From: Pseudomonadota bacterium
Lineage (GTDB): Bacteria > Pseudomonadota > Gammaproteobacteria > JAKAQQ01
Assembly (NCBI GenBank): GCA_021798115.1
Contig: JAJZYM010000006.1
Coordinates: 26,627-90,626 of the forward strand
DNA: 64,000 nt
Reading direction: 5' to 3'
In this document: piece by piece, positions 1-64,000 of the stretch
Position numbering within the stretch: position 1 is the stretch's first letter
Layout of the letters: the number at the start of each line of letters is the position of its first letter
Position numbers and translations under genes: made by a program
The notes under the pieces: model-generated
Databases searched by the model: none
What the model was told of the DNA's origin: nothing
Seen by the model: the letters and a program-made list of their open reading frames with translations, nothing else

Positions 1-757
1 CCGGAGGGGTGGACGGGGAGGAACGGAGGGCCACGAGGGCGCGCACGGCACCGTAGACCCCGCGGCTTCGTTCGAGAGGTCCGGTGTGCGCGACAAGACA
101 GGCGGGAAGCAGCCGGTCGGCGAGGCGGAGGACGTCCGGATCCTCGAACCGCTCTTCGGCCAGCGCCCAAAGAAGCGCTCCCGAGATCCCGTTCTCCGTT
201 CGCTCGACACGCACGGTCCCGCCCGCGCCGACCGTCGCCCGATAGAAGAGCGCACGGTCCACACGTTGACCGTCGCTCACCGCACGCAGGAAATCGGGGC
301 CGAAACCCAGGGCGTCGAGGAGACGCTTCTCGAAGCGACGCACGACCGCCCGCGGCGCGAGCCGCTCCGGAGCGCCCGAGGCGAGAGCCACCAGGGTCGC
401 GGCGTAAAGGTCGTGGACCCCCTCCTGAGGCACACCGCGGGGGAGAAGGCGCAGAAGAACCTCGTTCAGGTAGAACGCCGACCACAACGGTTCGCCCTCG
501 AGAGCGGGGGCCGCTCCCGCCGGCTCGAGAGTCCCCAGGTTCGCCAAGCCCCCGGGGCGGCGGAGGCTCCACGCGGCGAGGAGCGGACGGAACGGTTCGG
601 GCCGTGCCGCCTCGCGGCGTCGCGGCCGGCGCGCTCCGCGGGCCAGGGCGGCAATGCGGCCGTGGTGCCGCGTGAGCAGTTCGAGATGGAGGCTCGTCTC
701 TTGCCACGGGCGCCGGTGCAGCACCCAGACGGGTTCGTTGGCGACGTGCTCGCTCAC
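1..757 (-). CDS. recO: DNA repair protein RecO (3' end beyond window start)
   Basis: RecO loads RecA onto single-stranded DNA with RecR in the RecFOR gap-repair pathway. The open frame starts at a GTG (757-755) and runs without a stop to the window edge, giving about 252 residues, near full family length, so only the tail may be missing. The N-terminus has the OB-fold pattern of RecO (VWVLHRRPWQETSLHLELLT), followed by the Arg-rich GARRPR segment. The GTG start overlaps the era stop in a GTGA, as in neighbouring junctions. Its place directly after rnc-era is the classical gammaproteobacterial order. Identification rests on the N-terminal pattern and context. Confidence 0.87.
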   Translation of the reverse strand, partial: MSEHVANEPVWVLHRRPWQETSLHLELLTRHHGRIAALARGARRPRRREAARPEPFRPLLAAWSLRRPGGLANLGTLEPAGAAPALEGEPLWSAFYLNEVLLRLLPRGVPQEGVHDLYAATLVALASGAPERLAPRAVVRRFEKRLLDALGFGPDFLRAVSDGQRVDRALFYRATVGAGGTVRVERTENGISGALLWALAEERFEDPDVLRLADRLLPACLVAHTGPLERSRGVYGAVRALVALRSSPSTPP

Positions 758-1665
758 GTCGGCTCCTCGGGGCGACGCTCGGCCACGGCCTCGGCGACGA
801 GACGCGTGTCCTCGTCCCACCCGGGATCCACCCGCACCCAGAGGTCGAGATGCACCGCTCGCCCCCAGCGGCGCACGAGCTCCTGCCGGGCCTCGGTTCC
901 GATCCGGCGCAGCATGCTGCCGCCGTGTCCGATCACGATCGCCTTGTGCGAGGGACGGGCGACGAGGATGGCGAATCCGAGAACGAGTTTCCCCTCCTCC
1001 TCCCGCCGGCTTTCGGAGACGACGTGGAGACCGTAGGGGACTTCTTCGCGGAGGGCCTCGAAGAGTTTCTCGCGCACGATCTCGCCGGCCAGGCGGGCGT
1101 CGTCGAGCGGTGCGGAGGCGGGCGACGTGCGCGCCGCGCTCTCGGGGAGGATCCGCGCGAGCGCCGCCTTCAGGCGCTCGAAGTTCTCCCCACCCAGGGC
1201 CGAGAAGGGCACAAGAAAACGGGCCCCGGGGGCGCGTGCCGCGGCCGCCTCGAGCGCGGGGAGCAGGCGCGCGCGTGGCCGCACGCGATCGGCGCGGGCA
1301 AGGGCGACCCCCCAGGGGACCGCGGCGGCGGCCAGGCGCGCGACGAGCGCGTCCTCCGCTTCCGTCCAGCGCGGCGCGTCGACGACGAGGACGACGGCGT
1401 CGGCCGCGAGGAGCTCCTCACCGAGCACGTGTTGCATGCGGCGGTGGAGAAGACTCCGCGTCCGCACGGGGGCCCATCCGGGGGTGTCGACGAGGAGAAT
1501 CCCGCGGTTCTCCGCCCGCGCCGGGGCGAGCGTGGCCCCGCGTGTGGTCTCCGCCCGCGGGCTCACGATGCTCCACTTCTCGCCCACCCAGGCGTTGAAC
1601 AGGGTGGACTTGCCCACGTTGGGGCGTCCGACGAGAACGACGCGCGGCAGGGATGCGCTGCTCAC
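754..1665 (-). CDS. era: GTPase Era, ribosome assembly (unusual G4 motif)
   Basis: Era is an essential GTPase that binds the 3' end of 16S rRNA during 30S maturation. Seen: G1 GRPNVGKS, G3 DTPG, the Era C-terminal half with REKLFEALREEVPYG, and a KH domain with IGHGGS. The GTG at 1665 is preferred because it overlaps the rnc stop by GTGA; an ATG 24 bases upstream would put the start well inside rnc. That gives 303 residues, the usual length. Odd: the guanine-specificity motif NKxD reads ARAD (GVALARADRV), so Asn and Lys are replaced and only the Asp remains. It is translationally coupled to rnc and recO. Confidence 0.93.
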   Translation of the reverse strand: MSSASLPRVVLVGRPNVGKSTLFNAWVGEKWSIVSPRAETTRGATLAPARAENRGILLVDTPGWAPVRTRSLLHRRMQHVLGEELLAADAVVLVVDAPRWTEAEDALVARLAAAAVPWGVALARADRVRPRARLLPALEAAAARAPGARFLVPFSALGGENFERLKAALARILPESAARTSPASAPLDDARLAGEIVREKLFEALREEVPYGLHVVSESRREEEGKLVLGFAILVARPSHKAIVIGHGGSMLRRIGTEARQELVRRWGRAVHLDLWVRVDPGWDEDTRLVAEAVAERRPEEPT

Positions 1666-2345
1666 GAACGTTCCAGCCAGTGGAGACACGCCGCCGCGGC
1701 GCGCTGTTCGGCCTCACGCCGCGAACCGCCTTCCGCGCTCTGTTGAGGAACGTCGGGGCCGACGCTGCAACGGACCACGAAACGCGGCGCGTGCGACGGG
1801 CCATCGCGGGCCAGGACGACGTAGGACGGCGGGGGCAGGCGGCGGGCCTGAGCCCATTCCTGAAGACGGGTCTTGGGGTCACGCTCATCCGCACCGGGAT
1901 CGGCGGCGGCCAGATCTGGGCCGAGCAGACGGTGGACGAAGCGGCGGGCTTCGTCCCAACCGCCGTCGAGGAAGACGGCCGCCACGACGGCCTCGAGGGC
2001 GTCGGCGAGGGGGGCTTCCGCCGTCGAGCGGTCGAAGCCTCCTCCGACGCGGAGACGTTGTTCGAGGCCGAGGCGCCGCGCGGCGGCGGCGAGCGCACGC
2101 GACGAGACGAGACGGGCCCGGCGCCGGGTGAGGGCGCCTTCCGTCGCCTCCGGCCGTCCGTGGTAGAGGGTCTCGGCCACCGCAAGCCCGAGCACCGCGT
2201 CGCCGAGGAACTCGAGCCGTTCGTTGTGTTCGCCGCCGTGGCTGGCGTGGGTGAGCGCACGGGCGAGGAGATCGGGACTGCGGAAGCGGTAGCCCAGGAG
2301 ACGCTCGAGATCCCCCGGGGCCGGCGTTTCGTCGAAGCCGCTCAT
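1662..2345 (-). CDS. rnc: Ribonuclease III
   Basis: RNase III cleaves double-stranded RNA in rRNA processing and mRNA turnover. Seen: the catalytic signature NERLEFLGDAVL near residue 41, the second acidic cluster ADALEAVVAAVFLDGG, and a C-terminal double-stranded RNA-binding domain beginning at DPKTRLQEW. The 227 residues match the family (E. coli 226). The ATG overlaps the stop of the upstream DUF4845 gene as ATGA and its own stop overlaps the era GTG, so the three genes look translationally coupled. Confidence 0.96.
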   Translation of the reverse strand: MSGFDETPAPGDLERLLGYRFRSPDLLARALTHASHGGEHNERLEFLGDAVLGLAVAETLYHGRPEATEGALTRRRARLVSSRALAAAARRLGLEQRLRVGGGFDRSTAEAPLADALEAVVAAVFLDGGWDEARRFVHRLLGPDLAAADPGADERDPKTRLQEWAQARRLPPPSYVVLARDGPSHAPRFVVRCSVGPDVPQQSAEGGSRREAEQRAAAACLHWLERS

Positions 2346-2707
2346 TGCTCCCGGCGCGGGATCGGTACCGTGGCGTGAAAGTGCATCCAGAATCCCATGT
2401 TGCCGAGGTAGGGCGTTTTCACCGTGTAGTCGATCACGTACACGAGACCGCGGCGACGGTGGATCACGTGGACGTCACGCACGTGCACGCCCGGAAACTC
2501 GTTGACCTGGAACTGGTGCACGACCGCACGCATGGCGGCCTCGCGCCCGGGCTCGCGGACCGTCTTCGCGGCGTTGTCGACCGCCTTGACCACGGTGTAG
2601 TACTCGAGATAAGCCGGACCCAACCGCACGATGGCCAGCGCGACGAGCGCGCCGAAGCCCAGGGCCACCAGCCACCCCCAAAACCCCATCCCCTGATCGC
2701 GTCTCAT
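2342..2707 (-). CDS. DUF4845 single-pass membrane protein
   Basis: A 121-residue protein with one N-terminal membrane segment (GFWGWLVALGFGALVALAIV) and a small extracytoplasmic domain containing VKAVDNAAKTVREPG and VIDYTVKTPYLGNMGF. This is the pattern of the DUF4845 proteins found between lepB and rnc in many gammaproteobacteria; their function is unknown. I chose the ATG at 2707 because a purine-rich ribosome site (GAGGGGGAAACG) precedes it; longer upstream readings enter lepB. The context suggests a link to the membrane or Sec side of this operon, but no activity can be assigned. Confidence 0.82.
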   Translation of the reverse strand: MRRDQGMGFWGWLVALGFGALVALAIVRLGPAYLEYYTVVKAVDNAAKTVREPGREAAMRAVVHQFQVNEFPGVHVRDVHVIHRRRGLVYVIDYTVKTPYLGNMGFWMHFHATVPIPRREQ

Positions 2708-2733
2708 GACCGTTTCCCCCTCTTCGAGGCCCG

Positions 2734-3504
2734 TCAGTGAATCCACCGCCCAATCCGGTTCCACAGGGGTGGATGCCGGAAGGCGTCCCAATTGAACCAT
2801 ATCAGAAACGCCCGTCCCACGAGGTCGCGGTAAGGGACCGTCCCCCAGTAACGGCTGTCGTCACTGTCGTCGCGGTCGTCGCCCATGACGAAATAATGCC
2901 CGGGAGGGACGAGCGTGCTGCCGCTCGGAGCTCCGAGCCCCGGCGTGAGGAGGATGTCGTGGGTGACGGGCCCGAGACGCTCGACGCAGAGGAGGGACCC
3001 CGGGGGACCGCTCGGGCCCCGATACGGGCCGAGGCAGCGGTGGGGGATGGGCACCCCGTTGATCCAGAGGTTGTTCCCGCGATAGCTCACCAGACTCCCG
3101 GGGACCCCCACGACGCGTTTGATCCAGTCCTGCCAGGGTTTCTCGGGGAAGCGGAAGACGACGACGTTGCCGACGTGCGGCCGCCCGGTGGGAATGAGGA
3201 CCTGGTTGGTCACCGGCAGTCGGATGCCGTAGGCAAACTTGTTCACGAGGATGAAATCCCCGACGAGAAGCGTCGGCACCATCGAACCGGAGGGGATGCG
3301 GAACGGTTCGACCACGAAGGAGCGGACGAAGAGGATGACGAAGAGGACGGGAAAGAGCGAGCGGCTGTAGTCGACCGCGTGCGCGAAGATCCCCCCCGGC
3401 GCGGGCGGGCGGCCGCGGCGGCGGCGAATGAGGGCCGCGAGCAGGACGCCGCCCGAGACGAGAAGCGCGAGAAGGAAATAGAAAGCAATGCCGTAAACGA
3501 TCAT
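2734..3504 (-). CDS. lepB: Signal peptidase I
   Basis: LepB cleaves signal peptides from exported proteins at the outer face of the inner membrane. Seen: an N-terminal membrane segment (IVYGIAFYFLLALLVSGGVL), a second near FPVLFVILFVRSFVVEPF, the catalytic serine in RIPSGSMVPTL, the catalytic lysine in DWIKRVVGVPG, and the box E region GDDRDDSDDSRYWG. The ATG at 3504 follows AGAGGATCC and gives 256 residues; a start 23 codons earlier would overlap lepA. The order lepA-lepB-rnc is conserved in gammaproteobacteria. The box E asparagines of the common GDNRDNSxDSR are aspartates here. Confidence 0.95.
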   Translation of the reverse strand: MIVYGIAFYFLLALLVSGGVLLAALIRRRRGRPPAPGGIFAHAVDYSRSLFPVLFVILFVRSFVVEPFRIPSGSMVPTLLVGDFILVNKFAYGIRLPVTNQVLIPTGRPHVGNVVVFRFPEKPWQDWIKRVVGVPGSLVSYRGNNLWINGVPIPHRCLGPYRGPSGPPGSLLCVERLGPVTHDILLTPGLGAPSGSTLVPPGHYFVMGDDRDDSDDSRYWGTVPYRDLVGRAFLIWFNWDAFRHPPLWNRIGRWIH

Positions 3505-3544
3505 CCGGCGGATCCTCTGGGTGGCGAAGGGTGTGGGCGCCGGG

Positions 3545-5362
3545 TCACGGCGTTCCCCGCGAGGACGGCGCACGCTCGAGCACCGCCAGGAAGGCCTCCT
3601 GGGGGATCTCGACGTGCCCGAAGCGCTTCATGCGTTTTTTGCCCTCCTTCTGGCGTTCGAGGAGTTTGCGTTTGCGCGTGATGTCCCCCCCGTAGCACTT
3701 CGCGGTCACGTTCTTGCGTAACGCCTTGACGGTGGCGCGGGCGATGACCTGGCTGCCGACCGCGGCCTGGACGGCCACGTCGAAGAGCTGACGCGGAATG
3801 AGCGTGGCGAGGCGTTCCACGAGGGTGCGCCCCTGAGCGTACGCCCGCTCACGGTGGACGATGAGCGCGAGAGCGTCGACCCGCTCGCCGTTCAGGAGCA
3901 CGTCGAGGCGCACGAGGGGCGCGGGGCGAAAGCCGGCAAACCGGTAGTCGAAGGAGGCAAACCCGTGGCTCACCGACTTCAGGCGATCGAAGAAATCGAG
4001 AACGACCTCGTTGAGCGGAAGTTCGTAGGTGAGCGCCACCTGGCGGGCGTGGTACTGGAGGGCTTTCTGGACGCCACGCTTGTCGTGACAGAGCGCGAGG
4101 ACGTCGCCGAGATGTGCGGAGGGGGTGAGGAGCGTGGCTTCGATGACCGGTTCGCGGATTTCCGCAATCTCCCCGAGCGGCGGAAGCCGGGCGGGGTTGT
4201 CGACCGTCCGCGTCTCGCCCCGGCGGTCGAGGACTTCGTAGCGGACGGTGGGAGCGGTCACGATGAGATGCAGACCGTACTCGCGCTCGAGACGTTCTTG
4301 CACGACTTCCATGTGAAGAAGACCGAGAAATCCGCAGCGGAAACCAAAGCCGAGGGCCGCCGAGGTCTCGGGCTCGTAAACGAACGAGGCGTCGTTGAGA
4401 TGAAGTTTGTCCATCGCCTCACGCAGCGCCTCGTAGTCGTCGGCCTCGACCGGGAAGAGCCCGGTAAAGACGCGCGGGGCGACGGTCTCGAAGCCGGGCA
4501 GCGCCTGCGCGCAGGGACGCGCGGCCTCGGTCACCGTGTCGCCGCTTCGCGCCGACGCGACATCCTTCACACCGGCGACGAGGTAGCCGACCTCGCCGCA
4601 GGCGAGCGCGTCCCGTTCGCTCATCCGCGGCGTGAAGAGACCGACGTGTTCGGCCGTGTGGTCACGCCCGGCGGCACAGAACCGCAGGCGTGTGCCGCGG
4701 GCGAGGGCGCCGTCGACCACCCGGACGAGGCTCACCACCCCTTGGTAGTTGTCGAACCAGGAATCGAGGAGGAGGGCCCGAAGCGGCGCGGCGGGGTCGC
4801 CGCGGGGGGAAGGAACGCGGGCGACGATGGCCTCGAGCAACGCGTCGATCCCGAGCCCGCTCTTGGCGCTCACGCGCAGCGCGTCGTGGGCCTCGATCCC
4901 GATCAAATCCTCGATCTCGCCGATGACCCGCTCGGGGTCGGCGGCCTCGAGGTCCATCTTGTTGATGACCGGAACGATCACGAGACCGAGATCGAGAGCC
5001 TTGTAGCAATGGGCGACGCTCTGCGCCTCGACGCCCTGGACGGCGTCGACCACGAGAAGCGCCCCCTCACAAGCGGCGAGGGAGCGGGACACCTCGTAGG
5101 AGAAATCCACGTGACCCGGTGTGTCGATGATGTGGAACCGATAACGGCCGCCGTCGGCGGCGGTGTAGTTGAGCGCCACCGACTGGGCCTTGATGGTGAT
5201 CCCGCGCTCACGTTCGATCTCCATGGTGTCGAGCACCTGAGCGACCATCTCGCGTTTGCTGAGTCCCCCGCAGCGCTCGATGAAACGGTCGGCCAGCGTG
5301 GACTTGCCGTGATCCACGTGGGCGATGATGCAGAAGTTGCGGATGTGCCCGAGATCGCTCAC
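3545..5362 (-). CDS. lepA: Elongation factor 4 (LepA) GTPase
   Basis: LepA/EF4 is a ribosome-associated translational GTPase implicated in back-translocation and 30S biogenesis. Seen: G1 [10 protein letters not shown]3 DTPGHVDF, G4 NKMDLE, and the LepA-specific C-terminus with the basic [18 protein letters not shown] stretch. The GTG at 5362 overlaps the preceding stop by GTGA and gives 605 residues (family about 600). It sits immediately upstream of lepB, as in E. coli, here behind the rpoE-rseA-rseB genes as in Pseudomonas. Confidence 0.97.
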
Positions 5363-5640
5363 CGCGCCTCCCCGCGGTCCGCGTCCGTGTCCCCGACGCG
5401 GTCCAGGAGGGGGAGAAGCCGGCCGAGAGCGTCGTCGTCCGGACGTCCCTCGCACACCACACGGCCGTCGATCGTGAGCACGGGGAGCCGGCGGCCGAAG
5501 AGCGCCCGAAGCTCAGGATGGTGATCGACGTCGCGGACCGGCCAGCCGTCGGGGTCGACACCGCGGGCGCGCAGACGCGCACGAAGCTCCTCGCAGAGGT
5601 GGCAGCCCTGTCGGGTGTAGAAAACGACCCCCTCGCTCAC
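5359..5640 (-). CDS. Glutaredoxin-like thiol protein (DUF836-type)
   Basis: A 93-residue thioredoxin-fold protein with a CHLC redox motif near residue 12 ([16 protein letters not shown]) and a cis-proline segment [10 protein letters not shown]. It is likely a small cytoplasmic thiol oxidoreductase; the substrate is unknown. The start is GTG, overlapping the rseB stop by GTGA, and its stop overlaps the lepA start the same way, so it is tightly embedded in the operon. In Pseudomonas this interval between mucB and lepA holds mucC and mucD; here only this small gene is present. A similar gene beside lepA occurs in other gammaproteobacteria as far as I recall. Confidence 0.8.
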
Positions 5641-6605
5641 GGGGTCGCGGGCATCAGGAGAGCGACGTGTTCCGCGGTGGCGCGCACCGTGACCGGCGGG
5701 ACCGCACCGACCACGGTGATGGCGAAATCCCCCACCACCCGCCCGTAGGCGTTGATGGGTCCGAGGCTGTTGGCACCGAGCAGCGGCGGCGGCGCGCCCG
5801 CCAGGATGCGGCGGACGAAGATCGAGAAACTCCCGAGCCCGTCGCTCACGAGAAGATGGCGGGTCGGCTCGCGGCGCAGGCCTTCGGGAATCACCTCGTC
5901 GGACATCACACGAAACCCCGGGGGAAGCCACAGAGGACGGCACTCGGGCAGGATCGACAAGGATCCCGGGAACGCGCGCTCCCGTCGACTTGCCCGACTG
6001 CTACGCCGCCATTGTACCAGCCGGGGCGGGCTGAGCCGGGCGGGGAAAGAAACGTTCACGAACATCATTTGTTCGAGGACACGGCCGGCCGGAGAGACGA
6101 GCACGGTCCGCAGCGGGAAGCGGCTGCGGGCCGCGATCCAGAAGCGGTAGCCGTAGCGGTAACCGTCGCGGGGAACAGCGACGACGAGAGCCGCGCGCTC
6201 GCCCGCCACGCGCCCATAGCCCACCCGCTGCAGGCGGTAATAACGGGCCAGCCGACGAAGCGGGGACCCGTGACCCCGCGGCGGAAGATCCGTGTACCAG
6301 GGGGGACCACCGAGCCGGACCCAGTGGCCGGGAAAACTCTTGACGGCCGTCCAGTGCCCCGCCCTGAGCACGGTCCGGCGGGCCCCGTTGAGGGTGGTGA
6401 CCTCTTCCCAACCCGGGGCGTGGCGGATGGAAAAAGCGACCACCATCGGAGGATCGACGAAGACGTAATGGCCCTCGTAGGTCCGGCGGTGAAGAGCGCT
6501 CTGCATACGCACGATCCAGGCGAGCGCCCGCGGCGGGCGGGCGTAGAGGGGATTCGCCAGGACGAGCGCCAGGCAGACGAGGCGGGCGGCCGAGCGCGGC
6601 GTCAT
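5637..6605 (-). CDS. rseB: Sigma-E regulatory protein RseB/MucB
   Basis: RseB is a periplasmic protein that protects the anti-sigma factor RseA from proteolysis and senses outer-membrane or lipid stress. Seen: an N-terminal signal peptide (ARLVCLALVLANPLYA), then the MucB/RseB pattern with YEGHYVFVDPP and a C-terminal domain with LLVSDGLGSFSIFV and GANSLGPINAYGRVVGDFAI, typical of the family. The ATG at 6605 overlaps the rseA stop (TGATG). Length 322 matches. It lies directly downstream of rseA and rpoE, the expected order. Confidence 0.9.
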   Translation of the reverse strand: MTPRSAARLVCLALVLANPLYARPPRALAWIVRMQSALHRRTYEGHYVFVDPPMVVAFSIRHAPGWEEVTTLNGARRTVLRAGHWTAVKSFPGHWVRLGGPPWYTDLPPRGHGSPLRRLARYYRLQRVGYGRVAGERAALVVAVPRDGYRYGYRFWIAARSRFPLRTVLVSPAGRVLEQMMFVNVSFPARLSPPRLVQWRRSSRASRRERAFPGSLSILPECRPLWLPPGFRVMSDEVIPEGLRREPTRHLLVSDGLGSFSIFVRRILAGAPPPLLGANSLGPINAYGRVVGDFAITVVGAVPPVTVRATAEHVALLMPATP

Positions 6606-7222
6606 CAAGGCCGAGCCGGACGCCGGGGGGCCCGAAGCGGCATCGTCGTTCCGTAGGCGGCGAGGCGGGCATGGGCCATGACAGGGGCGTAGTCCCGCGA
6701 AGCACTCAAGTGCGTGAGGAGATACTCGTCGAGCACACGCTGTTCGGCCGGCGCTCCGCGCCGCCACGCCGCACGACTCGGGCGCCCGTAACTGGCCAGC
6801 CGGAGCGCACGCGCGGGAGTCGGCGCGTGCGTCGCGGCTCCGGTCATCACAAACCCGGTGTCGGGGAGAACCACGATCCCGCGCACCACGAGGGTGGAGA
6901 AAACCGCCACCGCCAAACCGCCCGCCAGAGCCCAGGAGAGCCGACGGGCGGCACGCGATTCGGCGTGTCCGGGCCGCTCGTCCGGGAGCCGGCTGAGCAC
7001 GCGGCCCGCCAGTCCGCCGTCCAGGCTGAGGTCGGTGATTTGGCCCCGAAGCGCACTGCTGATGAGAGCGTAGCGGGCAAAACGCCACCGCAGCCGAGCG
7101 TCCTGGCCCATGCCGCCGAGAAGGCGTGCCGTCGTGTCGCGACCGGCAGCGCCATCGAAGAGCGCGGAGCAGTCTTCGCCGGCTTCGTCGGCGGTGGCGG
7201 AAAGGGGGGACTGGGCGATCAT
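6605..7222 (-). CDS. rseA: Anti-sigma-E factor RseA/MucA-like
   Basis: RseA is an inner-membrane protein that holds sigma-E inactive until proteolysed. The 205-residue protein begins with an acidic, RseA-like cytoplasmic region (SALFDGAAGRDTTARLLGG, RWRFARYALISSALRGQ), followed by one membrane segment near residues 93-112 (SWALAGGLAVAVFSTLVVRG) and a periplasmic domain ending in RLAAYGTTMPLRAP. The sequence is poorly conserved, as usual for the family; the call rests on the N-terminal pattern, topology and position between rpoE and rseB. Confidence 0.88.
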   Translation of the reverse strand: MIAQSPLSATADEAGEDCSALFDGAAGRDTTARLLGGMGQDARLRWRFARYALISSALRGQITDLSLDGGLAGRVLSRLPDERPGHAESRAARRLSWALAGGLAVAVFSTLVVRGIVVLPDTGFVMTGAATHAPTPARALRLASYGRPSRAAWRRGAPAEQRVLDEYLLTHLSASRDYAPVMAHARLAAYGTTMPLRAPRRPARP

Positions 7223-7261
7223 GGTGGAAGATCCTCCGGCAATTGTGCGCTCGGTCTTCGC

Positions 7262-7858
7262 TCAGCCGAGCAGGGGTTCGATGCGGGCGTTGATGGCCTC
7301 GCGGGCGCGGAAGATCCGCGAGCGGACCGTGCCCACGGGGCAGTCCATGACACGGGCGATGTCTTCATAGCTCAATCCCTCGACCTCACGGAGCACGATG
7401 GCCGTTCGCAGATCGTCCGGGAGTTCCTCGACCGCCCGCTCGATCGTCCGGCGGATCTCGTCGCTGAGAAGCATCGCTTCGGGCGTGTTGAGATCCTGGA
7501 CACGATCCTCGAGAGAGGTGCCCGCCCCTTCCTCCCCTTCCGCGGACTGCGTCTCCTCACGCCGGACGCGGCGGGCGGCCAGATGGTTGTGGGCCGTGTT
7601 GATCGTGATCCGGTAGAGCCACGAATAGAAAGCGCTCTCGCCACGGAAGCCGCCGATCGCACGGTAGGCCCTGAGAAAGGCTTCCTGAGCCACATCGAGC
7701 GCCTCCTGCGGATCGCGAACGTAGCGTTGGGCAAGTTTGACCACACGATGCTGATACTTCAAGACCAGAAGATCAAAGGCCGTCCTGTCGCCACCGCGGG
7801 CACGCGCGACGAGCCGGCGGTCGTCGTCTGCTCCCTCCGGAGGCCTTCCGAATCTCAC
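7262..7858 (-). CDS. rpoE: RNA polymerase sigma-E factor
   Basis: Extracytoplasmic-function sigma factor that directs transcription of envelope-stress genes. Region 2 reads YQHRVVKLAQRYV, DVAQEAFLRAYRAI and FYSWLYRITINTAHNHL; region 4 reads LPDDLRTAIVLREVEGLSY and CPVGTVRSRIFRAREAI, nearly the E. coli RpoE sequence. I take the GTG at 7858 (198 residues, E. coli 191); longer readings upstream carry no family residues. It is followed by rseA and rseB, so it probably controls its own operon, which continues through lepA-lepB-rnc-era-recO. Confidence 0.95.
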   Translation of the reverse strand: MRFGRPPEGADDDRRLVARARGGDRTAFDLLVLKYQHRVVKLAQRYVRDPQEALDVAQEAFLRAYRAIGGFRGESAFYSWLYRITINTAHNHLAARRVRREETQSAEGEEGAGTSLEDRVQDLNTPEAMLLSDEIRRTIERAVEELPDDLRTAIVLREVEGLSYEDIARVMDCPVGTVRSRIFRAREAINARIEPLLG

Positions 7859-7940
7859 GGGGACACACCCACCGCTACCACATAAGACCGGCCGAGGGGT
7901 CCGGAGTTCGATCCTCCCGGCCGTCCCCCGCCCGGCGCCT

Positions 7941-8522
7941 TCATGTGGCCCGACGCCATATCGTCTCCCGGTAGTAGCGTAATTCCTCAATGGAATCGTA
8001 GACATCCGAGAGAGCCGTGTGCCGGCTCTCCTTGCGGTATCCGGCGAGGACCTCGGGCGACCAGCGACGGGCGAGTTCCTTCAGGGTCGAGACGTCGAGA
8101 TTGCGGTAGTGGAAGAAGCGTTCGAGTTCGGGCATGTGACGGGCGAGGAACCGGCGGTCCTGACAGATGCTGTTGCCGCACATCGGAGAGGCGCCCGCCG
8201 GCACGTGGCGGGCCAGAAACGCCAGCGTCCGCCGTTCGGCCTCGGCGGTGTCCGTGGTGCTCGCCAGCACACGCGCCACGAGACCGCTCTCGTGGTGATG
8301 GCTGCGGTTCCAGGCGTCCATCGCCTCGAGCCGCGCCGGATCCTGACGGATGGCCAAGACCGGCCCCTCGGCGAGCACGGCGAGATCCTTGTCGGTCACC
8401 ACGGTGGCGATCTCGAGAATGACGTCTTCATCGGGCCGAAGTCCGGTCATTTCGAGGTCGATCCAGATGAGGCGGCCCTCGTCAGGCCGAGGCGGCCGGC
8501 CGGCGGGGAACGAAAGACTCAT
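7941..8522 (-). CDS. orn: Oligoribonuclease
   Basis: Orn degrades 2-5 nt RNAs, including pGpG from cyclic-di-GMP, to mononucleotides. The DEDDh exonuclease motifs are visible: WIDLEMTG near the start, [11 protein letters not shown] in the middle and HTALSDV at the end. The Orn-typical [15 protein letters not shown] segment is also present. Length 193 residues (family about 180). The ATG overlaps the stop of the upstream HIT gene (ATGA), implying co-transcription with hinT. Confidence 0.95.
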
Positions 8523-8866
8523 CCCGGGGGCCAGTGGAAGGAACGGCCACCGAGGAGATGGAAGTGGAGGTGCGGCACGGTCTGCCCGCCCTCGTTCCCC
8601 ACGTTGCTCACGATGCGGTAGCCACGTTCGGCGAGACCTTCGCGACGGGCCACCTGCGCGACGGCGGCGAGGAGCGTGCCGGCCAGGGCGGGGTCGCCCT
8701 CGAGTTCCACGGCCGAGACGAGGTGACGGCGCGGCACGATCAGCACGTGCACAGGAGCCTGCGGATGGAGGTCGCGAAAGGCGACCCAGGAGGCTTCGGT
8801 GGCCACGAGATCCGCAGGCAACGTGCCCGCGGCGATGCGGCAGAAAAGACAGGTCGTCTCGGTCAT
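8519..8866 (-). CDS. hinT: HIT-family nucleotide hydrolase (HinT-like)
   Basis: A 115-residue histidine-triad protein, likely a purine nucleoside phosphoramidase. Seen: the N-terminal [27 protein letters not shown], and the catalytic triad motif HLHFHLLGG close to the C-terminus. The Cys pair CLFC is common in HIT proteins. It overlaps orn by four bases. The physiological substrate cannot be read from sequence. Confidence 0.93.
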
Positions 8867-8893
8867 GAGGTCTTCATCCGGGAGGCAAAACGT

Positions 8894-9499
8894 TCAGGCC
8901 GCATAGGGTCGACGCCCGTCGAGGGCACAACCGAGCGTGGCGCCATCGAGATACTCGAGTTCGCCTCCGGCGGGAACACCGTGGGCGAGACGCGAACTCG
9001 CCACCCCGGCCTCGGCGCAGAGAGCGGCGATCACCTGGGCGGTGGCCTCGCCTTCGACGGTGGGGTTGGTGGCCAGGATCACTTCGCGCACCTCGCCGTC
9101 GCGCAGACGCGCGTGCAACCGTCCGAGACCAAGCTCTTCGGGGCCGACACCGTCCAGGGGCGAGAGATGGCCAAAGAGAACGAAATAGAGACCGTCGTAC
9201 CGTCCCGTCGCTTCGAACGCCATGAGGTCGGCGGGCGATTCGACGACGCAGAGAAGCGTCCGGTTGCGCCGTGTCGCACGGCACAGCTCGCACGTCTCGT
9301 CCTCGCAGTACATACGGCAGTCACGGCAGCGACCGACACTCGTGCACACCCGTTCGAGCGCGGCCTGGAGACGGCGCGCTTCGTGCCGTTCGTCGCGAAG
9401 CAGAAAGAAGGCCATCCGCTGAGCGGTGCGCGGGCCCACGCCGGGAAGCGTGCGCAGCGCGTCGACGAGCTCGCGGACGGCGGGCGAAAACTCTTTCAT
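8894..9499 (-). CDS. recR: Recombination protein RecR
   Basis: RecR works with RecO (encoded 8 kb away) in RecFOR-mediated RecA loading. Seen: the helix-hairpin-helix LRTLPGVGPRTAQRMAF, a four-cysteine zinc finger (CRDCRMYCEDETCELC), and a Toprim domain starting CVVESPADLMAFEATG. The ATG at 9499 gives 201 residues, the usual length. It lies 64 bases after dnaX; the ybaB/ebfC gene that normally sits between dnaX and recR is not there. Confidence 0.95.
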   Translation of the reverse strand: MKEFSPAVRELVDALRTLPGVGPRTAQRMAFFLLRDERHEARRLQAALERVCTSVGRCRDCRMYCEDETCELCRATRRNRTLLCVVESPADLMAFEATGRYDGLYFVLFGHLSPLDGVGPEELGLGRLHARLRDGEVREVILATNPTVEGEATAQVIAALCAEAGVASSRLAHGVPAGGELEYLDGATLGCALDGRRPYAA

Positions 9500-9563
9500 C
9501 TCCTCCGCCCCCCGCACCGGCGGGAACGACGGCGGTCCACGGGAAGAACCTCGGGCGTCACGG

Positions 9564-11237
9564 TCATTTCTCCTCGGGGTTGCGGACGGTTCCGCCGCGG
9601 ATCCGTCCTCCCCAATTCTGCACGATGTCCTGGACGATTGGATCGTCGCGAAACGCCGTCTCGAGCGTCTCCTGGCTCTGTTCGTCGGCACGGCGTCGCA
9701 GGCGCGCGTAGGTCGGGAAATCGGCGTCTTCGCGAACGATGATCCGAAGATCACGAACCCGGCTGTCCCAGGAGGCGAGGGCATGCTTCAGCGTTTCTTC
9801 CGTCCGGGGGACGATGAGATCGGCGTGGGCCTTGGCCACACAGAGAACCAGACGACCCTCGGAATCGAGGTTCTCCCAGCCGAGATGAGAGGCGGCCTCA
9901 CGCACGATGCCCTGGAGCGGAAGACGCGCGACGGTCTCGGGCCAGGTCGTGGGGTCGAGCGGCGTAGGTTCCGCGCCATGAGGGGCCTCCGCCGGAGGCG
10001 GGGACGGAGGAGTCGAGGCGCGGGCCGCCGCAGGACGGACGGCGGTGGCGCGAGCCGGAGACGATGGGGAGCGGGGAGCCGCGGCCTCCGGGGCGCGGTT
10101 TCTGTCGTGTGTGCCGCCCTGTGCACGGGGGGGTGGGAGCGGCGCCTCGCCGCTGGCGGCCTCGAGCGCCAGGGGACGAAGTGCCACCATGCGAACCACC
10201 GCCATGCGCAGCACGGTGCGCGGATCGTCGCAGATCCGGAGTTCCTCGTACGCCTTGCAGGCAATCTCGTAGAAAAGTTGAACCGTCTCGGGGGCGAGTC
10301 GAGGACCCTCGCGCGTCGCCGCCGCGTCGAGCTGTTCGAGGGCGATCCGGGACAAAAGAGCCAGGAGGCGCTCGACGAGGACCCGGGGATCGAGCCCACG
10401 CTCCTCGACCTGAGACAGGAAAGACCGCACGCCTTCCACGTGTTCCTGCTCGATGTCGCGTAGGAGGGTCACGAGCCGTTCCTCGTCGATCGTGCCGAGA
10501 AGAGCGGCGATCTCTTCGCCCCGCAGTGTCCCGTCGCCGTAGGCGATCGCCTGATCCACGAGGCTGAGTGCATCGCGGAGGCTCCCTTCCGCCGCCTGGG
10601 CCACGAGCCGAAGGCTCTCCTTGTCGTAGCGGACGCCCTCCTCATCAAGAATGTGTGCGAGACGCGCACCCGACGCTTCGGGCGGAACCCGGCGCAGACT
10701 GAGGCGCAGACAGCGCGACAGCACGGTCGCCGGCACTTTGTCCGGGTCGGTCGTCGCCAGAATGAAGACCACGTGCGGCGGTGGTTCCTCGAGCGTCTTG
10801 AGCAGTGCGTTGAACGAATGTCCCGAAAGCATGTGGACTTCGTCGATGAGATAGACGCGGAAGCGGCCGGCCGCGGGCGCGTAGGGGACATTGGCCAGAA
10901 GCTCCCGCGTTTCCTCGACACGGGTCCGGGACGCCGCATCGATCTCGAGGAAATCGACGAATTGACCGGCTTCGAGCGCCCGGCAGGCCGGGCACTCGTT
11001 GCACGGCTCCGCGACGACCCCGCGTTCGCAGTTGAGAGCCTTGGCCACGAGCCGCGCGAGCGTCGTCTTGCCGACGCCGCGCACCCCGGTGAAGAGGAGC
11101 ACGGGATGAAGGCGCCCGCGACCGAGGGCATTCTGGAGGACGCGGACCGCCGGCTCTTGACCGACGACATCGGCAAAACGCTGCGGACGCCACTTGCGGG
11201 CCAGCGAGAAAGTCGTCGGTTCCGAAGCGGCCATCAT
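9564..11237 (-). CDS. dnaX: DNA polymerase III subunit gamma/tau
   Basis: Clamp-loader ATPase of the replicative polymerase. Seen: Walker A GVRGVGKTT, zinc-binding cysteines in EPCNECPACRAL, the DEVH Walker B (VYLIDEVHMLSGHSF), sensor 1 (ATTDPDKVPATVLSRCL), and a Pro/Ala-rich linker before the tau-type C-terminal domain (ETLKHALASWDSRVRDL). The ATG at 11237 overlaps the upstream DUF302 stop (TGATG). 557 residues; an A-rich slippery site for a gamma form was not apparent in the linker region. Confidence 0.95.
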   Translation of the reverse strand: MMAASEPTTFSLARKWRPQRFADVVGQEPAVRVLQNALGRGRLHPVLLFTGVRGVGKTTLARLVAKALNCERGVVAEPCNECPACRALEAGQFVDFLEIDAASRTRVEETRELLANVPYAPAAGRFRVYLIDEVHMLSGHSFNALLKTLEEPPPHVVFILATTDPDKVPATVLSRCLRLSLRRVPPEASGARLAHILDEEGVRYDKESLRLVAQAAEGSLRDALSLVDQAIAYGDGTLRGEEIAALLGTIDEERLVTLLRDIEQEHVEGVRSFLSQVEERGLDPRVLVERLLALLSRIALEQLDAAATREGPRLAPETVQLFYEIACKAYEELRICDDPRTVLRMAVVRMVALRPLALEAASGEAPLPPPRAQGGTHDRNRAPEAAAPRSPSSPARATAVRPAAARASTPPSPPPAEAPHGAEPTPLDPTTWPETVARLPLQGIVREAASHLGWENLDSEGRLVLCVAKAHADLIVPRTEETLKHALASWDSRVRDLRIIVREDADFPTYARLRRRADEQSQETLETAFRDDPIVQDIVQNWGGRIRGGTVRNPEEK

Positions 11238-11635
11238 CACGTGGGGGCGAGAGTGTCGGCGATCCTGTGGAGTTTCGTCCGCACCCGGTGGGCCACGGCC
11301 GCGATCTCGGGTTTGGCCACGAGTGCAAGAACGGCCTCCGGATCCATGAAGACGACATCGACACGCCCATCGGATCGCCCGCGGAGGACGACGTTGCAGG
11401 GCAGAAGGGCCCCGAGATCGGGATCGGCGGACAACGCCGCATGCGCTTCTTGCGGATTGCAGGCCCCGAGGATGACGTACGGGGGGATGGTGACGCCAAG
11501 TTTCCGGGCGAGCGTCTGCGCGACATCCACGGTCGAGAGAACGCCGAACCCTTCGGCCGAAAGCGCTTCCGTCACCCGCCGCCCGGCCTCCTCGAAGGGG
11601 CCGGGGATCGTTACGGAAAAGGTATAGTTTGACAC
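11237..11635 (-). CDS. DUF302 domain protein
   Basis: A 132-residue protein of the DUF302 family: it contains the pattern GVLSTVDVAQTLARKLG, YVILGACNPQEAHAAL and LLPCNVVLRG, with the conserved Asn-Pro-x2-Ala and Pro-Cys-Asn-Val positions. No enzymatic role is established for the family. The GTG at 11635 follows GGGAGGTCG and gives the natural domain start. Its stop overlaps the dnaX ATG, so a gene of unknown function leads the dnaX-recR operon here, which I do not recognise as a standard arrangement. Confidence 0.82.
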   Translation of the reverse strand: MSNYTFSVTIPGPFEEAGRRVTEALSAEGFGVLSTVDVAQTLARKLGVTIPPYVILGACNPQEAHAALSADPDLGALLPCNVVLRGRSDGRVDVVFMDPEAVLALVAKPEIAAVAHRVRTKLHRIADTLAPT

Positions 11636-11729
11636 GGTACCACGACCTCCCGGAGCACACCCTCCACGGTGGGGCGCCTCGCCCGGCGCTCCACGCGAAG
11701 CGGCCTGTCTGCGCCTGCATCGCCCCGCC

Positions 11730-11735
11730 AGTATA
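11730..11735 (-). promoter_or_regulatory. Candidate -10 box for the DUF302-dnaX-recR operon
   Basis: TATACT on the minus strand, 95 bases upstream of the DUF302 start in an otherwise GC-rich gap. No convincing -35 hexamer is visible at 17 bases, so this is weak. Confidence 0.3.
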
Positions 11736-12204
11736 ACGACGGAACCACCCGCCCCTCCCCCGCTTCGCGCACCCCCCGCCGAGATGCCGCACCAGAACGC
11801 CGACGTGGGATCATCCCACGGCCACCGGCGCGACGAGTGCCTCAACGAGCACGGGTTCACCCACCTGGTGCATGCCCGCCCCACGATCGAGACATGGCGC
11901 AGAGAAGACAACGAACAGCGACCGAAAAAGACATGGGGTGGGATGACCCCGTCCGCCGATGCCAGTCAACTGGCATCGACGACCATCAACCCCGGACTCT
12001 AGATTGACCCGCTACTGAAAACGGGGGACGTCGGAGCAACGCCGTGTGGACGATGGGTGTGGATGTGATTGATCCGGACGTGGCGGCAACAGCACTGAAC
12101 AGCTTTGCCTTCGACGACTTGCTGCGTTTCCGTGTCAGCTCTAACGTCAACTTAACTGTACGCACAGTTCTCGCGTCGCCGTCCCGGCACCGGCCGAGCT
12201 GTGA
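11736..12204. other. Gene-free stretch at the left edge of the accessory island
   Basis: No coding frame with family features was found. It carries two palindromes (around 11805-11819, and 11958-11977) and composition changes from GC-rich operon DNA towards a more mixed composition, so the left boundary of the accessory island probably lies here. Confidence 0.5.
11958..11977. repeat. 20-base palindrome
   Basis: GATGCCAGTCAACTGGCATC: 9-base arms separated by 2 bases. There is no T-run, so it looks more like a protein-binding site or IS remnant than a terminator. Confidence 0.55.
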
Positions 12205-12438
12205 GGCATTCCACCCATCCCCATCCGCTCCGCACCCGACGCCCCCGAGGACGCCGGCGACCCCGAGCGCTTCCAAGCCCTGTGGCAGGCCAACCGTGCC
12301 GTCGCTGAAGCTTATGGCTTCACCGCCACCGACCTCGCCGCCATCCTCGACACCTTCCCCGTCTTCGCCCGAAAACGCCCCTCTTTCCACGCCTACCTCC
12401 TCGATCACATTGCCGAATGGGTCAACGAAGCCCGATAG
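12205..12438 (+). pseudogene. C-terminal fragment of a large DNA methylase/restriction-type protein
   Basis: After an in-frame stop at 12202 the frame encodes about 77 residues ending in TAG at 12436-12438, without a start codon or ribosome site. The segment DPERFQALWQANRAVAEAYG, then DLAAILDTFPVFARKRPSF, then LDHIAEWVNEAR resembles the extreme C-terminus of Eco57I-like/type IIG methylase-nucleases as I remember them. Interpreted as the stub left after deletion of a large defence gene. The family call is from memory of the pattern only. Confidence 0.45.
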
Positions 12439-12478
12439 ACCGGCCTTCCCTACTCCCGGCCAGCGGCGGCGGTTCATC

Positions 12479-12510
12479 TTGCATTTTAATATTTGCAATG
12501 TTAAAATGCA
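12479..12510 (+). promoter_or_regulatory. Promoter overlapped by a 10-base-arm palindrome
   Basis: TTGCAT (12479-12484), 17-base spacer, TAAAAT (12502-12507), upstream of the GIY-YIG gene. The same DNA forms an inverted repeat with arms TGCATTTTAA (12480-12489) and TTAAAATGCA (12501-12510). A repressor bound here would block the promoter; the XRE/ImmA protein two genes later is the obvious candidate. Confidence 0.6.
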
Positions 12511-12544
12511 CTACGTCGAATCGTTCTGACCCAGGAGATTGGTC

Positions 12545-12832
12545 ATGACCAGAAAGACTGTCCCTTTCAACAAGACCGGTATCGGCAAACTGCCGAACAA
12601 CGCGCCCGCCACCTACCGAATCCAGACCGCCGGTGGCAAGACCAACTACGTCGGCGTGGCCAAACGTGGCCGCGTGCGGGAACGCATAGCCGAGCACCTG
12701 CCGGGCGCCAAGGACTACATTCCGGGCGCGAAAGTCGTCGTTGAACAACAGCCGAACATCGGTACCGCACGCGGCAAGGAAGCGCGCGCCATTCGGCGCG
12801 GGCAGCCGAGATACAACAGGCAGGGCAGGTGA
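12545..12832 (+). CDS. Small GIY-YIG-like protein
   Basis: 95 residues with TYRIQTAGGKTNYVGVAKRG near the N-terminus, matching the GIY-x-YIG core of minimal GIY-YIG nucleases, and the end EARAIRRGQPRYNRQGR. Proteins of this size and pattern are annotated as GIY-YIG family; nuclease activity is not shown. ATG at 12545 follows AGGAG with 7-base spacing. It is the first gene of a likely operon with the XRE/ImmA regulator 7 bases downstream. Confidence 0.6.
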   Translation: MTRKTVPFNKTGIGKLPNNAPATYRIQTAGGKTNYVGVAKRGRVRERIAEHLPGAKDYIPGAKVVVEQQPNIGTARGKEARAIRRGQPRYNRQGR

Positions 12833-12839
12833 GACAGCC

Positions 12840-13955
12840 ATGAGTGACCTCATCGCACGCCGACTGAAGTATGCGCGCGAAGCCAAGGGCTGGACCCAGG
12901 CAGAGCTTTCAAAAAAGTTCGGCTTCAAGGACCGCCAGACGCTGGCCGCCATCGAGGCCGGCCAGCGCAAGATGACGGCCGACGAATTGGTGCGCGCAAT
13001 TGACATCTTCAAGCTCGATCTCGATTTCTTCACCGATTCGTTTCGGCTGGTCGGCGAGGGCAGCTTCAACTGGCGCGCCGACCCGCGCGCGGCTGCCGGT
13101 CTGCACACGAACTTCGAGGAAAAGGCCGGCCGCTGGATCGCGACCTATCGTCAATTGGGCGAGGATCAGGGCGTCACGCCGACTGTGCTGCACAAACATC
13201 TGCCCTTGAACGTGCGTCACACGTTTGAGGATGCGATGGCTGCAGCGGAAGCGCTGGGGCGCGAGTGGCAATTGGGCGATCGACCTGCACAGAAGCTGGA
13301 GCAAGCCGTGGAACATGAACTCGGCGCGCTGATCCTGTACGTGGATGCACCGGCGGGTGTGTCCGGTGCGGCCTGCCAACTTCCAGGAATGAGTACGATC
13401 TTGATCAACCGCAACGAACCCGAAGGGCGCCGCCATTTCGATCTGGCCCACGAGTGCTTTCACCTTCTGACCTGGGAGCAGATGGCGCCGGAGCACACCG
13501 AGTCGATCGAAACCAGCTACCGGGGCAAGGGCAAGCACAAGCGGATCGAGCAGCTTGCCAACATTTTCGCCTCGGCGTTGCTCATGCCCGAGCGGGCCTT
13601 GAACCCGTTGTGGCAGGCGCGCGGTGAGGAAAACATCAACCGCTGGCTGAACCGGACGGCAAGCGCGTTTCTGGTGAGTGCACAGGCGCTCCGGTATCGG
13701 CTGAAAAACCTCGGCTGGCTTTCGAAAGCGGACGAACTCGACATTCAGGATACGGCACTGATCGCCAACGGCCGTCCGCAGATAGAACAGAGAAAGCCGC
13801 GCTTGTTCAACGAGGATTTCGTGCGGCGTGTGCAGAAGGCGATCGAGAACGGAGACCTTTCGGTGCGCCGCGCCGCCTCGCTGCTGGACTGCACCGTTGA
13901 AGACCTCGCAGACCTGTTTCGCGATTACGGCTTCCCCGTACCGTTCGATCTCTGA
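12840..13955 (+). CDS. XRE-family regulator fused to ImmA/IrrE metallopeptidase
   Basis: 371 residues. Residues about 1-65 form an XRE helix-turn-helix (LKYAREAKGWTQAELSKKFG, LAAIEAGQRKM). The middle carries the ImmA/IrrE (M78, COG2856) zinc-protease motif DLAHECFHLLTW with HExxH. The C-terminal third ends in helical segments (SVRRAASLLDCTVEDLADLF). Such proteins typically repress a target operon and cleave a partner repressor when a signal arrives. ATG at 12840 is the first methionine that gives a complete HTH. It lies between the GIY-YIG and PIN genes and probably autoregulates the promoter at 12479. Confidence 0.88.
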   Translation: MSDLIARRLKYAREAKGWTQAELSKKFGFKDRQTLAAIEAGQRKMTADELVRAIDIFKLDLDFFTDSFRLVGEGSFNWRADPRAAAGLHTNFEEKAGRWIATYRQLGEDQGVTPTVLHKHLPLNVRHTFEDAMAAAEALGREWQLGDRPAQKLEQAVEHELGALILYVDAPAGVSGAACQLPGMSTILINRNEPEGRRHFDLAHECFHLLTWEQMAPEHTESIETSYRGKGKHKRIEQLANIFASALLMPERALNPLWQARGEENINRWLNRTASAFLVSAQALRYRLKNLGWLSKADELDIQDTALIANGRPQIEQRKPRLFNEDFVRRVQKAIENGDLSVRRAASLLDCTVEDLADLFRDYGFPVPFDL

Positions 13956-13970
13956 GGCGAAGATCGGGTT

Positions 13971-14480
13971 GTGGATCGCGGTCAGGTCATCCTCGTGGAC
14001 ACCAACGTCATCATCGAATCGGTTCGCGTGAGCTGCTGGAGTGCCCTAAAGGCGCATTTCAGCATGGAAACCGTGGACAAGTGCTGCGAGGAAGCCCGCT
14101 CGGGCGAGCGACGCCGGCCAAATTACGTGGTCGTGGACGAGGATGCACTGCGCGTGGGGGTGAAGATCCATCCGGTTTCCGCGCGGGAACTGGCGACGCT
14201 TGCCGTGCACGACCCCGATTCCAGGGGGCTGGACGCCGGTGAGCGCCATCTGTGGGCGCATGCCCGGACGAGGGGCGACGCCTGGTTGGCGAGTTCCGCA
14301 GACCACGCCGCAGTCTGCTCGGCAGCACGCCTCGGGTGGATGGATCGTCTCGTGTCCCTCGAAGAGCTTGCCAGGACAGCCGGCGCCCATCGAGCTGCCG
14401 GGAAGCTGAAGGACCAATTCAGCACAGCCCGCCTCTCGAAATGGCGCACCATCATCCTTCTGGAGGGCGGCCTGTCATGA
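13971..14480 (+). CDS. PIN-like domain protein, putative RNase
   Basis: 169 residues. The N-terminus VILVDTNVIIESV carries the first PIN-domain aspartate; later acidic positions lie near LDAGERHLWAHA and the DAWLASSADHAAV segment, the usual order for PIN nucleases. GTG start at 13971, 15 bases after the XRE/ImmA stop. Its stop overlaps the ATG of the next frame (ATGA). Pairing of XRE-COG2856 regulators with PIN or other effectors is described among predicted toxin-antitoxin and defence loci; the target here is unknown. Confidence 0.72.
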   Translation: MDRGQVILVDTNVIIESVRVSCWSALKAHFSMETVDKCCEEARSGERRRPNYVVVDEDALRVGVKIHPVSARELATLAVHDPDSRGLDAGERHLWAHARTRGDAWLASSADHAAVCSAARLGWMDRLVSLEELARTAGAHRAAGKLKDQFSTARLSKWRTIILLEGGLS

Positions 14481-14722
14481 AGTGCTTTTCCGTTTTCGAA
14501 AGCGTGCGGCATCTCACCGAGCAATACCGCAGCTTCATCCCAAGTTCCTACCGGCTGGCCGATCCGGAGCTGCGCACCCAATTCGAGGAGCACGTGAACG
14601 GCACCGACGTGATGGTCAAGGGGCCGTATGTCACGCTGGCGCACGATTTTTCCCCCGAACGACCGCTGGCAAAGTTGCTGGCCAGGCGTGGGGCACCCGG
14701 ATCTCGCGCGATTGAACTTTGA
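14477..14722 (+). pseudogene. N-terminal fragment of a DEAD/DEAH helicase-like protein
   Basis: Starts at an ATG overlapping the PIN stop and encodes 81 residues before a stop. FSVFESVRHLTEQYRSFI, DPELRTQFEEHVNG and VKGPYVTLAHDFS resemble the N-terminal region of large DEAD/DEAH-box helicases found in defence islands (DUF1998/DISARM-like group), ahead of the motor domain. The motor motifs are absent: sequence similarity stops near LAKLLARRG. Interpreted as a truncated gene that was once co-transcribed with the PIN gene. Confidence 0.5.
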
Positions 14723-14728
14723 GAGTAC

Positions 14729-14875
14729 ATGTTGACCCAATCGCCGGCTTTCGCCCATCAGATCTGGCAGTCCAGCCAAGGCGAGTTCAACCCCGATGAG
14801 ATCGCGCGGGGCATGAAGATTGCGCGTCGCAACTATCGGGATATCCTGAAAGGCAAAAACCCCGCATTCCGCTGA
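14729..14875 (+). pseudogene. C-terminal remnant of an unidentified gene
   Basis: A 48-codon frame beginning with ATG (14729) and ending TGA: QSPAFAHQIWQSSQGEFNP, then DEIARGMKIARRNYRDIL. The composition and absence of a ribosome site suggest the tail of a longer protein whose body was deleted together with the helicase motor. Family not recognised; it could also be a genuine small protein. Confidence 0.35.
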
Positions 14876-14922
14876 CGGAAAGCCGCCTGCATCCCTAAGT
14901 CCGAAACCCACGACGATCTGAA

Positions 14923-15113
14923 ACGCCGCCTCGTACACCACCGCCGCGCTCGGGGGGCTTCCGATCGCCGGGGCCACGGCCCGTGGACGGGATCTTCCGC
15001 CCGAGCCCTTTCTCCTCGCGGTCCTCTTCGGGGCCAACCTGGGCGCCCCCCTCGCCTTCCCGACGGACGTTCTCGGGATGACCGCCGCGGGCTACGCTTT
15101 CGCCCCGCCCGCC
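14923..15113 (+). pseudogene. Decayed membrane-transporter fragment (SLC13/DASS-like)
   Basis: A GC-rich open stretch after a stop at 14920 reads TTAALGGLPIAGATARG and PFLLAVLFGANLGAPLAFPT, then DVLGMTAAGYAF, resembling the final conserved segments of anion:sodium symporters of the SLC13 type. No start, no upstream domain, and it runs into the convergent isomerase gene. Likely the 3' stub of a gene cut by the island insertion. Confidence 0.3.
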
Positions 15114-15143
15114 GGACGAGATTCCCACTCCAGGATCTCGCTC

Positions 15144-16328
15144 TCAGGAGAGCAGGAGGTCGCGGACCTCGTGACAGGCTCCCATCGTGTGGTAATCGCA
15201 TTTGCCCGCCGGGCTCTTCTCGTCGCTGTACTTGGTGTTGTCCCGCCGGAGGATCCGGTACCAGGCACCGTAGCGGTGATCGACGAAAAACTGCCAGGCG
15301 TACCGCCAGAGCCGGTCGTACCACTCCCAGTAGTGCGCGTCACCGGTGGCGAGAGCGAGGCGCGCCGAGGCGGCGATGGCTTCCGCCTGGACCCAGAAAT
15401 ACTTGTCGTCATCGACGGGGCTTCCGTCCGGGTCGAGCCCGTAATAGAGACCGCCGAAGCGCTCGTCCCACCCGAGCCGGACGTGGCGGTCGAAGAGCCA
15501 GCGTGCCCGCTCGAGGCGCCACTCCGAGGCACGCAGCCGCTCGAGGGTCAGAAGCAGTTTGGCCCACTCGATCTGGTGCCCGACCTGAACTCCCCAGGGG
15601 CGGAAGAGATGTTTGGGATTCTCCCGGTTGTAGTCCCAATCAATGTTCCAGTCCGCGTCGTAGTGTTCCCAGACGACGCCTCCGGCGAGTCCGCCCTGGC
15701 GGCACACGATGCGATCGGCGACGAGTTCCGCACGGTCCAGGAAGGCCGTCCGGCCCGTGGCCGCGTGGGCCGCGATGAGCGCCTCGCAAAGATGCATGTT
15801 GGCGTTCTGCCCGCGGTAAGACGAAAACACCCAGCGCTCGTCCGCCTCGTCGCGGTAAAGGCCGTGCGCGGGCTCGAAGAAGCGCTCCTCGAGAAGGGCC
15901 CAGGTTTCGTCGAGCCACGCCGCCGCCCCGTCGTAGCCCGCCTCGAGCGCCGTCGCGTAAGCCAAAAGCACAAAAGCCATGCCGTAGGCGTGGCGCGTGC
16001 GGTCCTCCGGGATCCCGTCCCGGAGGGTCCAGGCGTAGGCCCCCGTGGCGGGGTCGCGGTGAACCTCGCGCAGGAAGCGCAACCCGTGCTCCATCCGCAC
16101 GCGGTCGTCGGGATCGCCAAACGCCCACCACGCCCGGGCGTGGTTGACGACGAAACGCGTGCTGCTCACGAGATGACGGTGGCGCCGATCGTAGACGGTG
16201 CCGTCGTCCTTGAAATAATGGAAAAACCCTCCCGCCGGATCGAGGGCGTGCGGCCGGTAGAACGCGAGGATCTCGCGGATGTGTTCCGCGAGAAACGCGG
16301 GCGAGCGGAAATCAGGCCCGGCTCGCAC
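15144..16328 (-). CDS. AGE-family epimerase, probable D-mannose isomerase
   Basis: 394 residues of the (alpha/alpha)6-barrel N-acylglucosamine 2-epimerase superfamily: VSSTRFVVNHARAWWAFG, RHAYGMAFVLLAYATALEAG, YRGQNANMHLCEALIAAH and VGHQIEWAKLLLTLERL are typical positions. Substrate cannot be read directly, but the operon (fructokinase-like kinase and hexose transporter) and the divergent alpha-mannosidase argue for mannose to fructose isomerisation; YihS-like or cellobiose epimerase roles are alternatives. GTG at 16328 overlaps the kinase gene by 17 bases; the longer frame upstream has no family residues. Confidence 0.83.
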   Translation of the reverse strand: MRAGPDFRSPAFLAEHIREILAFYRPHALDPAGGFFHYFKDDGTVYDRRHRHLVSSTRFVVNHARAWWAFGDPDDRVRMEHGLRFLREVHRDPATGAYAWTLRDGIPEDRTRHAYGMAFVLLAYATALEAGYDGAAAWLDETWALLEERFFEPAHGLYRDEADERWVFSSYRGQNANMHLCEALIAAHAATGRTAFLDRAELVADRIVCRQGGLAGGVVWEHYDADWNIDWDYNRENPKHLFRPWGVQVGHQIEWAKLLLTLERLRASEWRLERARWLFDRHVRLGWDERFGGLYYGLDPDGSPVDDDKYFWVQAEAIAASARLALATGDAHYWEWYDRLWRYAWQFFVDHRYGAWYRILRRDNTKYSDEKSPAGKCDYHTMGACHEVRDLLLS

Positions 16329-17301
16329 GGCGGGACTCGAGAAAGGTGTCGACCTCCTCACGCCACGGCATGGCGGCGAAGGACCCCGGGCGGGCCGCGG
16401 CCAGGGCGCCCGCGGCGGCCGCGAAACGAAGGGCGGGGACGAGCGCGTCCTCCTCCTCGAGCCAGGCCTCGAGATCCTCTCCGTCACGCGCGGCCTCGAC
16501 GGCGCGGACGAGGAATCCCGCTGCGAAAGCGTCTCCGGCCGCGGTCGTGTCGTGCACCTCGACCGTCCAGGCGGGCACCCGCCCGCGCGCTCGGCGGGTG
16601 ATGTACTCGATCGGCCGCGGGCCGTCGGTCACGAGGGCGATCCGCCCCGAGGCCGCGAACCACTCCTCGAGCCAGGGCCCGGGTGCGGTTTCGTTCATCC
16701 AGAGAAACTCCTCGCGGGACATTTTGAGGATCGCGATGTCGGGAAGGATGCGGTCGATCCGGGGGCGCATCGGGCGGGGATCGGACCAGAGAGGGGGTCG
16801 CAGGTTGATGTCGAAGGACGTCCGGACGCCCAAAGCCCGCGCACGCTTCACACACGTGTGCGTGGCCGCGGCGGACCTCTCGTCGGTCAGGGTGTTGGTG
16901 GACCCGAGATGGAGGACACGCAAGGACGGGAGAAACCCGCCGGGGAGAGACTCCGGACGGTAGAGAAGATGCGCGGCCCGCTCGCCGTAAAAGAGGAAAC
17001 TCCTCTCGCCGGAGCCGTCGAGAAAGACGAAGGCAAGGGCCGTCCGGCCGTCGTCGGGGCGTTGGACACCCTCGGTCCCGACCCCCGCTGCGCCGAGCTC
17101 ATCGCAGAGGAAATCTCCGAACGCATCGCGGGCGAGCGCCCCGAGAAAGGACGCCGTGACCCCGAGCCTCACGGCGGCCACGGCCGTGTTGGCCGGGGCC
17201 CCACCGGCGTTCTCGGAAAAACGCCGCCCCTCGCGCGGGCCCCGGACGGGCTCGGCCAGAAAATCGATGAGGGCCTCACCCAGACAACCGATGTCAGGCA
17301 C
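16312..17301 (-). CDS. PfkB-family sugar kinase, probable fructokinase
   Basis: 329 residues with the first PfkB signature (ENAGGAPANTAVAAVRLG) and the second (DTTAAGDAFAAGFL) containing the catalytic aspartate. The usual GAGD anion hole reads AAGD. The N-terminus IGCLGEALIDFL is fructokinase-like. It would convert fructose made by the neighbouring isomerase to fructose 6-phosphate. Its ATG overlaps the transporter stop by 8 bases, indicating a three-gene operon transporter-kinase-isomerase. Confidence 0.87.
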   Translation of the reverse strand: MPDIGCLGEALIDFLAEPVRGPREGRRFSENAGGAPANTAVAAVRLGVTASFLGALARDAFGDFLCDELGAAGVGTEGVQRPDDGRTALAFVFLDGSGERSFLFYGERAAHLLYRPESLPGGFLPSLRVLHLGSTNTLTDERSAAATHTCVKRARALGVRTSFDINLRPPLWSDPRPMRPRIDRILPDIAILKMSREEFLWMNETAPGPWLEEWFAASGRIALVTDGPRPIEYITRRARGRVPAWTVEVHDTTAAGDAFAAGFLVRAVEAARDGEDLEAWLEEEDALVPALRFAAAAGALAAARPGSFAAMPWREEVDTFLESRRASRA

Positions 17302-18640
17302 GGGACGCCTCCGGCCGGAGAGCGCTCACCGGCGGGGGGACGCGTGAGCCCCAAAAACCGTAGAAGACGATGTAGACATAACAAAGCAGCGGGAGAACGT
17401 AGGCGTCGTGGATGCCGATGCGGTCCGCCAAGAACCCCTGAAGAAGGGGGATGATCGCCCCGCCCACGATCGCCATCACGAGAAGACTCGAGGCCTGACC
17501 CGTTCGGGGACCGAGCCCCTCGATGCCGAGGGCAAAGATCGTCGGGAACATGATCGCGTTGAACAGACCCACCGACACCACGCTCCAGACGGCCAGCATG
17601 CCGTGGCTGAGAAGGGTCGTGATGACGAGTGCCGCGGCCACCGTGGCCGCCCCACCGAGGAGAAGACGCGGGTTGGCCTTGCGCAGCACCCAGGAACCGA
17701 CGAACCGCCCGATCATCGCCCCCGTCCAGTAGAAGGAGACGAACATCGCGGCCCGATCGACCGGGATGCCGCCGAAGCGCGGCCGGGAGATGTAACTGAT
17801 CATGAAACTTCCGAGCGTGACCTCCGCCCCGACATAGACGAAGATGGCCACGGCCGCCAAAAGGAGAGAACGGTAGGCGCGCGGACGGCGCAGCATCGCG
17901 ACGAAAAGCCCACTCTCCGGCCGCGCGGACGCGGTCCGTTCCTCCGGCAGACGCATGACGTAAAGCGTCAAGGCGAGGACGAGAAGAAGAAGGCCCAAGC
18001 CGACGTAGGGCCCCTGCACCAAAGTGGTCTGGCGAAGCATGTAGACGTGCTCGGCCCCGATCGCCCAGTGACGACGGATCGCGTAGGAAACGACCGGAAT
18101 CGAAAGGATGAGCACCCCCCCGACGGCGGGCCCGAGAATCGTTCCGAGCGAATTGAGCGCCTGAGCCAGATTGAGGCGGCTCGAGGACCCGCGCGGCGGC
18201 CCGAGCAGGCTCACGTACGGGTTGGCGGCGACCTGAAGAAGCGTAATGCCACTCGCGAGCACGAAGAGAGCCAGAAGAAACATCGGATAGGAAGGAGCGG
18301 CCGCGGCCGGGAAGAACAAGAACGCCCCGACGGCCGAAAGGACGAGACCCCAAAACATGCTCTTCGGATAACCGAGCCGCGCGACGATCCAGCCCGAAGG
18401 CCACGAGGCGACGAAATAGGCGCCGAAAAACATGAACTGCACGAGCATGATCCCCGCGTAATCCAGGTCGAACACGGACTTGAGATGGGGAATCAGGACG
18501 TCGTTGAGGCTCGTGATGAGGCCCCACATAAAAAAAATGACGCTGACGAACGCCAGGGCCCGAATCTCGGTCGAGGATCGCGCCTCCCCCCCTAACGGCG
18601 TCTTGACCTCGGATCCGGACAACGACTCACTCTCGGACAC
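17294..18640 (-). CDS. FucP-type MFS hexose transporter
   Basis: 448 residues, about 12 membrane segments. FFMWGLITSLNDVLIPHLK and GITLLQVAANPYVSLLGP are hallmarks of the FucP/GluP glucose-galactose-fucose proton symporters. GTG start at 18640. It heads the kinase/isomerase operon and is divergent from the alpha-mannosidase gene, so mannose released in the periplasm is its most likely cargo (inference). Confidence 0.92.
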   Translation of the reverse strand: MSESESLSGSEVKTPLGGEARSSTEIRALAFVSVIFFMWGLITSLNDVLIPHLKSVFDLDYAGIMLVQFMFFGAYFVASWPSGWIVARLGYPKSMFWGLVLSAVGAFLFFPAAAAPSYPMFLLALFVLASGITLLQVAANPYVSLLGPPRGSSSRLNLAQALNSLGTILGPAVGGVLILSIPVVSYAIRRHWAIGAEHVYMLRQTTLVQGPYVGLGLLLLVLALTLYVMRLPEERTASARPESGLFVAMLRRPRAYRSLLLAAVAIFVYVGAEVTLGSFMISYISRPRFGGIPVDRAAMFVSFYWTGAMIGRFVGSWVLRKANPRLLLGGAATVAAALVITTLLSHGMLAVWSVVSVGLFNAIMFPTIFALGIEGLGPRTGQASSLLVMAIVGGAIIPLLQGFLADRIGIHDAYVLPLLCYVYIVFYGFWGSRVPPPVSALRPEASRA

Positions 18641-18831
18641 GGCGCAAACTCTCGACGGCCATCAAGTCTCGCCACCACGATACGAGAAACGCGGCCCGAC
18701 GTGCAGTCCTCCCCCGGCCTCACCCCGGCTTTCGTCCTATACTCGTCGAAGGCTTGGGGTGCCCGACGCGTCCGGCAGGGGCGGTTGCCGCGCGTCGCTC
18801 TCCGTACACCCCACAACCGTGAGGAACACGC
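18641..18831. promoter_or_regulatory. Divergent intergenic region, transporter operon / GH92 gene
   Basis: 191 bases between two outward-facing genes. A TATACT (18738-18743) on plus could be a -10 box for the mannosidase gene, without a clear -35. No transcription-factor gene lies in the locus. Confidence 0.35.
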
Positions 18832-21800
18832 ATGAAACCGCACCTGCCCCTGCCTTCCTGGTCCCAGTCACGAGTGTCGTGGCTCGTGCCACCCCTCCTC
18901 GCCGCGAGCCTCGCCCTCGTGGTCCCGGCCCGTGCCGGTCTGGCAGCCGGCCGACGCGCCTGGCGGGACGTCGATCCCTTCATCGGCACGTCCGGCACCC
19001 CCGTCGGCGGCCCCATCGACACCTATCCGGGCGCCAGCCTTCCCTTCGGCATGATCCAATGGAGCCCCGACACGCCCTCGCAACCCGCGGGAGGCGGCTA
19101 CAACTATACGGACCACCGCGTGCTCGGCTTCGGACTCACCCACCTGAGCGGGCCGGGCTGCTCGGTCTTCGGCGATTTTGACATCCTGCCCCGGGTCGGC
19201 ACGAGCCCGAAACCGTGGGATGCGACGGCCTCCTTCCGCCACGCGACCGAAGTCGCCCACCCCGGCTGGTACGCGGTCACGATCGGCCGACCCCCCGTTC
19301 GGGTCCGGCTCACGGTGACCCGGCGGACGGGTCTTGGCGAGTTCGTCTTCCCCGCGCGGAGAAGCGGGCGGGTGATCTTCAAGGTCTCCTCGGATCAGGC
19401 GGGTGTGACCGACGCCCGTTTCCGGGCGATCGGATCGCGCACGGTCGAGGGGGAGGCGACGAGCGGCGGATTCTGCGGAACCCCGGACCGCTTTCGGGTT
19501 TACTTCGTCGCCCGCTTCGACCGTCCGTTCGTCCGGACGGGAACGTGGACGGTGGGGAAACTGCAGCGGGGCGCGCGCGCGGTGCGCGGGCCCGGCTCGG
19601 GCGGCTGGGTCGTCTTCCCGGCGCGCGGCAAGAACAACGCGATCAAGATGAAAGTCGCGATCTCTTACGTGGACGTGCGCGGTGCGCTGGCCAACCTCCA
19701 CGCCGAAGGACGGACCTGGAGTTTGAGGCGCGTGCGTCGCGCCGCGCGCCGGTCCTGGTCACGGCTTCTCGGCCGCGTCGTCATCCGCGGCGGCACCCAT
19801 GCCGAGCGGATCACGTTCTACACCGCGCTCTACCATACGCTCCTTCAGCCCACCGTCTTCAACGACGTCACCGGGGAGTATCCCGGTTTTGACGGGCGCA
19901 TCCATCGGCTGCGCCCCGGGCGGACGCAGTACGCCAATTTCTCTGGTTGGGACATCTACCGCACGGAAATTCCTCTCCTGGCTCTGCTCGTCCCCCACCG
20001 TGTCGACGCCATGGCCGAGTCCCTGGTCCGCGACGCGCGTCAGGGCGGTCTTCTCCCCAAGTGGCCCCTCGCCAACGGCTACACGGGGGTCATGGGCGGC
20101 GACTCGGCCGATCCGATCCTCGCCGGAGCCTACGCGTTCGGCGCACGCGGTTTTGACACCCACGCCGCGCTCCGCGCCATGGTCCGCGGAGCCACCGACA
20201 CCTCCGCCCGCCCGGCCCAGGGCTGGTACGTCGAACGTCCGGGCCTCGCCTCCTATCTCAAGCGTGGGTACGTCGACCACGCGCTCACGACCTCGGTCGC
20301 CCCGGTTCCGAACGGCGCCTCGGAGACCCTCGAATACGCGCTCGACGACTTCTCCATCTCCGTGCTGGCGCGGGAGCTCGGGCATCCGTCGCTCTCCCGC
20401 TCGTTCCTCAAGCGTTCCGCAAACTGGAGCCAAATCTTCGATCGCTCCCGGCGCGAGATGGCCCCGCGCAACCGCGCCGGAGCCTTTCTTTCGACGCCGA
20501 TCACGGCGAACGGCCAAAGCGGATTCCAGGAAGGCAACGCCGCACAGTACACCTGGATGGTGCCCGAAGACCTCAAGGATCTGATCCGCGGACTCGGTGG
20601 ACGTCGCGCCACCGTGCGGCGGCTCAATCGTTATTTCATGCATCTCAACGTGGGGCAGAGCGCCCCCTACGCCTGGCTCGGCAACGAACCAAGCCTCGGG
20701 GATCCGTGGGTCTATCTGAGCGCCCTCGCTCCCTGGCGAACGCAGGCCGTCGTGCGGCGCGCCATCACGACGCTCTACCTTCCGACGCCGGAGGGGCTCC
20801 CCGGCAACGACGATCTCGGGACGATGAGCGCGTGGTACATCTGGTGCGCGCTCGGGCTCTACCCCCAGAACCCGGCGGTGCGGACACTCGATCTTGGAAG
20901 CCCCCTTTTCCGCTACGCCCGCATCGACTCGCCTCAGGGTCTTCGGATCATCATCCGTGCACGGCGTGCCGCGCCCGAGCGCCCCTATGTCCACGGACTA
21001 CGGGTCGACGGAGCCCTGTCCCAACGGACATGGGTCGCGCTTCCCCGCAAGGGAGCGCTTCACCTGGACTTTCGCGTGGGCTCGAGGCCCGACCGCTCCT
21101 GGGGCAGCGCCCCGGGGGACGCCCCGCCCTCCTTCGCCCCCGGGCGCCTCCACTTTCCGCCCTCGACCAACGTGCGTCTCCTGAGCGCCCGGCAGGTGTT
21201 CGTGCATCCGGGTGAAACACTGCACCTCTTCTTCGTCCTCGACGGCGGACGCGCACGACGCCGGACCCCGCTCCGCTGGACCCTTGCGGCCGGCCCCGGC
21301 CTCACCGTCGTCTCGGCCCGTGCGGGCGTCGCCAGCCTGCCCCCGCACGGCCGGATTCGTCTGCCCCTCGTCGTGCACGTGGCCCGGAACGCGGGGACCG
21401 GATACGCGGATGTTTACCTCAACGCCCGCACCCGGTGGGGAGCCGTCCTCCCCGAGCGGCGTCTTCCGCTCCGGGTTGAAACCCGTCCGAACGAGATTCT
21501 CCCCCTCGTCTACGCGGTCAACAATGCCGACAACAGCGTCGTGGCGATCAACCCGCGGACGGGTGCACTCGGTCCCCGGATCGCGGTGGGGAACGATCCC
21601 GACACGGCCGTTCTGGGCCTCCACGGCCGACACCTCTACGTGGCGAACCAGGGTTCGAACACGATCTCGGTGATCGACACCGTTGCACAAAAGATCGTCG
21701 CCACCCTCCCGGCGGGCCCGGGGCCCGATGCTCTCGCCCTGAGTCCCCGGGGATCGACGCTGTGGGTGGCCGACGGGGGAATCAACAGCATCGAGCCCAT

Positions 21801-22398
21801 CGCCCTCGGGCGTGAGAGTCCCGGACCGGCGATCATCACAGGCGAAGCCCCCTCGGCTCTCCTCTTCGCGCCCGGTGGCCGGATCCTTTACGTGGCCAAC
21901 GCCGGATCGAACACGGTTGTCGGCATCCGCCTCCCGAGCCGGCGTGTGGGGCCTCCGATCCACGTCGAACTGAGGCCGGTCGGGCTCGCGCTCTCCGTCC
22001 TCAAGAAGCGCCTTTACGTCGTCGATCAGGGCGCCAACGAGGTCACACCCGTCGATCTCGAAAACGATCACGCCACCCGCCCCTACCCCACCGGCCTCCT
22101 GCCGGGCACCCCGGTTCTCGTCGCCGAGAACGACGTGCTCTACGTACCGAATCAGGCCACGAACACCCTGACCCGCATCGTGACGGCGAGCGGAGTGATG
22201 CTGGAGCCCTTCCGGGCCGGGTTGGGACCGACGACAGTGGCCTCCGGACCCCGAGGTCGCTCCCTCTACGTCGCGGACAGCGCCGGGGGGCGTCTTCTCA
22301 AGATCGATACCCACACCGGAAAACTCGTCTGGTCGGTCCGCACAGGGGGACTGCCCATCTTCGTGACCGCTCCGCCGAAAACCGGAAACGGGCGCTAG
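18832..22398 (+). CDS. Secreted GH92 alpha-mannosidase with C-terminal beta-propeller
   Basis: 1188 residues. Signal peptide (LLAASLALVVPARAGLA), then a GH92 exo-alpha-mannosidase module from about 45 to 760: DVDPFIGTSGTPVGG, the likely general acid E567 in QEGNAAQYTW, and the base/calcium motif GNDDLGTMSAWYIW (658-671), where most relatives have GNEDxGQMSAW. Residues about 785-885 resemble a NEW3-like beta-sandwich. From about 888 to the end there are YVTN/NHL-type propeller blades (LYVANQGSNTISVIDT, LYVVDQGANEVTPVDL). It would trim mannose from alpha-mannans or N-glycans outside the cytoplasm. ATG at 18832 follows GAGGA. Confidence 0.93.
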   Translation: MKPHLPLPSWSQSRVSWLVPPLLAASLALVVPARAGLAAGRRAWRDVDPFIGTSGTPVGGPIDTYPGASLPFGMIQWSPDTPSQPAGGGYNYTDHRVLGFGLTHLSGPGCSVFGDFDILPRVGTSPKPWDATASFRHATEVAHPGWYAVTIGRPPVRVRLTVTRRTGLGEFVFPARRSGRVIFKVSSDQAGVTDARFRAIGSRTVEGEATSGGFCGTPDRFRVYFVARFDRPFVRTGTWTVGKLQRGARAVRGPGSGGWVVFPARGKNNAIKMKVAISYVDVRGALANLHAEGRTWSLRRVRRAARRSWSRLLGRVVIRGGTHAERITFYTALYHTLLQPTVFNDVTGEYPGFDGRIHRLRPGRTQYANFSGWDIYRTEIPLLALLVPHRVDAMAESLVRDARQGGLLPKWPLANGYTGVMGGDSADPILAGAYAFGARGFDTHAALRAMVRGATDTSARPAQGWYVERPGLASYLKRGYVDHALTTSVAPVPNGASETLEYALDDFSISVLARELGHPSLSRSFLKRSANWSQIFDRSRREMAPRNRAGAFLSTPITANGQSGFQEGNAAQYTWMVPEDLKDLIRGLGGRRATVRRLNRYFMHLNVGQSAPYAWLGNEPSLGDPWVYLSALAPWRTQAVVRRAITTLYLPTPEGLPGNDDLGTMSAWYIWCALGLYPQNPAVRTLDLGSPLFRYARIDSPQGLRIIIRARRAAPERPYVHGLRVDGALSQRTWVALPRKGALHLDFRVGSRPDRSWGSAPGDAPPSFAPGRLHFPPSTNVRLLSARQVFVHPGETLHLFFVLDGGRARRRTPLRWTLAAGPGLTVVSARAGVASLPPHGRIRLPLVVHVARNAGTGYADVYLNARTRWGAVLPERRLPLRVETRPNEILPLVYAVNNADNSVVAINPRTGALGPRIAVGNDPDTAVLGLHGRHLYVANQGSNTISVIDTVAQKIVATLPAGPGPDALALSPRGSTLWVADGGINSIEPIALGRESPGPAIITGEAPSALLFAPGGRILYVANAGSNTVVGIRLPSRRVGPPIHVELRPVGLALSVLKKRLYVVDQGANEVTPVDLENDHATRPYPTGLLPGTPVLVAENDVLYVPNQATNTLTRIVTASGVMLEPFRAGLGPTTVASGPRGRSLYVADSAGGRLLKIDTHTGKLVWSVRTGGLPIFVTAPPKTGNGR

Positions 22399-22408
22399 CC
22401 CGCTCGGA

Positions 22409-22439
22409 GGAGTCCCCGCCCCCCTAGGGCGGGGACTCC
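22409..22439. terminator. Strong GC hairpin between convergent genes
   Basis: 13-base perfect arms GGAGTCCCCGCCC / GGGCGGGGACTCC with a 5-base loop, just after the mannosidase stop. There is no T-run, so it may act for both strands with factor help. Confidence 0.7.
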
Positions 22440-22464
22440 GGAGACTCGGGCTCCGCCACGGGGA

Positions 22465-22779
22465 TCAACCCGATGAGACGATATCGAGGACGTCGTAGTG
22501 ACGGACCGTTCGATCGTAGTCCATCAAAAGGGCGATCGCGCCCGGTTCGACGACCGCTTTTTCAGGTTCCTCTCCGGCAAAGGCCCGAACGGCGTCCATG
22601 GAGAGCCACTGTGTGAGGACCAGGAACTCGACCCCATCGCCGTGGGCGCGCATGCTCAGAGAAGCGCCGATGAACCCCGACAGACGACGAAACTCGGGGA
22701 CCACATGACGGCGGAAATAGTCGCAATACTCTTCCGTCTTCTCCCGGCGTGCTCGGCCGCGCCATTCGCGGATGATCAT
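22465..22779 (-). CDS. ABM-like dimeric alpha-beta barrel protein
   Basis: 104 residues starting MIIREWRGRARREKTEEYCD, with GFIGASLSMRAHGDGVEFLVLTQW following: the antibiotic-biosynthesis-monooxygenase (ferredoxin-like dimer) pattern. Function unknown; many such proteins are quinol or haem-linked oxygenases, others have no known activity. ATG at 22779 follows AAGGGGAT. Confidence 0.7.
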   Translation of the reverse strand: MIIREWRGRARREKTEEYCDYFRRHVVPEFRRLSGFIGASLSMRAHGDGVEFLVLTQWLSMDAVRAFAGEEPEKAVVEPGAIALLMDYDRTVRHYDVLDIVSSG

Positions 22780-22895
22780 GGAAAAATCCCCTTGTGATAG
22801 GACTCTCGGGATGATAGAACGATTCCCCGAACCTGGGGAGAAGGCGGGAAATCCCCGCGACAGGGCCAAGGAACGTCCGGCCGTATACTGATTCC

Positions 22896-23450
22896 GTGCG
22901 TGTCCTTCCGGAACTTCTCGCCTCCTACGGCCGTTACCACCGCGACCGGCGTAACCGCCTCACCCACTTCGTGGGTGTGCCCCTCATCGTCTACGCTCTG
23001 CTCACGGGCGCGGCCCTTGTCGTCGTCCCTCTCCCCGTCGTCGGTGTCACGACCCTGGATCGCGTTCTCGTGGTGCTCGCGGCGCTCGCGTACCTCGGCC
23101 TCGATGTCGCCTTGGGGCTCGGTCTTGCGATCGCTCTCGCTCTTCTCGCCGGGGCGGCCGAAGCGACCGCCACTCTGGGGACCACGAGTGCCGCCGTCCT
23201 CGCCGGTGTCGTCTTCGTTCTCGGTTGGGTCATCCAGTTTTTGGGCCACTTCATCGAAGGCAATCGCCCGGCCCTCTTCACGAATCTCGCCCAGATCTTC
23301 GTCGCGCCGCTTTTCCTCGCGGCGGAACTCACGTTCGCGCTGGGAGGCCGCAGAGCGCTGGCAGCCTCCGTGCGGGAGCGGATCGATCCTCTTCCTCCGT
23401 CCGGGACCGTGTCGGCTCCGCCCCACGGGTCGTCCTCGACGCGTGAGTAG
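22896..23450 (+). CDS. DUF962 / Mpo1-like membrane protein
   Basis: 184 residues, four membrane segments. YHRDRRNRLTHFVGVPLIVY with its histidines and GWVIQFLGHFIEGNRPAL are the two conserved parts of the DUF962 family; the yeast member Mpo1 is an iron-dependent dioxygenase of 2-hydroxy fatty acids. The bacterial role is unproven. GTG start at 22896. Confidence 0.85.
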   Translation: MRVLPELLASYGRYHRDRRNRLTHFVGVPLIVYALLTGAALVVVPLPVVGVTTLDRVLVVLAALAYLGLDVALGLGLAIALALLAGAAEATATLGTTSAAVLAGVVFVLGWVIQFLGHFIEGNRPALFTNLAQIFVAPLFLAAELTFALGGRRALAASVRERIDPLPPSGTVSAPPHGSSSTRE

Positions 23451-23948
23451 TGTGATGCCCGCTCGGGCAGCGCCACGAGCGGCACAACGACACCGAGGCA
23501 GACAGCAGACCGAACGCCTCCTAGAGTCCATTCTCTATCGTGGGAAACTCCCGCGGGCAGAGGCTCCTGAACCGCTCGGGATCAGTGACCGCCAGTCTCG
23601 CCGCGTGGCTACCGCCCCACTCAAACGGGGTGTCGTCGTCCCGGAAAATTTCCCGTGCATTCCTAAACTTTGCTTATGCACGGTTAGAATGGCCTCAGGA
23701 CCGAGGCAGTATCCGAGAGACGGCAGACCCGAAACGATTCCCGCAATTCTTCGAGAGTCTCGGACGCTCGCTTCCGATCCACGCCGACGCCGACACCCAT
23801 GGCATCGACACTCAAACCGCCGCAGCCGGGAGATTGCCAAGTTCGGCTCCGGTTCAACACCAGCCCATGCCGTGATCGCAGCCGAGAGCCGTCGCGAGGA
23901 CAGCCCTAGTCCTTGTCGTGTGCACGTCGCTTGTGCCCGTGCCGCCTC
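23451..23948. other. Gene-poor stretch entering the accessory region
   Basis: Holds the first decayed Fic segment (23510-23675) and otherwise only short frames without family patterns. The chromosomal backbone appears to end around the DUF962 gene. Confidence 0.5.
23510..23675 (+). pseudogene. Decayed C-terminus of a Fic-family protein (copy 1)
   Basis: The frame reads LLESILYRGKLPRAEAPEPL, then GISDRQSRRVATAPLKRGVV, the winged-helix tail of Fic/Doc proteins of the DUF4172 class. No Fic core (HPFxxGNGR) is present. The 166 bases match 28831-28996 without gaps at roughly 85 % identity. Confidence 0.6.
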
Positions 23949-24221
23949 TCAGCGTTTCAGGTCGCGGTAGAAGTTCTCGTGTGGGCCTAGGGCAAGCCAG
24001 GTGCGTGAATGCTCGTCCCACAAATAAGCAAGCAGATACGGCTGGTTGACGCAATCGAATTTGTAGACCCAAACACCGCAGAGGTCTCCTTTCTTCTCTT
24101 GCCCGAGCATGGGATCGGCGATGAGCTTGCGCATGGCGTCATGAACCGCCCCACGCTGGTTGACATGAAGCTTCTTGTAAACACGTTTGAATGCCGGCTT
24201 CTGGCGAAGCGCGATGGTCAT
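23949..24221 (-). CDS. RelE/ParE-family toxin
   Basis: 90 residues: RQKPAFKRVYKKLHVNQRGA at the start and DLCGVWVYKFDCVNQPYLLA, then YLWDEHSRTWLALGPHENFY, the usual beta-strand pattern of RelE/ParE mRNA interferase or gyrase toxins. The ATG overlaps the antitoxin stop by four bases. The conserved C-terminal GxHENFYRDL favours a YafQ/RelE-like toxin, but the target is not known. Confidence 0.85.
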   Translation of the reverse strand: MTIALRQKPAFKRVYKKLHVNQRGAVHDAMRKLIADPMLGQEKKGDLCGVWVYKFDCVNQPYLLAYLWDEHSRTWLALGPHENFYRDLKR

Positions 24222-24430
24222 GCATCAGGCAATTCAAAGGGCTCGGACTCTTCCTCCAGTGCCACCAGAGTGTCGCGCACAAACTCGATCGGCAGGTCGG
24301 GATTGTCCAGTGCGGCTCGCCCCAGCTTGGCCCAATAAGCCACTTGCTGTGGGACCGAGCGCATCTCAGCCTTGGCGCGCACCTTGGCAGACTCGTACAG
24401 AGCGCCATCAATTCGAATCGAAACACTCAT
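24218..24430 (-). CDS. ParD-like antitoxin
   Basis: 70 residues: SVSIRIDGALYESAKVRAKA then QVAYWAKLGRAALDNPDLP, the ParD_like (ribbon-helix-helix-type) antitoxin family that accompanies RelE-like toxins. ATG at 24430 is used because ten upstream codons lack family similarity. It is the first gene of the pair and probably autorepresses. Confidence 0.83.
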   Translation of the reverse strand: MSVSIRIDGALYESAKVRAKAEMRSVPQQVAYWAKLGRAALDNPDLPIEFVRDTLVALEEESEPFELPDA

Positions 24431-24741
24431 GACAGAGACCTCTGCAGCAAAACGCCACAATTGTAGCCACTTACCACTCCATAATCAACCCTAGGGTCAC
24501 CATCCGATATTTGTCCCCCACCTGTACAGGGCAACGCTGCCGATTTCACGCCCGAAACACGAATTGAACGGTATATAGGCGCGTGCCAAAGGCGATCATG
24601 CGCACACCGAAATCCTCGAGCGAAACGTGCCGTTCTCAATCTCCGAAATCGAAGAAGGAAGAAGCTTGCCCAGGCGTCAGCCGCAACATGCAACATGGTC
24701 CGGGTCGTTTTGCGCGCAATGCGGTCCTAAGGGCTGAGGTT
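24431..24741. other. Gap between the antitoxin start and the IS256 end
   Basis: About 310 bases of lower GC. I see no supported gene. The promoter of the ParD/RelE pair must lie in its left part. Confidence 0.45.
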
Positions 24742-25045
24742 GTGTCTGTCAAGTTGTGCAAATTCCTTCCGGGCATGAGGGAGAATTTCATTAGGCCGCC
24801 GCCGGGAGGCGCTCGCAGCGCTGTTCTTTCAAGAGATCCATGTTGAGGTAGCGATTGTCCTCAAGCCAGGCCTCATGGGTCTCGACACAGAGAGCCCGCA
24901 CCAGACGCAGGCAGGACTCGGCACGGGTGAAGATCCGCACCATCCGCGTCCGGCGCTTGATCTCCTCGTTTAGGCGCTCCAGCATGTTCGGGCTCTTCAG
25001 AGGCTTGTGGTGGGCCCGGGGGAGACGGTAGAAGGTCAGCGTCTC
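24742..25045 (-). mobile_element. IS256-family element: right transposase end with terminal repeat
   Basis: 24791-25045 encodes the last 84 or so residues of a mutator-type (IS256) transposase: LTFYRLPRAHHKPLKSPN, MLERLNEEIKRRTRMVRIFT and SCLRLVRALCVETHEAW. The terminus at 24742 reads GTGTCTGTCAAGTTGTGCAA, matching the inverted terminus at 31126, with TGTGCAAATTC identical. The catalytic central region is absent. Its missing N-terminus lies 5.8 kb away at 30841-31041 on the same strand. Confidence 0.82.
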
Positions 25046-25129
25046 ACCCGATAGGGTCCTCGACACAGTTCGTGAGCTTGGGGTCTTTACCCTCTCAGAC
25101 GCACTCAACTGACTGTAATGTCTGCCCAT
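25046..25129 (-). pseudogene. Possible IS30-type transposase N-terminus
   Basis: MGRHYSQLSASERVKTPSS resembles the start of IS30-family transposases before it runs into the IS256 fragment. Only about 28 codons, so this is tentative; it suggests one insertion sequence landed in another. Confidence 0.3.
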
Positions 25130-25208
25130 CTACCACCTCCGGTCCACTTTGACCTTCGGTGTTCCACTTCATTCTTGAGCCGGCCACATGATAGATTGTA
25201 ATCTTTGT

Positions 25209-25227
25209 GATACATTAAATCATTATC
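25209..25227 (+). promoter_or_regulatory. AT-rich dyad upstream of hipBA
   Basis: GATA-N11-TATC within a very AT-rich 60-base leader just before the HipB-like gene. E. coli HipB binds TATCC-N8-GGATA sites, so this could be the autoregulatory operator; spacing differs. Confidence 0.35.
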
Positions 25228-25246
25228 TGTAGCACGAAGATGACAA

Positions 25247-25579
25247 ATGCCAACACCGCATCATCCTCCTGCCGCCGTGCGGCGCGTCCTGCGTAAGCTC
25301 GGCGAAAATATTCGCGACGCCCGTCGGCGGCGGCGGCTTCCCATGGCAGTCGTGGCCGAGCGGGCGTTCACGTCACGTTCGACCCTCCAGAGGGTCGAGG
25401 CGGGTGACGTCCGTGTCAGCATCGGCATCTATGCGGCTGTCCTGCAGGCGCTTGGCCTACTCGCTGGCTTGGGCGAGATCGCCGACATCGGCCACGACAG
25501 CGTCGGCCAGGCCCTGGCCAGGATGGATCTACCGAAACGTATCCACCTCAAGCGGGCGTCAGGGCCCGGCGATGGATGA
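25247..25579 (+). CDS. hipB: HipB-like XRE antitoxin
   Basis: 110 residues with a helix-turn-helix (LGENIRDARRRRRLPMAVVA then FTSRSTLQRVEAGDVRVSIG). It would neutralise and co-repress with HipA. The stop overlaps the hipA start by 8 bases. ATG at 25247 directly follows the AT-rich promoter region. Confidence 0.88.
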   Translation: MPTPHHPPAAVRRVLRKLGENIRDARRRRRLPMAVVAERAFTSRSTLQRVEAGDVRVSIGIYAAVLQALGLLAGLGEIADIGHDSVGQALARMDLPKRIHLKRASGPGDG

Positions 25580-26819
25580 TTTCGAAGTCCATATCGACCT
25601 CGAAGGGCGTACCCGCCCCGTCGGCTTTGCTCGCAGCAACAGGGTCCGTGGCGAGGAGACCGTCGTGTTCGAGTACGCGCCGCAATGGCTCGGCGATCCG
25701 GACCGCTTCTCCATCGAGCCCGCCCTTGCCTTGACTCGCGGAGGTTTTGCGCCGCCGGCGGGACAGACTCTTTTCGGGCCCCTCGGGGACTCGGCACCGG
25801 GCAGCTGGGGACGCCGGCTCATGCAGCGCGCCGAACGGCGGTTCGCCGAGCGTGAGGGCCGCGCCGCTCGCACCTTGGCCGAGACCGACTACCTCCTGGG
25901 TGTCACCGACGAGACCCGCCTTGGTGCGCTTCGCTTCCGCCGGATGGGCGAGGGCCTGTTCCAGGCACCGCTTCGCACCGGCGTGCCCGCCCTGATCGAA
26001 CTCGGGCGTCTTCTGAGCGTAACGGAGCGCATCCTGCGCGAGGAGGAGACGGACGAGGATCTCCGGCTCATTTTCGCGCCGGGATCGTCGCTGGGCGGTG
26101 CCCGCCCCAAAACGTCGGTCATCGACCAGCAGGGCTGTCTCTCCATCGCCAAGTTCCCCAAGGAGACCGACGATTACAGCGTGGAGATCTGGGAGGAGAT
26201 CGCCCTGCGGCTCGCCGAGAGTGCCGGTATCCGCACACCCCTTCATCAATTGCAGCAGGTCGGCGGAAGGGCCGTGTTGCTATCGCGGCGCTTCGACCGC
26301 GACGGAGCGATTCGCATCCCGTTCCTGTCCGCGATGGCGATGATGGGATTGAAGGACGGCGAGCGTGGAAGTTACCCGGAGATGGTCGACACCTTGGCAC
26401 GCCACGGCGCCCAAGCGAAGACCGACGCTCGGGCGCTTTACCGGAGGGTCGCGTTCAATGTGCTGATATCGAATGTCGACGATCACCTGCGCAACCACGG
26501 TTTCCTGTGGCGCGGCAAGCAGGGCTGGTCGCTCTCTCCCGTCTACGATCTCAATCCGGTGCCGACCGACCTTAAGGCACGTGTCCTGTCAACCAACATC
26601 GATCTCGACGAAGGCACCTGCTCGATCGATCTTCTCGAGACTGCCTCGGAATATTTTGGCCTCGACCTGACCGCAGCGCGCGCCATCATCAAGGAGGTCG
26701 CGGTGGTCACGGCGACCTGGCGACAGATCGCGAGGGATGTCGGTGCCAAGTCAACCGAGATCGCGCGCATGGCCAGTGCGTTTGAGCACGAGGATCTCAG
26801 GCACGCCTTGGCACTATGA
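25572..26819 (+). CDS. hipA: HipA-family serine/threonine kinase toxin
   Basis: 415 residues, full length. HipA kinases phosphorylate aminoacyl-tRNA synthetases and induce dormancy. Seen: N-terminal subdomain (GFARSNRVRGEETVVFEYAP), GSSLGGARPKTSVIDQQG of the nucleotide-binding part, the catalytic loop SNVDDHLRNHGFLW near residue 300, and the metal-binding SPVYDLNPVP (the DFG-equivalent). All key residues look intact. ATG at 25572 overlaps hipB. The protein belongs to the longer type without a separate HipS. Confidence 0.9.
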   Translation: MDDFEVHIDLEGRTRPVGFARSNRVRGEETVVFEYAPQWLGDPDRFSIEPALALTRGGFAPPAGQTLFGPLGDSAPGSWGRRLMQRAERRFAEREGRAARTLAETDYLLGVTDETRLGALRFRRMGEGLFQAPLRTGVPALIELGRLLSVTERILREEETDEDLRLIFAPGSSLGGARPKTSVIDQQGCLSIAKFPKETDDYSVEIWEEIALRLAESAGIRTPLHQLQQVGGRAVLLSRRFDRDGAIRIPFLSAMAMMGLKDGERGSYPEMVDTLARHGAQAKTDARALYRRVAFNVLISNVDDHLRNHGFLWRGKQGWSLSPVYDLNPVPTDLKARVLSTNIDLDEGTCSIDLLETASEYFGLDLTAARAIIKEVAVVTATWRQIARDVGAKSTEIARMASAFEHEDLRHALAL

Positions 26820-27146
26820 CCGTGGAGAGACCTTGACGGGCACCCGTTTGCTGGCAACAGCAGGGTCGATAGGCCTGCAGTAAACCGCCCCCTGTCTGTG
26901 GCCAATAAACCCACTGAACCGGTTCCTGCGCGGGATAGACTCACGCTGGCTCGTCAGGGCCGCAGGATGATGGAGAGACAGGCGGACGAGCCCTGTTCAA
27001 GTCGGGCGTGGGCAAGGGATGCGAGGAAGGCCGTTCGCCAAATCCGGATGACGAGGCGATTGGGGGAGAAATACCGAGCCGAAGGGACGTGTCCCCGACT
27101 CGCTACAGCCAACTACAGTCAAAATGCAGCCCGCTTGAATTTAGAG
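26820..27146. other. Gap between hipBA and the mazEF-like pair
   Basis: About 330 bases with short frames only and no recognisable product; the end contains the upstream part of the next promoter. Confidence 0.45.
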
Positions 27147-27175
27147 TTGCGCAAATCGCATACAAGATGTATGCT
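27147..27175 (+). promoter_or_regulatory. Promoter with palindromic operator for the RHH/MazF pair
   Basis: TTGCGC (27147-27152), 17 bases, TATGCT (27170-27175). The palindrome GCATACAAGATGTATGC (27158-27174, 7-base arms) fills the spacer and covers the -10, as expected for autorepression by a ribbon-helix-helix antitoxin. Confidence 0.6.
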
Positions 27176-27204
27176 TATGTCAGGGCACAAAAGTAAATAC
27201 GGTT

Positions 27205-27441
27205 ATGGCAACAATCTCTCTGCGCGTTCCGGACGATCTCGTCAAAGAGGTCGACAATCATGCCCGCGAGCTGCATATCCAGCGCGCCGAGTACTTTCGC
27301 CGGGCGATCGTGTTGCTCAATGCACAGGTCGCCGCCGAACAGCGCCGTCGGCGCCTGATGGAGGTCTCGCAACGGGTCCGTAACGAGAGCATGCGTGTCA
27401 ACGCCGAGTTCGACGCCGTCGAAGACGTGCCAGATGCGTAA
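27205..27441 (+). CDS. Ribbon-helix-helix antitoxin of a MazF-type pair
   Basis: 78 residues: ATISLRVPDDLVKEVDNHAR then EYFRRAIVLLNAQVAAEQRR, a CopG/MetJ-type DNA-binding start followed by a charged toxin-binding tail. The stop overlaps the next start by 8 bases. Confidence 0.82.
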   Translation: MATISLRVPDDLVKEVDNHARELHIQRAEYFRRAIVLLNAQVAAEQRRRRLMEVSQRVRNESMRVNAEFDAVEDVPDA

Positions 27442-27781
27442 ACGCGGAAGCGTCTGGCTGGCCAACCTTGATCCGCGGCACGGAACCGAACCGGGCAAGA
27501 CACGCCCGGTGTTGATCGTCCAAAGCCAGGCGTTGCTCGATGCCGGTCATCCTTCCACCCTCGTCATTCCCCTGACGACTCGACTGATCGACAACACCGA
27601 ACCGCTGCGCTTACGCTTGCCGGCACAGGATCGGTTGGCAAAGGACTCCGATCTGCTCCTCGACCAGCTGCGTGCGATCGACAATCGCCGCCTGGTCGAG
27701 GGTCCGCTGTGCCAATGCCCTCCGGAACTCATGGCTCGAATCGGGGCCGCATTGCTCGAAGTGCTGGATCTCTGTGCCTGA
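27434..27781 (+). CDS. MazF/PemK-family endoribonuclease toxin
   Basis: 115 residues: RKRGSVWLANLDPRHGTEPG, TRPVLIVQSQALL and STLVIPLTTRL are the core PemK/MazF strands; LLLDQLRAIDNRRLVEG completes the fold. Likely a sequence-specific mRNA interferase. ATG at 27434 overlaps the antitoxin gene. Confidence 0.9.
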   Translation: MRKRGSVWLANLDPRHGTEPGKTRPVLIVQSQALLDAGHPSTLVIPLTTRLIDNTEPLRLRLPAQDRLAKDSDLLLDQLRAIDNRRLVEGPLCQCPPELMARIGAALLEVLDLCA

Positions 27782-28119
27782 CCGCGTAGATGTACGGCCT
27801 GGCAGGGGCCCAGCCCCTGACCAGGCTTCGGAGAGGCGGCACGGTCCGCGGTCGAATCCGGCGGTGGCTCACCCGTCGGATCGGATGACGGTCGGGCCCT
27901 GGGCTGGGAGCGGCGACAGGGACATGCACGGCGGCATCGATACGGCGGCATCGATGATGACGATGCAAGGCACGGGGCACCCTTTGAGACGAACACAGGC
28001 AAGATGCTTTAGCGCCTCCGAGAGTACGGAGTGGGCCGACAAGAAGGCTTCGGAGAACCGACGATGGGTGCCGACGCGGTATCACCGGGACATGGCAGGG
28101 GGCAAGAGGGGAATCCACG
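27782..28119. other. Gap after the MazF gene, with one hairpin
   Basis: An imperfect inverted repeat at 27798-27825 (arms starting CCTGGCAGGGG and CCCCTGACCAGG) may terminate the toxin operon. Nothing else is supported. Confidence 0.4.
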
Positions 28120-28446
28120 ATGGAACACTTTGCCTTTGACCGGGGGATGACACTGCGTCTGATCGTCAGTGTTCTCGCCCTGGTCGGATTCGTGTTGACG
28201 TTGGCGATTCCGCGTCGCGAATTGCCGTTTCGCGTGCGTCCGGATGCCACCGGAGGCGCGGTTCAGCCGCGCCGGGGGATGGCTCTGCCCGGCGGCTTGC
28301 GGGCGGGGGACCGTGTCCTGCTGAGCCAACAGTCGATGCGGATGCGCGCCGTGCTCGCCCGTACGAATGTGTCCGGGCACCGGACTTGTGTCTTCAGGAT
28401 GCAACGGCCGCGTGCGCGACTTTCAAGGCTACGCGGACGGTGTTAA
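28120..28446 (+). pseudogene. Truncated membrane-anchored protein, N-terminal part
   Basis: 108 codons: a membrane segment (RLIVSVLALVGFVLTLAI), the juxtamembrane RRELPFRVRPDATGGAV and a PDZ-like LPGGLRAGDRVLLSQQS. It resembles the start of larger sensor proteins with an N-terminal PDZ-like module, but ends in a basic low-complexity tail, so it looks truncated or frameshifted. Function not assignable. Confidence 0.4.
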
Positions 28447-28830
28447 CCCGCTTCGTCACGACAGGAACTCCCGTTTGCGTGTGAGGGGCGCCCACCCGTC
28501 CTGCTGATCCTCGCCCCCCAGGGTCTCGACGATCCGTCTCCGATATCCGCCGCCGGGTGGATTTAGGCGTCCCATGCGTTACCTGTCGTCTTTCATCGGC
28601 AAGGGCTCCGCCCTCCGTTCGGCTCTGGTTTCGATCCAATCCCGAGCGAGACCCTCATCCCTGTCGTGGAGGACAACGGCTCACAACGCACACTCAACAC
28701 CGTGTGACCGGAGATCATCCCCGCCCTCATTCCGCGACCGCCGTTCTTGAGGGGAGGAGGGCAAGGCTTCCGCGTCGCAAGGATGGACATGGCGCGCTCC
28801 TTGAATCGTCCCGGGGACCGTAGCAAAAGG
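28447..28830. other. Gene-free stretch
   Basis: I see nothing in it beyond possible upstream debris of the second Fic fragment. Confidence 0.4.
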
Positions 28831-29060
28831 CCGAACACTTCCTCGAGCCCATCCTCTATCACGGAAAACTCCCGCGAGCAGAGGCTCCTGAATTTCTCGG
28901 GATCAGTGACCGCCAGTCTCGCCGCGTGGCCACCGCTCCAATCGAACGGGGTGTCGTCGTCCCGGAAAATTTCCCGTGCATCCCTAAGCTTCGCTTTCCC
29001 AGCGACACTAACCCACCGCTGGTTGCCGGGAGTGTTCCCGGAACAAAGCCAGAGGGCGGT
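28831..29060 (+). pseudogene. Decayed C-terminus of a Fic-family protein (copy 2)
   Basis: FLEPILYHGKLPRAEAPEFL, then GISDRQSRRVATAPIERGVV; after a frame change near 28990 it continues FAFPATLTHRWLPGVFPEQS, the normal Fic winged-helix end. So this copy carries the full tail but with a frameshift and no catalytic core. 28831-28996 is the repeat partner of 23510-23675. Confidence 0.62.
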
Positions 29061-29187
29061 CCCTCGTTCCCCGCACCCTCAGGCCGTCCAGGACCTAACC
29101 CGTAAGCTGGGTTTTGTCCCGTGCGGGATATTTTTCCGAGCGAGATAGCCTGCAGACAAATATTTTTCCCGACCGGTACTTTATTAC

Positions 29188-29228
29188 TTGCTAGAAGCTC
29201 ATAAAGATGCTATTTTTACCGTACGGTA
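29188..29228 (+). promoter_or_regulatory. Promoter and operator of the second hipBA pair
   Basis: TTGCTA (29188-29193), 17 bases, TATTTT (29211-29216), immediately followed by the perfect palindrome TACCGTACGGTA (29217-29228). A related GACCGGTAC lies upstream at 29171. Candidate HipB binding sites. Confidence 0.5.
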
Positions 29229-29246
29229 TTTTTTGGAGTGGCGACC

Positions 29247-29534
29247 TTGGCGGAGACAAACCCCATCTATGGCGTGGTCCAGAGCGTCGAAGCACTCGGT
29301 CGCATCGTCCGTGCGCACCGTAAGAACCGCCGTTTGACGCTGGAAACGGTGTCTGGGCTCAGCAACCTGGGCCCACGGTTTCTCTCGGAGTTTGAACGGG
29401 GCAAGGAGACGGCGGAAATCGGGAAGGTCTTGAAGGCCCTTAACACCTTGGGCCTGGAAGTCATCGTCCAACCGCGCGGAGGATCAAAGGAGACGCACGT
29501 CCCAAGTGTGGCCCAGAAGGGCAAAAACCCATGA
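29247..29534 (+). CDS. HipB-like XRE antitoxin (second copy)
   Basis: 95 residues with a helix-turn-helix: ALGRIVRAHRKNRRLTLETV then SNLGPRFLSEFERGKETAEI, and KVLKALNTLGLEVIVQPRGG as in HipB proteins. TTG at 29247 is preferred because GGAG lies at suitable distance; a GTG three codons earlier is the alternative. Its stop overlaps the hipA-like ATG. The gene looks intact although its partner is broken. Confidence 0.78.
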   Translation: MAETNPIYGVVQSVEALGRIVRAHRKNRRLTLETVSGLSNLGPRFLSEFERGKETAEIGKVLKALNTLGLEVIVQPRGGSKETHVPSVAQKGKNP

Positions 29535-30786
29535 GCGATCCCGATCTTCTCAATGTCTGGTACGAGCAGCGCTTGGTCGGTCAACTCTGGCGCAATGCAA
29601 CCGGAATCCTGGGGTTTCGTTACGATCCCGCGTGGGCCCCAAACGGCGGTTTCGCGATATCGCACTCCTTGCCCTTGACCGCCCAAGAATTCCCTCCAGA
29701 GAGTGGCATTCCCCAGCGCTGGTTTGCCAACCTGTTACCGGAGGGATCCGTACGCGAACATATCGTCCGCGATCTCAAGCTGCCCAATACGGATTTCGAC
29801 CTGCTGCGTGCCATCGGTGGGGATTGCGCCGGCGCCTTGTCGATTCTGCCCGACGATCGGGAACCCTCGACCCAGCGGCAGTATCGCCCGTTGACGGAAA
29901 AGGAGCTCGCCAACTTGGTGAGGCGCCGGGGGGCGATTCTACGCAGTTTTGCCTGCGAACGAACGGCCACGCTTGTCGCTTGCGGGCGCCCAAAACAAAT
30001 GCCCAAGTACTGCTGCGCGAGGGTCGGTATTTTTTGCCACAAGGAGAAGCTCCCTCCAGCCATATCCTGAAGTTCGAACTCACCGACTACCGCCATCTGC
30101 CGGCCTACGAAACCTTCACCACCCAGCTGGCCGCCGCCATCGGCCTCCCGACGGTGACGATCGAACTGCGGTCCGTTGCCGACATCCGATACGCCGAGAT
30201 CGTGCGCTACGACCGGTTTCGAGATGCCCAAGGCGAGGTGCAGCGGTGGCATCAGGAGGATTTCTGCCAGGCCTTGGGGTATGGGTACGCACAAAAGCAC
30301 CAAGAACACGGCGGCCCTTCCTTCGCGCAGTGTTATCGCCTCGTGCAATCCTCCTCCAGTGAGCCCGCCCTCGACGGGGAAACTTTGTTGCGCTGGCAGA
30401 TTTTCAATGTCCTGGCCGGCAACTCCGACGGCCACGCGAAGAATCTGTCTTTGTTACACAGGCCGGATGGTACGATTCGCCTCGCCGCTTTTTATGACCT
30501 GGTGTGTACCCGCGCCATCGACCGCATCGACCCCCACCTCGCTTTCGACCTCGGGGGAGAGCGGAATCCCGGCCTGATCAACTCTACGCACTGGCACGCT
30601 TTGGCCCAAGCGTGTGACTTGCGACCGAAGTTCCTGGTCAAACGGGTACAGGAGACCGCAGAGGCGCTACACGATCGGCTTGGCCCAACACGGAAGACTT
30701 TCGAAGAGCGATACGGTCCTTATCCGGCGTTAGAACGCATCGAGCAGGTTGTCGTCAAGCAATGCCGACATGCGCTGCAAAAATGA
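29531..30786 (+). pseudogene. HipA-family kinase, broken by two frameshifts
   Basis: Frame 1 gives the N-terminal half (NVWYEQRLVGQLWRNATG, WFANLLPEGSVREHIVRDL) to about 29945. Then ANERPRLSLAGAQNK continues in a second frame to about 30000, and QVLLREGRYFLPQGEAPSSH to the end in a third, with the catalytic NVLAGNSDGHAKNLSLL and FYDLV. Two shifts within about 60 bases separate otherwise good HipA sequence. It could be a real pseudogene or a sequencing or assembly error near the G6 and A-rich runs. Confidence 0.8.
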
Positions 30787-30840
30787 CCGTTTCTCTCCCA
30801 TGCTGAAGCGTATTGCCGCGCTCCAAGGAGTCAATCAGCC

Positions 30841-31126
30841 TCAAAACATGAACAGAAGCTCGAGCTTGCCGATGCGGGTCACCAGGCCGCGTTCGTAATA
30901 GCCGGCCCCCAGGAACTCTGTCATCTCGGCCTCCAAGACCTCCTGGAGAGCCTCTTTCATCAAGGACTTCATCAGGTCACAGTCTTCTGCCACGAGGGCT
31001 TTGAGGTCGATCGCGTTGGTGCTCTGCTTCTTCACGGTCATGGCATGGTCCTTCCGAATCATGACATCGGGTTGACAACTATCCCTCATACCATGACCTC
31101 TGAATTTGCACACAAGTCCGTACACT
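30841..31126 (-). mobile_element. IS256-family element: left transposase end with terminal repeat
   Basis: 30841-31041 encodes MTVKKQSTNAIDLKALVAED, then LMKEALQEVLEAEMTEFLGA, the start of an IS256 transposase; GYYERGLVTRIGKLEL follows after an apparent internal deletion, then a stop. The element end at 31126 (GTGTACGGACTTGTGTGCAA on minus) is the inverted partner of 24742. The same strand and order as the C-terminal piece suggest one element opened in the middle. Confidence 0.8.
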
Positions 31127-31154
31127 ACCCTATTGGTACCGGTAAACTCACGCC

Positions 31155-32099
31155 ATGCGTACATCCCACCTCCTCTCGTTTCTGTGCGTCCTGTCTGCGA
31201 CGGGATTCCTTTTCCCTCAGATAGCCAAAGCTGCCAACGGGGATCGGACGATCTCGGTGCCGATGCTGGGCTCTACCCTCAGACTGCAAACGCGTAACCG
31301 CTTCGCGGGGGCCATCAGCGCTGTGACCTGGAAGGGGCAGTCTTTTATCAACAGCCGGGATCACGGCCGCGAGCTCCAAAGCGATGTTTTTTTCAACAAT
31401 TACGGCGTCTGCTACAACCCCACGGAGGCGGGCTCTCGAGCAAACGGCGCGGGGGATCGGAGCAGCAGCGTACTGCGCGCCATACGGGTCCGCGGTAACC
31501 AATTGTGGTCGGTTACACAGATGGCTTTCTGGCTGCAACCGGGGCAATCATCCTACCCACCGGTCTGTGGGAATCACACCTATCTGCATCATGCCGTGAA
31601 TCGGGCGGTACTCTCCAAGGTAGTTCTGCACAAGCACCTGACGGTAGGCTTGCGTGGCTTTCCCAACGTCCTTCGCGAATCGCTCACCTTTGATGTGCCG
31701 GCCCCCTACCGGAGTGCGACCTTCGAGGTGCTGACCGGCTACATGCCGCCAAGGTTCTCGCAAGCTTTCTATTTTCATCCCCGGTCCATGCGCTTGATTT
31801 CCGCCCAGGGTCGACGTGGAGAGCAAGCTTACCCCGTCATCCGGAGTACACCGGACCATCGCTACGCCATGGGCATCTACTCTCCCGGGCTGCCCCAAAC
31901 CGACTGGCCTCATGCGGGTTATGGGAGTGCTGATTTTCCGCGCGTCGTCAAATGGAATTGCGTCTATCGCTACAGTCCCGTGGCCGCTCGACCTTATCAC
32001 TTTCTCGCCTTTGTGATCCTCGGCAATCTTCGGCAAGTGGAACAGACCATGCATCGCCTGTACCAGCGATGCACCGCATCGGGATGTCCGAGGCGCTGA
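31155..32099 (+). CDS. Secreted protein of unknown function
   Basis: 314 residues with a signal peptide (LLSFLCVLSATGFLFPQIAKA). The mature part begins with beta-rich sequence (ISVPMLGSTLRLQTRNRF, AISAVTWKGQSFINSRDHGR) and contains NNYGVCYNPTEAGS, VCGNHTYLHHAV and YMPPRFSQAFYFHP. I do not recognise the family. The start lies only 28 bases inside from the IS256 end, so it may be transcribed from the element or have lost its own promoter. Confidence 0.7.
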   Translation: MRTSHLLSFLCVLSATGFLFPQIAKAANGDRTISVPMLGSTLRLQTRNRFAGAISAVTWKGQSFINSRDHGRELQSDVFFNNYGVCYNPTEAGSRANGAGDRSSSVLRAIRVRGNQLWSVTQMAFWLQPGQSSYPPVCGNHTYLHHAVNRAVLSKVVLHKHLTVGLRGFPNVLRESLTFDVPAPYRSATFEVLTGYMPPRFSQAFYFHPRSMRLISAQGRRGEQAYPVIRSTPDHRYAMGIYSPGLPQTDWPHAGYGSADFPRVVKWNCVYRYSPVAARPYHFLAFVILGNLRQVEQTMHRLYQRCTASGCPRR

Positions 32100-32555
32100 T
32101 AGGCATCACAGAAGCGGGAAAATGATGGCATAAAAGGGCTGCCGGCGGACGTGGGTTTTTTCGCCCTGGACGGAATCATCAACTGGCTCCGTGCACTCCT
32201 TCAGTCGCGATCAGAGCAACCACCGGGACAGACCTCTCCCATCCTCCCAAGAATCCCCCCACCTTGCACATGTTGCAAGCCCGGCCAGTGACTTTCATGA
32301 AGGATTTTTGAACTGGGGCACCCGTCCGGAAGACGGTTAAATGGTTTGCGATGTGCGGAGCATGGGATGACAGACAATGCCATACGGGTCGAAGATGACA
32401 ATGCGAAAACGTATCCGGGAGGGCTTGTAACAGTTGCTGGGCAGGGCGGGTATGCCCTTCTTCTCGTTCCGATCGCTCCGTTTTGTGCCGGCTTTTGTAC
32501 CCCCAAGCCTCCTGAATGCCTTGATATTATTGGCATTCAGTAGATCTGTACAATT
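32100..32555. other. Gap between the secreted-protein gene and tRNA-Ser
   Basis: About 455 bases with no supported gene. I saw no second copy of the tRNA 3' end in it. Confidence 0.45.
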
Positions 32556-32646
32556 TGGCGGAGAGGGTGGGATTCGAACCCACGATACGCTTTGGGCGTA
32601 TACACACTTTCCAGGCGTGCTCCTTCGACCGCTCGGACACCTCTCC
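32556..32646 (-). tRNA. tRNA-Ser (anticodon GGA)
   Basis: Reads GGAGAGGTGTCCGAG at the 5' end, an acceptor pairing with CCTCTCC, discriminator G and encoded CCA (32558-32556). The anticodon arm CACGC-CTGGAAA-GTGTG gives GGA. A long variable arm (about 32585-32605) and the T-arm GGGTTCGAATCCC are present, as expected for a class II serine tRNA. It marks the right edge of the accessory region. Confidence 0.95.
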
Positions 32647-32823
32647 ACGGTCGGGCAGTCTATCACAGAGGACGATCTCGACGGCCGCGTGCCGGAGCCT
32701 CCCCCTGAGCCACACCCGAGGCCTTGGACCCTGCTAAACTTCCTGCGGCCCCACGAGACGCTCGGCGCACGCATGGGGCTCGAACCACGCCAGCCGTATC
32801 CATCTCTCAGGAGAACAGCATCC

Positions 32824-33072
32824 ATGGCCGATGTCGTCGTTGCCGCAGACAGCCCCGCCGTCCTCGAGCTCGAAGCGGGCACCTACTGGTGGTGCCGCTG
32901 CGGACGTTCGCGAAATCAACCTTTCTGCGACGGATCTCACCGCGATACGGAATTCACGCCGCTTGAGTTCAAGATCGCCGAAAAGAAAAAAGTAGCCTTG
33001 TGCCGTTGCAAACACACGAAAGGCGCCCCGTTCTGCGACGGGACACACCGAGAGCTCAGGCCCAAGGCGTAA
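32824..33072 (+). CDS. CDGSH iron-sulfur domain protein
   Basis: 82 residues with two zinc-finger-like 2Fe-2S motifs: CRCGRSRNQPFCDGSH and CRCKHTKGAPFCDGTH. Each has the three-Cys one-His ligand set. A small redox or iron-sulfur-transfer protein; the partner is unknown. ATG at 32824. Confidence 0.93.
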   Translation: MADVVVAADSPAVLELEAGTYWWCRCGRSRNQPFCDGSHRDTEFTPLEFKIAEKKKVALCRCKHTKGAPFCDGTHRELRPKA

Positions 33073-33178
33073 GCGATCGGGCGCATCCGCCCGCTTTCCG
33101 GCAAGCCAAGAGGCCCGCGGCGCTGTTCGCAGACGGGAACCCAGCCGCTTTTCGCCGGCGACCGCGGGGCGGCGGGCT

Positions 33179-33466
33179 TCAGGTTCCTTGCGTCTTGCCC
33201 GTAGAGGCCGTCCCCACTTTTTCCGGGCGTGGTGTCACGACGGGGGGCACAATCATGCAACTGTTCTTCCCCGTCAACGCCGGGCTCCCGGAGGGAAGAT
33301 CGGGGATGGCGTAGGCCCGGCTCATGGGGAGCTTGAAGAAATCGTGCTGGAGGATCGGGGCGGCGGGAACCGTCCGGGCGTGAAGATAGGCGGTCTCGGA
33401 ACAGGGGTTGTGCACGCAAGCGGCGAGCAAGAGCAGAGGGAAGAGGACAAGGATCGTGCGACGCAT
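33179..33466 (-). CDS. Small lipoprotein downstream of dapA
   Basis: 95 residues with a lipoprotein signal (ILVLFPLLLLAACVHN; lipobox LAAC, Cys 17). The short mature part (DFFKLPMSRAYAIPDLPSGS) is not a recognised domain. The position after dapA is that of bamC/nlpB in enterics, but it is far shorter and I would not call it BamC. Confidence 0.6.
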   Translation of the reverse strand: MRRTILVLFPLLLLAACVHNPCSETAYLHARTVPAAPILQHDFFKLPMSRAYAIPDLPSGSPALTGKNSCMIVPPVVTPRPEKVGTASTGKTQGT

Positions 33467-33471
33467 GGTAT

Positions 33472-34377
33472 TCAGGCCGAAACGGAAACGGAGAGAAGGC
33501 CGGCACGAGCGAGCGTATCACGCAGCGCCGCCCGCCGGGGCAGGGAAAGAGGGAGGAGCGGAAGACGAACGACGGGCTCGATGAGTCCGAGCTCGTGCAA
33601 CGCCCACTTGACCGGGATCGGATTCGGCTCGACAAAAAGACCGCGGTGGAGTTCGGCAAGGCGGGCGTCGATCCCCCGCGCGGCCCGAGCGTTGCCGTCC
33701 CGAACGGCCCGGCAAAGATCGTGCATCGCCCGCGGGGCGACGTTGGCGGTCACGGACACCACACCGTGACCACCCCTCAGGAGAAACTCAAGAGCGGTGG
33801 GGTCGTCGCCACTCAGGAACAGGAAATCCTCCCGTTCGACCCGTTCGCGCAGCAGGGTCAGCCGCTCCGTGCCGGCCGTCGCTTCCTTGACGCCCACGAT
33901 CCGGGGGTGGCGGGCCAGGGCCGCGACGGTTTCGGGAAGAAGGTCGCACGAGGTGCGTCCCGGCACGTTGTAGAGAATGAGAGGAACCGGCGAGGCCTCG
34001 GCCAGCGCTGAGAAATGGGCGTCCAGTCCCTCCTGGGTGGGCTTGTTGTAGTAAGGGGTGACGACGAGGCAAGCGTCGGCGCCCAGTTCCGCCGCCCTCC
34101 GGGTCCGCTCCACGCTCCGCCGCGTGTTGTTCGTTCCGCTCCCGACGATGAGGGGGATGCGCCCCGCGAGACGCTCGCGGGCGAGGCGCACAAGGGTCTC
34201 CCATTCGGGGTCCTCGAGCGTCGGCGACTCTCCCGTCGTTCCGGCCACGACCACCCCGTCGGTACCCTCGGCAAGATGGCGGTCCAGAAGACGAACGAAG
34301 CCCTCCCGGTCGAGGGCCCCGGAGGCCGTGAAGGGCGTGACGGTCGCCACGAGACTGCCGCGAAAACTCTCAGTCAT
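33472..34377 (-). CDS. dapA: 4-hydroxy-tetrahydrodipicolinate synthase
   Basis: First committed enzyme of lysine/diaminopimelate synthesis (pyruvate plus aspartate semialdehyde). Seen: GSLVATVTPF, the GTTGESPTL loop, Tyr in LYNVPGRT and the Schiff-base lysine in GVKEATAG. 301 residues from the ATG at 34377 (E. coli 292). It is divergent from gcvR, as in many gammaproteobacteria. Confidence 0.96.
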   Translation of the reverse strand: MTESFRGSLVATVTPFTASGALDREGFVRLLDRHLAEGTDGVVVAGTTGESPTLEDPEWETLVRLARERLAGRIPLIVGSGTNNTRRSVERTRRAAELGADACLVVTPYYNKPTQEGLDAHFSALAEASPVPLILYNVPGRTSCDLLPETVAALARHPRIVGVKEATAGTERLTLLRERVEREDFLFLSGDDPTALEFLLRGGHGVVSVTANVAPRAMHDLCRAVRDGNARAARGIDARLAELHRGLFVEPNPIPVKWALHELGLIEPVVRLPLLPLSLPRRAALRDTLARAGLLSVSVSA

Positions 34378-34488
34378 GAGGACGTTTGAGAACCCCGGTC
34401 TGCGGAGGCCGTGCGCCGCAAAGCGGCGGGGAAAACCGGCCTTCAAGGACGCTCAGTGTAGCGCAAGACATGCTATTCTGAGCAGGAG

Positions 34489-35019
34489 ATGCGTCAGCTC
34501 CTCGCCCTCACACTCCTCTTGCCTCCGGAGACGGGCGCGCTCGTTCGCCTCACCCGCACGATCCTGGATTGCGGATGCCGCATCGCGGAAAGCAGTTGCA
34601 CCTCGCTCGGGAATGAGGTCGCTCTGGTGTTTCTCGTGAGCGGAAGTTGGGATTCCATCGCTCGTCTCGAGAGCAACCTGGAACGTCTGCGCGACAAGCA
34701 GGGACTGGCGCTGATCTACAAGAGGACGACGGAGGCTGAAGCCCACAGCGACCTCCTGCCCTACGAAATCGATCTCGTCGCCCTCGAGCACGAAGGGATC
34801 GTCCACGAAGTGGCGGCCTTCCTTGACGAACGCTCCATCGCCGTGGTGGGGTTCTCTGCGAGCGCCTACCCCGCGGCCCACACGGGCGCCCCGATGTTCT
34901 CGCTCCACATGACGATCGGAATTCCGTCGGGAACACACATCGCCACTCTGCGCGAGGAATTCATCGGGTTTTGCGACGATCTCAACCTCGACGCCATTCT
35001 CGAACCCTTGAAGGAGTGA
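34489..35019 (+). CDS. gcvR: GcvR-like double-ACT regulator
   Basis: 176 residues with two ACT-type halves: TRTILDCGCRIAESSCTSLG and DERSIAVVGFSASAYPAA. GcvR senses glycine and antagonises GcvA in E. coli; here the same order gcvR-bcp downstream of divergent dapA is kept. Whether a GcvA exists cannot be seen. Confidence 0.83.
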   Translation: MRQLLALTLLLPPETGALVRLTRTILDCGCRIAESSCTSLGNEVALVFLVSGSWDSIARLESNLERLRDKQGLALIYKRTTEAEAHSDLLPYEIDLVALEHEGIVHEVAAFLDERSIAVVGFSASAYPAAHTGAPMFSLHMTIGIPSGTHIATLREEFIGFCDDLNLDAILEPLKE

Positions 35020-35024
35020 TCTCC

Positions 35025-35495
35025 ATGACGAGCCCGAGCGTGCTTCCCCCCTTCCGTCTGCCCGCCACCGGCAACGTCTTCGTGAGCGACACGGACCTCC
35101 GCGGCCGGCCCCTGATCCTCTACTTTTACCCCAAGGACAACACCTCGGGGTGCACGCTCGAGGGCCAGGAGTTCGCCCGCCTCCACCCCCGTTTCGCCCG
35201 CGCCGGGGTGGCCGTCTACGGGGTCTCCCGCGACAGCGTCCGTTCCCACGAGCGATTTGCCGAGCGTCACGGGTTTCCCTTCCCCCTTCTCTCCGACGAA
35301 GACGAGACCCTGTGCCAGGCGTTCGACGTGATCCGCCCGAAGACGATGTACGGCAAGCCCGTACGCGGCGTCGAGCGCAGCACCTTCGTCTTCGACGCCG
35401 CCGGGAAACTCATCCACGAGTGGCGCAAGGTCAAGGCGGAGGGACACGCCGCCGAGGTCCTCGCCTTTGTCGAACGAACCTGGCCTCCGCGCTGA
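35025..35495 (+). CDS. bcp: Peroxiredoxin Q/Bcp
   Basis: 156 residues; thiol peroxidase. The peroxidatic Cys lies in YPKDNTSGCTLEG and the strand GVAVYGVSRDSVRSHERF is typical. E. coli Bcp has a resolving Cys five residues later; here that position is not Cys, so it may use a one-Cys or alternative mechanism. ATG at 35025, 5 bases after gcvR. Confidence 0.93.
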   Translation: MTSPSVLPPFRLPATGNVFVSDTDLRGRPLILYFYPKDNTSGCTLEGQEFARLHPRFARAGVAVYGVSRDSVRSHERFAERHGFPFPLLSDEDETLCQAFDVIRPKTMYGKPVRGVERSTFVFDAAGKLIHEWRKVKAEGHAAEVLAFVERTWPPR

Positions 35496-35511
35496 GGCCG
35501 GACTCCGTACC

Positions 35512-36918
35512 GTGGGCCGGCCGCGCCTCTTCGTTCTCGACACCAACGTTCTGCTTCACGATCCTTCGGCGATCTTCCGTTTCGAAGAGCACGACGTGTA
35601 CCTGCCGATGATGGTGCTCGAGGAGCTCGACTCGGTCAAGAAAGGGATGAGCGAGCTCGCGCGCAACGCCCGGCAGACGAGCCGGGTCCTCGAGGAGATT
35701 CTTCACGGGGGAAACGGTCGCGACCTTCACCTCGGGCTGCCTCTCGGCCCGCGGGAGGGGGGCCGCGACAACGGCGAGAGCTCGCACCCGACGGGCCGGC
35801 TTTTCTTCCAGGCCGAACGCTTCGACGAGCCGCTGCCCCTCGATGTTCCCGGCCACCGCCCGGACAACACGATCCTGGCGGTCACACTCGCCCTGAGCCG
35901 CCGTCACGCCGACCGCCGCGTGACCCTGGTCACCAAAGACATCAACCTGCGCATCAAGGCGACGGTCCTCGGGGTCGATACGGAAGATTACGGAAGCGAT
36001 CGGGCCGTGGAAGACGCCACGCTCCTCGTGCGCGGACTCGAGCCCCTCGCCGAAGACTTCTGGAGCCGTCACGCCCACGACCTCCGTTCCTGGAGCCGGG
36101 ACGGACGAACCTACTACGAGGTCGAAGGCGAGGACACGAAGGCCTGGATCCCCAACCTCGGGCTGTACGACGCGGGCGAAGAGGGCTCGGGATTCGAAGC
36201 CTTCGTGCGTCGCATCGAGGATGGGCGGGCCCTCCTCGAGGTGGCCGGCGACTACCGGCAGCGGCGGGGGGTGTGGGGCGTCCATGCCCGAAACCGCGAG
36301 CAGAATTTTGCGCTCAATCTCCTCCTCGACCCGGCGATCGATTTCGTCACCCTCCTGGGTGCGGCGGGCACCGGCAAGACCCTCCTCGCCCTCGCGGCCG
36401 GCCTCGAGCAAACGGTCGAGGAGCATCGCTACCGCGAAATCATCGTCACCCGCATCACCGTTCCGCTGGGTGAGGAAATCGGCTACCTCCCGGGCACGGA
36501 AGAAGAAAAGATGACCCCTTGGATGGGGGCGCTCCTCGACAATCTTGAGGTGCTGAGCGGCAGCGGCCAGGGAACCTGGGAGCGTCAAGCGACACACGAT
36601 CTTCTGGGCAGCCGCATCAAGATCCGCTCTCTCAACTTCATGCGCGGGCGGACATTTCTCAACCGCTACGTGATCATCGACGAGGCCCAAAACCTCACAC
36701 CGAAGCAAATGCGGGCGCTCGTCACAAGGGCGGGACCGGACACCAAGGTGGTCTGCCTCGGCAACATCGGTCAGATCGACACCCCCTATCTCACCGAGCG
36801 CAGTTCAGGTCTCACCTACGTGGTGGAACGTTTTCGCGGCTGGCCGCATGCCGGGCACATCGTCCTCGCCCGTGGGGAGCGTTCCCGCCTTGCCGATCAC
36901 GCCGCGGCGGTCCTCTGA
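35512..36918 (+). CDS. PIN domain-PhoH family ATPase
   Basis: 468 residues: N-terminal PIN domain (RLFVLDTNVLLHDPSA, VTLVTKDINLRIKA) followed by a PhoH2-type RNA helicase/ATPase with Walker A GAAGTGKTLLAL and Walker B VIIDEAQNLTPKQ. PhoH2 proteins couple RNA unwinding and cleavage. GTG at 35512 is chosen because it directly precedes the PIN domain; the frame upstream overlaps bcp. Confidence 0.92.
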   Translation: MGRPRLFVLDTNVLLHDPSAIFRFEEHDVYLPMMVLEELDSVKKGMSELARNARQTSRVLEEILHGGNGRDLHLGLPLGPREGGRDNGESSHPTGRLFFQAERFDEPLPLDVPGHRPDNTILAVTLALSRRHADRRVTLVTKDINLRIKATVLGVDTEDYGSDRAVEDATLLVRGLEPLAEDFWSRHAHDLRSWSRDGRTYYEVEGEDTKAWIPNLGLYDAGEEGSGFEAFVRRIEDGRALLEVAGDYRQRRGVWGVHARNREQNFALNLLLDPAIDFVTLLGAAGTGKTLLALAAGLEQTVEEHRYREIIVTRITVPLGEEIGYLPGTEEEKMTPWMGALLDNLEVLSGSGQGTWERQATHDLLGSRIKIRSLNFMRGRTFLNRYVIIDEAQNLTPKQMRALVTRAGPDTKVVCLGNIGQIDTPYLTERSSGLTYVVERFRGWPHAGHIVLARGERSRLADHAAAVL

Positions 36919-37094
36919 AATCCGGACTCTCCGCCCCCCCCGCCCGCGCCCCGGCGGGCCCCAAGAGGGATTGTGATATAGAATCAGGGAAAGGTGAGCC
37001 CGCACGCGGACCTCGCCCTCGAGGTCGGCTCCTGAAATGTCCGGCCGATCGGGACCCGAGCCCCGCGCGCAACACCGAAGTGGAGTTCCAACCG

Positions 37095-38462
37095 ATGAAA
37101 ACGACAACCCGACCCTCCGCCCCCACCCGCTGGCTCCTGCCCGCGGCCGCTTTCGCCCTTGGGGTTCTCACGCTCTTCACGGCGATTCCTCAGGCCCACG
37201 CTTCCGCCTTTGCACTCGAGGAAGCGAGCGCCAAGGGAACGGCCCACGCCTACGCCGGAGGCGCCGCCGACGTCGACGGGGCGACCGCGGTCTTCTACAA
37301 CCCCGCCGCTCTCGGGCTCCTCAAGCACCCCGAGCTCAACATCGTCGGCACGCTGATCAAGCTCAACGCCAAATTCAGCCCCACCTCGGCCGTGGATGCG
37401 GTCGGACAGCCGCTCTCTGGCAACAACGGCGGCAACGGCGGACAGAAGCTCAACTTCGTCCCCGCCGCCTTCTACGGTGCGCCCATCAATCACTCGTTGG
37501 CCTGGGGCGTCGGCCTCTACGTCCCCTTCGGTCTTCAGACCGACTACGACGCGACCTCGATCCTCCGCTACGAGGCCATCTACACCTCGCTCGAGATGAT
37601 CGACTTCAACCCCTCGCTCGCCTGGAACGTCACGTCCCACTTCTCGATCGGCGTGGGCTTCGACGTCGAGAAGGCGTACGCGAAGCTCACCAACGACGTG
37701 GACGCGGGGGCCCTCTGCTTGAGCAAGCTCGGACCGGTGGACTGCACCGCCCTCGGCCTGACACCTCAGTCGCACGACATCTTCGCCAGCGTCGTAGGCT
37801 CGGACACGGCCGTCGGCTGGAACGCCGGTCTTCTTTGGCACGACAACGGCACCCACGTCGGCGTGGCTTACCGCAGCACCATCACCCACAACATCGTGGG
37901 GACGGCCACGTTCAACAACGTTCCCGCCCTCTTCAGCCAGACGGGACTCTTCGCCGACACGGGTGCCCAGGCCAACATCGAGGCCCCGGACACCGCCGAT
38001 TTCAGCGTCTCCCAGAGACTCAATCGTTCGTGGACCGTGATGGCCGATGCCCTCTACACCCGTTGGGACACCTTCAACCAGATCCGGATTCTCTTCGCCA
38101 ACCCCTTCCAGCCCCCGAGCACGACCCCCGAAGACTACAAGAACACCTGGCGGTTTTCGCTCGGCACAACCTGGCACTACAGCCCGGTTTGGAGCTTCTA
38201 CGGCGGTCTCGCCTACGACGAGAGCCCTGTTCCCAACAGCACGCGCAACGCCCGCCTACCGGACGCTAACCGCCGCTGGGTAAGCGTCGGGGCCACCTAC
38301 CATTTCAACCCCGCCACCTCCGTCACGCTCGGTTACGCCTACCTCTTCCTGAACCACCACATCCCGATGGACAACGTGAGTCCCTCGGGTGATCAGGTCA
38401 TCGGGACGTGGAGCGCGAATGCCTACATCGTTGCGCTCGAACTGAGCCACAAGTTCCTCTGA
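37095..38462 (+). CDS. OmpP1/FadL-family outer-membrane protein
   Basis: 455 residues: signal peptide ending AHA before SAFALEEASAKGTAHAYAGG, which is the FadL N-terminal hatch start. The NPA motif (AVFYNPAALGL) and repeated beta-strands to a C-terminal LSHKFL follow. Probably a channel for long-chain fatty acids or hydrophobic compounds. ATG at 37095. Confidence 0.92.
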   Translation: MKTTTRPSAPTRWLLPAAAFALGVLTLFTAIPQAHASAFALEEASAKGTAHAYAGGAADVDGATAVFYNPAALGLLKHPELNIVGTLIKLNAKFSPTSAVDAVGQPLSGNNGGNGGQKLNFVPAAFYGAPINHSLAWGVGLYVPFGLQTDYDATSILRYEAIYTSLEMIDFNPSLAWNVTSHFSIGVGFDVEKAYAKLTNDVDAGALCLSKLGPVDCTALGLTPQSHDIFASVVGSDTAVGWNAGLLWHDNGTHVGVAYRSTITHNIVGTATFNNVPALFSQTGLFADTGAQANIEAPDTADFSVSQRLNRSWTVMADALYTRWDTFNQIRILFANPFQPPSTTPEDYKNTWRFSLGTTWHYSPVWSFYGGLAYDESPVPNSTRNARLPDANRRWVSVGATYHFNPATSVTLGYAYLFLNHHIPMDNVSPSGDQVIGTWSANAYIVALELSHKFL

Positions 38463-38475
38463 AGATCATCGGCCC

Positions 38476-38509
38476 GTTCTCCGCCCCTCGCCAGGGTGGC
38501 GGAGAACGG
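38476..38509 (+). terminator. Hairpin after the FadL-type gene
   Basis: Arms CGTTCTCCGCC (38476-38486) and GGCGGAGAACG (38499-38509), 11 bp, followed at a distance by a C/T-rich run. Confidence 0.6.
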
Positions 38510-38563
38510 CCACGAAGCCCTCTTTCCCTTTCCGCCCGGGGTCCGACCCTGTTCAGTCCTCAC

Positions 38564-39454
38564 GTGTTGTCGTCTCCTCCAAGGCGTCTTGCCCGCACCG
38601 CCGTTCTCCTGGGCGGCCTCGTTCTCGGCCTGGCGGCCTGCGCGGGCCGGCCTCCCTCCACGCACCCCTCCGATCCCCTCGAGGATCTCAACCGGGCCAA
38701 TTTCGCTCTCGACCAGAAACTCGAGCACGCGGTCATCCGGCCGACCACCCACGTGTACGTGCGCGTGGTTCCCAAACCCGTGCGCATCGTGGTGCACAAC
38801 TTTTTCTCAAATCTTCGCGACCCGCTCGTCTTCGTCAACGAACTTCTCGAGGGGCGATGGAAAGCCGGAGGTGAAGAGTTTGCACGGTTTGCCGTCAACA
38901 CGAGCTTCGGCATCCTGGGTGCGTTCGACGTGGCGGGCGCCATGGGTCTTCACAGGCACCACGCCGATGCGGGACTCACGCTCGCCCACTGGGGACTTCC
39001 CGAAGGGCCGTATCTCGTCCTTCCTCTCCTCGGGCCCACAACCCTCCGGGGGGCGTTTGGGAAGGGAGCCGACGCAGGTCTCGATCCCCTCAATTACGAT
39101 CCCGGCGTCCCCTCACGCAACGCCCTGAGCATTCTCCAGGAGGTCGACACGGGAGCCCAGATCCGCACCGCGGAGCGCCTCCTGTCGCAGAGTTTTGATC
39201 CTTACGTCATGGCCCGTCAGGCCTACATGGCGCACCGCCGCTACCGCTACTACCACGGCAATCCTCCGGTCTCGTTTCCCCCCGCAGGCGGCGGGTTTCC
39301 CCCGCCCGCGGGGGGAGGCCCCCCGGCCGCCACCCCCCTGAAACTCCTCCGGCGGGCCGTCGCCGGTGTCTTTCCCGTCCTTGGCCCGTGCCGCGGCGCC
39401 GCGAGGCACTCCTCACAACGCCTCTCGTGCCCCGGGGCCGAACCCGCGCCCTGA
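38564..39454 (+). CDS. mlaA: MlaA (VacJ) outer-membrane lipoprotein
   Basis: MlaA removes phospholipids from the outer leaflet of the outer membrane with the Mla system. Seen: lipobox LGLAACAG, DPLEDLNRANFALDQKLE, VHNFFSNLRDPLVFVNELL and GLPEGPYLVLPLLGPTTLRG, all typical. About 296 residues from a GTG at 38564; the start is uncertain. The last 50 residues are a Pro/Gly-rich tail not usual in the family. The other mla genes are not in the window. Confidence 0.9.
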   Translation: MLSSPPRRLARTAVLLGGLVLGLAACAGRPPSTHPSDPLEDLNRANFALDQKLEHAVIRPTTHVYVRVVPKPVRIVVHNFFSNLRDPLVFVNELLEGRWKAGGEEFARFAVNTSFGILGAFDVAGAMGLHRHHADAGLTLAHWGLPEGPYLVLPLLGPTTLRGAFGKGADAGLDPLNYDPGVPSRNALSILQEVDTGAQIRTAERLLSQSFDPYVMARQAYMAHRRYRYYHGNPPVSFPPAGGGFPPPAGGGPPAATPLKLLRRAVAGVFPVLGPCRGAARHSSQRLSCPGAEPAP

Positions 39455-39487
39455 TTCCTCCCGCCTGAGCTCTCCGGCGCGCAAGCC

Positions 39488-41374
39488 TCAGGGGACCCGG
39501 TACCCGCAGGGACAGTAGGCGTAGACACCCGGGCGCGTGTGGAAGAGAGGCGCGAGCGGGCGGGCGAGCCGACGGTGATGCGCCAACCAGGACGCCACAC
39601 CGGCACGGAAACCCCCACTTCCGAGAAGCGTGGCCCACGGCCAGCCCCCCGCCGAAACCGCGGCCCCGCTCCGATGCATCCGGGCGATCTTGACGATCAG
39701 ACGCTCGTAGGGCGTCAGCGGATGCACCAGGCGGACGACGGTGTAGCGCGGAGCAATCCGGGCGAGCTTGGCCGCCCCGGCCAGGGCGTCGTCGAGCCCC
39801 CCGAGACGGTCGACGAGCCCGAGATGAAGAGCGGTCGTCCCCACCCAGATGTGCCCGCGGCCGATCGCGTTGACCCGGGCCGGGCTCATGTGGCGGAAGC
39901 GTGCGACGTTGTCGATGAATTGCTGGTATCCGTGGAGAACCTCCATGCGGAAGATCGCGAGGGTCTCGGGCGACCAGGCCGTGAGCGGAGAGGTGGAGAG
40001 AGTGAGCGGCGTCGTGCCGACACCGCCGACGTGAACGCCGATCTTGTGGAGCGTGCCGGAAAAATTCGGGACGATCCCGAAAATACCGATCGAGCCGGTC
40101 AGCGTGGTGGGCGACGCGTAGATCCGCTGGGCGGCCATCGAGATCCAGTAGCCTCCGGAAGCGGCCATGTTCCCCATCGAGACCACAAAGGTTTTCCCGC
40201 TCGCCCGGAAGGCCTCGAGGGCGTGGAGAATCTCGTCCGAGGCGAGCGCGCTTCCCCCGGGGCTGTCGACGCGGAGAACGAGGGCCTTGACGCGCGGGTT
40301 CCGCCGCGCCCGATTGATGAGGCGCACGAGGGTCCGCGAGCCGATCGTCCCCGGGGGGGCCGATCCGCTCACGATGTCACCCGTGGCGTAGACGAGGGCG
40401 ATCTCGGGCCGGCCACCGTGCCAGACCCGGGGATGGATCTCGAGATAGCGCCGCCAGCCGATTCCGGCGAATCCGTGTGGGCCGCCGCGCCCGAACTTCT
40501 TGGCAAGAAGGGCGTGGAACGCGTGGCGGTCGACGAGCCGGTCGACGAGGTGCCAAGCGAGCGCCAAGCGGGCCGCGTTGCCGTGGAGAGCCCGAAGGTC
40601 GGGCACGATATTGGCGATGTCGTGCTCGAGACTCTCGGGCGGAAGACGGCGGGCCTCCTGCACACGACGCACATAGGTGGACCAGAGCGCGCTGAAGTAC
40701 GCCGTCCACTGCGCGCGGGAGGGCGCCGACATGCTGTTGCGCAGGAAGGGTTCGACGGCGTCCTTGTACTTGCCGACGCGGGTGACGTAGACACGGACAC
40801 CCAGACGGTGGAGGAGATCCGCGAAGTACGGGATCTGCATCCCAAAGCCCTCGAGATCGACGGCGCCTTCCCCCCCCATGTCGACGCGCGTCGCCACACT
40901 CGCGAGATAGTAGGCAGCCTCGTTGTAACCATGGCGTCCGTAGGCCAGGACGGGCTTGCCGCTTCGGGCAAAGGCGATCAGGCAACGGCGGAGCGCACCC
41001 AGCTCGGGCATGCCGCCGCCTCGAAACCCTTCGGTTTCGAGGACGAGCCCGTGAATGTGCGGATCATGGGCCGCCCGGCGAATCGCCCGTTCGAGTCTCC
41101 CGAGGACGATTTCGCGCGTGCTGGGGAGATTCTCGAGACGGCGTACAGCCCGCGCGAGAGGGTTGTGCGGCTGTTCGACAAGCCGTCCGTCGAGGCGCAC
41201 GACGAGCGCCGCCGAGTGCGGTTCGACCGGCCGCGGAGGCGCGTGAATACTCGCAAGCGCCACGAGCACAAGGATCAGAAGCGCAAAGAAAACGATGTTG
41301 ATGATGGTGAGCCGCAGAATGTTGAGACCCTGGAAAAAGGTCCGGACCGCGCGCCAGCTCGAGGACTCCGCCAT
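39488..41374 (-). CDS. sppA: Signal peptide peptidase SppA (67 kDa type)
   Basis: 628 residues with one N-terminal membrane segment (IINIVFFALLILVLVALASI). Catalytic dyad: Lys in TRVGKYKDAVEPF near residue 200 and Ser in GNMAASGGYWISM near 400, in two tandem ClpP-like domains, as in E. coli SppA. It degrades leftover signal peptides at the inner membrane. Confidence 0.95.
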   Translation of the reverse strand: MAESSSWRAVRTFFQGLNILRLTIINIVFFALLILVLVALASIHAPPRPVEPHSAALVVRLDGRLVEQPHNPLARAVRRLENLPSTREIVLGRLERAIRRAAHDPHIHGLVLETEGFRGGGMPELGALRRCLIAFARSGKPVLAYGRHGYNEAAYYLASVATRVDMGGEGAVDLEGFGMQIPYFADLLHRLGVRVYVTRVGKYKDAVEPFLRNSMSAPSRAQWTAYFSALWSTYVRRVQEARRLPPESLEHDIANIVPDLRALHGNAARLALAWHLVDRLVDRHAFHALLAKKFGRGGPHGFAGIGWRRYLEIHPRVWHGGRPEIALVYATGDIVSGSAPPGTIGSRTLVRLINRARRNPRVKALVLRVDSPGGSALASDEILHALEAFRASGKTFVVSMGNMAASGGYWISMAAQRIYASPTTLTGSIGIFGIVPNFSGTLHKIGVHVGGVGTTPLTLSTSPLTAWSPETLAIFRMEVLHGYQQFIDNVARFRHMSPARVNAIGRGHIWVGTTALHLGLVDRLGGLDDALAGAAKLARIAPRYTVVRLVHPLTPYERLIVKIARMHRSGAAVSAGGWPWATLLGSGGFRAGVASWLAHHRRLARPLAPLFHTRPGVYAYCPCGYRVP

Positions 41375-41486
41375 TAAGAAACACCTCAGGACTACAGGAC
41401 CGAGCCCGGCCCGGTAAGAGGCCGCACCCTTGAGCGCCCATTATCCCGTTCCCCGCCCGGCCCTGCAAGACCGGCGGCCCCACGGG

Positions 41487-41515
41487 TTGCACGCCCGCCC
41501 GCTTTCCTGTATAAC
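41487..41515 (+). promoter_or_regulatory. Sigma-70-type promoter for dksA
   Basis: TTGCAC (41487-41492), 17-base spacer, TATAAC (41510-41515), about 40 bases before the dksA ATG. Confidence 0.65.
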
Positions 41516-41556
41516 GTCTCGCCGTTCACCTCAACGTTCGGGAGGCGGGAGCCGCC

Positions 41557-42270
41557 ATGGTCACAAAATCGCGCAGCGCATCCGGCGCCCACACCTCCGG
41601 GGGAGCGGGCAAGAAAAGCCCGCGCGTGAGCGCCGGCAAGGCCAAACCGGCCCCCAAGACTCCCAAACCGAAGGCGACCAAACCCGCCGCGAAGGCCCCG
41701 CCGCACACGCGGAAGTCCACCCGCCCATCCGCGCCCAAGACCCACGGGGACAAGCGCGAGCGTCCCCGCCGTCCCTCAGCCGCCGAGCACCTCGGGAGGA
41801 CGCCTCCCCGGGCCCCGGCCGCCGGCGGGGGGAAAGGCGAGAACGATCTCCTCACGCTCCGCAACACCCCTCTCCCCTACGAGATCGTCGAGGGGGAGAC
41901 CTACATGAGCGCACACCAAAAAGAGCATTTCCGCCGCATTCTTGAAGCCTGGCGTCACGAGCTCATGGAGGAGGTCGACCGGACCGTCCGCTACATGCAG
42001 GACGAGGCCGCCAACTTCCCCGACGCGAACGACCGCGCCACCCAGGAGTCGGAGTTCAGCCTCGAGCTCAGGACACGAGATCGTGAACGCAAGCTCATTC
42101 GCAAGATCGACGAGGCGCTCACGCGGATCGAAACGGACGAATACGGCTACTGTGTGACGTGCGGTGAGGCCATCGGCATCCGCCGCCTCGAGGCCCGTCC
42201 CATCGCCACCCAGTGCATCGACTGCAAGGAACGGGACGAGAGGCGCGAGCGGCAAAACCGCGGCCTCTGA
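41557..42270 (+). CDS. dksA: RNA polymerase-binding protein DksA with basic N-terminal extension
   Basis: 237 residues. The C-terminal 140 are DksA: coiled-coil with tip aspartates (FPDANDRATQESEFSLE) and the zinc finger CVTCGEAIGIRRLEARP, QCIDCKE. The first 100 residues are a Lys/Pro/Ala-rich, presumably disordered, extension (PKTPKPKATKPAAKAPPH). DksA with ppGpp reprograms rRNA and amino-acid promoters. Confidence 0.95.
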   Translation: MVTKSRSASGAHTSGGAGKKSPRVSAGKAKPAPKTPKPKATKPAAKAPPHTRKSTRPSAPKTHGDKRERPRRPSAAEHLGRTPPRAPAAGGGKGENDLLTLRNTPLPYEIVEGETYMSAHQKEHFRRILEAWRHELMEEVDRTVRYMQDEAANFPDANDRATQESEFSLELRTRDRERKLIRKIDEALTRIETDEYGYCVTCGEAIGIRRLEARPIATQCIDCKERDERRERQNRGL

Positions 42271-42279
42271 GGCCCGGGG

Positions 42280-43347
42280 ATGTCCGACGCGACCCCGGCC
42301 GCGCGCGATGACCGAGACGGGGCGGCCCGCGCGTCGTGCGGCGCCGTCCTCGACCCGGGATTCGTCCCGGCGCGCGGTCTCGCCAGCCCGCATCTTCAGA
42401 CCCTCTGGGCGGCCTACCGCCGCCCGGTCCCGCAACCCGCGTGCACACTCGAGGTGTTCCCCACGGCCGACGGGGATGTCACACGCGTCGCGCGCTGGAC
42501 CCCCCTCGCCGGTGAGGGGCGCCCGCTCGTTCTTCTCCTGCACGGGCTCAACGGCTCGCACCGCTCACGCTACATGCGCGGCATGGCCGCAACGCTCATC
42601 GCCGCCGGCTATGAGGTCCACGCCCTCGAGTTCCGTGGCGTCGACGGAGGCCCCATGCGGGGGCCGCGGTCCTACCACGCGGGCTTCACCGAGGACCTCG
42701 CATCCTACGCCCGGCACCTGCACCGGGCCAAGCCCGCGCGGGCTCTCGCGGCGATCGGATTCTCCCTCGGAGGCAACGTGCTCCTGCGCTGGCTCGCCGA
42801 GACCGGGGAGGATGCGCCTCTGGCCTGGGCGGCCGCCGTCTCCGTTCCGTACGATCTCGCGGCCTGCGCCAGGACGCTGCACCGGGGACGAGGAAGAGCC
42901 TATGAGGCTGTGCTCCTGCGCGAACTCTGCCGCAACACCGCCCGGCGCGTACGCCGCTACGGGCATCCACGCCTCTCGGCGCACGGCGTCCTCCGTTGCC
43001 GGAGTATCGTCGAGTTTGACGACCTCTACGTGGCGCCGCTGTTCGGTTTCCGCGACGCCGAGGATTATTACGAGCGGATGAGCAGCGGGCGGATCCTCAA
43101 GGACATCGAGGTTCCCACCCTTCTCGTCCAATCGGAAGACGATCCCCTGGTCCCCGCATCGATCCTGCCGGGGGCGGAAGACCTTGCGCCGGACACGATT
43201 CTCCTGCGTGCCCGCGCAGGCGGGCACGTCGGATTCATCGAGGACGGAGACCGCGGCCGACGCTCGTGGTGCGATGGCGTCATACTCGACGCCCTCACCC
43301 GTCACGTTCCGGTCGGCCGGGGTTCACGGCCCGTCGCGGGCGCCTGA
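42280..43347 (+). CDS. yheT: YheT-like alpha/beta hydrolase
   Basis: 355 residues. RGLASPHLQTLWAAYRRP, LVLLLHGLNGSHRSRYMRG and the nucleophile motif GFSLGGNVLLRWLAETG are those of the YheT/ABHD1 family; the acid and base are likely in SEDDPLVP and GGHVGFIE. Substrate unknown. It follows dksA by 9 bases. Confidence 0.9.
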   Translation: MSDATPAARDDRDGAARASCGAVLDPGFVPARGLASPHLQTLWAAYRRPVPQPACTLEVFPTADGDVTRVARWTPLAGEGRPLVLLLHGLNGSHRSRYMRGMAATLIAAGYEVHALEFRGVDGGPMRGPRSYHAGFTEDLASYARHLHRAKPARALAAIGFSLGGNVLLRWLAETGEDAPLAWAAAVSVPYDLAACARTLHRGRGRAYEAVLLRELCRNTARRVRRYGHPRLSAHGVLRCRSIVEFDDLYVAPLFGFRDAEDYYERMSSGRILKDIEVPTLLVQSEDDPLVPASILPGAEDLAPDTILLRARAGGHVGFIEDGDRGRRSWCDGVILDALTRHVPVGRGSRPVAGA

Positions 43348-43364
43348 CAAGGCGACCGCGCATC

Positions 43365-43384
43365 GGGGGGCGTCGGAGCCCCCC
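43365..43384. terminator. Terminator between convergent yheT and pnp
   Basis: 7-base arms GGGGGGC / GCCCCCC with loop GTCGGA, then TTCTC on plus. Confidence 0.6.
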
Positions 43385-43399
43385 TTCTCGGTGCCGGTG

Positions 43400-45520
43400 T
43401 CAGCCGCGCTTCTGATCGAGACCGCGCATGCTCAGGCGCACGCGGTTCTGCTTGTCGATCTCGAGCACACGGACACGAACAATGTCGCCTTCCTTGAGCT
43501 TGTCCGTGACCTTCTCGACCCGCTCCTCACAGATCTGTGAGATGTGGACGAGGCCGTCACGGCCGGGAAGAAGGGTGACAAACGCGCCAAAATCCATGAT
43601 CTTGACGACACGCCCTTCGTAAATTTTGCCGACTTCAACGTCTGCGGTAATCATACTGATACGCTCTCTGGCCGCTTCTGCGGAACTGTGGTTGTTCGAG
43701 GCAATTTTGATGGTGCCGTCGTCCTCGATGTCGATGGTGGCACCCGTCTCTTCCGTGATGGATCGGACAACCGATCCACCACGTCCGATCACGTCGCGAA
43801 TTTTCTCCGGGTTGATCTTCATCGTGATGAAGCGTGGCGCCCAATCGGACATTTGAGGGCGCGGTGCGGAGAGAACGGCGTTCATCCGTTCGAGAATATG
43901 ATAGCGGGCCTCGCGCGCCTGAAGGAGCGCGGCCTGCATGATGGAACGTCCAATGCTGTCGATCTTGAGATCCATCTGGAGCGCGGTGACCCCTTCCTGC
44001 GTGCCCGCCACCTTGAAGTCCATGTCGCCGAGGTGGTCTTCGTCACCGAGGATGTCGGTGAGGACGGCAAAGCGGCTCGCGTCCTTGATGAGGCCCATGG
44101 CGATTCCGGCCACGGGCGCGCTGATCGTCACCCCGGCGTCCATAAGGGCCAGACTCGTCCCGCAGACCGTCGCCATCGAGCTCGAGCCGTTGGATTCGGT
44201 GATTTCGGAAACCACACGAATCACGTAAGGGTATTCGCGCATGTCCGGCATGACCGCTTGGAGCGCCCGCCGCGCCAAACGCCCGTGGCCGATTTCGCGG
44301 CGCTTGGGGGAGCCCAGCATGCCGGTCTCGCCAACGGCGTAGGGCGGGAAGTTGTAGTGGAGCATGAACGGCTCGCGGCGCTCGCCCTCGAGAGCGTCGA
44401 CGATCTGGGCGTCGCGCGTCGTTCCGAGCGTGGTGACGACCATGGCTTGGGTTTCGCCGCGAGTAAAGAGGGCAGAGCCGTGGGCGCGGGGAAGAAACCC
44501 GCACTGGATATCGATCGGGCGGACGTCACGTGTCCCCCGTCCGTCGATGCGGGGTTCCCCGGCGAGGACCCGTCCCCGCACCACTTCGCGTTCGAGCGCC
44601 TTGAGGAGGTCCGCGACATGCCCGGCCGGCGGCGCAGGCTCGGCCCCTTCGGAAACACTCGTCAGCACCCCCGCCCGGATCTCTTCCAGGCGTTTCTGCC
44701 GCGCCTGCTTCTCGACGATCCGGAAAGCGTCCTCGAGAGCATCGCGGGCCTGTTCGGTCACCCGGGCGCGCAGCGACGGGTCGATCTCGGGGGCTTTCCA
44801 GTTCCAGGACGGGCGTCCGGCCTGAGCGCGAAGCTCGTGAATGGCCCGGATCGCCTCCTGCATGGCCTCGTGACCAAACATCACGGCGCCGAGCATCACG
44901 TCCTCGGGAAGCTCACGGGCTTCCGACTCAACCATGAGGACACCCTGCTCGGTCCCCGCGACGACGAGATCGAGGCGGGAATTCTGGAGCTGCGAGGCGG
45001 TGGGGTTGAGAATATAGGAGCCGTCGGCGTAACCCACACGGGCGGCACCGATCGGTCCCGACCAGGGCAGGCCGGAGAGGCACAACGCCGCCGAGGCGCC
45101 GAGCAGCGCGGGAACGTCGCCGTCGACCTCGGGGTTCATCGACACCAGGGTCGCGACGACCTGGACGTCGTGACGGAAACTCTTCGGAAAGAGAGGGCGG
45201 ATCGGACGGTCGATGAGGCGGGAGACCAAAGTCTCTTTCTCGGTGGGCCGTCCCTCACGCTTGAAGAACCCCCCCGGGATGCGTCCGGCGGCGTAGGTCT
45301 TCTCCATGTAGTTGACGGTGAGGGGCAGGAAATCGAAATTCGTGCTTTCCTGCTTGCGTCCGACCACGGTCACGAGAACGCAGGTGTCGGCCATGGTGAC
45401 GAGCACCGCCGCGTCCGCCTGGCGGGCGATACGGCCCGTCTCGAGGGTCACGGTGTGGGCCCCGTAATTGAAGCTCTTGCGGATCACGGGGAGCGACCCG
45501 CTCTCGGCGGGGGCGCTCAA
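43400..45520 (-). CDS. pnp: Polynucleotide phosphorylase
   Basis: 706 residues: two RNase PH domains ([38 protein letters not shown]), KH domain ([19 protein letters not shown]) and S1 domain ([20 protein letters not shown]). 3'-5' exoribonuclease of the degradosome. TTG start at 45520 overlapping the rpsO stop (TTGA). Last gene of the nusA-infB group. Confidence 0.97.
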
Positions 45521-45789
45521 CGGCGCAGTCCCAGATCGGCAATCAGTTTTTCGTAGCGCTCGGGATTCTCGCGCTTGAGATACTGAAGGAGGCTGCGCCG
45601 ACGGCTGACCATACGGAGAAGGCCGTGGCGCGAGTGATGATCTTTCTTGTGGTGCTCGAAATGAGGCGCCAGATGGTTGATGCGTGCGGTCAGAAGGGCG
45701 ACCTGGATCTCGGGCGATCCGGTGTCGCGGGCACCGCGACCGAACTTGTCGATCAGTTCGTGCTTATGGTTCGGGAGCAACGAGGGCAT
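45517..45789 (-). CDS. rpsO: 30S ribosomal protein S15
   Basis: 90 residues: [20 protein letters not shown] then [20 protein letters not shown], the S15 signature. It binds the central 16S domain early in assembly. The 93-base gap to truB may carry its own promoter (TAGAAT at 45834-45829 on minus), as in E. coli. Confidence 0.97.
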
Positions 45790-45882
45790 GGGGTCTCTCG
45801 GAGAACACTCAACGCGTGAATCTTGTCTATTCTACACGAAAACGGCGGCACCCCCGTGGCGGCAGGCGCTCTCCCCTCGCTC

Positions 45883-46818
45883 TCAACCCCCGGCGACAGT
45901 CCCGGTGGGGCGCAGGCGGAGGACACGAAGAACACCCGCGGGTTCAAGGGTTCCGAGCCCGAGAAAGACGCCTCCCGGTCCGTGGAGGCGCACCACCCCC
46001 GCGGCCCCGAGCCCACGCCCATCCAGTGTCCGGCCGCGCGCGAGGTCCTGGGCTTCATCCGCGTCGAGGAGAAGGTCGGGCCCCGCCCCCAGGGCGAAGG
46101 AGACCGGTCGAAGGCCACGCAGGCGCTCTTCGGGCGACGCGTCCCGCAGCGCCTCGAGAGACAGCGCTTCCTCAATCCGGAAGGGGCCCACGGCCAGGCG
46201 TTCCAGACGGACGACGTGCGCCAGGGTTCCGGCGGCACGCGCGAGGTCCTCGACAAGAACACGCACGTACGTCCCCGGCCCGCACGCAATACGGAGCCGG
46301 AACCCGTCCCCGTCCACGGCCTCGAGATCCAGCTCGTCCACCCGCACCGGCCGCGCGGACCGCTCGACCACGAGGCCGCGGTGGGCCCACTCGTAAAGCC
46401 GCCGACCTTCGTGGTGCACCGCGGCGTGCATGGGAGGAATTTGAAGAATCCTGCCAAGAAACGCTTCACGCCCCCGCTCGAGGCGTAGCGCAACATCGGC
46501 GGGAATCGGAGCCTCCTCGACGGGCTCCCCCGAGGCATCGCCCGTCGTCGTCCGGCAGCCCAGGCGGGCCTCCACCCGATAGATCTTGATCCCGAGATCG
46601 AGATAGGGCAGAAAGCGCGTGGCCTCGCCCAGAGCCACCGGGAGCACACCACGCGCCTCGGGATCGAGGGTGCCGGCGTGACCCGCCCGCGACTGACCCC
46701 ACAGCCGGGCGAGTGCACGCGCGGCCTTGAATGATGTCGTGCCCGTCGCCTTGTCGAGGTTGACGAGTGCGCACGCGGGCTCGGGCACGGAGGTGGGGGG
46801 CGTGGCGAAGAGGCGCAC
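45883..46818 (-). CDS. truB: tRNA pseudouridine-55 synthase TruB
   Basis: 311 residues. Catalytic motif AGHAGTLDPEARGVLPVALG with the essential Asp, then GIKIYRVEARLG and HAAVHHEGRRLYEWAHRG. GTG start at 46818, 12 bases after the rbfA stop. Confidence 0.95.
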   Translation of the reverse strand: MRLFATPPTSVPEPACALVNLDKATGTTSFKAARALARLWGQSRAGHAGTLDPEARGVLPVALGEATRFLPYLDLGIKIYRVEARLGCRTTTGDASGEPVEEAPIPADVALRLERGREAFLGRILQIPPMHAAVHHEGRRLYEWAHRGLVVERSARPVRVDELDLEAVDGDGFRLRIACGPGTYVRVLVEDLARAAGTLAHVVRLERLAVGPFRIEEALSLEALRDASPEERLRGLRPVSFALGAGPDLLLDADEAQDLARGRTLDGRGLGAAGVVRLHGPGGVFLGLGTLEPAGVLRVLRLRPTGTVAGG

Positions 46819-46830
46819 GACTCGGCCGTT

Positions 46831-47219
46831 TCAGGCGTCTCCGTCCTCCGCCGCCCCGCCGCCGCCGCGAAGCAGCGCGAAGACCCGCTCCTCCGCACGC
46901 CATTCCTCATCGGGCACAAGAGCAATTTCGGGCAACCGGCGAAGAGGCCAGCCGTCGGCCAGGGAGCGGCGAAGCGCCCGCGCGAGGCGCTGGGCGTCCT
47001 CGGGAGTCAGCACGGTGTCGGTTTCCCGGGACGGCGAATCCGTGACATAAAACACCCGTGCGTGACCAAGATCGGAGCTCATCCGCACACGGGTCAGAAC
47101 GAGAGAGCGCGGCGGATCGCCCACCCCCTCGGCGAGAGCCTGTGCCAGGCGCCGATGAAGATCACGTCCGACGCGCAGCGGGCGGTGCCCACCTCCACGG
47201 CGGTCGGCGGGACCGCGCA

Positions 47220-47220
<1 letters not shown>
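46831..47220 (-). CDS. rbfA: Ribosome-binding factor A
   Basis: 129 residues, a KH-like 16S maturation factor. DPPRSLVLTRVRMSSDLGHA then ARVFYVTDS and LRRSLADGWPLRRLPEIALV are family positions. ATG overlaps the infB stop (TGATG). Confidence 0.9.
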
Positions 47221-49690
<2,470 letters not shown>

Positions 49691-49691
<1 letters not shown>

Positions 49692-51199
49692 CACGGCCCC
49701 CCTTCGGCGGCGGCCGGCGACTCGAACCAGGCGGCGCGCGCCGCCATGACGAGCGCGGCCGCGCGCTCGGGCGTCACCCCGAGGATCTCGGCGGCTTCGT
49801 CGGCGGCGAGTTCGGCCAACTCCTCCCGACTCTTGATGTCGTGATCAAGGAGCGTGAGGGCTTCCGCCCGCGCCAGACCCTCGACCTCGAGAAGATCCCC
49901 CGCCTGACTGAGGCGGGCTTCTTCTTCCTGCTGGGCGATCGCCTGGGTGAGAAGCGCGTCGCGGGCGCGGCCGCGCATCTCCTCCACGAGTTTCTCATCG
50001 AGCCCGGGGATCTTGAGGAGTTCGGACGTCGGAAGATAGGCGACTTCCTCGATGCTGCCCAGGTATTCGCTCAACGCGGCGGCGAGATCCTCGTCGACGT
50101 TGAGATGGGCCATGAAGAGTTTTTGAAGCTCCTCGAGCTCCCGCCGCTGGTGCTCCTCGGCCTGCTCAACGGACGTCACGTTGATCTGCCAACCCGTGAG
50201 AAGCGAGGCCAGACGTACGTTCTGTCCACCGCGGCCGATCGCGAGGGAGAGGCGGTCCTCGTCGACCGCAACTTCGATGCTGTGTGTTTCGTCGTCGAGG
50301 GTGAGCTTGCGGACCTCCGCCGGTTTCATGGCGTTGATCACGAACTGCGGCAGCGACTCGTTCCAGGCGATGATGTCGATGCGTTCGCCGGCGAGTTCGT
50401 TCGTCACCGCCTGCACGCGCGAACCGCGCATGCCGATGCAGGCGCCCTCGGGTTCGATCCGGGGGTCGTGGCTGACCACGGCGATCTTGGCCCGCTGGCC
50501 CGGATCCCGGGCCGCGGCCTTGACCTCGATGATGCCCTGGGCGATTTCAGGGACCTCGAGCCGAAAGAGCTCGACGAGAAGTTGGGTGTCGGTCCGCGAG
50601 ACGATGAGCTGCGGGCCGCGGGCCTCGGTGTCGATCGTCTTGAGGTAGCCGCGCAGCCGATCGCCGAGGTTGACTCTCTGGCGGGGAATCATCTCGCTGC
50701 GGGGGATGATGGCCTCGGCACCGGTGTTGAGCTCGAGGTAGACGTTCCCGCGCTCGACGCGCTTGACGACCCCGGTGACGAGTTGTCCCACACGGTCTTT
50801 GTAGATCCGCACGAGCTGGTTGCGTTCGGCCTCGCGGACCTTGTGCAGAATCACCTGCTTGGCGGCCTGCGCGGCGATCCGCCCGAAGTTGCGGACCGCG
50901 AGCACTTCTTCGAGGTAGTCGCCCGATTCGATCCCCGGGCGTTTCGCCCGGGCGGCCTCGAGCGGGATTTCGAGCTCGGGATCGAGAAGTTCCTGATCGT
51001 CGGGGAGCACGAGCCAACGCCGGTAGGCCTCGTAGGTTCCGCTCGTGCGGTCGAGCGCGACGCGCACATCGAGACGATCGCCGTAGCTTCGCCGAACCGC
51101 GGCGGCCAACGCCGTCTCGAGGGCGGTGAACACCGCCTCCCGCTCAACGCCTTTCTCGTTGGCGACGGCGTCGACGACTTCGAGGAGATCTTTGCTCAT
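49691..51199 (-). CDS. nusA: Transcription termination/antitermination factor NusA
   Basis: 502 residues: N-terminal polymerase-binding domain ([20 protein letters not shown]), S1 ([20 protein letters not shown]), two KH domains ([32 protein letters not shown]) and two C-terminal acidic repeats. It overlaps rimP by ATGA. Confidence 0.97.
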
Positions 51200-51690
51200 G
51201 ACGCTTTGGCACCCATAACGTAATCTTCGGCCCGCGGAATGAGGCGGGCCCGTGCGACAGCCGCCCGCGGGATGCGAACGGCTTCCCCGGTGGCGGTGAC
51301 GAGGGTCAGACAAGACGCATCGACCGTCTCGAGCCGGCCCCGCCAGCGGCTTCGGCCGAGCGCCCCGGCCTCGGCCAGATCGACACGGATCTCGCGCCCG
51401 ACGTGACGGTCGAAGTCGGCCGGCCGACGGAGCGGACGGTCGAAGCCGGGCGAGGAGACCTCAAGGCGGTAGGACCCCGGCATCGGATTCTCCACGTCAA
51501 GGAGCGCGCTGACCGCGCCGCTCACATGCTCACAATCGTCGAGCCCCACACCCCGTGGGCTGTCGATGTAGAGGCGCACGAGACCGCCGCGGCGGTGCTG
51601 CAGGCACTCGAGTTCGACGAGCTCGTAGCCCATCCGCATGACCTCCGGTTCGAGGAGGCTGAGAAGACGCTCGCGCATGGTCCCAGACAC
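51196..51690 (-). CDS. rimP: Ribosome maturation factor RimP
   Basis: 164 residues. GYELVELECLQHRRGGLVRL, DCEHVSGAVSALLDVENPMP and YRLEVSSPGFDRPLRRPADF are the RimP core. GTG at 51690 or ATG four codons later. First gene of the operon. Confidence 0.94.
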   Translation of the reverse strand: MSGTMRERLLSLLEPEVMRMGYELVELECLQHRRGGLVRLYIDSPRGVGLDDCEHVSGAVSALLDVENPMPGSYRLEVSSPGFDRPLRRPADFDRHVGREIRVDLAEAGALGRSRWRGRLETVDASCLTLVTATGEAVRIPRAAVARARLIPRAEDYVMGAKAS

Positions 51691-51726
51691 GACCCAACAT
51701 CTCCGACGACGACCGACTGATGAAGC

Positions 51727-51752
51727 GAAAAAAACGGGGCATCCGCCCCGTT
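51727..51752 (-). terminator. Leader terminator upstream of rimP
   Basis: 8-base arms AACGGGGC / GCCCCGTT with a 4-base loop, followed on the minus strand by seven T. It lies between the promoter at 51874-51902 and rimP, so it would be an attenuator in the nusA operon leader. Confidence 0.8.
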
Positions 51753-51873
51753 CACCCGCGAAGAAATCCCGCCGCCGTCCGCACCGCCCCCACGGCGGCC
51801 GACGCCGGAGAGACGTGGATCATCGTGTGCGCGAGGCAGAGACCACGGCTTTCTCACCATCACCGTTGTCAAG

Positions 51874-51902
51874 ATTCTAGCCGGAAAGGGCTTGGGAATC
51901 AA
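51874..51902 (-). promoter_or_regulatory. Sigma-70 promoter of the rimP-nusA-infB operon
   Basis: On minus: TTGATT (51902-51897), exactly 17 bases, TAGAAT (51879-51874). The predicted leader is about 180 nt long and contains the hairpin at 51727-51752. Confidence 0.75.
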
Positions 51903-51989
51903 CCCTCACACCCCCGTCCTTCGGATCCTCCCCCGGGATCGGTCACTTGAGACCGGCCCCGGACAGGGGGACGAAGCGGAACGGAACCC

Positions 51990-52229
51990 TCAAGGTGAGC
52001 CGGGGCCTTTGACGGAAGGAGGGAGCGTCTCGCCCTGCGCCTCTCCGCCGGGCGGAGCGATCCGATCGGGATCCCAGGGCGATCCGGTCCGGGCCTCGAT
52101 GAACTCGCGAATCATCCGCCGCACGACCTGAGAGGGCGTCATATCCTCACGCCGACACAGATTTTCGAAAACCGCTTTCTTTCGCGGGTCGATGAGGACG
52201 GTCAGGCGGGCCACACGTTGCTCGGGCAT
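51990..52229 (-). CDS. Ribbon-helix-helix protein divergent from the hyf operon
   Basis: 79 residues: ARLTVLIDPRKKAVFENLCR then MTPSQVVRRMIREFIEARTG, a CopG/Arc-type DNA-binding fold, followed by a Pro/Gly tail. ATG at 52229 after GAGGATT. It shares a 136-base AT-rich gap with hyfB, so it may regulate the hyf genes; no toxin partner is adjacent. Confidence 0.72.
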   Translation of the reverse strand: MPEQRVARLTVLIDPRKKAVFENLCRREDMTPSQVVRRMIREFIEARTGSPWDPDRIAPPGGEAQGETLPPSVKGPGSP

Positions 52230-52365
52230 GGAGGAATCCTCAGTATATTGAGTTATTATCATTATATTAACATATAAAAAATATCTCATTTGACTTAGAA
52301 TAGTACCCAGAGCGCTTTGAAAGCTCATCACGGCGGCATACCCTGCAAGGTTCCTGTACCTTTCC
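52230..52365. promoter_or_regulatory. AT-rich divergent control region, RHH gene / hyfB
   Basis: The left 75 bases are strikingly AT-rich within GC-rich surroundings. The inverted repeat TTATAT-TAAC-ATATAA lies near 52260-52280 and CTCA-N6-TGAG next to the RHH start. These are candidate RHH binding sites; I could not fix the start sites. Confidence 0.45.
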
Positions 52366-54357
52366 ATGACAAGCATCGCCCTCCTCGTGGCGACCTTCTG
52401 GCTCGTTCTCGGCGTTCTCGCTCTCCTGCAACCCCACAGCATGAGGTTGGCACGCACGGTCCACGTTCCGGGGGCCGTGGCGGGGCTGGTCCTCGCCCTG
52501 GCGTCCGTCGACTCCACTCTCCACTCGCTGCCCGCAGTGATCGTCCACCTCCCGGGTCCGGCGGGGTTCGAGCTTCTGTTTCGCGCCGGACCTCTCGCTT
52601 GCGTGTTCCTTGCGCTGCTCGGTGTGGCGGTCTTCGCGATCTCGATTTTCGCCCGCGGCTATTTCCGCCCGGGTGAGGGCACACCCCCCGGCGTCCTCAG
52701 TTTTGCCTACCACCTTTTCCTCGCGTCTCTCACCGTGGTCCTGCTGGCCCACGATGCGCTCACGTTCATGGCGTCCTGGGAGCTCATGACCCTCGGATCC
52801 TACGCCCTCGTCTTGAGCGAACACAACCGCGAAGACATCCGCCGGGCCGCCCTGATCTACCTGGTCATGGCCCAGGTGAGCGCCCTGCTTCTTTTGATCG
52901 CCTTCGGCATCCTCTCCCACGGAGGGGCGATCCTCGACTTCACCGCGATGCGCAGCGATCCCCCCGGGGCTCTTGGGACGAGCCTCGTTTTTCTTTGCGC
53001 GTTGGGGGGATTCGGGGCCAAAGCCGGCCTCCTGCCCGCCCACGTGTGGCTGCCCGAAGCTCATCCCGCCGCCCCCTCGCCCGTCTCGGCCCTCATGAGC
53101 GGTGTGATGCTCGAAGTCGCCCTCTACGGCCTCATGCGTTTCGTCGTCATTCTGCGTCCTGAACTCGTGCCCTGGTGGGGGGCCGCCATCCTCGCCCTCG
53201 GAACGGCAAGCGGTCTTTACGGCGCCCTTTACGCCACGGCCCAGAGCGACGTCAAACGCCTGCTCGCCTATTCGTCGATCGAGAACATCGGGCTCATCGC
53301 CACCGCCTTCGGCCTCGCGCTGCTCTTTGCGAGCGCCCAAGAGATGACCCTCGCCGCCTTCGCCTTCACGGCATGTCTCTACCTCTGTCTCAATCACACG
53401 GCCGGGAAAAGCCTGCTTTTCCTCGCGACGGGGTCGGTGCTTCACGCGACGGGCGAGCGCAATCTCGGGCAGCTCGGAGGTCTTCTGCCGCGCATGCCGT
53501 GGGTCGGCATCCCGGCCCTCGTCGGCGCTGCCGCGCTCGCCGGCGTCCCTCCCCTGGGAGGGTTCGTCGCCGAATGGATGCTTCTCCAAAGCTGGCTCAC
53601 GACACCCCGTTTCTTCGCCACGCCTCTCGATCTCCTTCTGCCGCTCGCCGCGGCGATCTTCGTGCTCACCGCTGCTCTTGCCGCCTACGTCATGATCAAG
53701 TTCTACGCCGTGGCGTTTCTCGGGCGACCGCGCGAGAGTCGGCTCCTCAGCGCCCACGACGCGGGTCCGAGCGAGCGGATGGGACTCGTGTCTCTCGCCC
53801 TGGCGGCCCTCGCCCTCGGCCTCCTTCCGGGAGCGGTCGCCGGGTTTTTATCGAGCGCGGTCGCGCGCCTGTTCGGGCCCCTTCCGCCCGGCGCGACCGC
53901 CGCACCCGGGGTGGCGGTCTTCATGCCGAGCCGAGTGACCTACGCCCCTCTTCCCCTCGTGCTGGGCGCGGGGGTGCTCCTCGCCCTCTTCATCCTCGGC
54001 CGACGACTCCGTGCGACACGGCGGACCGCGACCAGAGCGGCGCTCTGGTCTTGCGGGGAAGGCCCCGTCGGACCACGCGCCCAGGACACGAGCGCCGGAT
54101 TCGGGGAGCCGATCCGTCGTGTCTTCGCCTTCGTCTTCGCCGTCGAAGAACAGTTTCCCCGACCTGCGGATCCGTATCCCCACTACCGGATCCGGTTGCG
54201 GGACCGCTTCGAGGTCCTCCTCTACGCCCCGCTTCCCGCTCTCGTCGGACGCCTCTCGGCGCTGGCCGCGCGTCTTCAGCGGGGACGACTCGCCGTCTAT
54301 CTCGCGATCACCTTCGTCACCCTCGCCCTCATCCTGATCGGCCTTCGCTGGACATGA
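52366..54357 (+). CDS. hyfB: HyfB-like antiporter-type membrane subunit
   Basis: 663 residues, about 16 membrane segments. This NuoL/M/N-like subunit contains the Proton_antipo_M pattern: FMASWELMTLGSYALVLSEH, KAGLLPAHVWLPEAHPAAPS and SDVKRLLAYSSIENIGLIAT, with conserved Lys and His of the proton path. The C-terminal ALWSCGEGPVGPRAQDTSAG is HyfB/HycC-specific. It is the first gene of a six-gene operon with 4-base overlaps. Confidence 0.9.
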   Translation: MTSIALLVATFWLVLGVLALLQPHSMRLARTVHVPGAVAGLVLALASVDSTLHSLPAVIVHLPGPAGFELLFRAGPLACVFLALLGVAVFAISIFARGYFRPGEGTPPGVLSFAYHLFLASLTVVLLAHDALTFMASWELMTLGSYALVLSEHNREDIRRAALIYLVMAQVSALLLLIAFGILSHGGAILDFTAMRSDPPGALGTSLVFLCALGGFGAKAGLLPAHVWLPEAHPAAPSPVSALMSGVMLEVALYGLMRFVVILRPELVPWWGAAILALGTASGLYGALYATAQSDVKRLLAYSSIENIGLIATAFGLALLFASAQEMTLAAFAFTACLYLCLNHTAGKSLLFLATGSVLHATGERNLGQLGGLLPRMPWVGIPALVGAAALAGVPPLGGFVAEWMLLQSWLTTPRFFATPLDLLLPLAAAIFVLTAALAAYVMIKFYAVAFLGRPRESRLLSAHDAGPSERMGLVSLALAALALGLLPGAVAGFLSSAVARLFGPLPPGATAAPGVAVFMPSRVTYAPLPLVLGAGVLLALFILGRRLRATRRTATRAALWSCGEGPVGPRAQDTSAGFGEPIRRVFAFVFAVEEQFPRPADPYPHYRIRLRDRFEVLLYAPLPALVGRLSALAARLQRGRLAVYLAITFVTLALILIGLRWT

Positions 54358-55310
54358 CCGCGCCCCTCGTCCGCCTTGCCCTCGGGATCGTCGAGACGGC
54401 CGTCCCCGTCGCCGCCGCCCCTCTGTGGCTCGGCTGGATCGGCCAGTGCCGGGCGTGGCTCCTCAACCGACGCGGGCCGGGCGTTCTTCAGCCCTACCGG
54501 GACCTCCGCAAACTCTTCCTCAAAGCGCCCCTCGTTCCCGAGGGTGCGGGGGTTCTCTTCCGGATCAACCCCGCGCTGCAATGGACGCTCGGGGTTCTGG
54601 CGCTCGGTCTGATCCCGTTCTGCAGCGCCGTCCCACTCCTGGCGCAGGACAGCGACGTCATCGTGCTCACCGGGATCCTCGCCACCGCCCGCTTCGTCTC
54701 TGTTCTCGCGGCCGGTGACCTCGGGACGGCGTTTGGCGGCCTGGGCGTGCGCCGCACCCTGCTCGTGGGATCGCTCGCCGAGCCCGCGCTCCTTCTCGCC
54801 CTCATGACCGCGGCGCTCGCCGCGGGAACGACCTCGCTGGCCGGCATCGCCCGGACCTTCACCGTGCACCCCCTGGTCCTCGATCCGAGCCTCGCGTTCG
54901 CCGCCGCGGCGTTCGCGCTCGTGCTCGTCGCCGAAAACGCCCGTCTGCCGGTGGACAACCCCGCGACTCATCTCGAACTCACGATGATCCACGAGGCGCT
55001 CGTCCTGGAATACGCGGGGGCGGATCTTGCGCTCCTCGAATGGGCGGGAGCGATCAAACTTCTGGTCTTCGCTCTTCTCGGACTCGTGCTCTTCGCCCCG
55101 TGGACGCTCCCCGGCGAAGCGACGGGCCCGCTCGCCGTGCTGCGTGCGTTCCTCCTGAGCGGAGGTCTCATTGCCGCCTCGGGGGCGCTTCTCGCCATCG
55201 TCGAGACGGCGAGCGCCAAGCTGCGTCTCTTCCGCGTCCCCGCGTTTCTCACGACCGCGTTTCTCGTGGCGACGCTCGGTCTTCTCGTCCGCCTCGTTTC
55301 CGGGATCTGA
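54354..55310 (+). CDS. hyfC: HyfC-like NuoH-type membrane subunit
   Basis: 318 residues, about eight membrane segments. GPGVLQPYRDLRKLFLK is the diagnostic start of HyfC/HycD/NuoH and VAENARLPVDNPATHLELTM the conserved quinone-proximal loop. It anchors the peripheral arm. ATG overlaps the hyfB stop. Confidence 0.93.
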   Translation: MTAPLVRLALGIVETAVPVAAAPLWLGWIGQCRAWLLNRRGPGVLQPYRDLRKLFLKAPLVPEGAGVLFRINPALQWTLGVLALGLIPFCSAVPLLAQDSDVIVLTGILATARFVSVLAAGDLGTAFGGLGVRRTLLVGSLAEPALLLALMTAALAAGTTSLAGIARTFTVHPLVLDPSLAFAAAAFALVLVAENARLPVDNPATHLELTMIHEALVLEYAGADLALLEWAGAIKLLVFALLGLVLFAPWTLPGEATGPLAVLRAFLLSGGLIAASGALLAIVETASAKLRLFRVPAFLTTAFLVATLGLLVRLVSGI

Positions 55311-55313
55311 CCC

Positions 55314-55955
55314 ATGCTCCCCGCTCTGATCGATTTCGACGCCGCTCTTCTCCTTCTCGTCGTCTTCGCCATGCTGGGCCAACGTCGGGTCGGCACCCTG
55401 ATCAATCTTTTTGCCCTCGAGGGCATGCTGCTCGCCGCGGCGAGCGTGCTCGAGGGACTCGTGCAAGCCCGTCCGGAGCTCGAGGAGGCGGCGCTGCTCA
55501 CCCTCGTCCTCAAGGGGCTCGTGCTTCCGTGGCTTCTCCACCGTATGCGGCGCGTCCTCTCCGTCCGTTGGGACGACGAATCCCCCGCCCACTCGGTGGG
55601 CATTCATCTCCTGGGCCTGGCGGTCGTGGTCGCGGCGTTCGCCGAGGCCGCGCCGCTCGTGGCCGGCGGGGCGGGGCGCGATCTCGCGATGGCGCTCGCG
55701 GTGGTGGGACTCGCGCTCCTCATGATGATCACGCGCCGCACCGCCCTCGCCCAGGTGGTGGGATTTCTCACGCTCGAGAACGGGCTCTTCCTGGCCGCGG
55801 CAAGCGCGACGGGGGGCATGCCGTTGCTCGTCGAGCTCGGGATCGCCTTCGACGTCCTCGTCGTGACCGTGATCTTTGCCGTCTTCTTCCTTCACCTTCA
55901 ACGGCGATTCGACAGTCTCGACCTCGCCCGACTGGAAACCCTGCGCGAAGAATGA
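55314..55955 (+). CDS. hyfE: HyfE-like membrane subunit
   Basis: 213 residues, six or more membrane segments. The pattern AMLGQRRVGTLINLFALEGM and GFLTLENGLFLAAASATGG matches HyfE (NuoK-like C-terminal part). It is overlapped by hyfF. Confidence 0.87.
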   Translation: MLPALIDFDAALLLLVVFAMLGQRRVGTLINLFALEGMLLAAASVLEGLVQARPELEEAALLTLVLKGLVLPWLLHRMRRVLSVRWDDESPAHSVGIHLLGLAVVVAAFAEAAPLVAGGAGRDLAMALAVVGLALLMMITRRTALAQVVGFLTLENGLFLAAASATGGMPLLVELGIAFDVLVVTVIFAVFFLHLQRRFDSLDLARLETLREE

Positions 55956-57403
55956 TCACCCTCTATCTCCTCCTCGTGCTTTTCCCGCTCCCGGCGGCCA
56001 TCGTTCTGGGATTTCTGCGCGGAGCGCGGAGCATCCTCACCGTCAACGCCGCCGTGAGTCTTCTCATGCTCGGCCTCGGGACGGGTTTTGCCCTTTCGGC
56101 GCACGGAGTCTTGGGCGACGGGTTCGTTCTCGCCGACGCCTTCGCGCGCCTTCTCCTCACGATCTCGCTCCTTGTGGGCGCCGCGTCCGCCGTCTTCGCC
56201 GTCCCCTACTTCCTCGGGCGCGTCGCCCGCGGTCATCTCCCCGCCCGCCGCGTGCGTCTTTTCGGCGTCCTCTATCCGATTTTTCTCGATACGGTCATCG
56301 TGGCCCTCACCAGCAACAATCTGGGCGTGCTCTGGATCGCCCTCGAGGCCTCGACGCTCGCGACGGTCTTCATGGTCTCGCTCGAACGCAGCCCGGGCGG
56401 CATCGAGGCGGCGTGGAAATATCTCATCCTCTGCGGCGTCGGCCTGGCGCTCGCGCTCTTCGGCACGGTCCTCGTCGATCTCGCGGCGGCCCCGCTGCAC
56501 CTCCCCGCCGGAGAGCGGCTCCTCTGGAGCGTGCTGTCCCACGCCCGCGGGGCGCTCGCCCCGGGGGCCATCACGACCGCCTTCGCTTTTCTCCTCGTCG
56601 GTTACGGCACGAAGGCCGGGCTCGTCCCGATCCACCACTGGCTTCCCGACGCCCACGCCCAGGGGCCCGCCCCGGTCTCGGCCGTGCTCTCGGGCATCCT
56701 GCTCAACGTCGCTCTCGACCCGGTGGTGCGCGCCGAAGCGCTTGCGGAGGGAGCGCTCCACTCGAACCTCCCGGGGCTCTTCCTCGTCGGCTTCGGAATG
56801 GCGTCCGTGATCGTCGCGGCCCTTCTTCTCTGGAGGCAGTACGACCTCAAACGGTTGTGGGCCTACTCCTCGATCGAACACATGGGCCTCGCCGCCCTGG
56901 GCTTCGGGATCGGAACGCCCCTCGCCGTGCTGGGAGCCACACTCGAAATGAGCGTCCACGCGCTGAGTAAATCCTCCCTCTTCTTTACGACCGGGGCCGT
57001 GAGCCAGAGCCACGGAACCCAGGACGTCCGCGCAATCCACGGCCTTCTGGCACGAAGACCCCTTCAGGGCGTGGCGCTCCTCCTCGGCGGCTGGGCGATT
57101 CTCGGCCTTCCCCCGTGCGGAACGTTCATCAGCGAATTGCTGATCGTGCTCGCCGCGGTCCACCTCTCGCCCCTCTTGGCGCTCGTTCTTCTCGGCGCGC
57201 TCCTCACCGCCTTCGCCGCCATCGCCGGCCGTCTTCAGGAGGTCCTCTGGGGCGGCGGCGGGCGGCGGCGGCCGGAACGGGTACTCGCGCTCGTTCCGGT
57301 CTTTGCGTCCCTCGCCCTCGTCCTTCTCCTGGGTGTCACGCTTCCTCCTCCCTTCGCCTCGTGGTACCGGACGACGGTTCCGCTTCTCGGGTTGCGTCCG
57401 TGA
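55952..57403 (+). CDS. hyfF: HyfF-like antiporter-type membrane subunit
   Basis: 483 residues, about 14 membrane segments. TSNNLGVLWIALEASTLATV, GTKAGLVPIHHWLPDAHAQG and YDLKRLWAYSSIEHMGLAAL are the HyfF/NuoN-type proton-channel features, and SVHALSKSSLFFTTGAVSQ is also present. It is the second antiporter-like subunit; HyfD, the third in E. coli, is absent. Confidence 0.92.
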   Translation: MITLYLLLVLFPLPAAIVLGFLRGARSILTVNAAVSLLMLGLGTGFALSAHGVLGDGFVLADAFARLLLTISLLVGAASAVFAVPYFLGRVARGHLPARRVRLFGVLYPIFLDTVIVALTSNNLGVLWIALEASTLATVFMVSLERSPGGIEAAWKYLILCGVGLALALFGTVLVDLAAAPLHLPAGERLLWSVLSHARGALAPGAITTAFAFLLVGYGTKAGLVPIHHWLPDAHAQGPAPVSAVLSGILLNVALDPVVRAEALAEGALHSNLPGLFLVGFGMASVIVAALLLWRQYDLKRLWAYSSIEHMGLAALGFGIGTPLAVLGATLEMSVHALSKSSLFFTTGAVSQSHGTQDVRAIHGLLARRPLQGVALLLGGWAILGLPPCGTFISELLIVLAAVHLSPLLALVLLGALLTAFAAIAGRLQEVLWGGGGRRRPERVLALVPVFASLALVLLLGVTLPPPFASWYRTTVPLLGLRP

Positions 57404-58854
57404 GCCCCCTCGGGCCCAGCGCGCCCGCCACGCTCACGGCGGAACCGTTGAGGGCGGAAGAACTGCCCGCAAGAGCGGCCGCCGTACGAGATTCCGGCGG
57501 ACGGCTCGTGAGTCTCTGGATCGAGGACGACGAACCCGCACAACCCCGCCTCTGCGTGGTCTTGGCCGACGCCGCCTCGGCGCTGGGCTTCCTCGAGATC
57601 GCCCTCCCCGACCCCTCCGTCCGCTACCCCTCCCTCGCCGGCATCTTCCCCGCGAGCGGGCGGCTTGAACGCTCGGCGCGCGACCTCTGTGGCGTGGCGG
57701 CCGAGGGCGGCGATCCGCGCCCCTGGCTACTCCACCCCGCCGAACCCTACCCGTTCGTGACCGTGGGTGGCGAAGGGGTGCACGAAATCCCCGTCGGGCC
57801 CGTCCACGCGGGCGTCATCGAGTCCGGTCACTTCCATCTGAGCGTCGTCGGCGAGCACGTCCTGCGTCTCGAAGAGCGGCTGGGCTACAAGCACCGCGGG
57901 ATCACCGGGCTCGTCCGCGGCCGCGATCTCGCCTCGGGAGCCCCCCTGATCGCCCGTCTCGCGGGAGACACGACGGTGGGCTACGCCTGGGCCTACGCGC
58001 AGGCGGCGGAAACGGCCCTCGGGCTCGAAGCGCCACCGCGCGGGCGGGCGCTTCGCGCCCTCGCCCTCGAACTCGAGCGTATCGCCAATCACCTCGGCGA
58101 TCTCGGCGCCCTCGGGACGGACGCCGGCTTCGCGTTCGGCGGCAGTCAATTCATGATCCTCAAGGAAGAGCTCCTGCGTCTCAAGCGTGAACTCTTCGGC
58201 CGCCGCTACCTCTTCGACCTCTTGCCCCCGGGTGGGGTGGCGTTCGATCTCGCTCCCGAGGCCGCTCGCCGCCTCGGGCGGACCCTCGAGACCCTCGCCC
58301 GCACGGTGGGCGAGCTCCGGGACCTCTACGACGACCACGCCGGACTCCGTGACCGTTTCCGCGGCACCGGGTGTGTCCCGCGCGAACTCGCCCTCCATCT
58401 CGGCCTCACGGGCCTTGCGGCACGAGCGAGCGGGATCGCCGAGGACCTCCGCGTCGCGCGGCCGTGGGGACCCTACGACGCTCTCCCCCTGGAGACCGCC
58501 GTGCGTCACGGAGGCGACGTTCTCGCCCGTGTCGAGATCCGTTTCGCCGAAATCGACACCTCCCTCGCGCTCCTGAGGACGCTCCTCGACTCTCTCCCGC
58601 CGGGACCGATCGCAAGCCCTCTTCCGGACACCCCGGTCCGGGAACGGGGGATCGGCTGGATCGAGGCCTGGCGGGGACCGGTTTTCGTGAGCGTACGGAT
58701 CGATCGGCGGGGTGCGATCCGCCACGTTCACTGCCACGATCCGTCGTGGGAAAACTGGCCGGCCGTCGAATACGCCACCGTGGGCGAAGTCGTCGCCGAT
58801 TTCCCGCTCATCAACAAATCGTTCAATCTCGCCTACAGCGCCGTCGATCTCTGA
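57400..58854 (+). CDS. hyfG: HyfG-like large subunit lacking the NiFe cysteines
   Basis: 484 residues: N-terminal NuoC-like part (GFLEIALPDPSVRYPSLAGI), then a NuoD/HycE-like part (PVHAGVIESGHFHLSVVGE, YKHRGITGLVRG, ALELERIANHLGDLGALG). In true group 4 hydrogenases RxCGxC and DPCxxC hold the NiFe site. Here they read RLAGDT (186-191) and FNLAYSA (475-481): the four Cys are A188, T191, A478 and A481. So no NiFe centre can form. This is the Ehr-type subunit. GTG start overlaps hyfF. Confidence 0.92.
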   Translation: MSPLGPSAPATLTAEPLRAEELPARAAAVRDSGGRLVSLWIEDDEPAQPRLCVVLADAASALGFLEIALPDPSVRYPSLAGIFPASGRLERSARDLCGVAAEGGDPRPWLLHPAEPYPFVTVGGEGVHEIPVGPVHAGVIESGHFHLSVVGEHVLRLEERLGYKHRGITGLVRGRDLASGAPLIARLAGDTTVGYAWAYAQAAETALGLEAPPRGRALRALALELERIANHLGDLGALGTDAGFAFGGSQFMILKEELLRLKRELFGRRYLFDLLPPGGVAFDLAPEAARRLGRTLETLARTVGELRDLYDDHAGLRDRFRGTGCVPRELALHLGLTGLAARASGIAEDLRVARPWGPYDALPLETAVRHGGDVLARVEIRFAEIDTSLALLRTLLDSLPPGPIASPLPDTPVRERGIGWIEAWRGPVFVSVRIDRRGAIRHVHCHDPSWENWPAVEYATVGEVVADFPLINKSFNLAYSAVDL

Positions 58855-58869
58855 CCCGGGGGGCCCTCT

Positions 58870-59382
58870 ATGGATCGCTTCTTCAAACGTCTCTTCCGCA
58901 CCGGACTCGTCCGCGAACGCCCGCCCCCGCCCGCGCGCGGGGTCGTCGACGCACCGGCCCTGCCTCGCGCCTTTCGTCGCTCCCTCACGCTCCGCCACGT
59001 GGATACGGGCTCCTGCAACGGCTGCGAACTCGAGCTTCATGCCGCCCAGAACGCCCACCACAATCTTGCCGCCCTCGGGATCCGTTTCGCCGCAAGCCCC
59101 CGCCACAGCGATGTCCTCGTCGTCACCGGACCCGTCGTGCACAACATGGAGAAGGCTCTCATGGCGACGCACACCGCCATGGCGGAGCCGAAACGCGTGG
59201 TCGCCCTCGGGGACTGCGCCTGCGGGCGCGGACCGTTCGCCGCCTCGCCCGCCTGCCGTGGGTCGCTCGACCAGGTCCTCCGCGTCGACGCGCGGATCGC
59301 GGGCTGCCCGCCGCCGCCGGAGGCCATCGTCGCCGGACTACGGGCTCTGGCGGGCACGGAGGATCAAGGCCGGTCTGAATAA
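58870..59382 (+). CDS. hyfI: HyfI-like small iron-sulfur subunit
   Basis: 170 residues, NuoB/HycG-like. The four ligands of the proximal 4Fe-4S cluster are intact: C49 and C52 (DTGSCNGCELELHAA), C116 (ALGDCACG) and C146 (IAGCPPPP). It therefore can carry electrons even though the partner large subunit has no NiFe. No ferredoxin-like HyfA/HyfH follows. Confidence 0.93.
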   Translation: MDRFFKRLFRTGLVRERPPPPARGVVDAPALPRAFRRSLTLRHVDTGSCNGCELELHAAQNAHHNLAALGIRFAASPRHSDVLVVTGPVVHNMEKALMATHTAMAEPKRVVALGDCACGRGPFAASPACRGSLDQVLRVDARIAGCPPPPEAIVAGLRALAGTEDQGRSE

Positions 59383-59535
59383 TCCATGATGTCGCCCACC
59401 CATCATGAAGATCGTCGATGGGAGGGAGACAGGAACAAGGGGCCCCCCTCGCCGGAATTGAAAAGGGATGCACGATAGAGGCGGATTCGTGCGGATCCCC
59501 GCACGGCAGCTCCCCTGGCGATCACCGATTCCTGC

Positions 59536-59842
59536 TCAGACGATCTCGATCTCGACCCGGCCTGCGCAGATCCGGATAGTAGCGGAGCGGTTCCAGGGCC
59601 GGCGGCTCCAGAACCGCTCCCGTCCCGAGATCAAAACCGGCACCATGCTACGGACCAATCACCGTCCACCCGTCGACCGCGCGATCCAGAAGACTCTCTC
59701 CCGCATGGAGACAGTGGCTCTCCAGGGCGTAGGGGCGGCCGTCCGCCATGAAAACCGCCATGGAGAGCATCCCCTTCTCGAACGCCAGGATGTCCCTTGC
59801 CTCGAGCCCATCGAGGGGACCGACGGTTGACCAGACACTCAC
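59536..59842 (-). pseudogene. Broken Rieske-type 2Fe-2S protein
   Basis: VSVWSTVGPLDGLEARDILA, FMADGRPYALESHCLHAGES and VDGWTVIGP lead into an in-frame TAG (59650-59648) exactly where a Trp is expected, then HGAGFDLGTGAVLEPPALEP. A frame change gives the normal end AGRVEIEIV. The second cluster Cys of CPWH is Gly. Three lesions indicate decay. Confidence 0.7.
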
Positions 59843-59885
59843 CCCCGGGCCCGGGCGGGCAATGCCCGCCCATCGCCCGAGGGAT

Positions 59886-60257
59886 TCAGTGGTGGAGCCC
59901 AAGGGCCTTCAGGGTCTTGGGGTCCGGCATGCCGGTGACCTTGAGACCATGACTTTTCTGGAACCGGCGCAAGGCCTGGACCGTATGGATTCCACACAGG
60001 CCATCGACCCGAAGGTGCGCTCCATGAGCAACCAAGGCTTCCTGAACACGCTTCACCCAGGCCTTGTTCTTCATCATTTTCATCATGTTCATCCCGGAAC
60101 CCGGATGCTGGGCTTCCTTCATGGCTCGGGCTCCACCGGGCGCCGCTGGCGTCATGGCCAGCGCACCGGATGGGAACATCCCTGTGACGGCCACGAGGCA
60201 TGTCACCAAACCGCCGAGGATGGCGGAACGTGTCAGACTCAAACGGAAAGATTTCAT
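59886..60257 (-). CDS. Secreted peptidoglycan-binding-domain protein
   Basis: 123 residues: signal peptide (ILGGLVTCLVAVTGMFPSGA, cleavage after ALA), a Met/Lys-rich linker, and a PG_binding_1 domain (WVKRVQEALVAHGAHLRVDG, HTVQALRRFQKSHGLKVTGM). No catalytic domain; a periplasmic wall-binding protein. Confidence 0.85.
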   Translation of the reverse strand: MKSFRLSLTRSAILGGLVTCLVAVTGMFPSGALAMTPAAPGGARAMKEAQHPGSGMNMMKMMKNKAWVKRVQEALVAHGAHLRVDGLCGIHTVQALRRFQKSHGLKVTGMPDPKTLKALGLHH

Positions 60258-60367
60258 GATTGGATACCTCAGGTTGATCCGCGCCGGCTCTGAGCACGCC
60301 CACTCCCGCCGTCCGGCGCATCCGGCTGGGGTGGCCCGCTCCGGATACGAGGCGGAGCGGAATACAG

Positions 60368-60889
60368 TCAGGGTTTCACATCACAACAACTCCCCTTGAC
60401 GACTTCACGGGCGTTCCAGAAAAGTGACCCGAGAAGTATGAGTGCGGAGATTGCAAAGAACAGCCATTCATGGGTCGCGAGAAACCCCTGAAACGCGCCC
60501 CCGGCTCCGCCCGCAAGGAGCGGGATCCAGCCCGCCAGGAAACTGAAGGCGATGGGCAGAATCGGGGAACAGCAGAGGAGCGGGGTCACAAGACTGATGA
60601 CGAGGCCACCCGTGGCCCCTCCGACAGCGCCCCGCATCCGGTATCCCCGCCGCAGAAGATAGACGGTCATCGGGACCAGGAGGCCGAGGAGGATGGCCAG
60701 AAGCACCGACCAGCCGACGAGTTGGGGCGTCGCAAAGGCCAGTGCCTGAAGGCCAATCCGGCCACCGGTGAAGGTGGCCGGCAAGGTGATGAGATAGATG
60801 CAAAGAAAAATGACGAAACTCAAGACGCCGATGACCCAGGACCCTTTGGATGCAAAGACTTCACGGAGCGCCAGGCCGAGGTTTTTCAT
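60368..60889 (-). CDS. Six-segment membrane protein with vicinal cysteine pairs
   Basis: 173 residues, about six membrane helices. Two adjacent Cys pairs: TPLLCCSPILP in helix 4-5 and GSCCDVKP at the C-terminus. Vicinal Cys in membrane helices occur in MerT/MerC-type mercury transporters, so a metal role is possible. It follows the TlpA-like gene by 3 bases. No family recognised with certainty. Confidence 0.68.
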   Translation of the reverse strand: MKNLGLALREVFASKGSWVIGVLSFVIFLCIYLITLPATFTGGRIGLQALAFATPQLVGWSVLLAILLGLLVPMTVYLLRRGYRMRGAVGGATGGLVISLVTPLLCCSPILPIAFSFLAGWIPLLAGGAGGAFQGFLATHEWLFFAISALILLGSLFWNAREVVKGSCCDVKP

Positions 60890-60892
60890 GCG

Positions 60893-61417
60893 CTAGCTCC
60901 GGGCGAAATCCAGAATCATCCGGAGATGGGTGGAGGGAGCGCTCGAGACCCGTTCGATCGTGCCATCCGGACGGATGAGATAGAAAATGTCCGGATAGGA
61001 CTCGGAGTTATAGGCCGCGGCCGTGGCACGGGTCGCACGGCCGACGGTCCAGTTCGGCGTGTGCGCGGCCGCCCGCGCGTAGCGGTTCATCAATGACTGG
61101 AGGCTCGGACCGGAGTAACCCCCGTTCCGGTAGTTCTCGAGGATGACGAGGTGCAGATGCTCGGCGGCAAATCGCGGCTCGTCGCGAGCGAGGAGCGGGA
61201 GCCCCGCCTGACAGCTCGGGCACCAGGTCGAAAAGAGCCACAGCATCACCTTCTGCCCGTGAAAGGAGGCGAGGGATACCTTCCGCCCATGCGAGAGGAA
61301 AACGGTGGCGGGAGCCTGGGTCCCGACCCTGGGATTGGCGTAGGCCGGAAGCAGGGCGCCCGCGGCGAAGACACCGCTCAGGGCGATGACAGGGAGAACA
61401 CGATTCAATCGGAACAT
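60893..61417 (-). CDS. TlpA-like periplasmic thiol-disulfide protein
   Basis: 174 residues. Signal peptide (VLPVIALSGVFAAGALLPAY), then a thioredoxin fold with LWLFSTWCPSCQAGLPLL (active site WCPSC). The C-terminal part (SESYPDIFYLIRPDG) has the cis-Pro strand. ATG at 61417 follows GGAGGTGGCC. It is the first gene of a two-gene unit behind a 19-base-spacer promoter. Confidence 0.85.
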   Translation of the reverse strand: MFRLNRVLPVIALSGVFAAGALLPAYANPRVGTQAPATVFLSHGRKVSLASFHGQKVMLWLFSTWCPSCQAGLPLLARDEPRFAAEHLHLVILENYRNGGYSGPSLQSLMNRYARAAAHTPNWTVGRATRATAAAYNSESYPDIFYLIRPDGTIERVSSAPSTHLRMILDFARS

Positions 61418-61491
61418 GGCCACCTCCACAAGTCAGGTTTGCGAACACCACAAGATCCGCTGCAGCCAACATCGTCCGCAGCAGGTCACTA

Positions 61492-61522
61492 CTTTAAACC
61501 CTCAACCTAAGTGTCAAGTCAA
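61492..61522 (-). promoter_or_regulatory. MerR-type promoter upstream of the TlpA-like gene
   Basis: On minus: TTGACT (61522-61517), 19 bases, TTAAAG (61497-61492). An elongated spacer is the hallmark of promoters activated by MerR-family regulators; merR is the next gene. Confidence 0.55.
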
Positions 61523-61567
61523 GCGGCCCGGTGAGCGCACCCGGCAGCGGCACTCCCGCCCGGCTTC

Positions 61568-63873
<2,306 letters not shown>

Positions 63874-63879
63874 CCTGGA

Positions 63880-63981
63880 GTGGCCAGCTTCCCCGAACAG
63901 ATGTCCCTGGGCATTCAAACCCTTCGCGGAAATCCGGAACGGGTCGCGTGGCTTCTATTTTTCGGCGTCGCACTTGATTGA
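63880..63981 (+). CDS. Possible short frame after merA
   Basis: 33 codons from GTG: SFPEQMSLGIQTLRGNPE then WLLFFGVALD. Contains a short hydrophobic end. It starts 4 bases after the merA stop, but no family is recognised and it may be chance. Confidence 0.2.
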   Translation: MASFPEQMSLGIQTLRGNPERVAWLLFFGVALD

Positions 63982-64000
63982 GCACAGAAAGCAAAGACAG

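Follow-up and report, generated by a model that had tools for sequence, protein, structure and literature searches.

ARMADA, as set out in the main text of the paper in which its layout was published (Bell et al., 2025; PMC12458937), combines an SNF2/BrxHII-type helicase and a PglX/DrmMI-like methylase with a Druantia-like YprA helicase bearing a C-terminal Vsr-like nuclease domain; ImmA, XRE, PIN and GIY all go unmentioned in that main text. In class 1 DISARM, the helicase and the DUF1998 protein are split as drmA and drmB. XRE-COG2856 fusions that partner PIN were already described in 2009 (PMC2701414), and RosmerTA has been published along with an ImmA-PIN association (PMC10440598); both papers place an ImmA-domain HTH regulator beside a PIN nuclease on phages and plasmids too (PMC10440598; PMC2701414). 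CapH with CapP, and CapW, adjoin immune operons, and in the first case an HTH repressor and an ImmA-like protease are reported to control the operon (PMC13373217).

The locus described here lies in a 64,000-nucleotide stretch of a Pseudomonadota contig, the whole of which was analysed (hereafter the window). Its closest relatives share the ARMADA genes listed above, with XRE-ImmA and PIN standing between methylase and helicase, whereas in the window the large genes are reduced to stubs. In class 1 DISARM, this XRE-ImmA/PIN pair is found upstream of drmA-drmB, but no separate drmA and DUF1998 drmB follow it in the window, where the helicase stub is of the fused YprA/DruE type. The features are as follows.

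11791-15093, strand not assigned: inserted segment, delimited by the empty site in the same-genus genome G001
12095-12438, plus strand: C-terminal remnant of an ARMADA-type, DrmMI-like methyltransferase; the frame is readable at 12205-12438 and broken upstream
12479-12498, plus strand: predicted operator TTGCA-N10-TGCAA, exact; its left half doubles as the -35-like hexamer TTGCAT (12479-12484)
12480-12510, strand not assigned: larger palindrome with 14-nt arms and a 3-nt gap, spanning the operator and the -10-like TAAAAT (12502-12507)
12545-12832, plus strand: GIY-YIG-like protein, 95 aa, optional accessory gene, 60-77% identical to five relatives
12840-13955, plus strand: XRE HTH - ImmA/IrrE zincin fusion, 371 aa (Pfam, PADLOC, AlphaFold), predicted autorepressor and antitoxin
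13971-14480, plus strand: PIN-domain nuclease, 169 aa, GTG start (AlphaFold, conserved acidic residues), predicted RNase toxin/effector
14477-14718, plus strand: N-terminal part of a YprA/DruE-type helicase (ArmC-like); a frameshift close to its end (ORF to 14722) is followed by truncation
14729-14875, plus strand: 48-aa ORF, possibly another gene fragment, no family match

The matches between G001 and the window cover 10590-11790 (94.8% identity) and 15094-15869 (91.0%) and are separated by 18 bases in G001; because this genome has the empty site, the insert was placed at about 11791-15093. Its G+C content is about 60-64% over most of its length, versus 66% in the window. The three adjacent genes behind the palindrome, described as compact by an earlier reading of the sequence without database searches (the sequence-only reading), are all open and intact.

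In the closest relatives, the gene order is SNF2 helicase, DrmMI-like methylase, (GIY), XRE-ImmA, PIN and a YprA/DruE-type helicase ending in a nuclease domain. The check proposed in the sequence-only reading, whether a full helicase follows PIN, came out positive, and this helicase is complete in seven relatives. In two of these, L010 and L012, it scores 9e-143 and 8e-148, respectively, with DruE and ends in MTES_1575/DUF559, with a Vsr domain (1.6e-5) in L010, the operon of which also matches DrmD (2.8e-132) and DrmMI (3.9e-101). ARMADA Type II has a GajB-like helicase with a RelE domain after the YprA gene. No large same-strand ORF directly follows that gene in L007, L008, L012, L015 or L016; a 415-aa ORF follows it in L014, and the L010 contig ends soon after it. 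No match to the armA profile was found within 11001-16000 of the window. The pair is, on gene content, a feature of a subset of ARMADA and not of ARMADA at large, because none of the 24 genomes carrying other YprA-like helicases in a sample from the same phylum has the PIN, and all three viral-contig relatives of the helicase lack XRE.

The methylase stub and helicase N-terminus that the sequence-only reading had named as borders of the cassette were confirmed by homology. The methylase remnant is 78% identical to L010 DNA over 420 bases and matches the L010 methyltransferase at 5.6e-32 (phmmer); a genome-wide search for the methylase returned only this fragment, with internal stops. The helicase stub, whose start shares 4 nt with the end of PIN (ATGA), is 68-73% identical to full helicases of 1727-1810 aa. 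A search of the window's genome found no full copy, and a plasmid search with the stub gave nothing. Assignment of the stub to DrmA was rejected, the fused DruE/YprA type being the best fit. The 4-nt overlap between PIN and helicase recurs in six of seven ARMADA loci and 23 of 31 DISARM loci. Further apparent gene fragments lie at either end of the insert; the 48-aa ORF has no match in Pfam, NCBIfam, PADLOC or the fetched loci and, against plasmids, matches only a relaxase in two plasmids, weakly (E 0.9).

The regulator matches HTH_3 (5.5e-11) and Peptidase_M78 (4.8e-15), and its HExxH motif (H204, E205, H208) is intact, in agreement with the proposal of an ImmA metallopeptidase-regulator beside a nuclease. 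Its AlphaFold model (pLDDT 90.1) resembles PprI, CapP (7t5t) and the HTH domains of C.AhdI and ImmR, with 1.3 A rmsd over 63 columns for C.AhdI in the fold search. Unlike in CapH/CapP, HTH and protease are fused in a single polypeptide, and the next gene encodes PIN. The PIN protein has no match in Pfam, NCBIfam or PADLOC, but its model (pLDDT 94.9) has PIN/VapC proteins as top PDB matches (probability 1.00, best E 2.9e-3). All 72 aligned copies have the acidic residues D10, E41, D88 and E91, and 71 have D111, so the predicted PIN/VapC-type nuclease appears to keep the catalytic residues that had been singled out for checking.

PIN lies directly downstream of XRE-ImmA in 87 of the 89 loci collected by an XRE search. 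In the reverse direction, XRE is directly upstream in 7/7 PIN-found loci outside the window's own genome, one of which looks like the L055 contig again. The pairing holds for 38 of 42 full-length relatives on viral contigs (putative phages; IMG/VR), unlike GenBank phages, which have only distant XRE-ImmA relatives (14 records, three covering 80%). Comparison of these loci shows XRE-ImmA and PIN to be the core conserved unit, an almost inseparable pair. PADLOC RmrA matches the regulator (7.4e-26), which thus stands, like the ImmA-type antitoxin of RosmerTA, beside a toxin-like gene. The pair differs from RosmerTA/XRE-COG2856 in being built into a larger operon with a common, defined operator, and PADLOC has no model for the PIN.

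A promoter-like pair, TTGCAT-N17-TAAAAT (12479-12507), can be read straight from the sequence and overlaps the palindrome, the arms of which (TGCATTTTAATATT / AATGTTAAAATGCA) pair at 13 of 14 positions; none of 40 composition shuffles of the stretch reached the palindrome's score. The promoter-like pair is absent from the output of a simple sigma-70 consensus scan, so the promoter call rests on cross-locus comparison, in which a -10-like TATA at offset 23 is conserved. Of 84 related upstream regions, 40 carry the operator exactly (shuffle mean 0.05) and 70 within one mismatch (shuffle mean 0.55), with a sharp peak of half-site spacing at N10; the window's 1.88 Mb genome has a single exact copy, at this locus. 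At the sequence level, the predicted operator common to the pair's loci lies between the promoter's -35-like and -10-like elements, which supports the earlier suggestion of a repressed promoter overlapped by a palindrome. It precedes the XRE-PIN-helicase half of the operons. Before the first gene (SNF2-methylase half), it was found in 1/27 loci, with one mismatch, and none within one mismatch was found in the scanned stretch of four of the seven full ARMADA loci (L007, L014, L015 and L016). The arrangement recalls the C proteins of type II R-M systems, which share the XRE HTH (C.AhdI) and the confinement of a palindromic operator to the promoter of the restriction half; to our knowledge, C proteins have neither a protease domain nor a PIN partner.

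The locus is probably the control part, still intact, of an ARMADA-type (DISARM-like) anti-phage operon that has otherwise eroded; in it, an autorepressor with its own protease would hold the helicase half under control and keep a PIN RNase in check. The sequence-only reading is borne out for the metallopeptidase-regulator beside a nuclease, the repressed promoter and the decayed larger locus, but the trio belongs to an ARMADA-type operon as its control segment and is not a free-standing system. Dimers of XRE-ImmA would occupy TTGCA-N10-TGCAA and so silence the segment that encodes them (XRE-PIN-helicase), the SNF2-methylase segment being transcribed from another promoter, as with R-M controllers. 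By analogy with CapP/CapH, the signal that would activate the ImmA zincin and inactivate the HTH, derepressing helicase and PIN, is most likely ssDNA or DNA damage. PIN would be an RNase restrained by XRE-ImmA and serving as a fail-safe or addiction element. In this genome, the switch and PIN remain, with GIY-YIG, and could form at most a RosmerTA-like toxin-antitoxin pair.

A wider proposal, more doubtful and made tentatively, is that of a mobile module with one operator in the same slot of ARMADA and class 1 DISARM: a damage-released controller silencing the helicase/nuclease half behind a constitutive methylase half. PIN, as the fail-safe, would make losing or sabotaging the switch costly and would thereby persist after deletion of the large genes. 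In the open-licence literature searched, neither the pair inside ARMADA/DISARM nor its operator was found in print; the common operator and the pair's place in these operons thus appear to be new. The silencing and switch-on of DISARM and ARMADA are little treated in that literature, and one operator with one regulator-PIN pair in both operons makes control testable with a single reporter. The motif also gives a means of spotting controlled copies by sequence. Such an arrangement would connect toxin-antitoxin pairs with the way restriction-like systems are controlled, and suggests why defence-island fragments persist.

Class 1 DISARM carries the pair in 31 de-duplicated loci, where it precedes drmA-drmB and follows the methyltransferase or genes downstream of the latter, some of the contigs ending before one flanking gene. 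No DISARM or ARMADA gene was found in the fetched flank of 34 of the 84 de-duplicated loci, which span many phyla, and solo pairs also occur on plasmids and viral contigs. These loci, in 27/34 of which PIN looks intact, argue for a simple toxin-antitoxin module of the RosmerTA/XRE-COG2856-PIN type that is carried along in defence operons and on mobile DNA, affects the helicase by incidental read-through and is kept in the window by addiction, as do the RmrA match and the published ImmA-PIN association (PMC10440598). This account is quite plausible, and we lean only slightly against it: the fixed slot between methylase and helicase, the 4-nt overlap and the lack of a first-gene operator suggest integration into operon control, and PIN has been lost or damaged with XRE kept in the L064 group, L074 and L052. 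In the one de-duplicated locus with a broken drmA (Mesorhizobium group), PIN is truncated too and XRE is kept.

Survival of the small genes while a larger helicase/methylase locus decayed, as first suggested from the sequence, is supported by the intact relatives of the stubs. In a divergence comparison, the stub of the helicase is no less conserved than intact copies, and GIY, XRE and PIN show no window-side excess divergence relative to L007/L008; the idea that these three are visibly decaying was dropped, but the stub shows no excess either. Decay therefore looks recent, so that gene integrity says little about present selection or about any present function of the cassette in this genome. 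The cassette may be debris here, a recently acquired and recently deleted island with leftover genes too young to decay, an explanation that we consider possible but rather less than probable. It would fit the same-genus empty site with its 91-95% identical flanks, the conserved stub and the additional apparent fragments at both insert ends. It accounts less well for three adjacent genes, promoter and operator all being intact, or for L009 and L017, which keep XRE and PIN beside helicase stubs of their own, cases that an XRE-based locus search favours; in the tree, full operons separate L009 from the window. A role for PIN as a dedicated, co-translated nuclease subunit of the helicase machinery and not a toxin would agree with the ATGA-type overlap with drmA/armC and with intact PIN in 31/31 DISARM and 7/7 ARMADA loci, but is unlikely given that PIN accompanies XRE and not the helicase in solo loci and is missing from all 24 genomes with other YprA-like helicases.

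With the control-segment reading, GIY-YIG is an optional passenger. The earlier expectation of a conserved trio held for the XRE-ImmA/PIN pair and failed for GIY-YIG, found in 6/89 loci, and the trio was dropped as a free-standing three-gene system. The five relatives occupy the same operon position as the window copy, and a model built from the six copies matches just those six among the 89 loci. PF01541 gives 0.084 for the window protein, below the Pfam cut-off, and 0.003-0.004 for two relatives, and a plasmid search with the protein gave nothing. Alignment nevertheless bears out the presence of the key residues: Y24, Y35, R43, H51, E79 and N91, which we take to be the GIY-YIG catalytic positions, are invariant in 6/6 copies. 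In some relatives, the slot adjoining the pair is filled by ThsB-TIR, SMC-ATPase or Schlafen genes.

The content that the sequence-only reading had described for 12479-14875 (a palindrome with a promoter, three genes and stubs) was recovered when the sequence was re-read, and is laid out as follows:

12095-12438: end of a methylase gene, upstream of the palindrome
12479-12498: operator TTGCA-N10-TGCAA, at the start of the stretch, with a palindrome (12480-12510) and promoter-like elements (12479-12507) over it
12545-12832, + strand: GIY-YIG-like gene, 95 aa
12840-13955, + strand: XRE-ImmA fusion gene, 371 aa
13971-14480, + strand: PIN-like gene, 169 aa
14477-14718: start of a helicase gene, 81 aa, after PIN
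14729-14875, + strand: ORF of 48 aa, after the helicase start

The XRE-ImmA fusion is strongly backed by protein families (Pfam HTH_3, 5.5e-11, and Peptidase_M78, 4.8e-15; PADLOC RmrA, 7.4e-26). The 169-aa protein is predicted to be a PIN protein from its structure: the AlphaFold model has a pLDDT of 94.9, and its best PDB matches are PIN/VapC proteins (e.g. 5h4h, 1v8o, 4chg) with Foldseek probabilities of 0.99-1.00 and a best E-value of only 2.9e-3. Acidic residues of PIN are conserved, with D10, E41, D88 and E91 found in 72/72 and D111 in 71/72 near-full-length copies from 84 de-duplicated loci (the 12 loci with a partial or missing PIN were left out of this alignment). The GIY-YIG-like assignment rests on key residues conserved in 6/6 copies, with Pfam scores below threshold.

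Some related loci have the XRE-ImmA/PIN pair within known anti-phage defence operons. The pair is adjacent on five plasmids, on three of which it lies within DISARM operons directly upstream of drmA-drmB, with no DISARM gene near it on the other two. These five loci, the window, three loci from a genome search and the best 80 of 285 confirmed loci from a single GTDB genome scan make up 89 XRE loci, reduced to 84 by removal of four duplicates and one minus-strand locus; layouts were assigned by our own profile searches over all 89. A DISARM layout was found in 31/84 loci, and a complete fused helicase (1727-1810 aa), the full gene whose presence after PIN the sequence-only reading had suggested checking, in seven, preceded by the methylase and SNF2 genes wherever the contigs are long enough (SNF2 sits at the limit of the stretch for L014 and outside it for L015). 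Four loci, including the window, are remnants, one is a broken DISARM operon (five Mesorhizobium loci, near-identical and treated as one), 34 have neither DISARM nor ARMADA genes in the flank retrieved (solo loci) and seven lie on contigs too short for assignment. The full operons are ordered SNF2 helicase (DrmD-like), DrmMI-like methylase, optional cargo, XRE-ImmA, PIN and a DruE/YprA-like helicase that ends in an MTES_1575/DUF559 nuclease domain, which matches the published gene set of ARMADA (PMC12458937). The cargo in the methylase-XRE slot differs among these relatives: ThsB-type TIR proteins (L007:8646-9969, L015:4027-4515), SMC-like ATPases (L014:5979-10008, L016:6842-9313) and, also in L014, a Schlafen AlbA_2 protein.

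A larger helicase/methylase locus had been proposed to have decayed around a surviving trio, and this is the picture obtained: the trio is intact, the methylase end and helicase start are the only matches to the large genes in the window, and a whole-genome search found no complete copy of either. The helicase stub is frameshifted, its last codons matching in another frame. A same-genus genome, G001, has the empty site, in which the 11790 side joins the 15094 side with 18 bases between, and the G+C content of the insert is below that of its flanks. Identity between the helicase stub and intact copies is 68-73%, and among the intact copies 68-72%; judging from this similarity, the deletion is recent. 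Nor is excess divergence seen in XRE, PIN or GIY (XRE identity is 75% between the window and the full operon L007, versus 73% between L007 and a second, L008; dN is 0.175 and dS 1.26 for window-L007), and, the deletion being recent, the intact state of the trio thus says little about whether it functions today. At the insert's left edge, a 72-aa ORF (11784-12002, + strand) presumably resembles, by its motif, the C-terminus of an IS3-family transposase, and may be a trace of the island's arrival or decay. The right end (14880-15093) resembles, by eye, a short transporter gene fragment. G001 carries a solo pair of another branch (L096, contig C66) about 45 kb from its empty site, on the same contig.

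Among the other remnants, L009 (methylase end, XRE, PIN and a 54-aa helicase start) and L017 (helicase stub after PIN) have the same shape as the window, and in L018 PIN is truncated and the helicase broken. These loci show that PIN is usually retained with XRE; all were found by means of XRE, so they give no measure of XRE outliving other genes. PIN is damaged along with drmA in the Mesorhizobium group (L064, L065, L068, L069 and L071, near-identical), in which drmA is in four pieces, PIN is truncated and XRE is intact. A quickly built XRE tree of 84 rows, which come from no fewer than twelve phyla as judged from record titles, places the window as sister to L007 (support 90), with L008 next (93), and these three and L009 in one starred group of five. 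As full operons group with the window, loss of the operon most likely occurred independently in the window and in L009. Label changes on this tree number at least nine for solo and at least five for DISARM loci, or 5 and 1 on starred branches alone.

PIN lies directly 3' of XRE in 87/89 loci (exceptions L052 and L074), with a gap below 30 nt in 83 of the 87. A PIN profile search (own genome counted in both samples) matched 4/56 relatives and 5/398 phylum genomes, and XRE was directly upstream of PIN in all seven non-own loci (one, L095, apparently being the contig of L055). In IMG/VR, 42 of 68 XRE matches were full-length, 38 of them with PIN. The pair is not a general feature of ARMADA; PIN was present in none of the 24 genomes, of 398 from the phylum, with YprA-like helicases at E <= 1e-40, and a close helicase was found in 1/369 genomes of the class sample, apparently that of L010. 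XRE-COG2856 fusions beside PIN genes were already listed in 2009 (PMC2701414), an ImmA-PIN association was reported again in 2023 (PMC10440598), and there are precedents for regulators adjoining DISARM and other immune operons (PMC13373217). The position of the pair inside ARMADA and DISARM, the common operator and the remnants were not found in the open-licence literature searched.

The 84 loci were scanned for the operator upstream of XRE, or of GIY in loci that begin with GIY. TTGCA-N10-TGCAA is exact in 40 and within one mismatch in 70, against 0.05 and 0.55 in shuffled upstream regions; the spacing peaks at 10 (70 loci), with 20 loci at spacing 9 and at most nine at any other from 2 to 20. 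Aligned sites extend to TCTTGCA-N10-TGCAAGATTA, with a -10-like TATA following at offset 23 (17 nt past the TTGCAW hexamer). When sites up to 30 nt into the gene are also counted, the operator is present in 71/84 loci (DISARM 31/31, ARMADA 4/7, remnants 4/4, solo 26/34); in the scan without these added sites, it was undetectable in 4/7 full ARMADA loci within the stretch covered. The window operator, TTGCATTTTAATATTTGCAA, is the sole exact copy in its genome, in which a backward control pattern likewise occurs once. A further CAA, conserved about 10 nt before the operator in the upstream regions of the 71 aligned sites and missing from the window, suggests an extra half-site, and a two-dyad arrangement as in C-protein operators is possible.

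At the level of sequence, the promoter with its nested operator, the regulator, PIN and the helicase form one segment arranged for joint transcription. PIN and the start of the helicase share 4 nt in 23/31 DISARM and 6/7 ARMADA loci. The operator is absent, on the same grounds, before the SNF2-methylase segment; among the 27 loci retaining the drmD/armA start, one has a site, with a mismatch, between 400 nt upstream and 60 nt inside. XRE-ImmA would repress its own segment, release would come via its ImmA zincin, by analogy with CapP/CapH (PMC13373217) and ImmA/ImmR (PMC10440598; PMC2701414), and PIN would act as an RNase. CapP is among the fold matches of the XRE-ImmA model. The proposed split control of segments resembles that of R-M controller proteins; HTH domains of such proteins, like many other XRE domains, belong to these matches as well.

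The pair also occurs near a serine recombinase, with a protein of about 755 aa downstream, on three putative phages (IMG/VR contigs L173, L141 and L151), on which XRE-ImmA may be the lysogeny repressor; in L173 the pair lies between a serine integrase and the anti-repressor Ant. Three solo pairs (L054, L066 and L080) follow an ORF of 961-992 aa that resembles, by eye and from its start, a conjugative relaxase.

Follow-up and report, generated by a model that had tools for sequence, protein, structure and literature searches.

The hyfBCEFGI operon

The window, by which we mean the whole 64,000-nucleotide stretch of DNA that was analyzed, carries on its + strand an operon of six overlapping or nearly adjoining genes, hyfBCEFGI (52366-59382). 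The sequence-only reading had placed its complex at 57400-59382, which covers only the last two genes, hyfG and hyfI. The first gene, hyfB (52366..54357), encodes an antiporter-like (NuoL/M-like) subunit of 663 aa (NCBIfam PRK06521, E=2.8e-193; Pfam Proton_antipo_M) and is followed by hyfC (54354..55310), encoding a NuoH/HycD-like membrane subunit of 318 aa (Pfam NADHdh, E=2.6e-29) whose best relative of solved structure is HycD (7z0s_D). Next come hyfE (55314..55955), for a small membrane subunit of 213 aa (NCBIfam hydrogenase 4 membrane subunit, E=1.3e-17), and hyfF (55952..57403), for a second antiporter-like subunit of 483 aa (NCBIfam PRK06458, E=3.8e-143). The large subunit gene, hyfG (57400..58854; Pfam Complex1_49kDa, E=1.5e-35), begins with a GTG at 57400, so that its first four bases overlap the end of hyfF, and its 484-aa product joins a NuoC-like N-terminal domain to a NuoD/HycE-like domain. 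The operon closes with hyfI (58870..59382), encoding a NuoB/HycG-like small subunit of 170 aa (Pfam Oxidored_q6, E=1.8e-26).

Divergent from hyfB, on the - strand, lies a gene for an RHH_9 ribbon-helix-helix regulator (51990..52229; Pfam PF19839, E=8e-21), which is a possible regulator of the operon. Two related loci (L073 and L090) have the same divergent placement, and a third (L077) has a homologous open reading frame adjoining the operon.

Compared with E. coli hyf, the window operon lacks hyfA, hyfD, hyfH, and hyfJ, and it has no HycI-type gene of the kind found with E. coli Hyc/Hyf. The motif CxxCxxCxxxC is absent from the operon and from the 1.5 kb around it, so the ferredoxin-like subunits of the HycB/HyfA and HycF/HyfH types that belong to a formate hydrogenlyase are missing. 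The operon likewise encodes no NuoI-like ferredoxin-docking subunit, which is a trait of MBS and MBX.

Residues in place of the NiFe cysteines

Two independent alignments place HyfG residues A188, T191, A478, and A481 on the four NiFe-binding cysteines of HycE, with RLAGDT in place of RVCGIC and NLAYSA in place of DPCYSC. Translation and the HycE alignment thus confirm the loss of all four cysteines that the sequence-only reading had described. Its further statement that the site had been erased is imprecise, however, because a conserved alternative motif fills these positions. The NiFe site is missing in all 53 relatives of the energy-converting hydrogenase-related (Ehr) type, and most of these read R-x-S-G-D-[S/T] and N-x-S-Y-S-G-x-D; in clades A and B of the tree described below, the fuller motif is R-x-S-G-D-[ST]-T ... 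N-K-S-x-N-x-S-Y-S-G-x-D, which is also present in members found in other parts of the phylum. The window HyfG departs from this pattern by carrying Ala at three of the four sites, which in most relatives are Ser or Gly; with this variation allowed for, the pocket reads S/A-G-D-S/T ... S/A-Y-S-G/A. The position of the first cysteine (A188, 57961..57963) is Ser in 49/53 relatives, that of the second (T191, 57970..57972) is Ser or Thr in 39/53, that of the third (A478, 58831..58833) is Ser in 39/51, and that of the fourth (A481, 58840..58842) is Gly in 48/51. The same residues are found in a 98%-identical copy from another metagenome-assembled genome (MAG) and in a 74%-identical relative; since these come from other assemblies, chance or an error of sequencing or assembly does not explain them.

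E141 (57820..57822), the equivalent of Glu21 in MbhL, which is a proton donor (PMC11228991), is invariant in 53/53 Ehr proteins. The quinone ligands His38 and Tyr87 of NuoD in complex I correspond to I140 and G189 in the window HyfG, and the relatives mostly have Ile (42/53) and Gly (50/53) at these two positions. With the motif conserved, E141 kept, and His38 and Tyr87 replaced, the pocket looks like a polar, conserved derivative of a hydrogenase site that holds neither of the known cofactor or ligand sets.

The large subunits of group 4 [NiFe] hydrogenases carry a C-terminal extension that is cut off by a maturation protease. In HycE and HyfG of true hydrogenases it runs beyond the last cysteine (past DPCYSCTDR), whereas the Ehr proteins end flush and the window HyfG stops at ...SAVDL without an extension. 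An AlphaFold model of HyfG built with 13 sequences has a mean pLDDT of 68 and a pTM of 0.78, with pLDDT values of <50 at residues 108-168 and 452-484, exactly at the site. Foldseek with this model returns HycE (7z0s_E) first, with a TM score of 0.79, and then NuoCD; HycE 7z0s_E is also the best phmmer match (E=9.9e-50).

Cluster-binding and antiporter-like subunits

The remaining claims about the subunits were borne out. When 10 Ehr HyfI proteins were aligned with E. coli HyfI, HycG, and NuoB, the four cluster cysteines C49 (59014..59016), C52, C116, and C146 proved invariant, although the first cysteine is offset in NuoB, reflecting the known difference between its Cys-Cys and the CxxC of the others. 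HyfI therefore retains one [4Fe-4S] site and, judged by length, lacks the C-terminal extension seen in HycG. The two antiporter-like subunits are intact as had been stated, with E139/K219/E403 in HyfB and E132/K221/E395 in HyfF aligning with E144/K234/E407 of NuoM. One qualification is that the Lys of TM8 (NuoM K265) is gone, being E250 in HyfB and N252 in HyfF, the latter as in E. coli HyfF.

Genome-wide search for hydrogenase genes

The window's genome is 1.88 Mb and 97% complete, and statements about it rest on family searches. Candidate ferredoxins are present in it. With the NiFe hydrogenase profile PF00374, the sole match is a portion of a second HyfG-like protein (contig C7, 150926-152449), which is also without the cysteines and has the motifs RISGVGS and SFGLTVAGCDR. 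PF00346 finds three NuoD-like genes: the complex I nuoD on contig C34, the C7 gene, and the window gene. Neither family search detected a cysteine-bearing HyfG, so the observation that would have undone the proposal, a second complete HyfG with its cysteines in the same genome, was not made. HypD, which is required to build the NiFe site, had no match in this genome, and across the class it is not linked to Ehr (24/52 Ehr-positive versus 129/318 other genomes, P=0.45).

The hydrogenase reading is rejected on the basis of the site, maturation, and genome searches. HycE is the closest protein in overall sequence and fold, but an active group 4 [NiFe] hydrogenase with unusual ligands would have to work with all four ligands missing, without HypD, and without a C-terminal extension to process, and expression of the N. 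moscoviensis Ehr is not raised by H2 (PMC12342949). We give this alternative next to no credence. The earlier proposal that the complex neither makes nor uses hydrogen is well supported by the missing ligands, extension, HypD, and cysteine-bearing HyfG and by the single cysteine-less clade to which HyfG belongs. The automatic label "hydrogenase 4" is thus misleading for this operon.

Phylogeny and two architectures of Ehr

A HyfG tree was built from 324 columns with the site left out; published Nitrospira and Geobacter Ehr sequences are not among its members. All 59 Ehr proteins fall on one branch (support 98/95), separate from 10 hydrogenases of the HycE/HyfG type, so the NiFe ligands were probably lost in one event. 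Within this branch, clade A (23 rows, 100/98) contains the window protein and clade C (100/100) the other copy from the same genome. Because long branches join at the base of the tree, the exact position of MBH and MBS with respect to Ehr is uncertain. The operon has the features by which Ehr complexes are recognized: a large subunit homologous to those of group 4 hydrogenases and NuoD but without CxxC, a cysteine-bearing NuoB-like subunit, and, within the same operon, NuoH-like and antiporter-like membrane subunits. Given the absent ligands and the single cysteine-less clade, the Ehr-type assignment made earlier is well supported, and the product of hyfBCEFGI is almost certainly an Ehr complex and not a hydrogenase.

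Two architectures can be distinguished. In clade C (the window genome's C7 copy, L072, L078, and L079), an N-terminal 2x[4Fe-4S] ferredoxin domain is fused to HyfI and the genes run in the order C-E-F-G-I-B. None of the clade A/B loci examined contains CxxCxxCxxxC inside the operon or in its 1.5-kb surroundings, and the window complex therefore carries one FeS cluster. The window's genome has both the single-cluster clade A form and the ferredoxin-fused clade C form.

Ehr-type HyfG is found in 52/370 genomes of the class (about 14%) and in each of the nine genomes from the window's order, at one to three copies. Published accounts present Ehr complexes as cysteine-less kin of the group 4 hydrogenases whose function is not known (PMC6349859, PMC10284858, PMC4378227, PMC6688271); they have been reported from Nitrospira, Sulfobacillus, Methylacidiphilum, and Saganbacteria (PMC10284858, PMC4378227, PMC6688271, PMC6349859, PMC12342949) and from about half of the Nitrospirales genomes (PMC12342949). 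Neither the split into single-cluster (A/B) and ferredoxin-fused (C) types nor the replacement motif appears in the accessible text of these accounts, which do not include the founding paper of 2013 (Marreiros et al., BBA), and we make no claim that they are new. The accessible parts of three papers on Gallionellaceae (PMC10734462, PMC8788666, PMC3770913) likewise contain no account of such operons.

Gene neighborhood and co-occurrence

The sequence-only reading had put forward a link to a soluble donor as possible. In 36 loci, with flanks of up to about 10 kb surveyed, no redox gene recurs as a neighbor; all that turned up was metG/apbC synteny in Nitrosomonadales, RHH or XRE regulators, and an occasional SulP transporter gene. 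2-Oxoacid:ferredoxin oxidoreductase is more common in genomes with Ehr (36/52) than in the others (123/318; P=6e-5), and this holds when each family is represented by a single genome (16/22 versus 44/119; P=0.002), although it is the one positive among three families tested and kinship is controlled only crudely. No such enzyme was found in the window's own genome. RuBisCO is not linked to Ehr (27/52 versus 156/318; P=0.77) and was also not found in this genome. Complex I is present in 46/52 Ehr-positive genomes; canonical NuoD is missing in the other six, five of which have 2-oxoacid:ferredoxin oxidoreductase. These five would fit a ferredoxin-driven pump that replaces complex I, which is suggestive only.

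What may drive the complex

Values of dN/dS between 0.14 and 0.29 for all six subunits (measured against the 74%-identical relative) indicate purifying selection, so the cell most likely uses the complex. A decayed, nonfunctional operon might be suspected from a broken relative (L085) in a 1.0-Mb genome and from the Ala residues of the window copy where others carry Ser. With six intact overlapping open reading frames, selection on every subunit, and Ehr-type HyfG in 9/9 genomes of the order, we consider decay very improbable.

Our best overall explanation, which we hold to be probable, is that the complex is a nonhydrogenase, ion-translocating membrane machine of the complex I superfamily, probably driven by a soluble donor that docks on HyfI, with quinone as a possible acceptor. 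That it is a redox-driven pump is an inference, which we consider more likely than not. The direction of flow from a soluble low-potential donor to quinone is a tentative proposal that may well prove otherwise. A one-electron soluble carrier, ferredoxin- or flavodoxin-like, would dock directly on HyfI and pass its electron to an acceptor bound where the NiFe site used to be in HyfG; a quinone that enters past HyfC is the most plausible candidate. Protonation by way of E141 would change the HyfG/HyfC interface, and this change would drive H+ (or Na+) through HyfC, HyfF, and HyfB. In MBH, ferredoxin docks on MbhN and three clusters are used (PMC11228991); unlike MBH, the window complex has no relay subunit, so HyfI itself would have to receive the donor. 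The fused domain of sister clade C supports a ferredoxin pool, a 2x[4Fe-4S] domain being the usual docking site of ferredoxin. Against this explanation are the lack of 2-oxoacid:ferredoxin oxidoreductase in the window's own genome and of a conserved redox neighbor, and the absence of the complex I quinone ligands His38 and Tyr87. A further point against it is that a lone cluster without a relay could supply a two-electron acceptor only by single-electron steps. There is a modest chance that the clade A/B complexes instead form a minimal branch of their own in the complex I superfamily, with a single FeS cluster and, at the former NiFe/quinone position, a conserved polar pocket whose substrate is neither H+/H2 nor a canonically bound quinone, so that the pump is driven by a reaction new to this superfamily. 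If so, the ferredoxin-fused clade C form in the same genome would serve a different job.

The complex could also run in reverse, with the ion gradient forcing electrons from quinol onto a soluble carrier of lower potential for use in biosynthesis. Many relatives come from iron- or sulfur-oxidizing lineages such as Gallionellaceae, which need reverse electron flow, and complex I is usually present as well; however, the lack of a RuBisCO association, the absence of RuBisCO from the window's own genome, and the occurrence of Ehr in small genomes without complex I make this unlikely. We regard as similarly unlikely a nonredox or redox-gated ion antiporter for pH homeostasis, with a vestigial or regulatory arm and an Mrp-like membrane part. 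The single cluster, the missing relay and catalytic metal, and the intact antiporter subunits would suit such a device, but purifying selection acts on HyfG and HyfI, and divergent members keep both the pocket motif and E141, which a vestigial arm would not need. A machine for uptake of inorganic carbon or anions together with a neighboring SulP transporter, similar in idea to cyanobacterial NDH-1MS, is suggested by the SulP gene directly upstream of hyfB at L006, L013, and L088. As these are only 3/36 loci, with no SulP gene in the window, no carbonic anhydrase neighbor seen, and no RuBisCO association, it is a far-fetched alternative.

Comparison with known systems

The window complex shares homologues of NuoC, NuoD, NuoB, NuoH, NuoL, and NuoM with complex I but differs from it in having no NADH module, NuoI, His38, or Tyr87; the same genome has a separate complex I. 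It belongs to the same superfamily as Pyrococcus MBH and MBS and shares the proton-donor Glu with MbhL. MBS likewise has no intact set of NiFe ligands, whereas in MBH electrons are carried over three clusters by MbhN and MbhJ (PMC11228991), and the window complex has no equivalent of MbhN. E. coli Hyc/Hyf provides the closest solved structures to both HyfG (7z0s_E) and HyfC (7z0s_D), and the gene order is the same apart from the missing genes; the differences lie in the HyfA, HyfD, HyfH, HyfJ, and HycI-type genes, the NiFe ligands, and the C-terminal extensions of the large and small subunits, all absent from the window operon and its products.

The replacement motif, the proton-donor Glu, and the split between one-cluster and ferredoxin-fused forms offer concrete residues and subunits for tests. 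The window operon is a further member, from a small-genome proteobacterial order. With the published Ehr complexes it shares a HycE/NuoD-like large subunit without NiFe motifs and NuoB-like, NuoH-like, and antiporter-like subunits, and it differs from most of its relatives in the three Ala residues of HyfG that stand where they have Ser or Gly.

Multiple Ehr operons and their distribution

The genome that carries the clade A operon of the window also holds a second energy-converting hydrogenase-related (Ehr) operon on another contig (C7, 150126-152449; 7161-14499 in locus L020), which belongs to clade C, has the gene order C-E-F-G-I-B, and encodes a HyfI fused to a ferredoxin domain. In a related genome (G006), clade C and clade D operons lie tail to tail on the same contig (C18; locus L072), and a third Ehr operon is found away from this pair. 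Ehr is also present in one family with small genomes of 1.0 to 1.9 Mb (L083, L084, L085, and L086), in which canonical NuoD is absent. The Ehr operon is broken in the 1.0-Mb member, with hyfB, hyfC, and hyfE split.

Gene neighborhoods

In clade A, a divergent RHH_9 regulator gene adjoins hyfB in at least three lineages (window, 51990-52229; L073, 15636-15827; L090, 3575-3790), and an open reading frame homologous to this regulator adjoins the Ehr operon of L077. Five clade B loci (L069, L074, L076, L087, and L092) instead have an XRE regulator immediately 5' of hyfB. A SulP-family transporter gene occupies the position immediately 5' of hyfB at three loci from different lineages (L006, L013, and L088).

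DUF190 genes accompany clade C and D operons, and two MutS domain V ATPase genes lie immediately 5' of hyfC in L078; the loci listed for these two kinds of neighbor are L078 4360-4680, L080 14667-14990, and L078 12792-16033. An additional gene between hyfF and hyfG in a Gallionellaceae metagenome-assembled genome (L009, 841-1689) is possibly of mobile or phage type.

Downstream of the window operon, genes for a membrane protein (60368-60889) and a thioredoxin-like protein (60893-61429) precede a divergent mercury resistance pair (61568-63873), in which the minus strand encodes a MerR-type regulator (61568-62227) and the plus strand the mercuric reductase MerA (62011-63873), which contains an HMA domain.

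Single cysteines in HyfG

Three Ehr HyfG proteins (L046, L047, and L090) retain a lone Cys at position 1, aligned with the first NiFe-ligand Cys of HycE, within the motifs RICGDS, RICADS, and RSCGDS. These residues may be relics or reversions.
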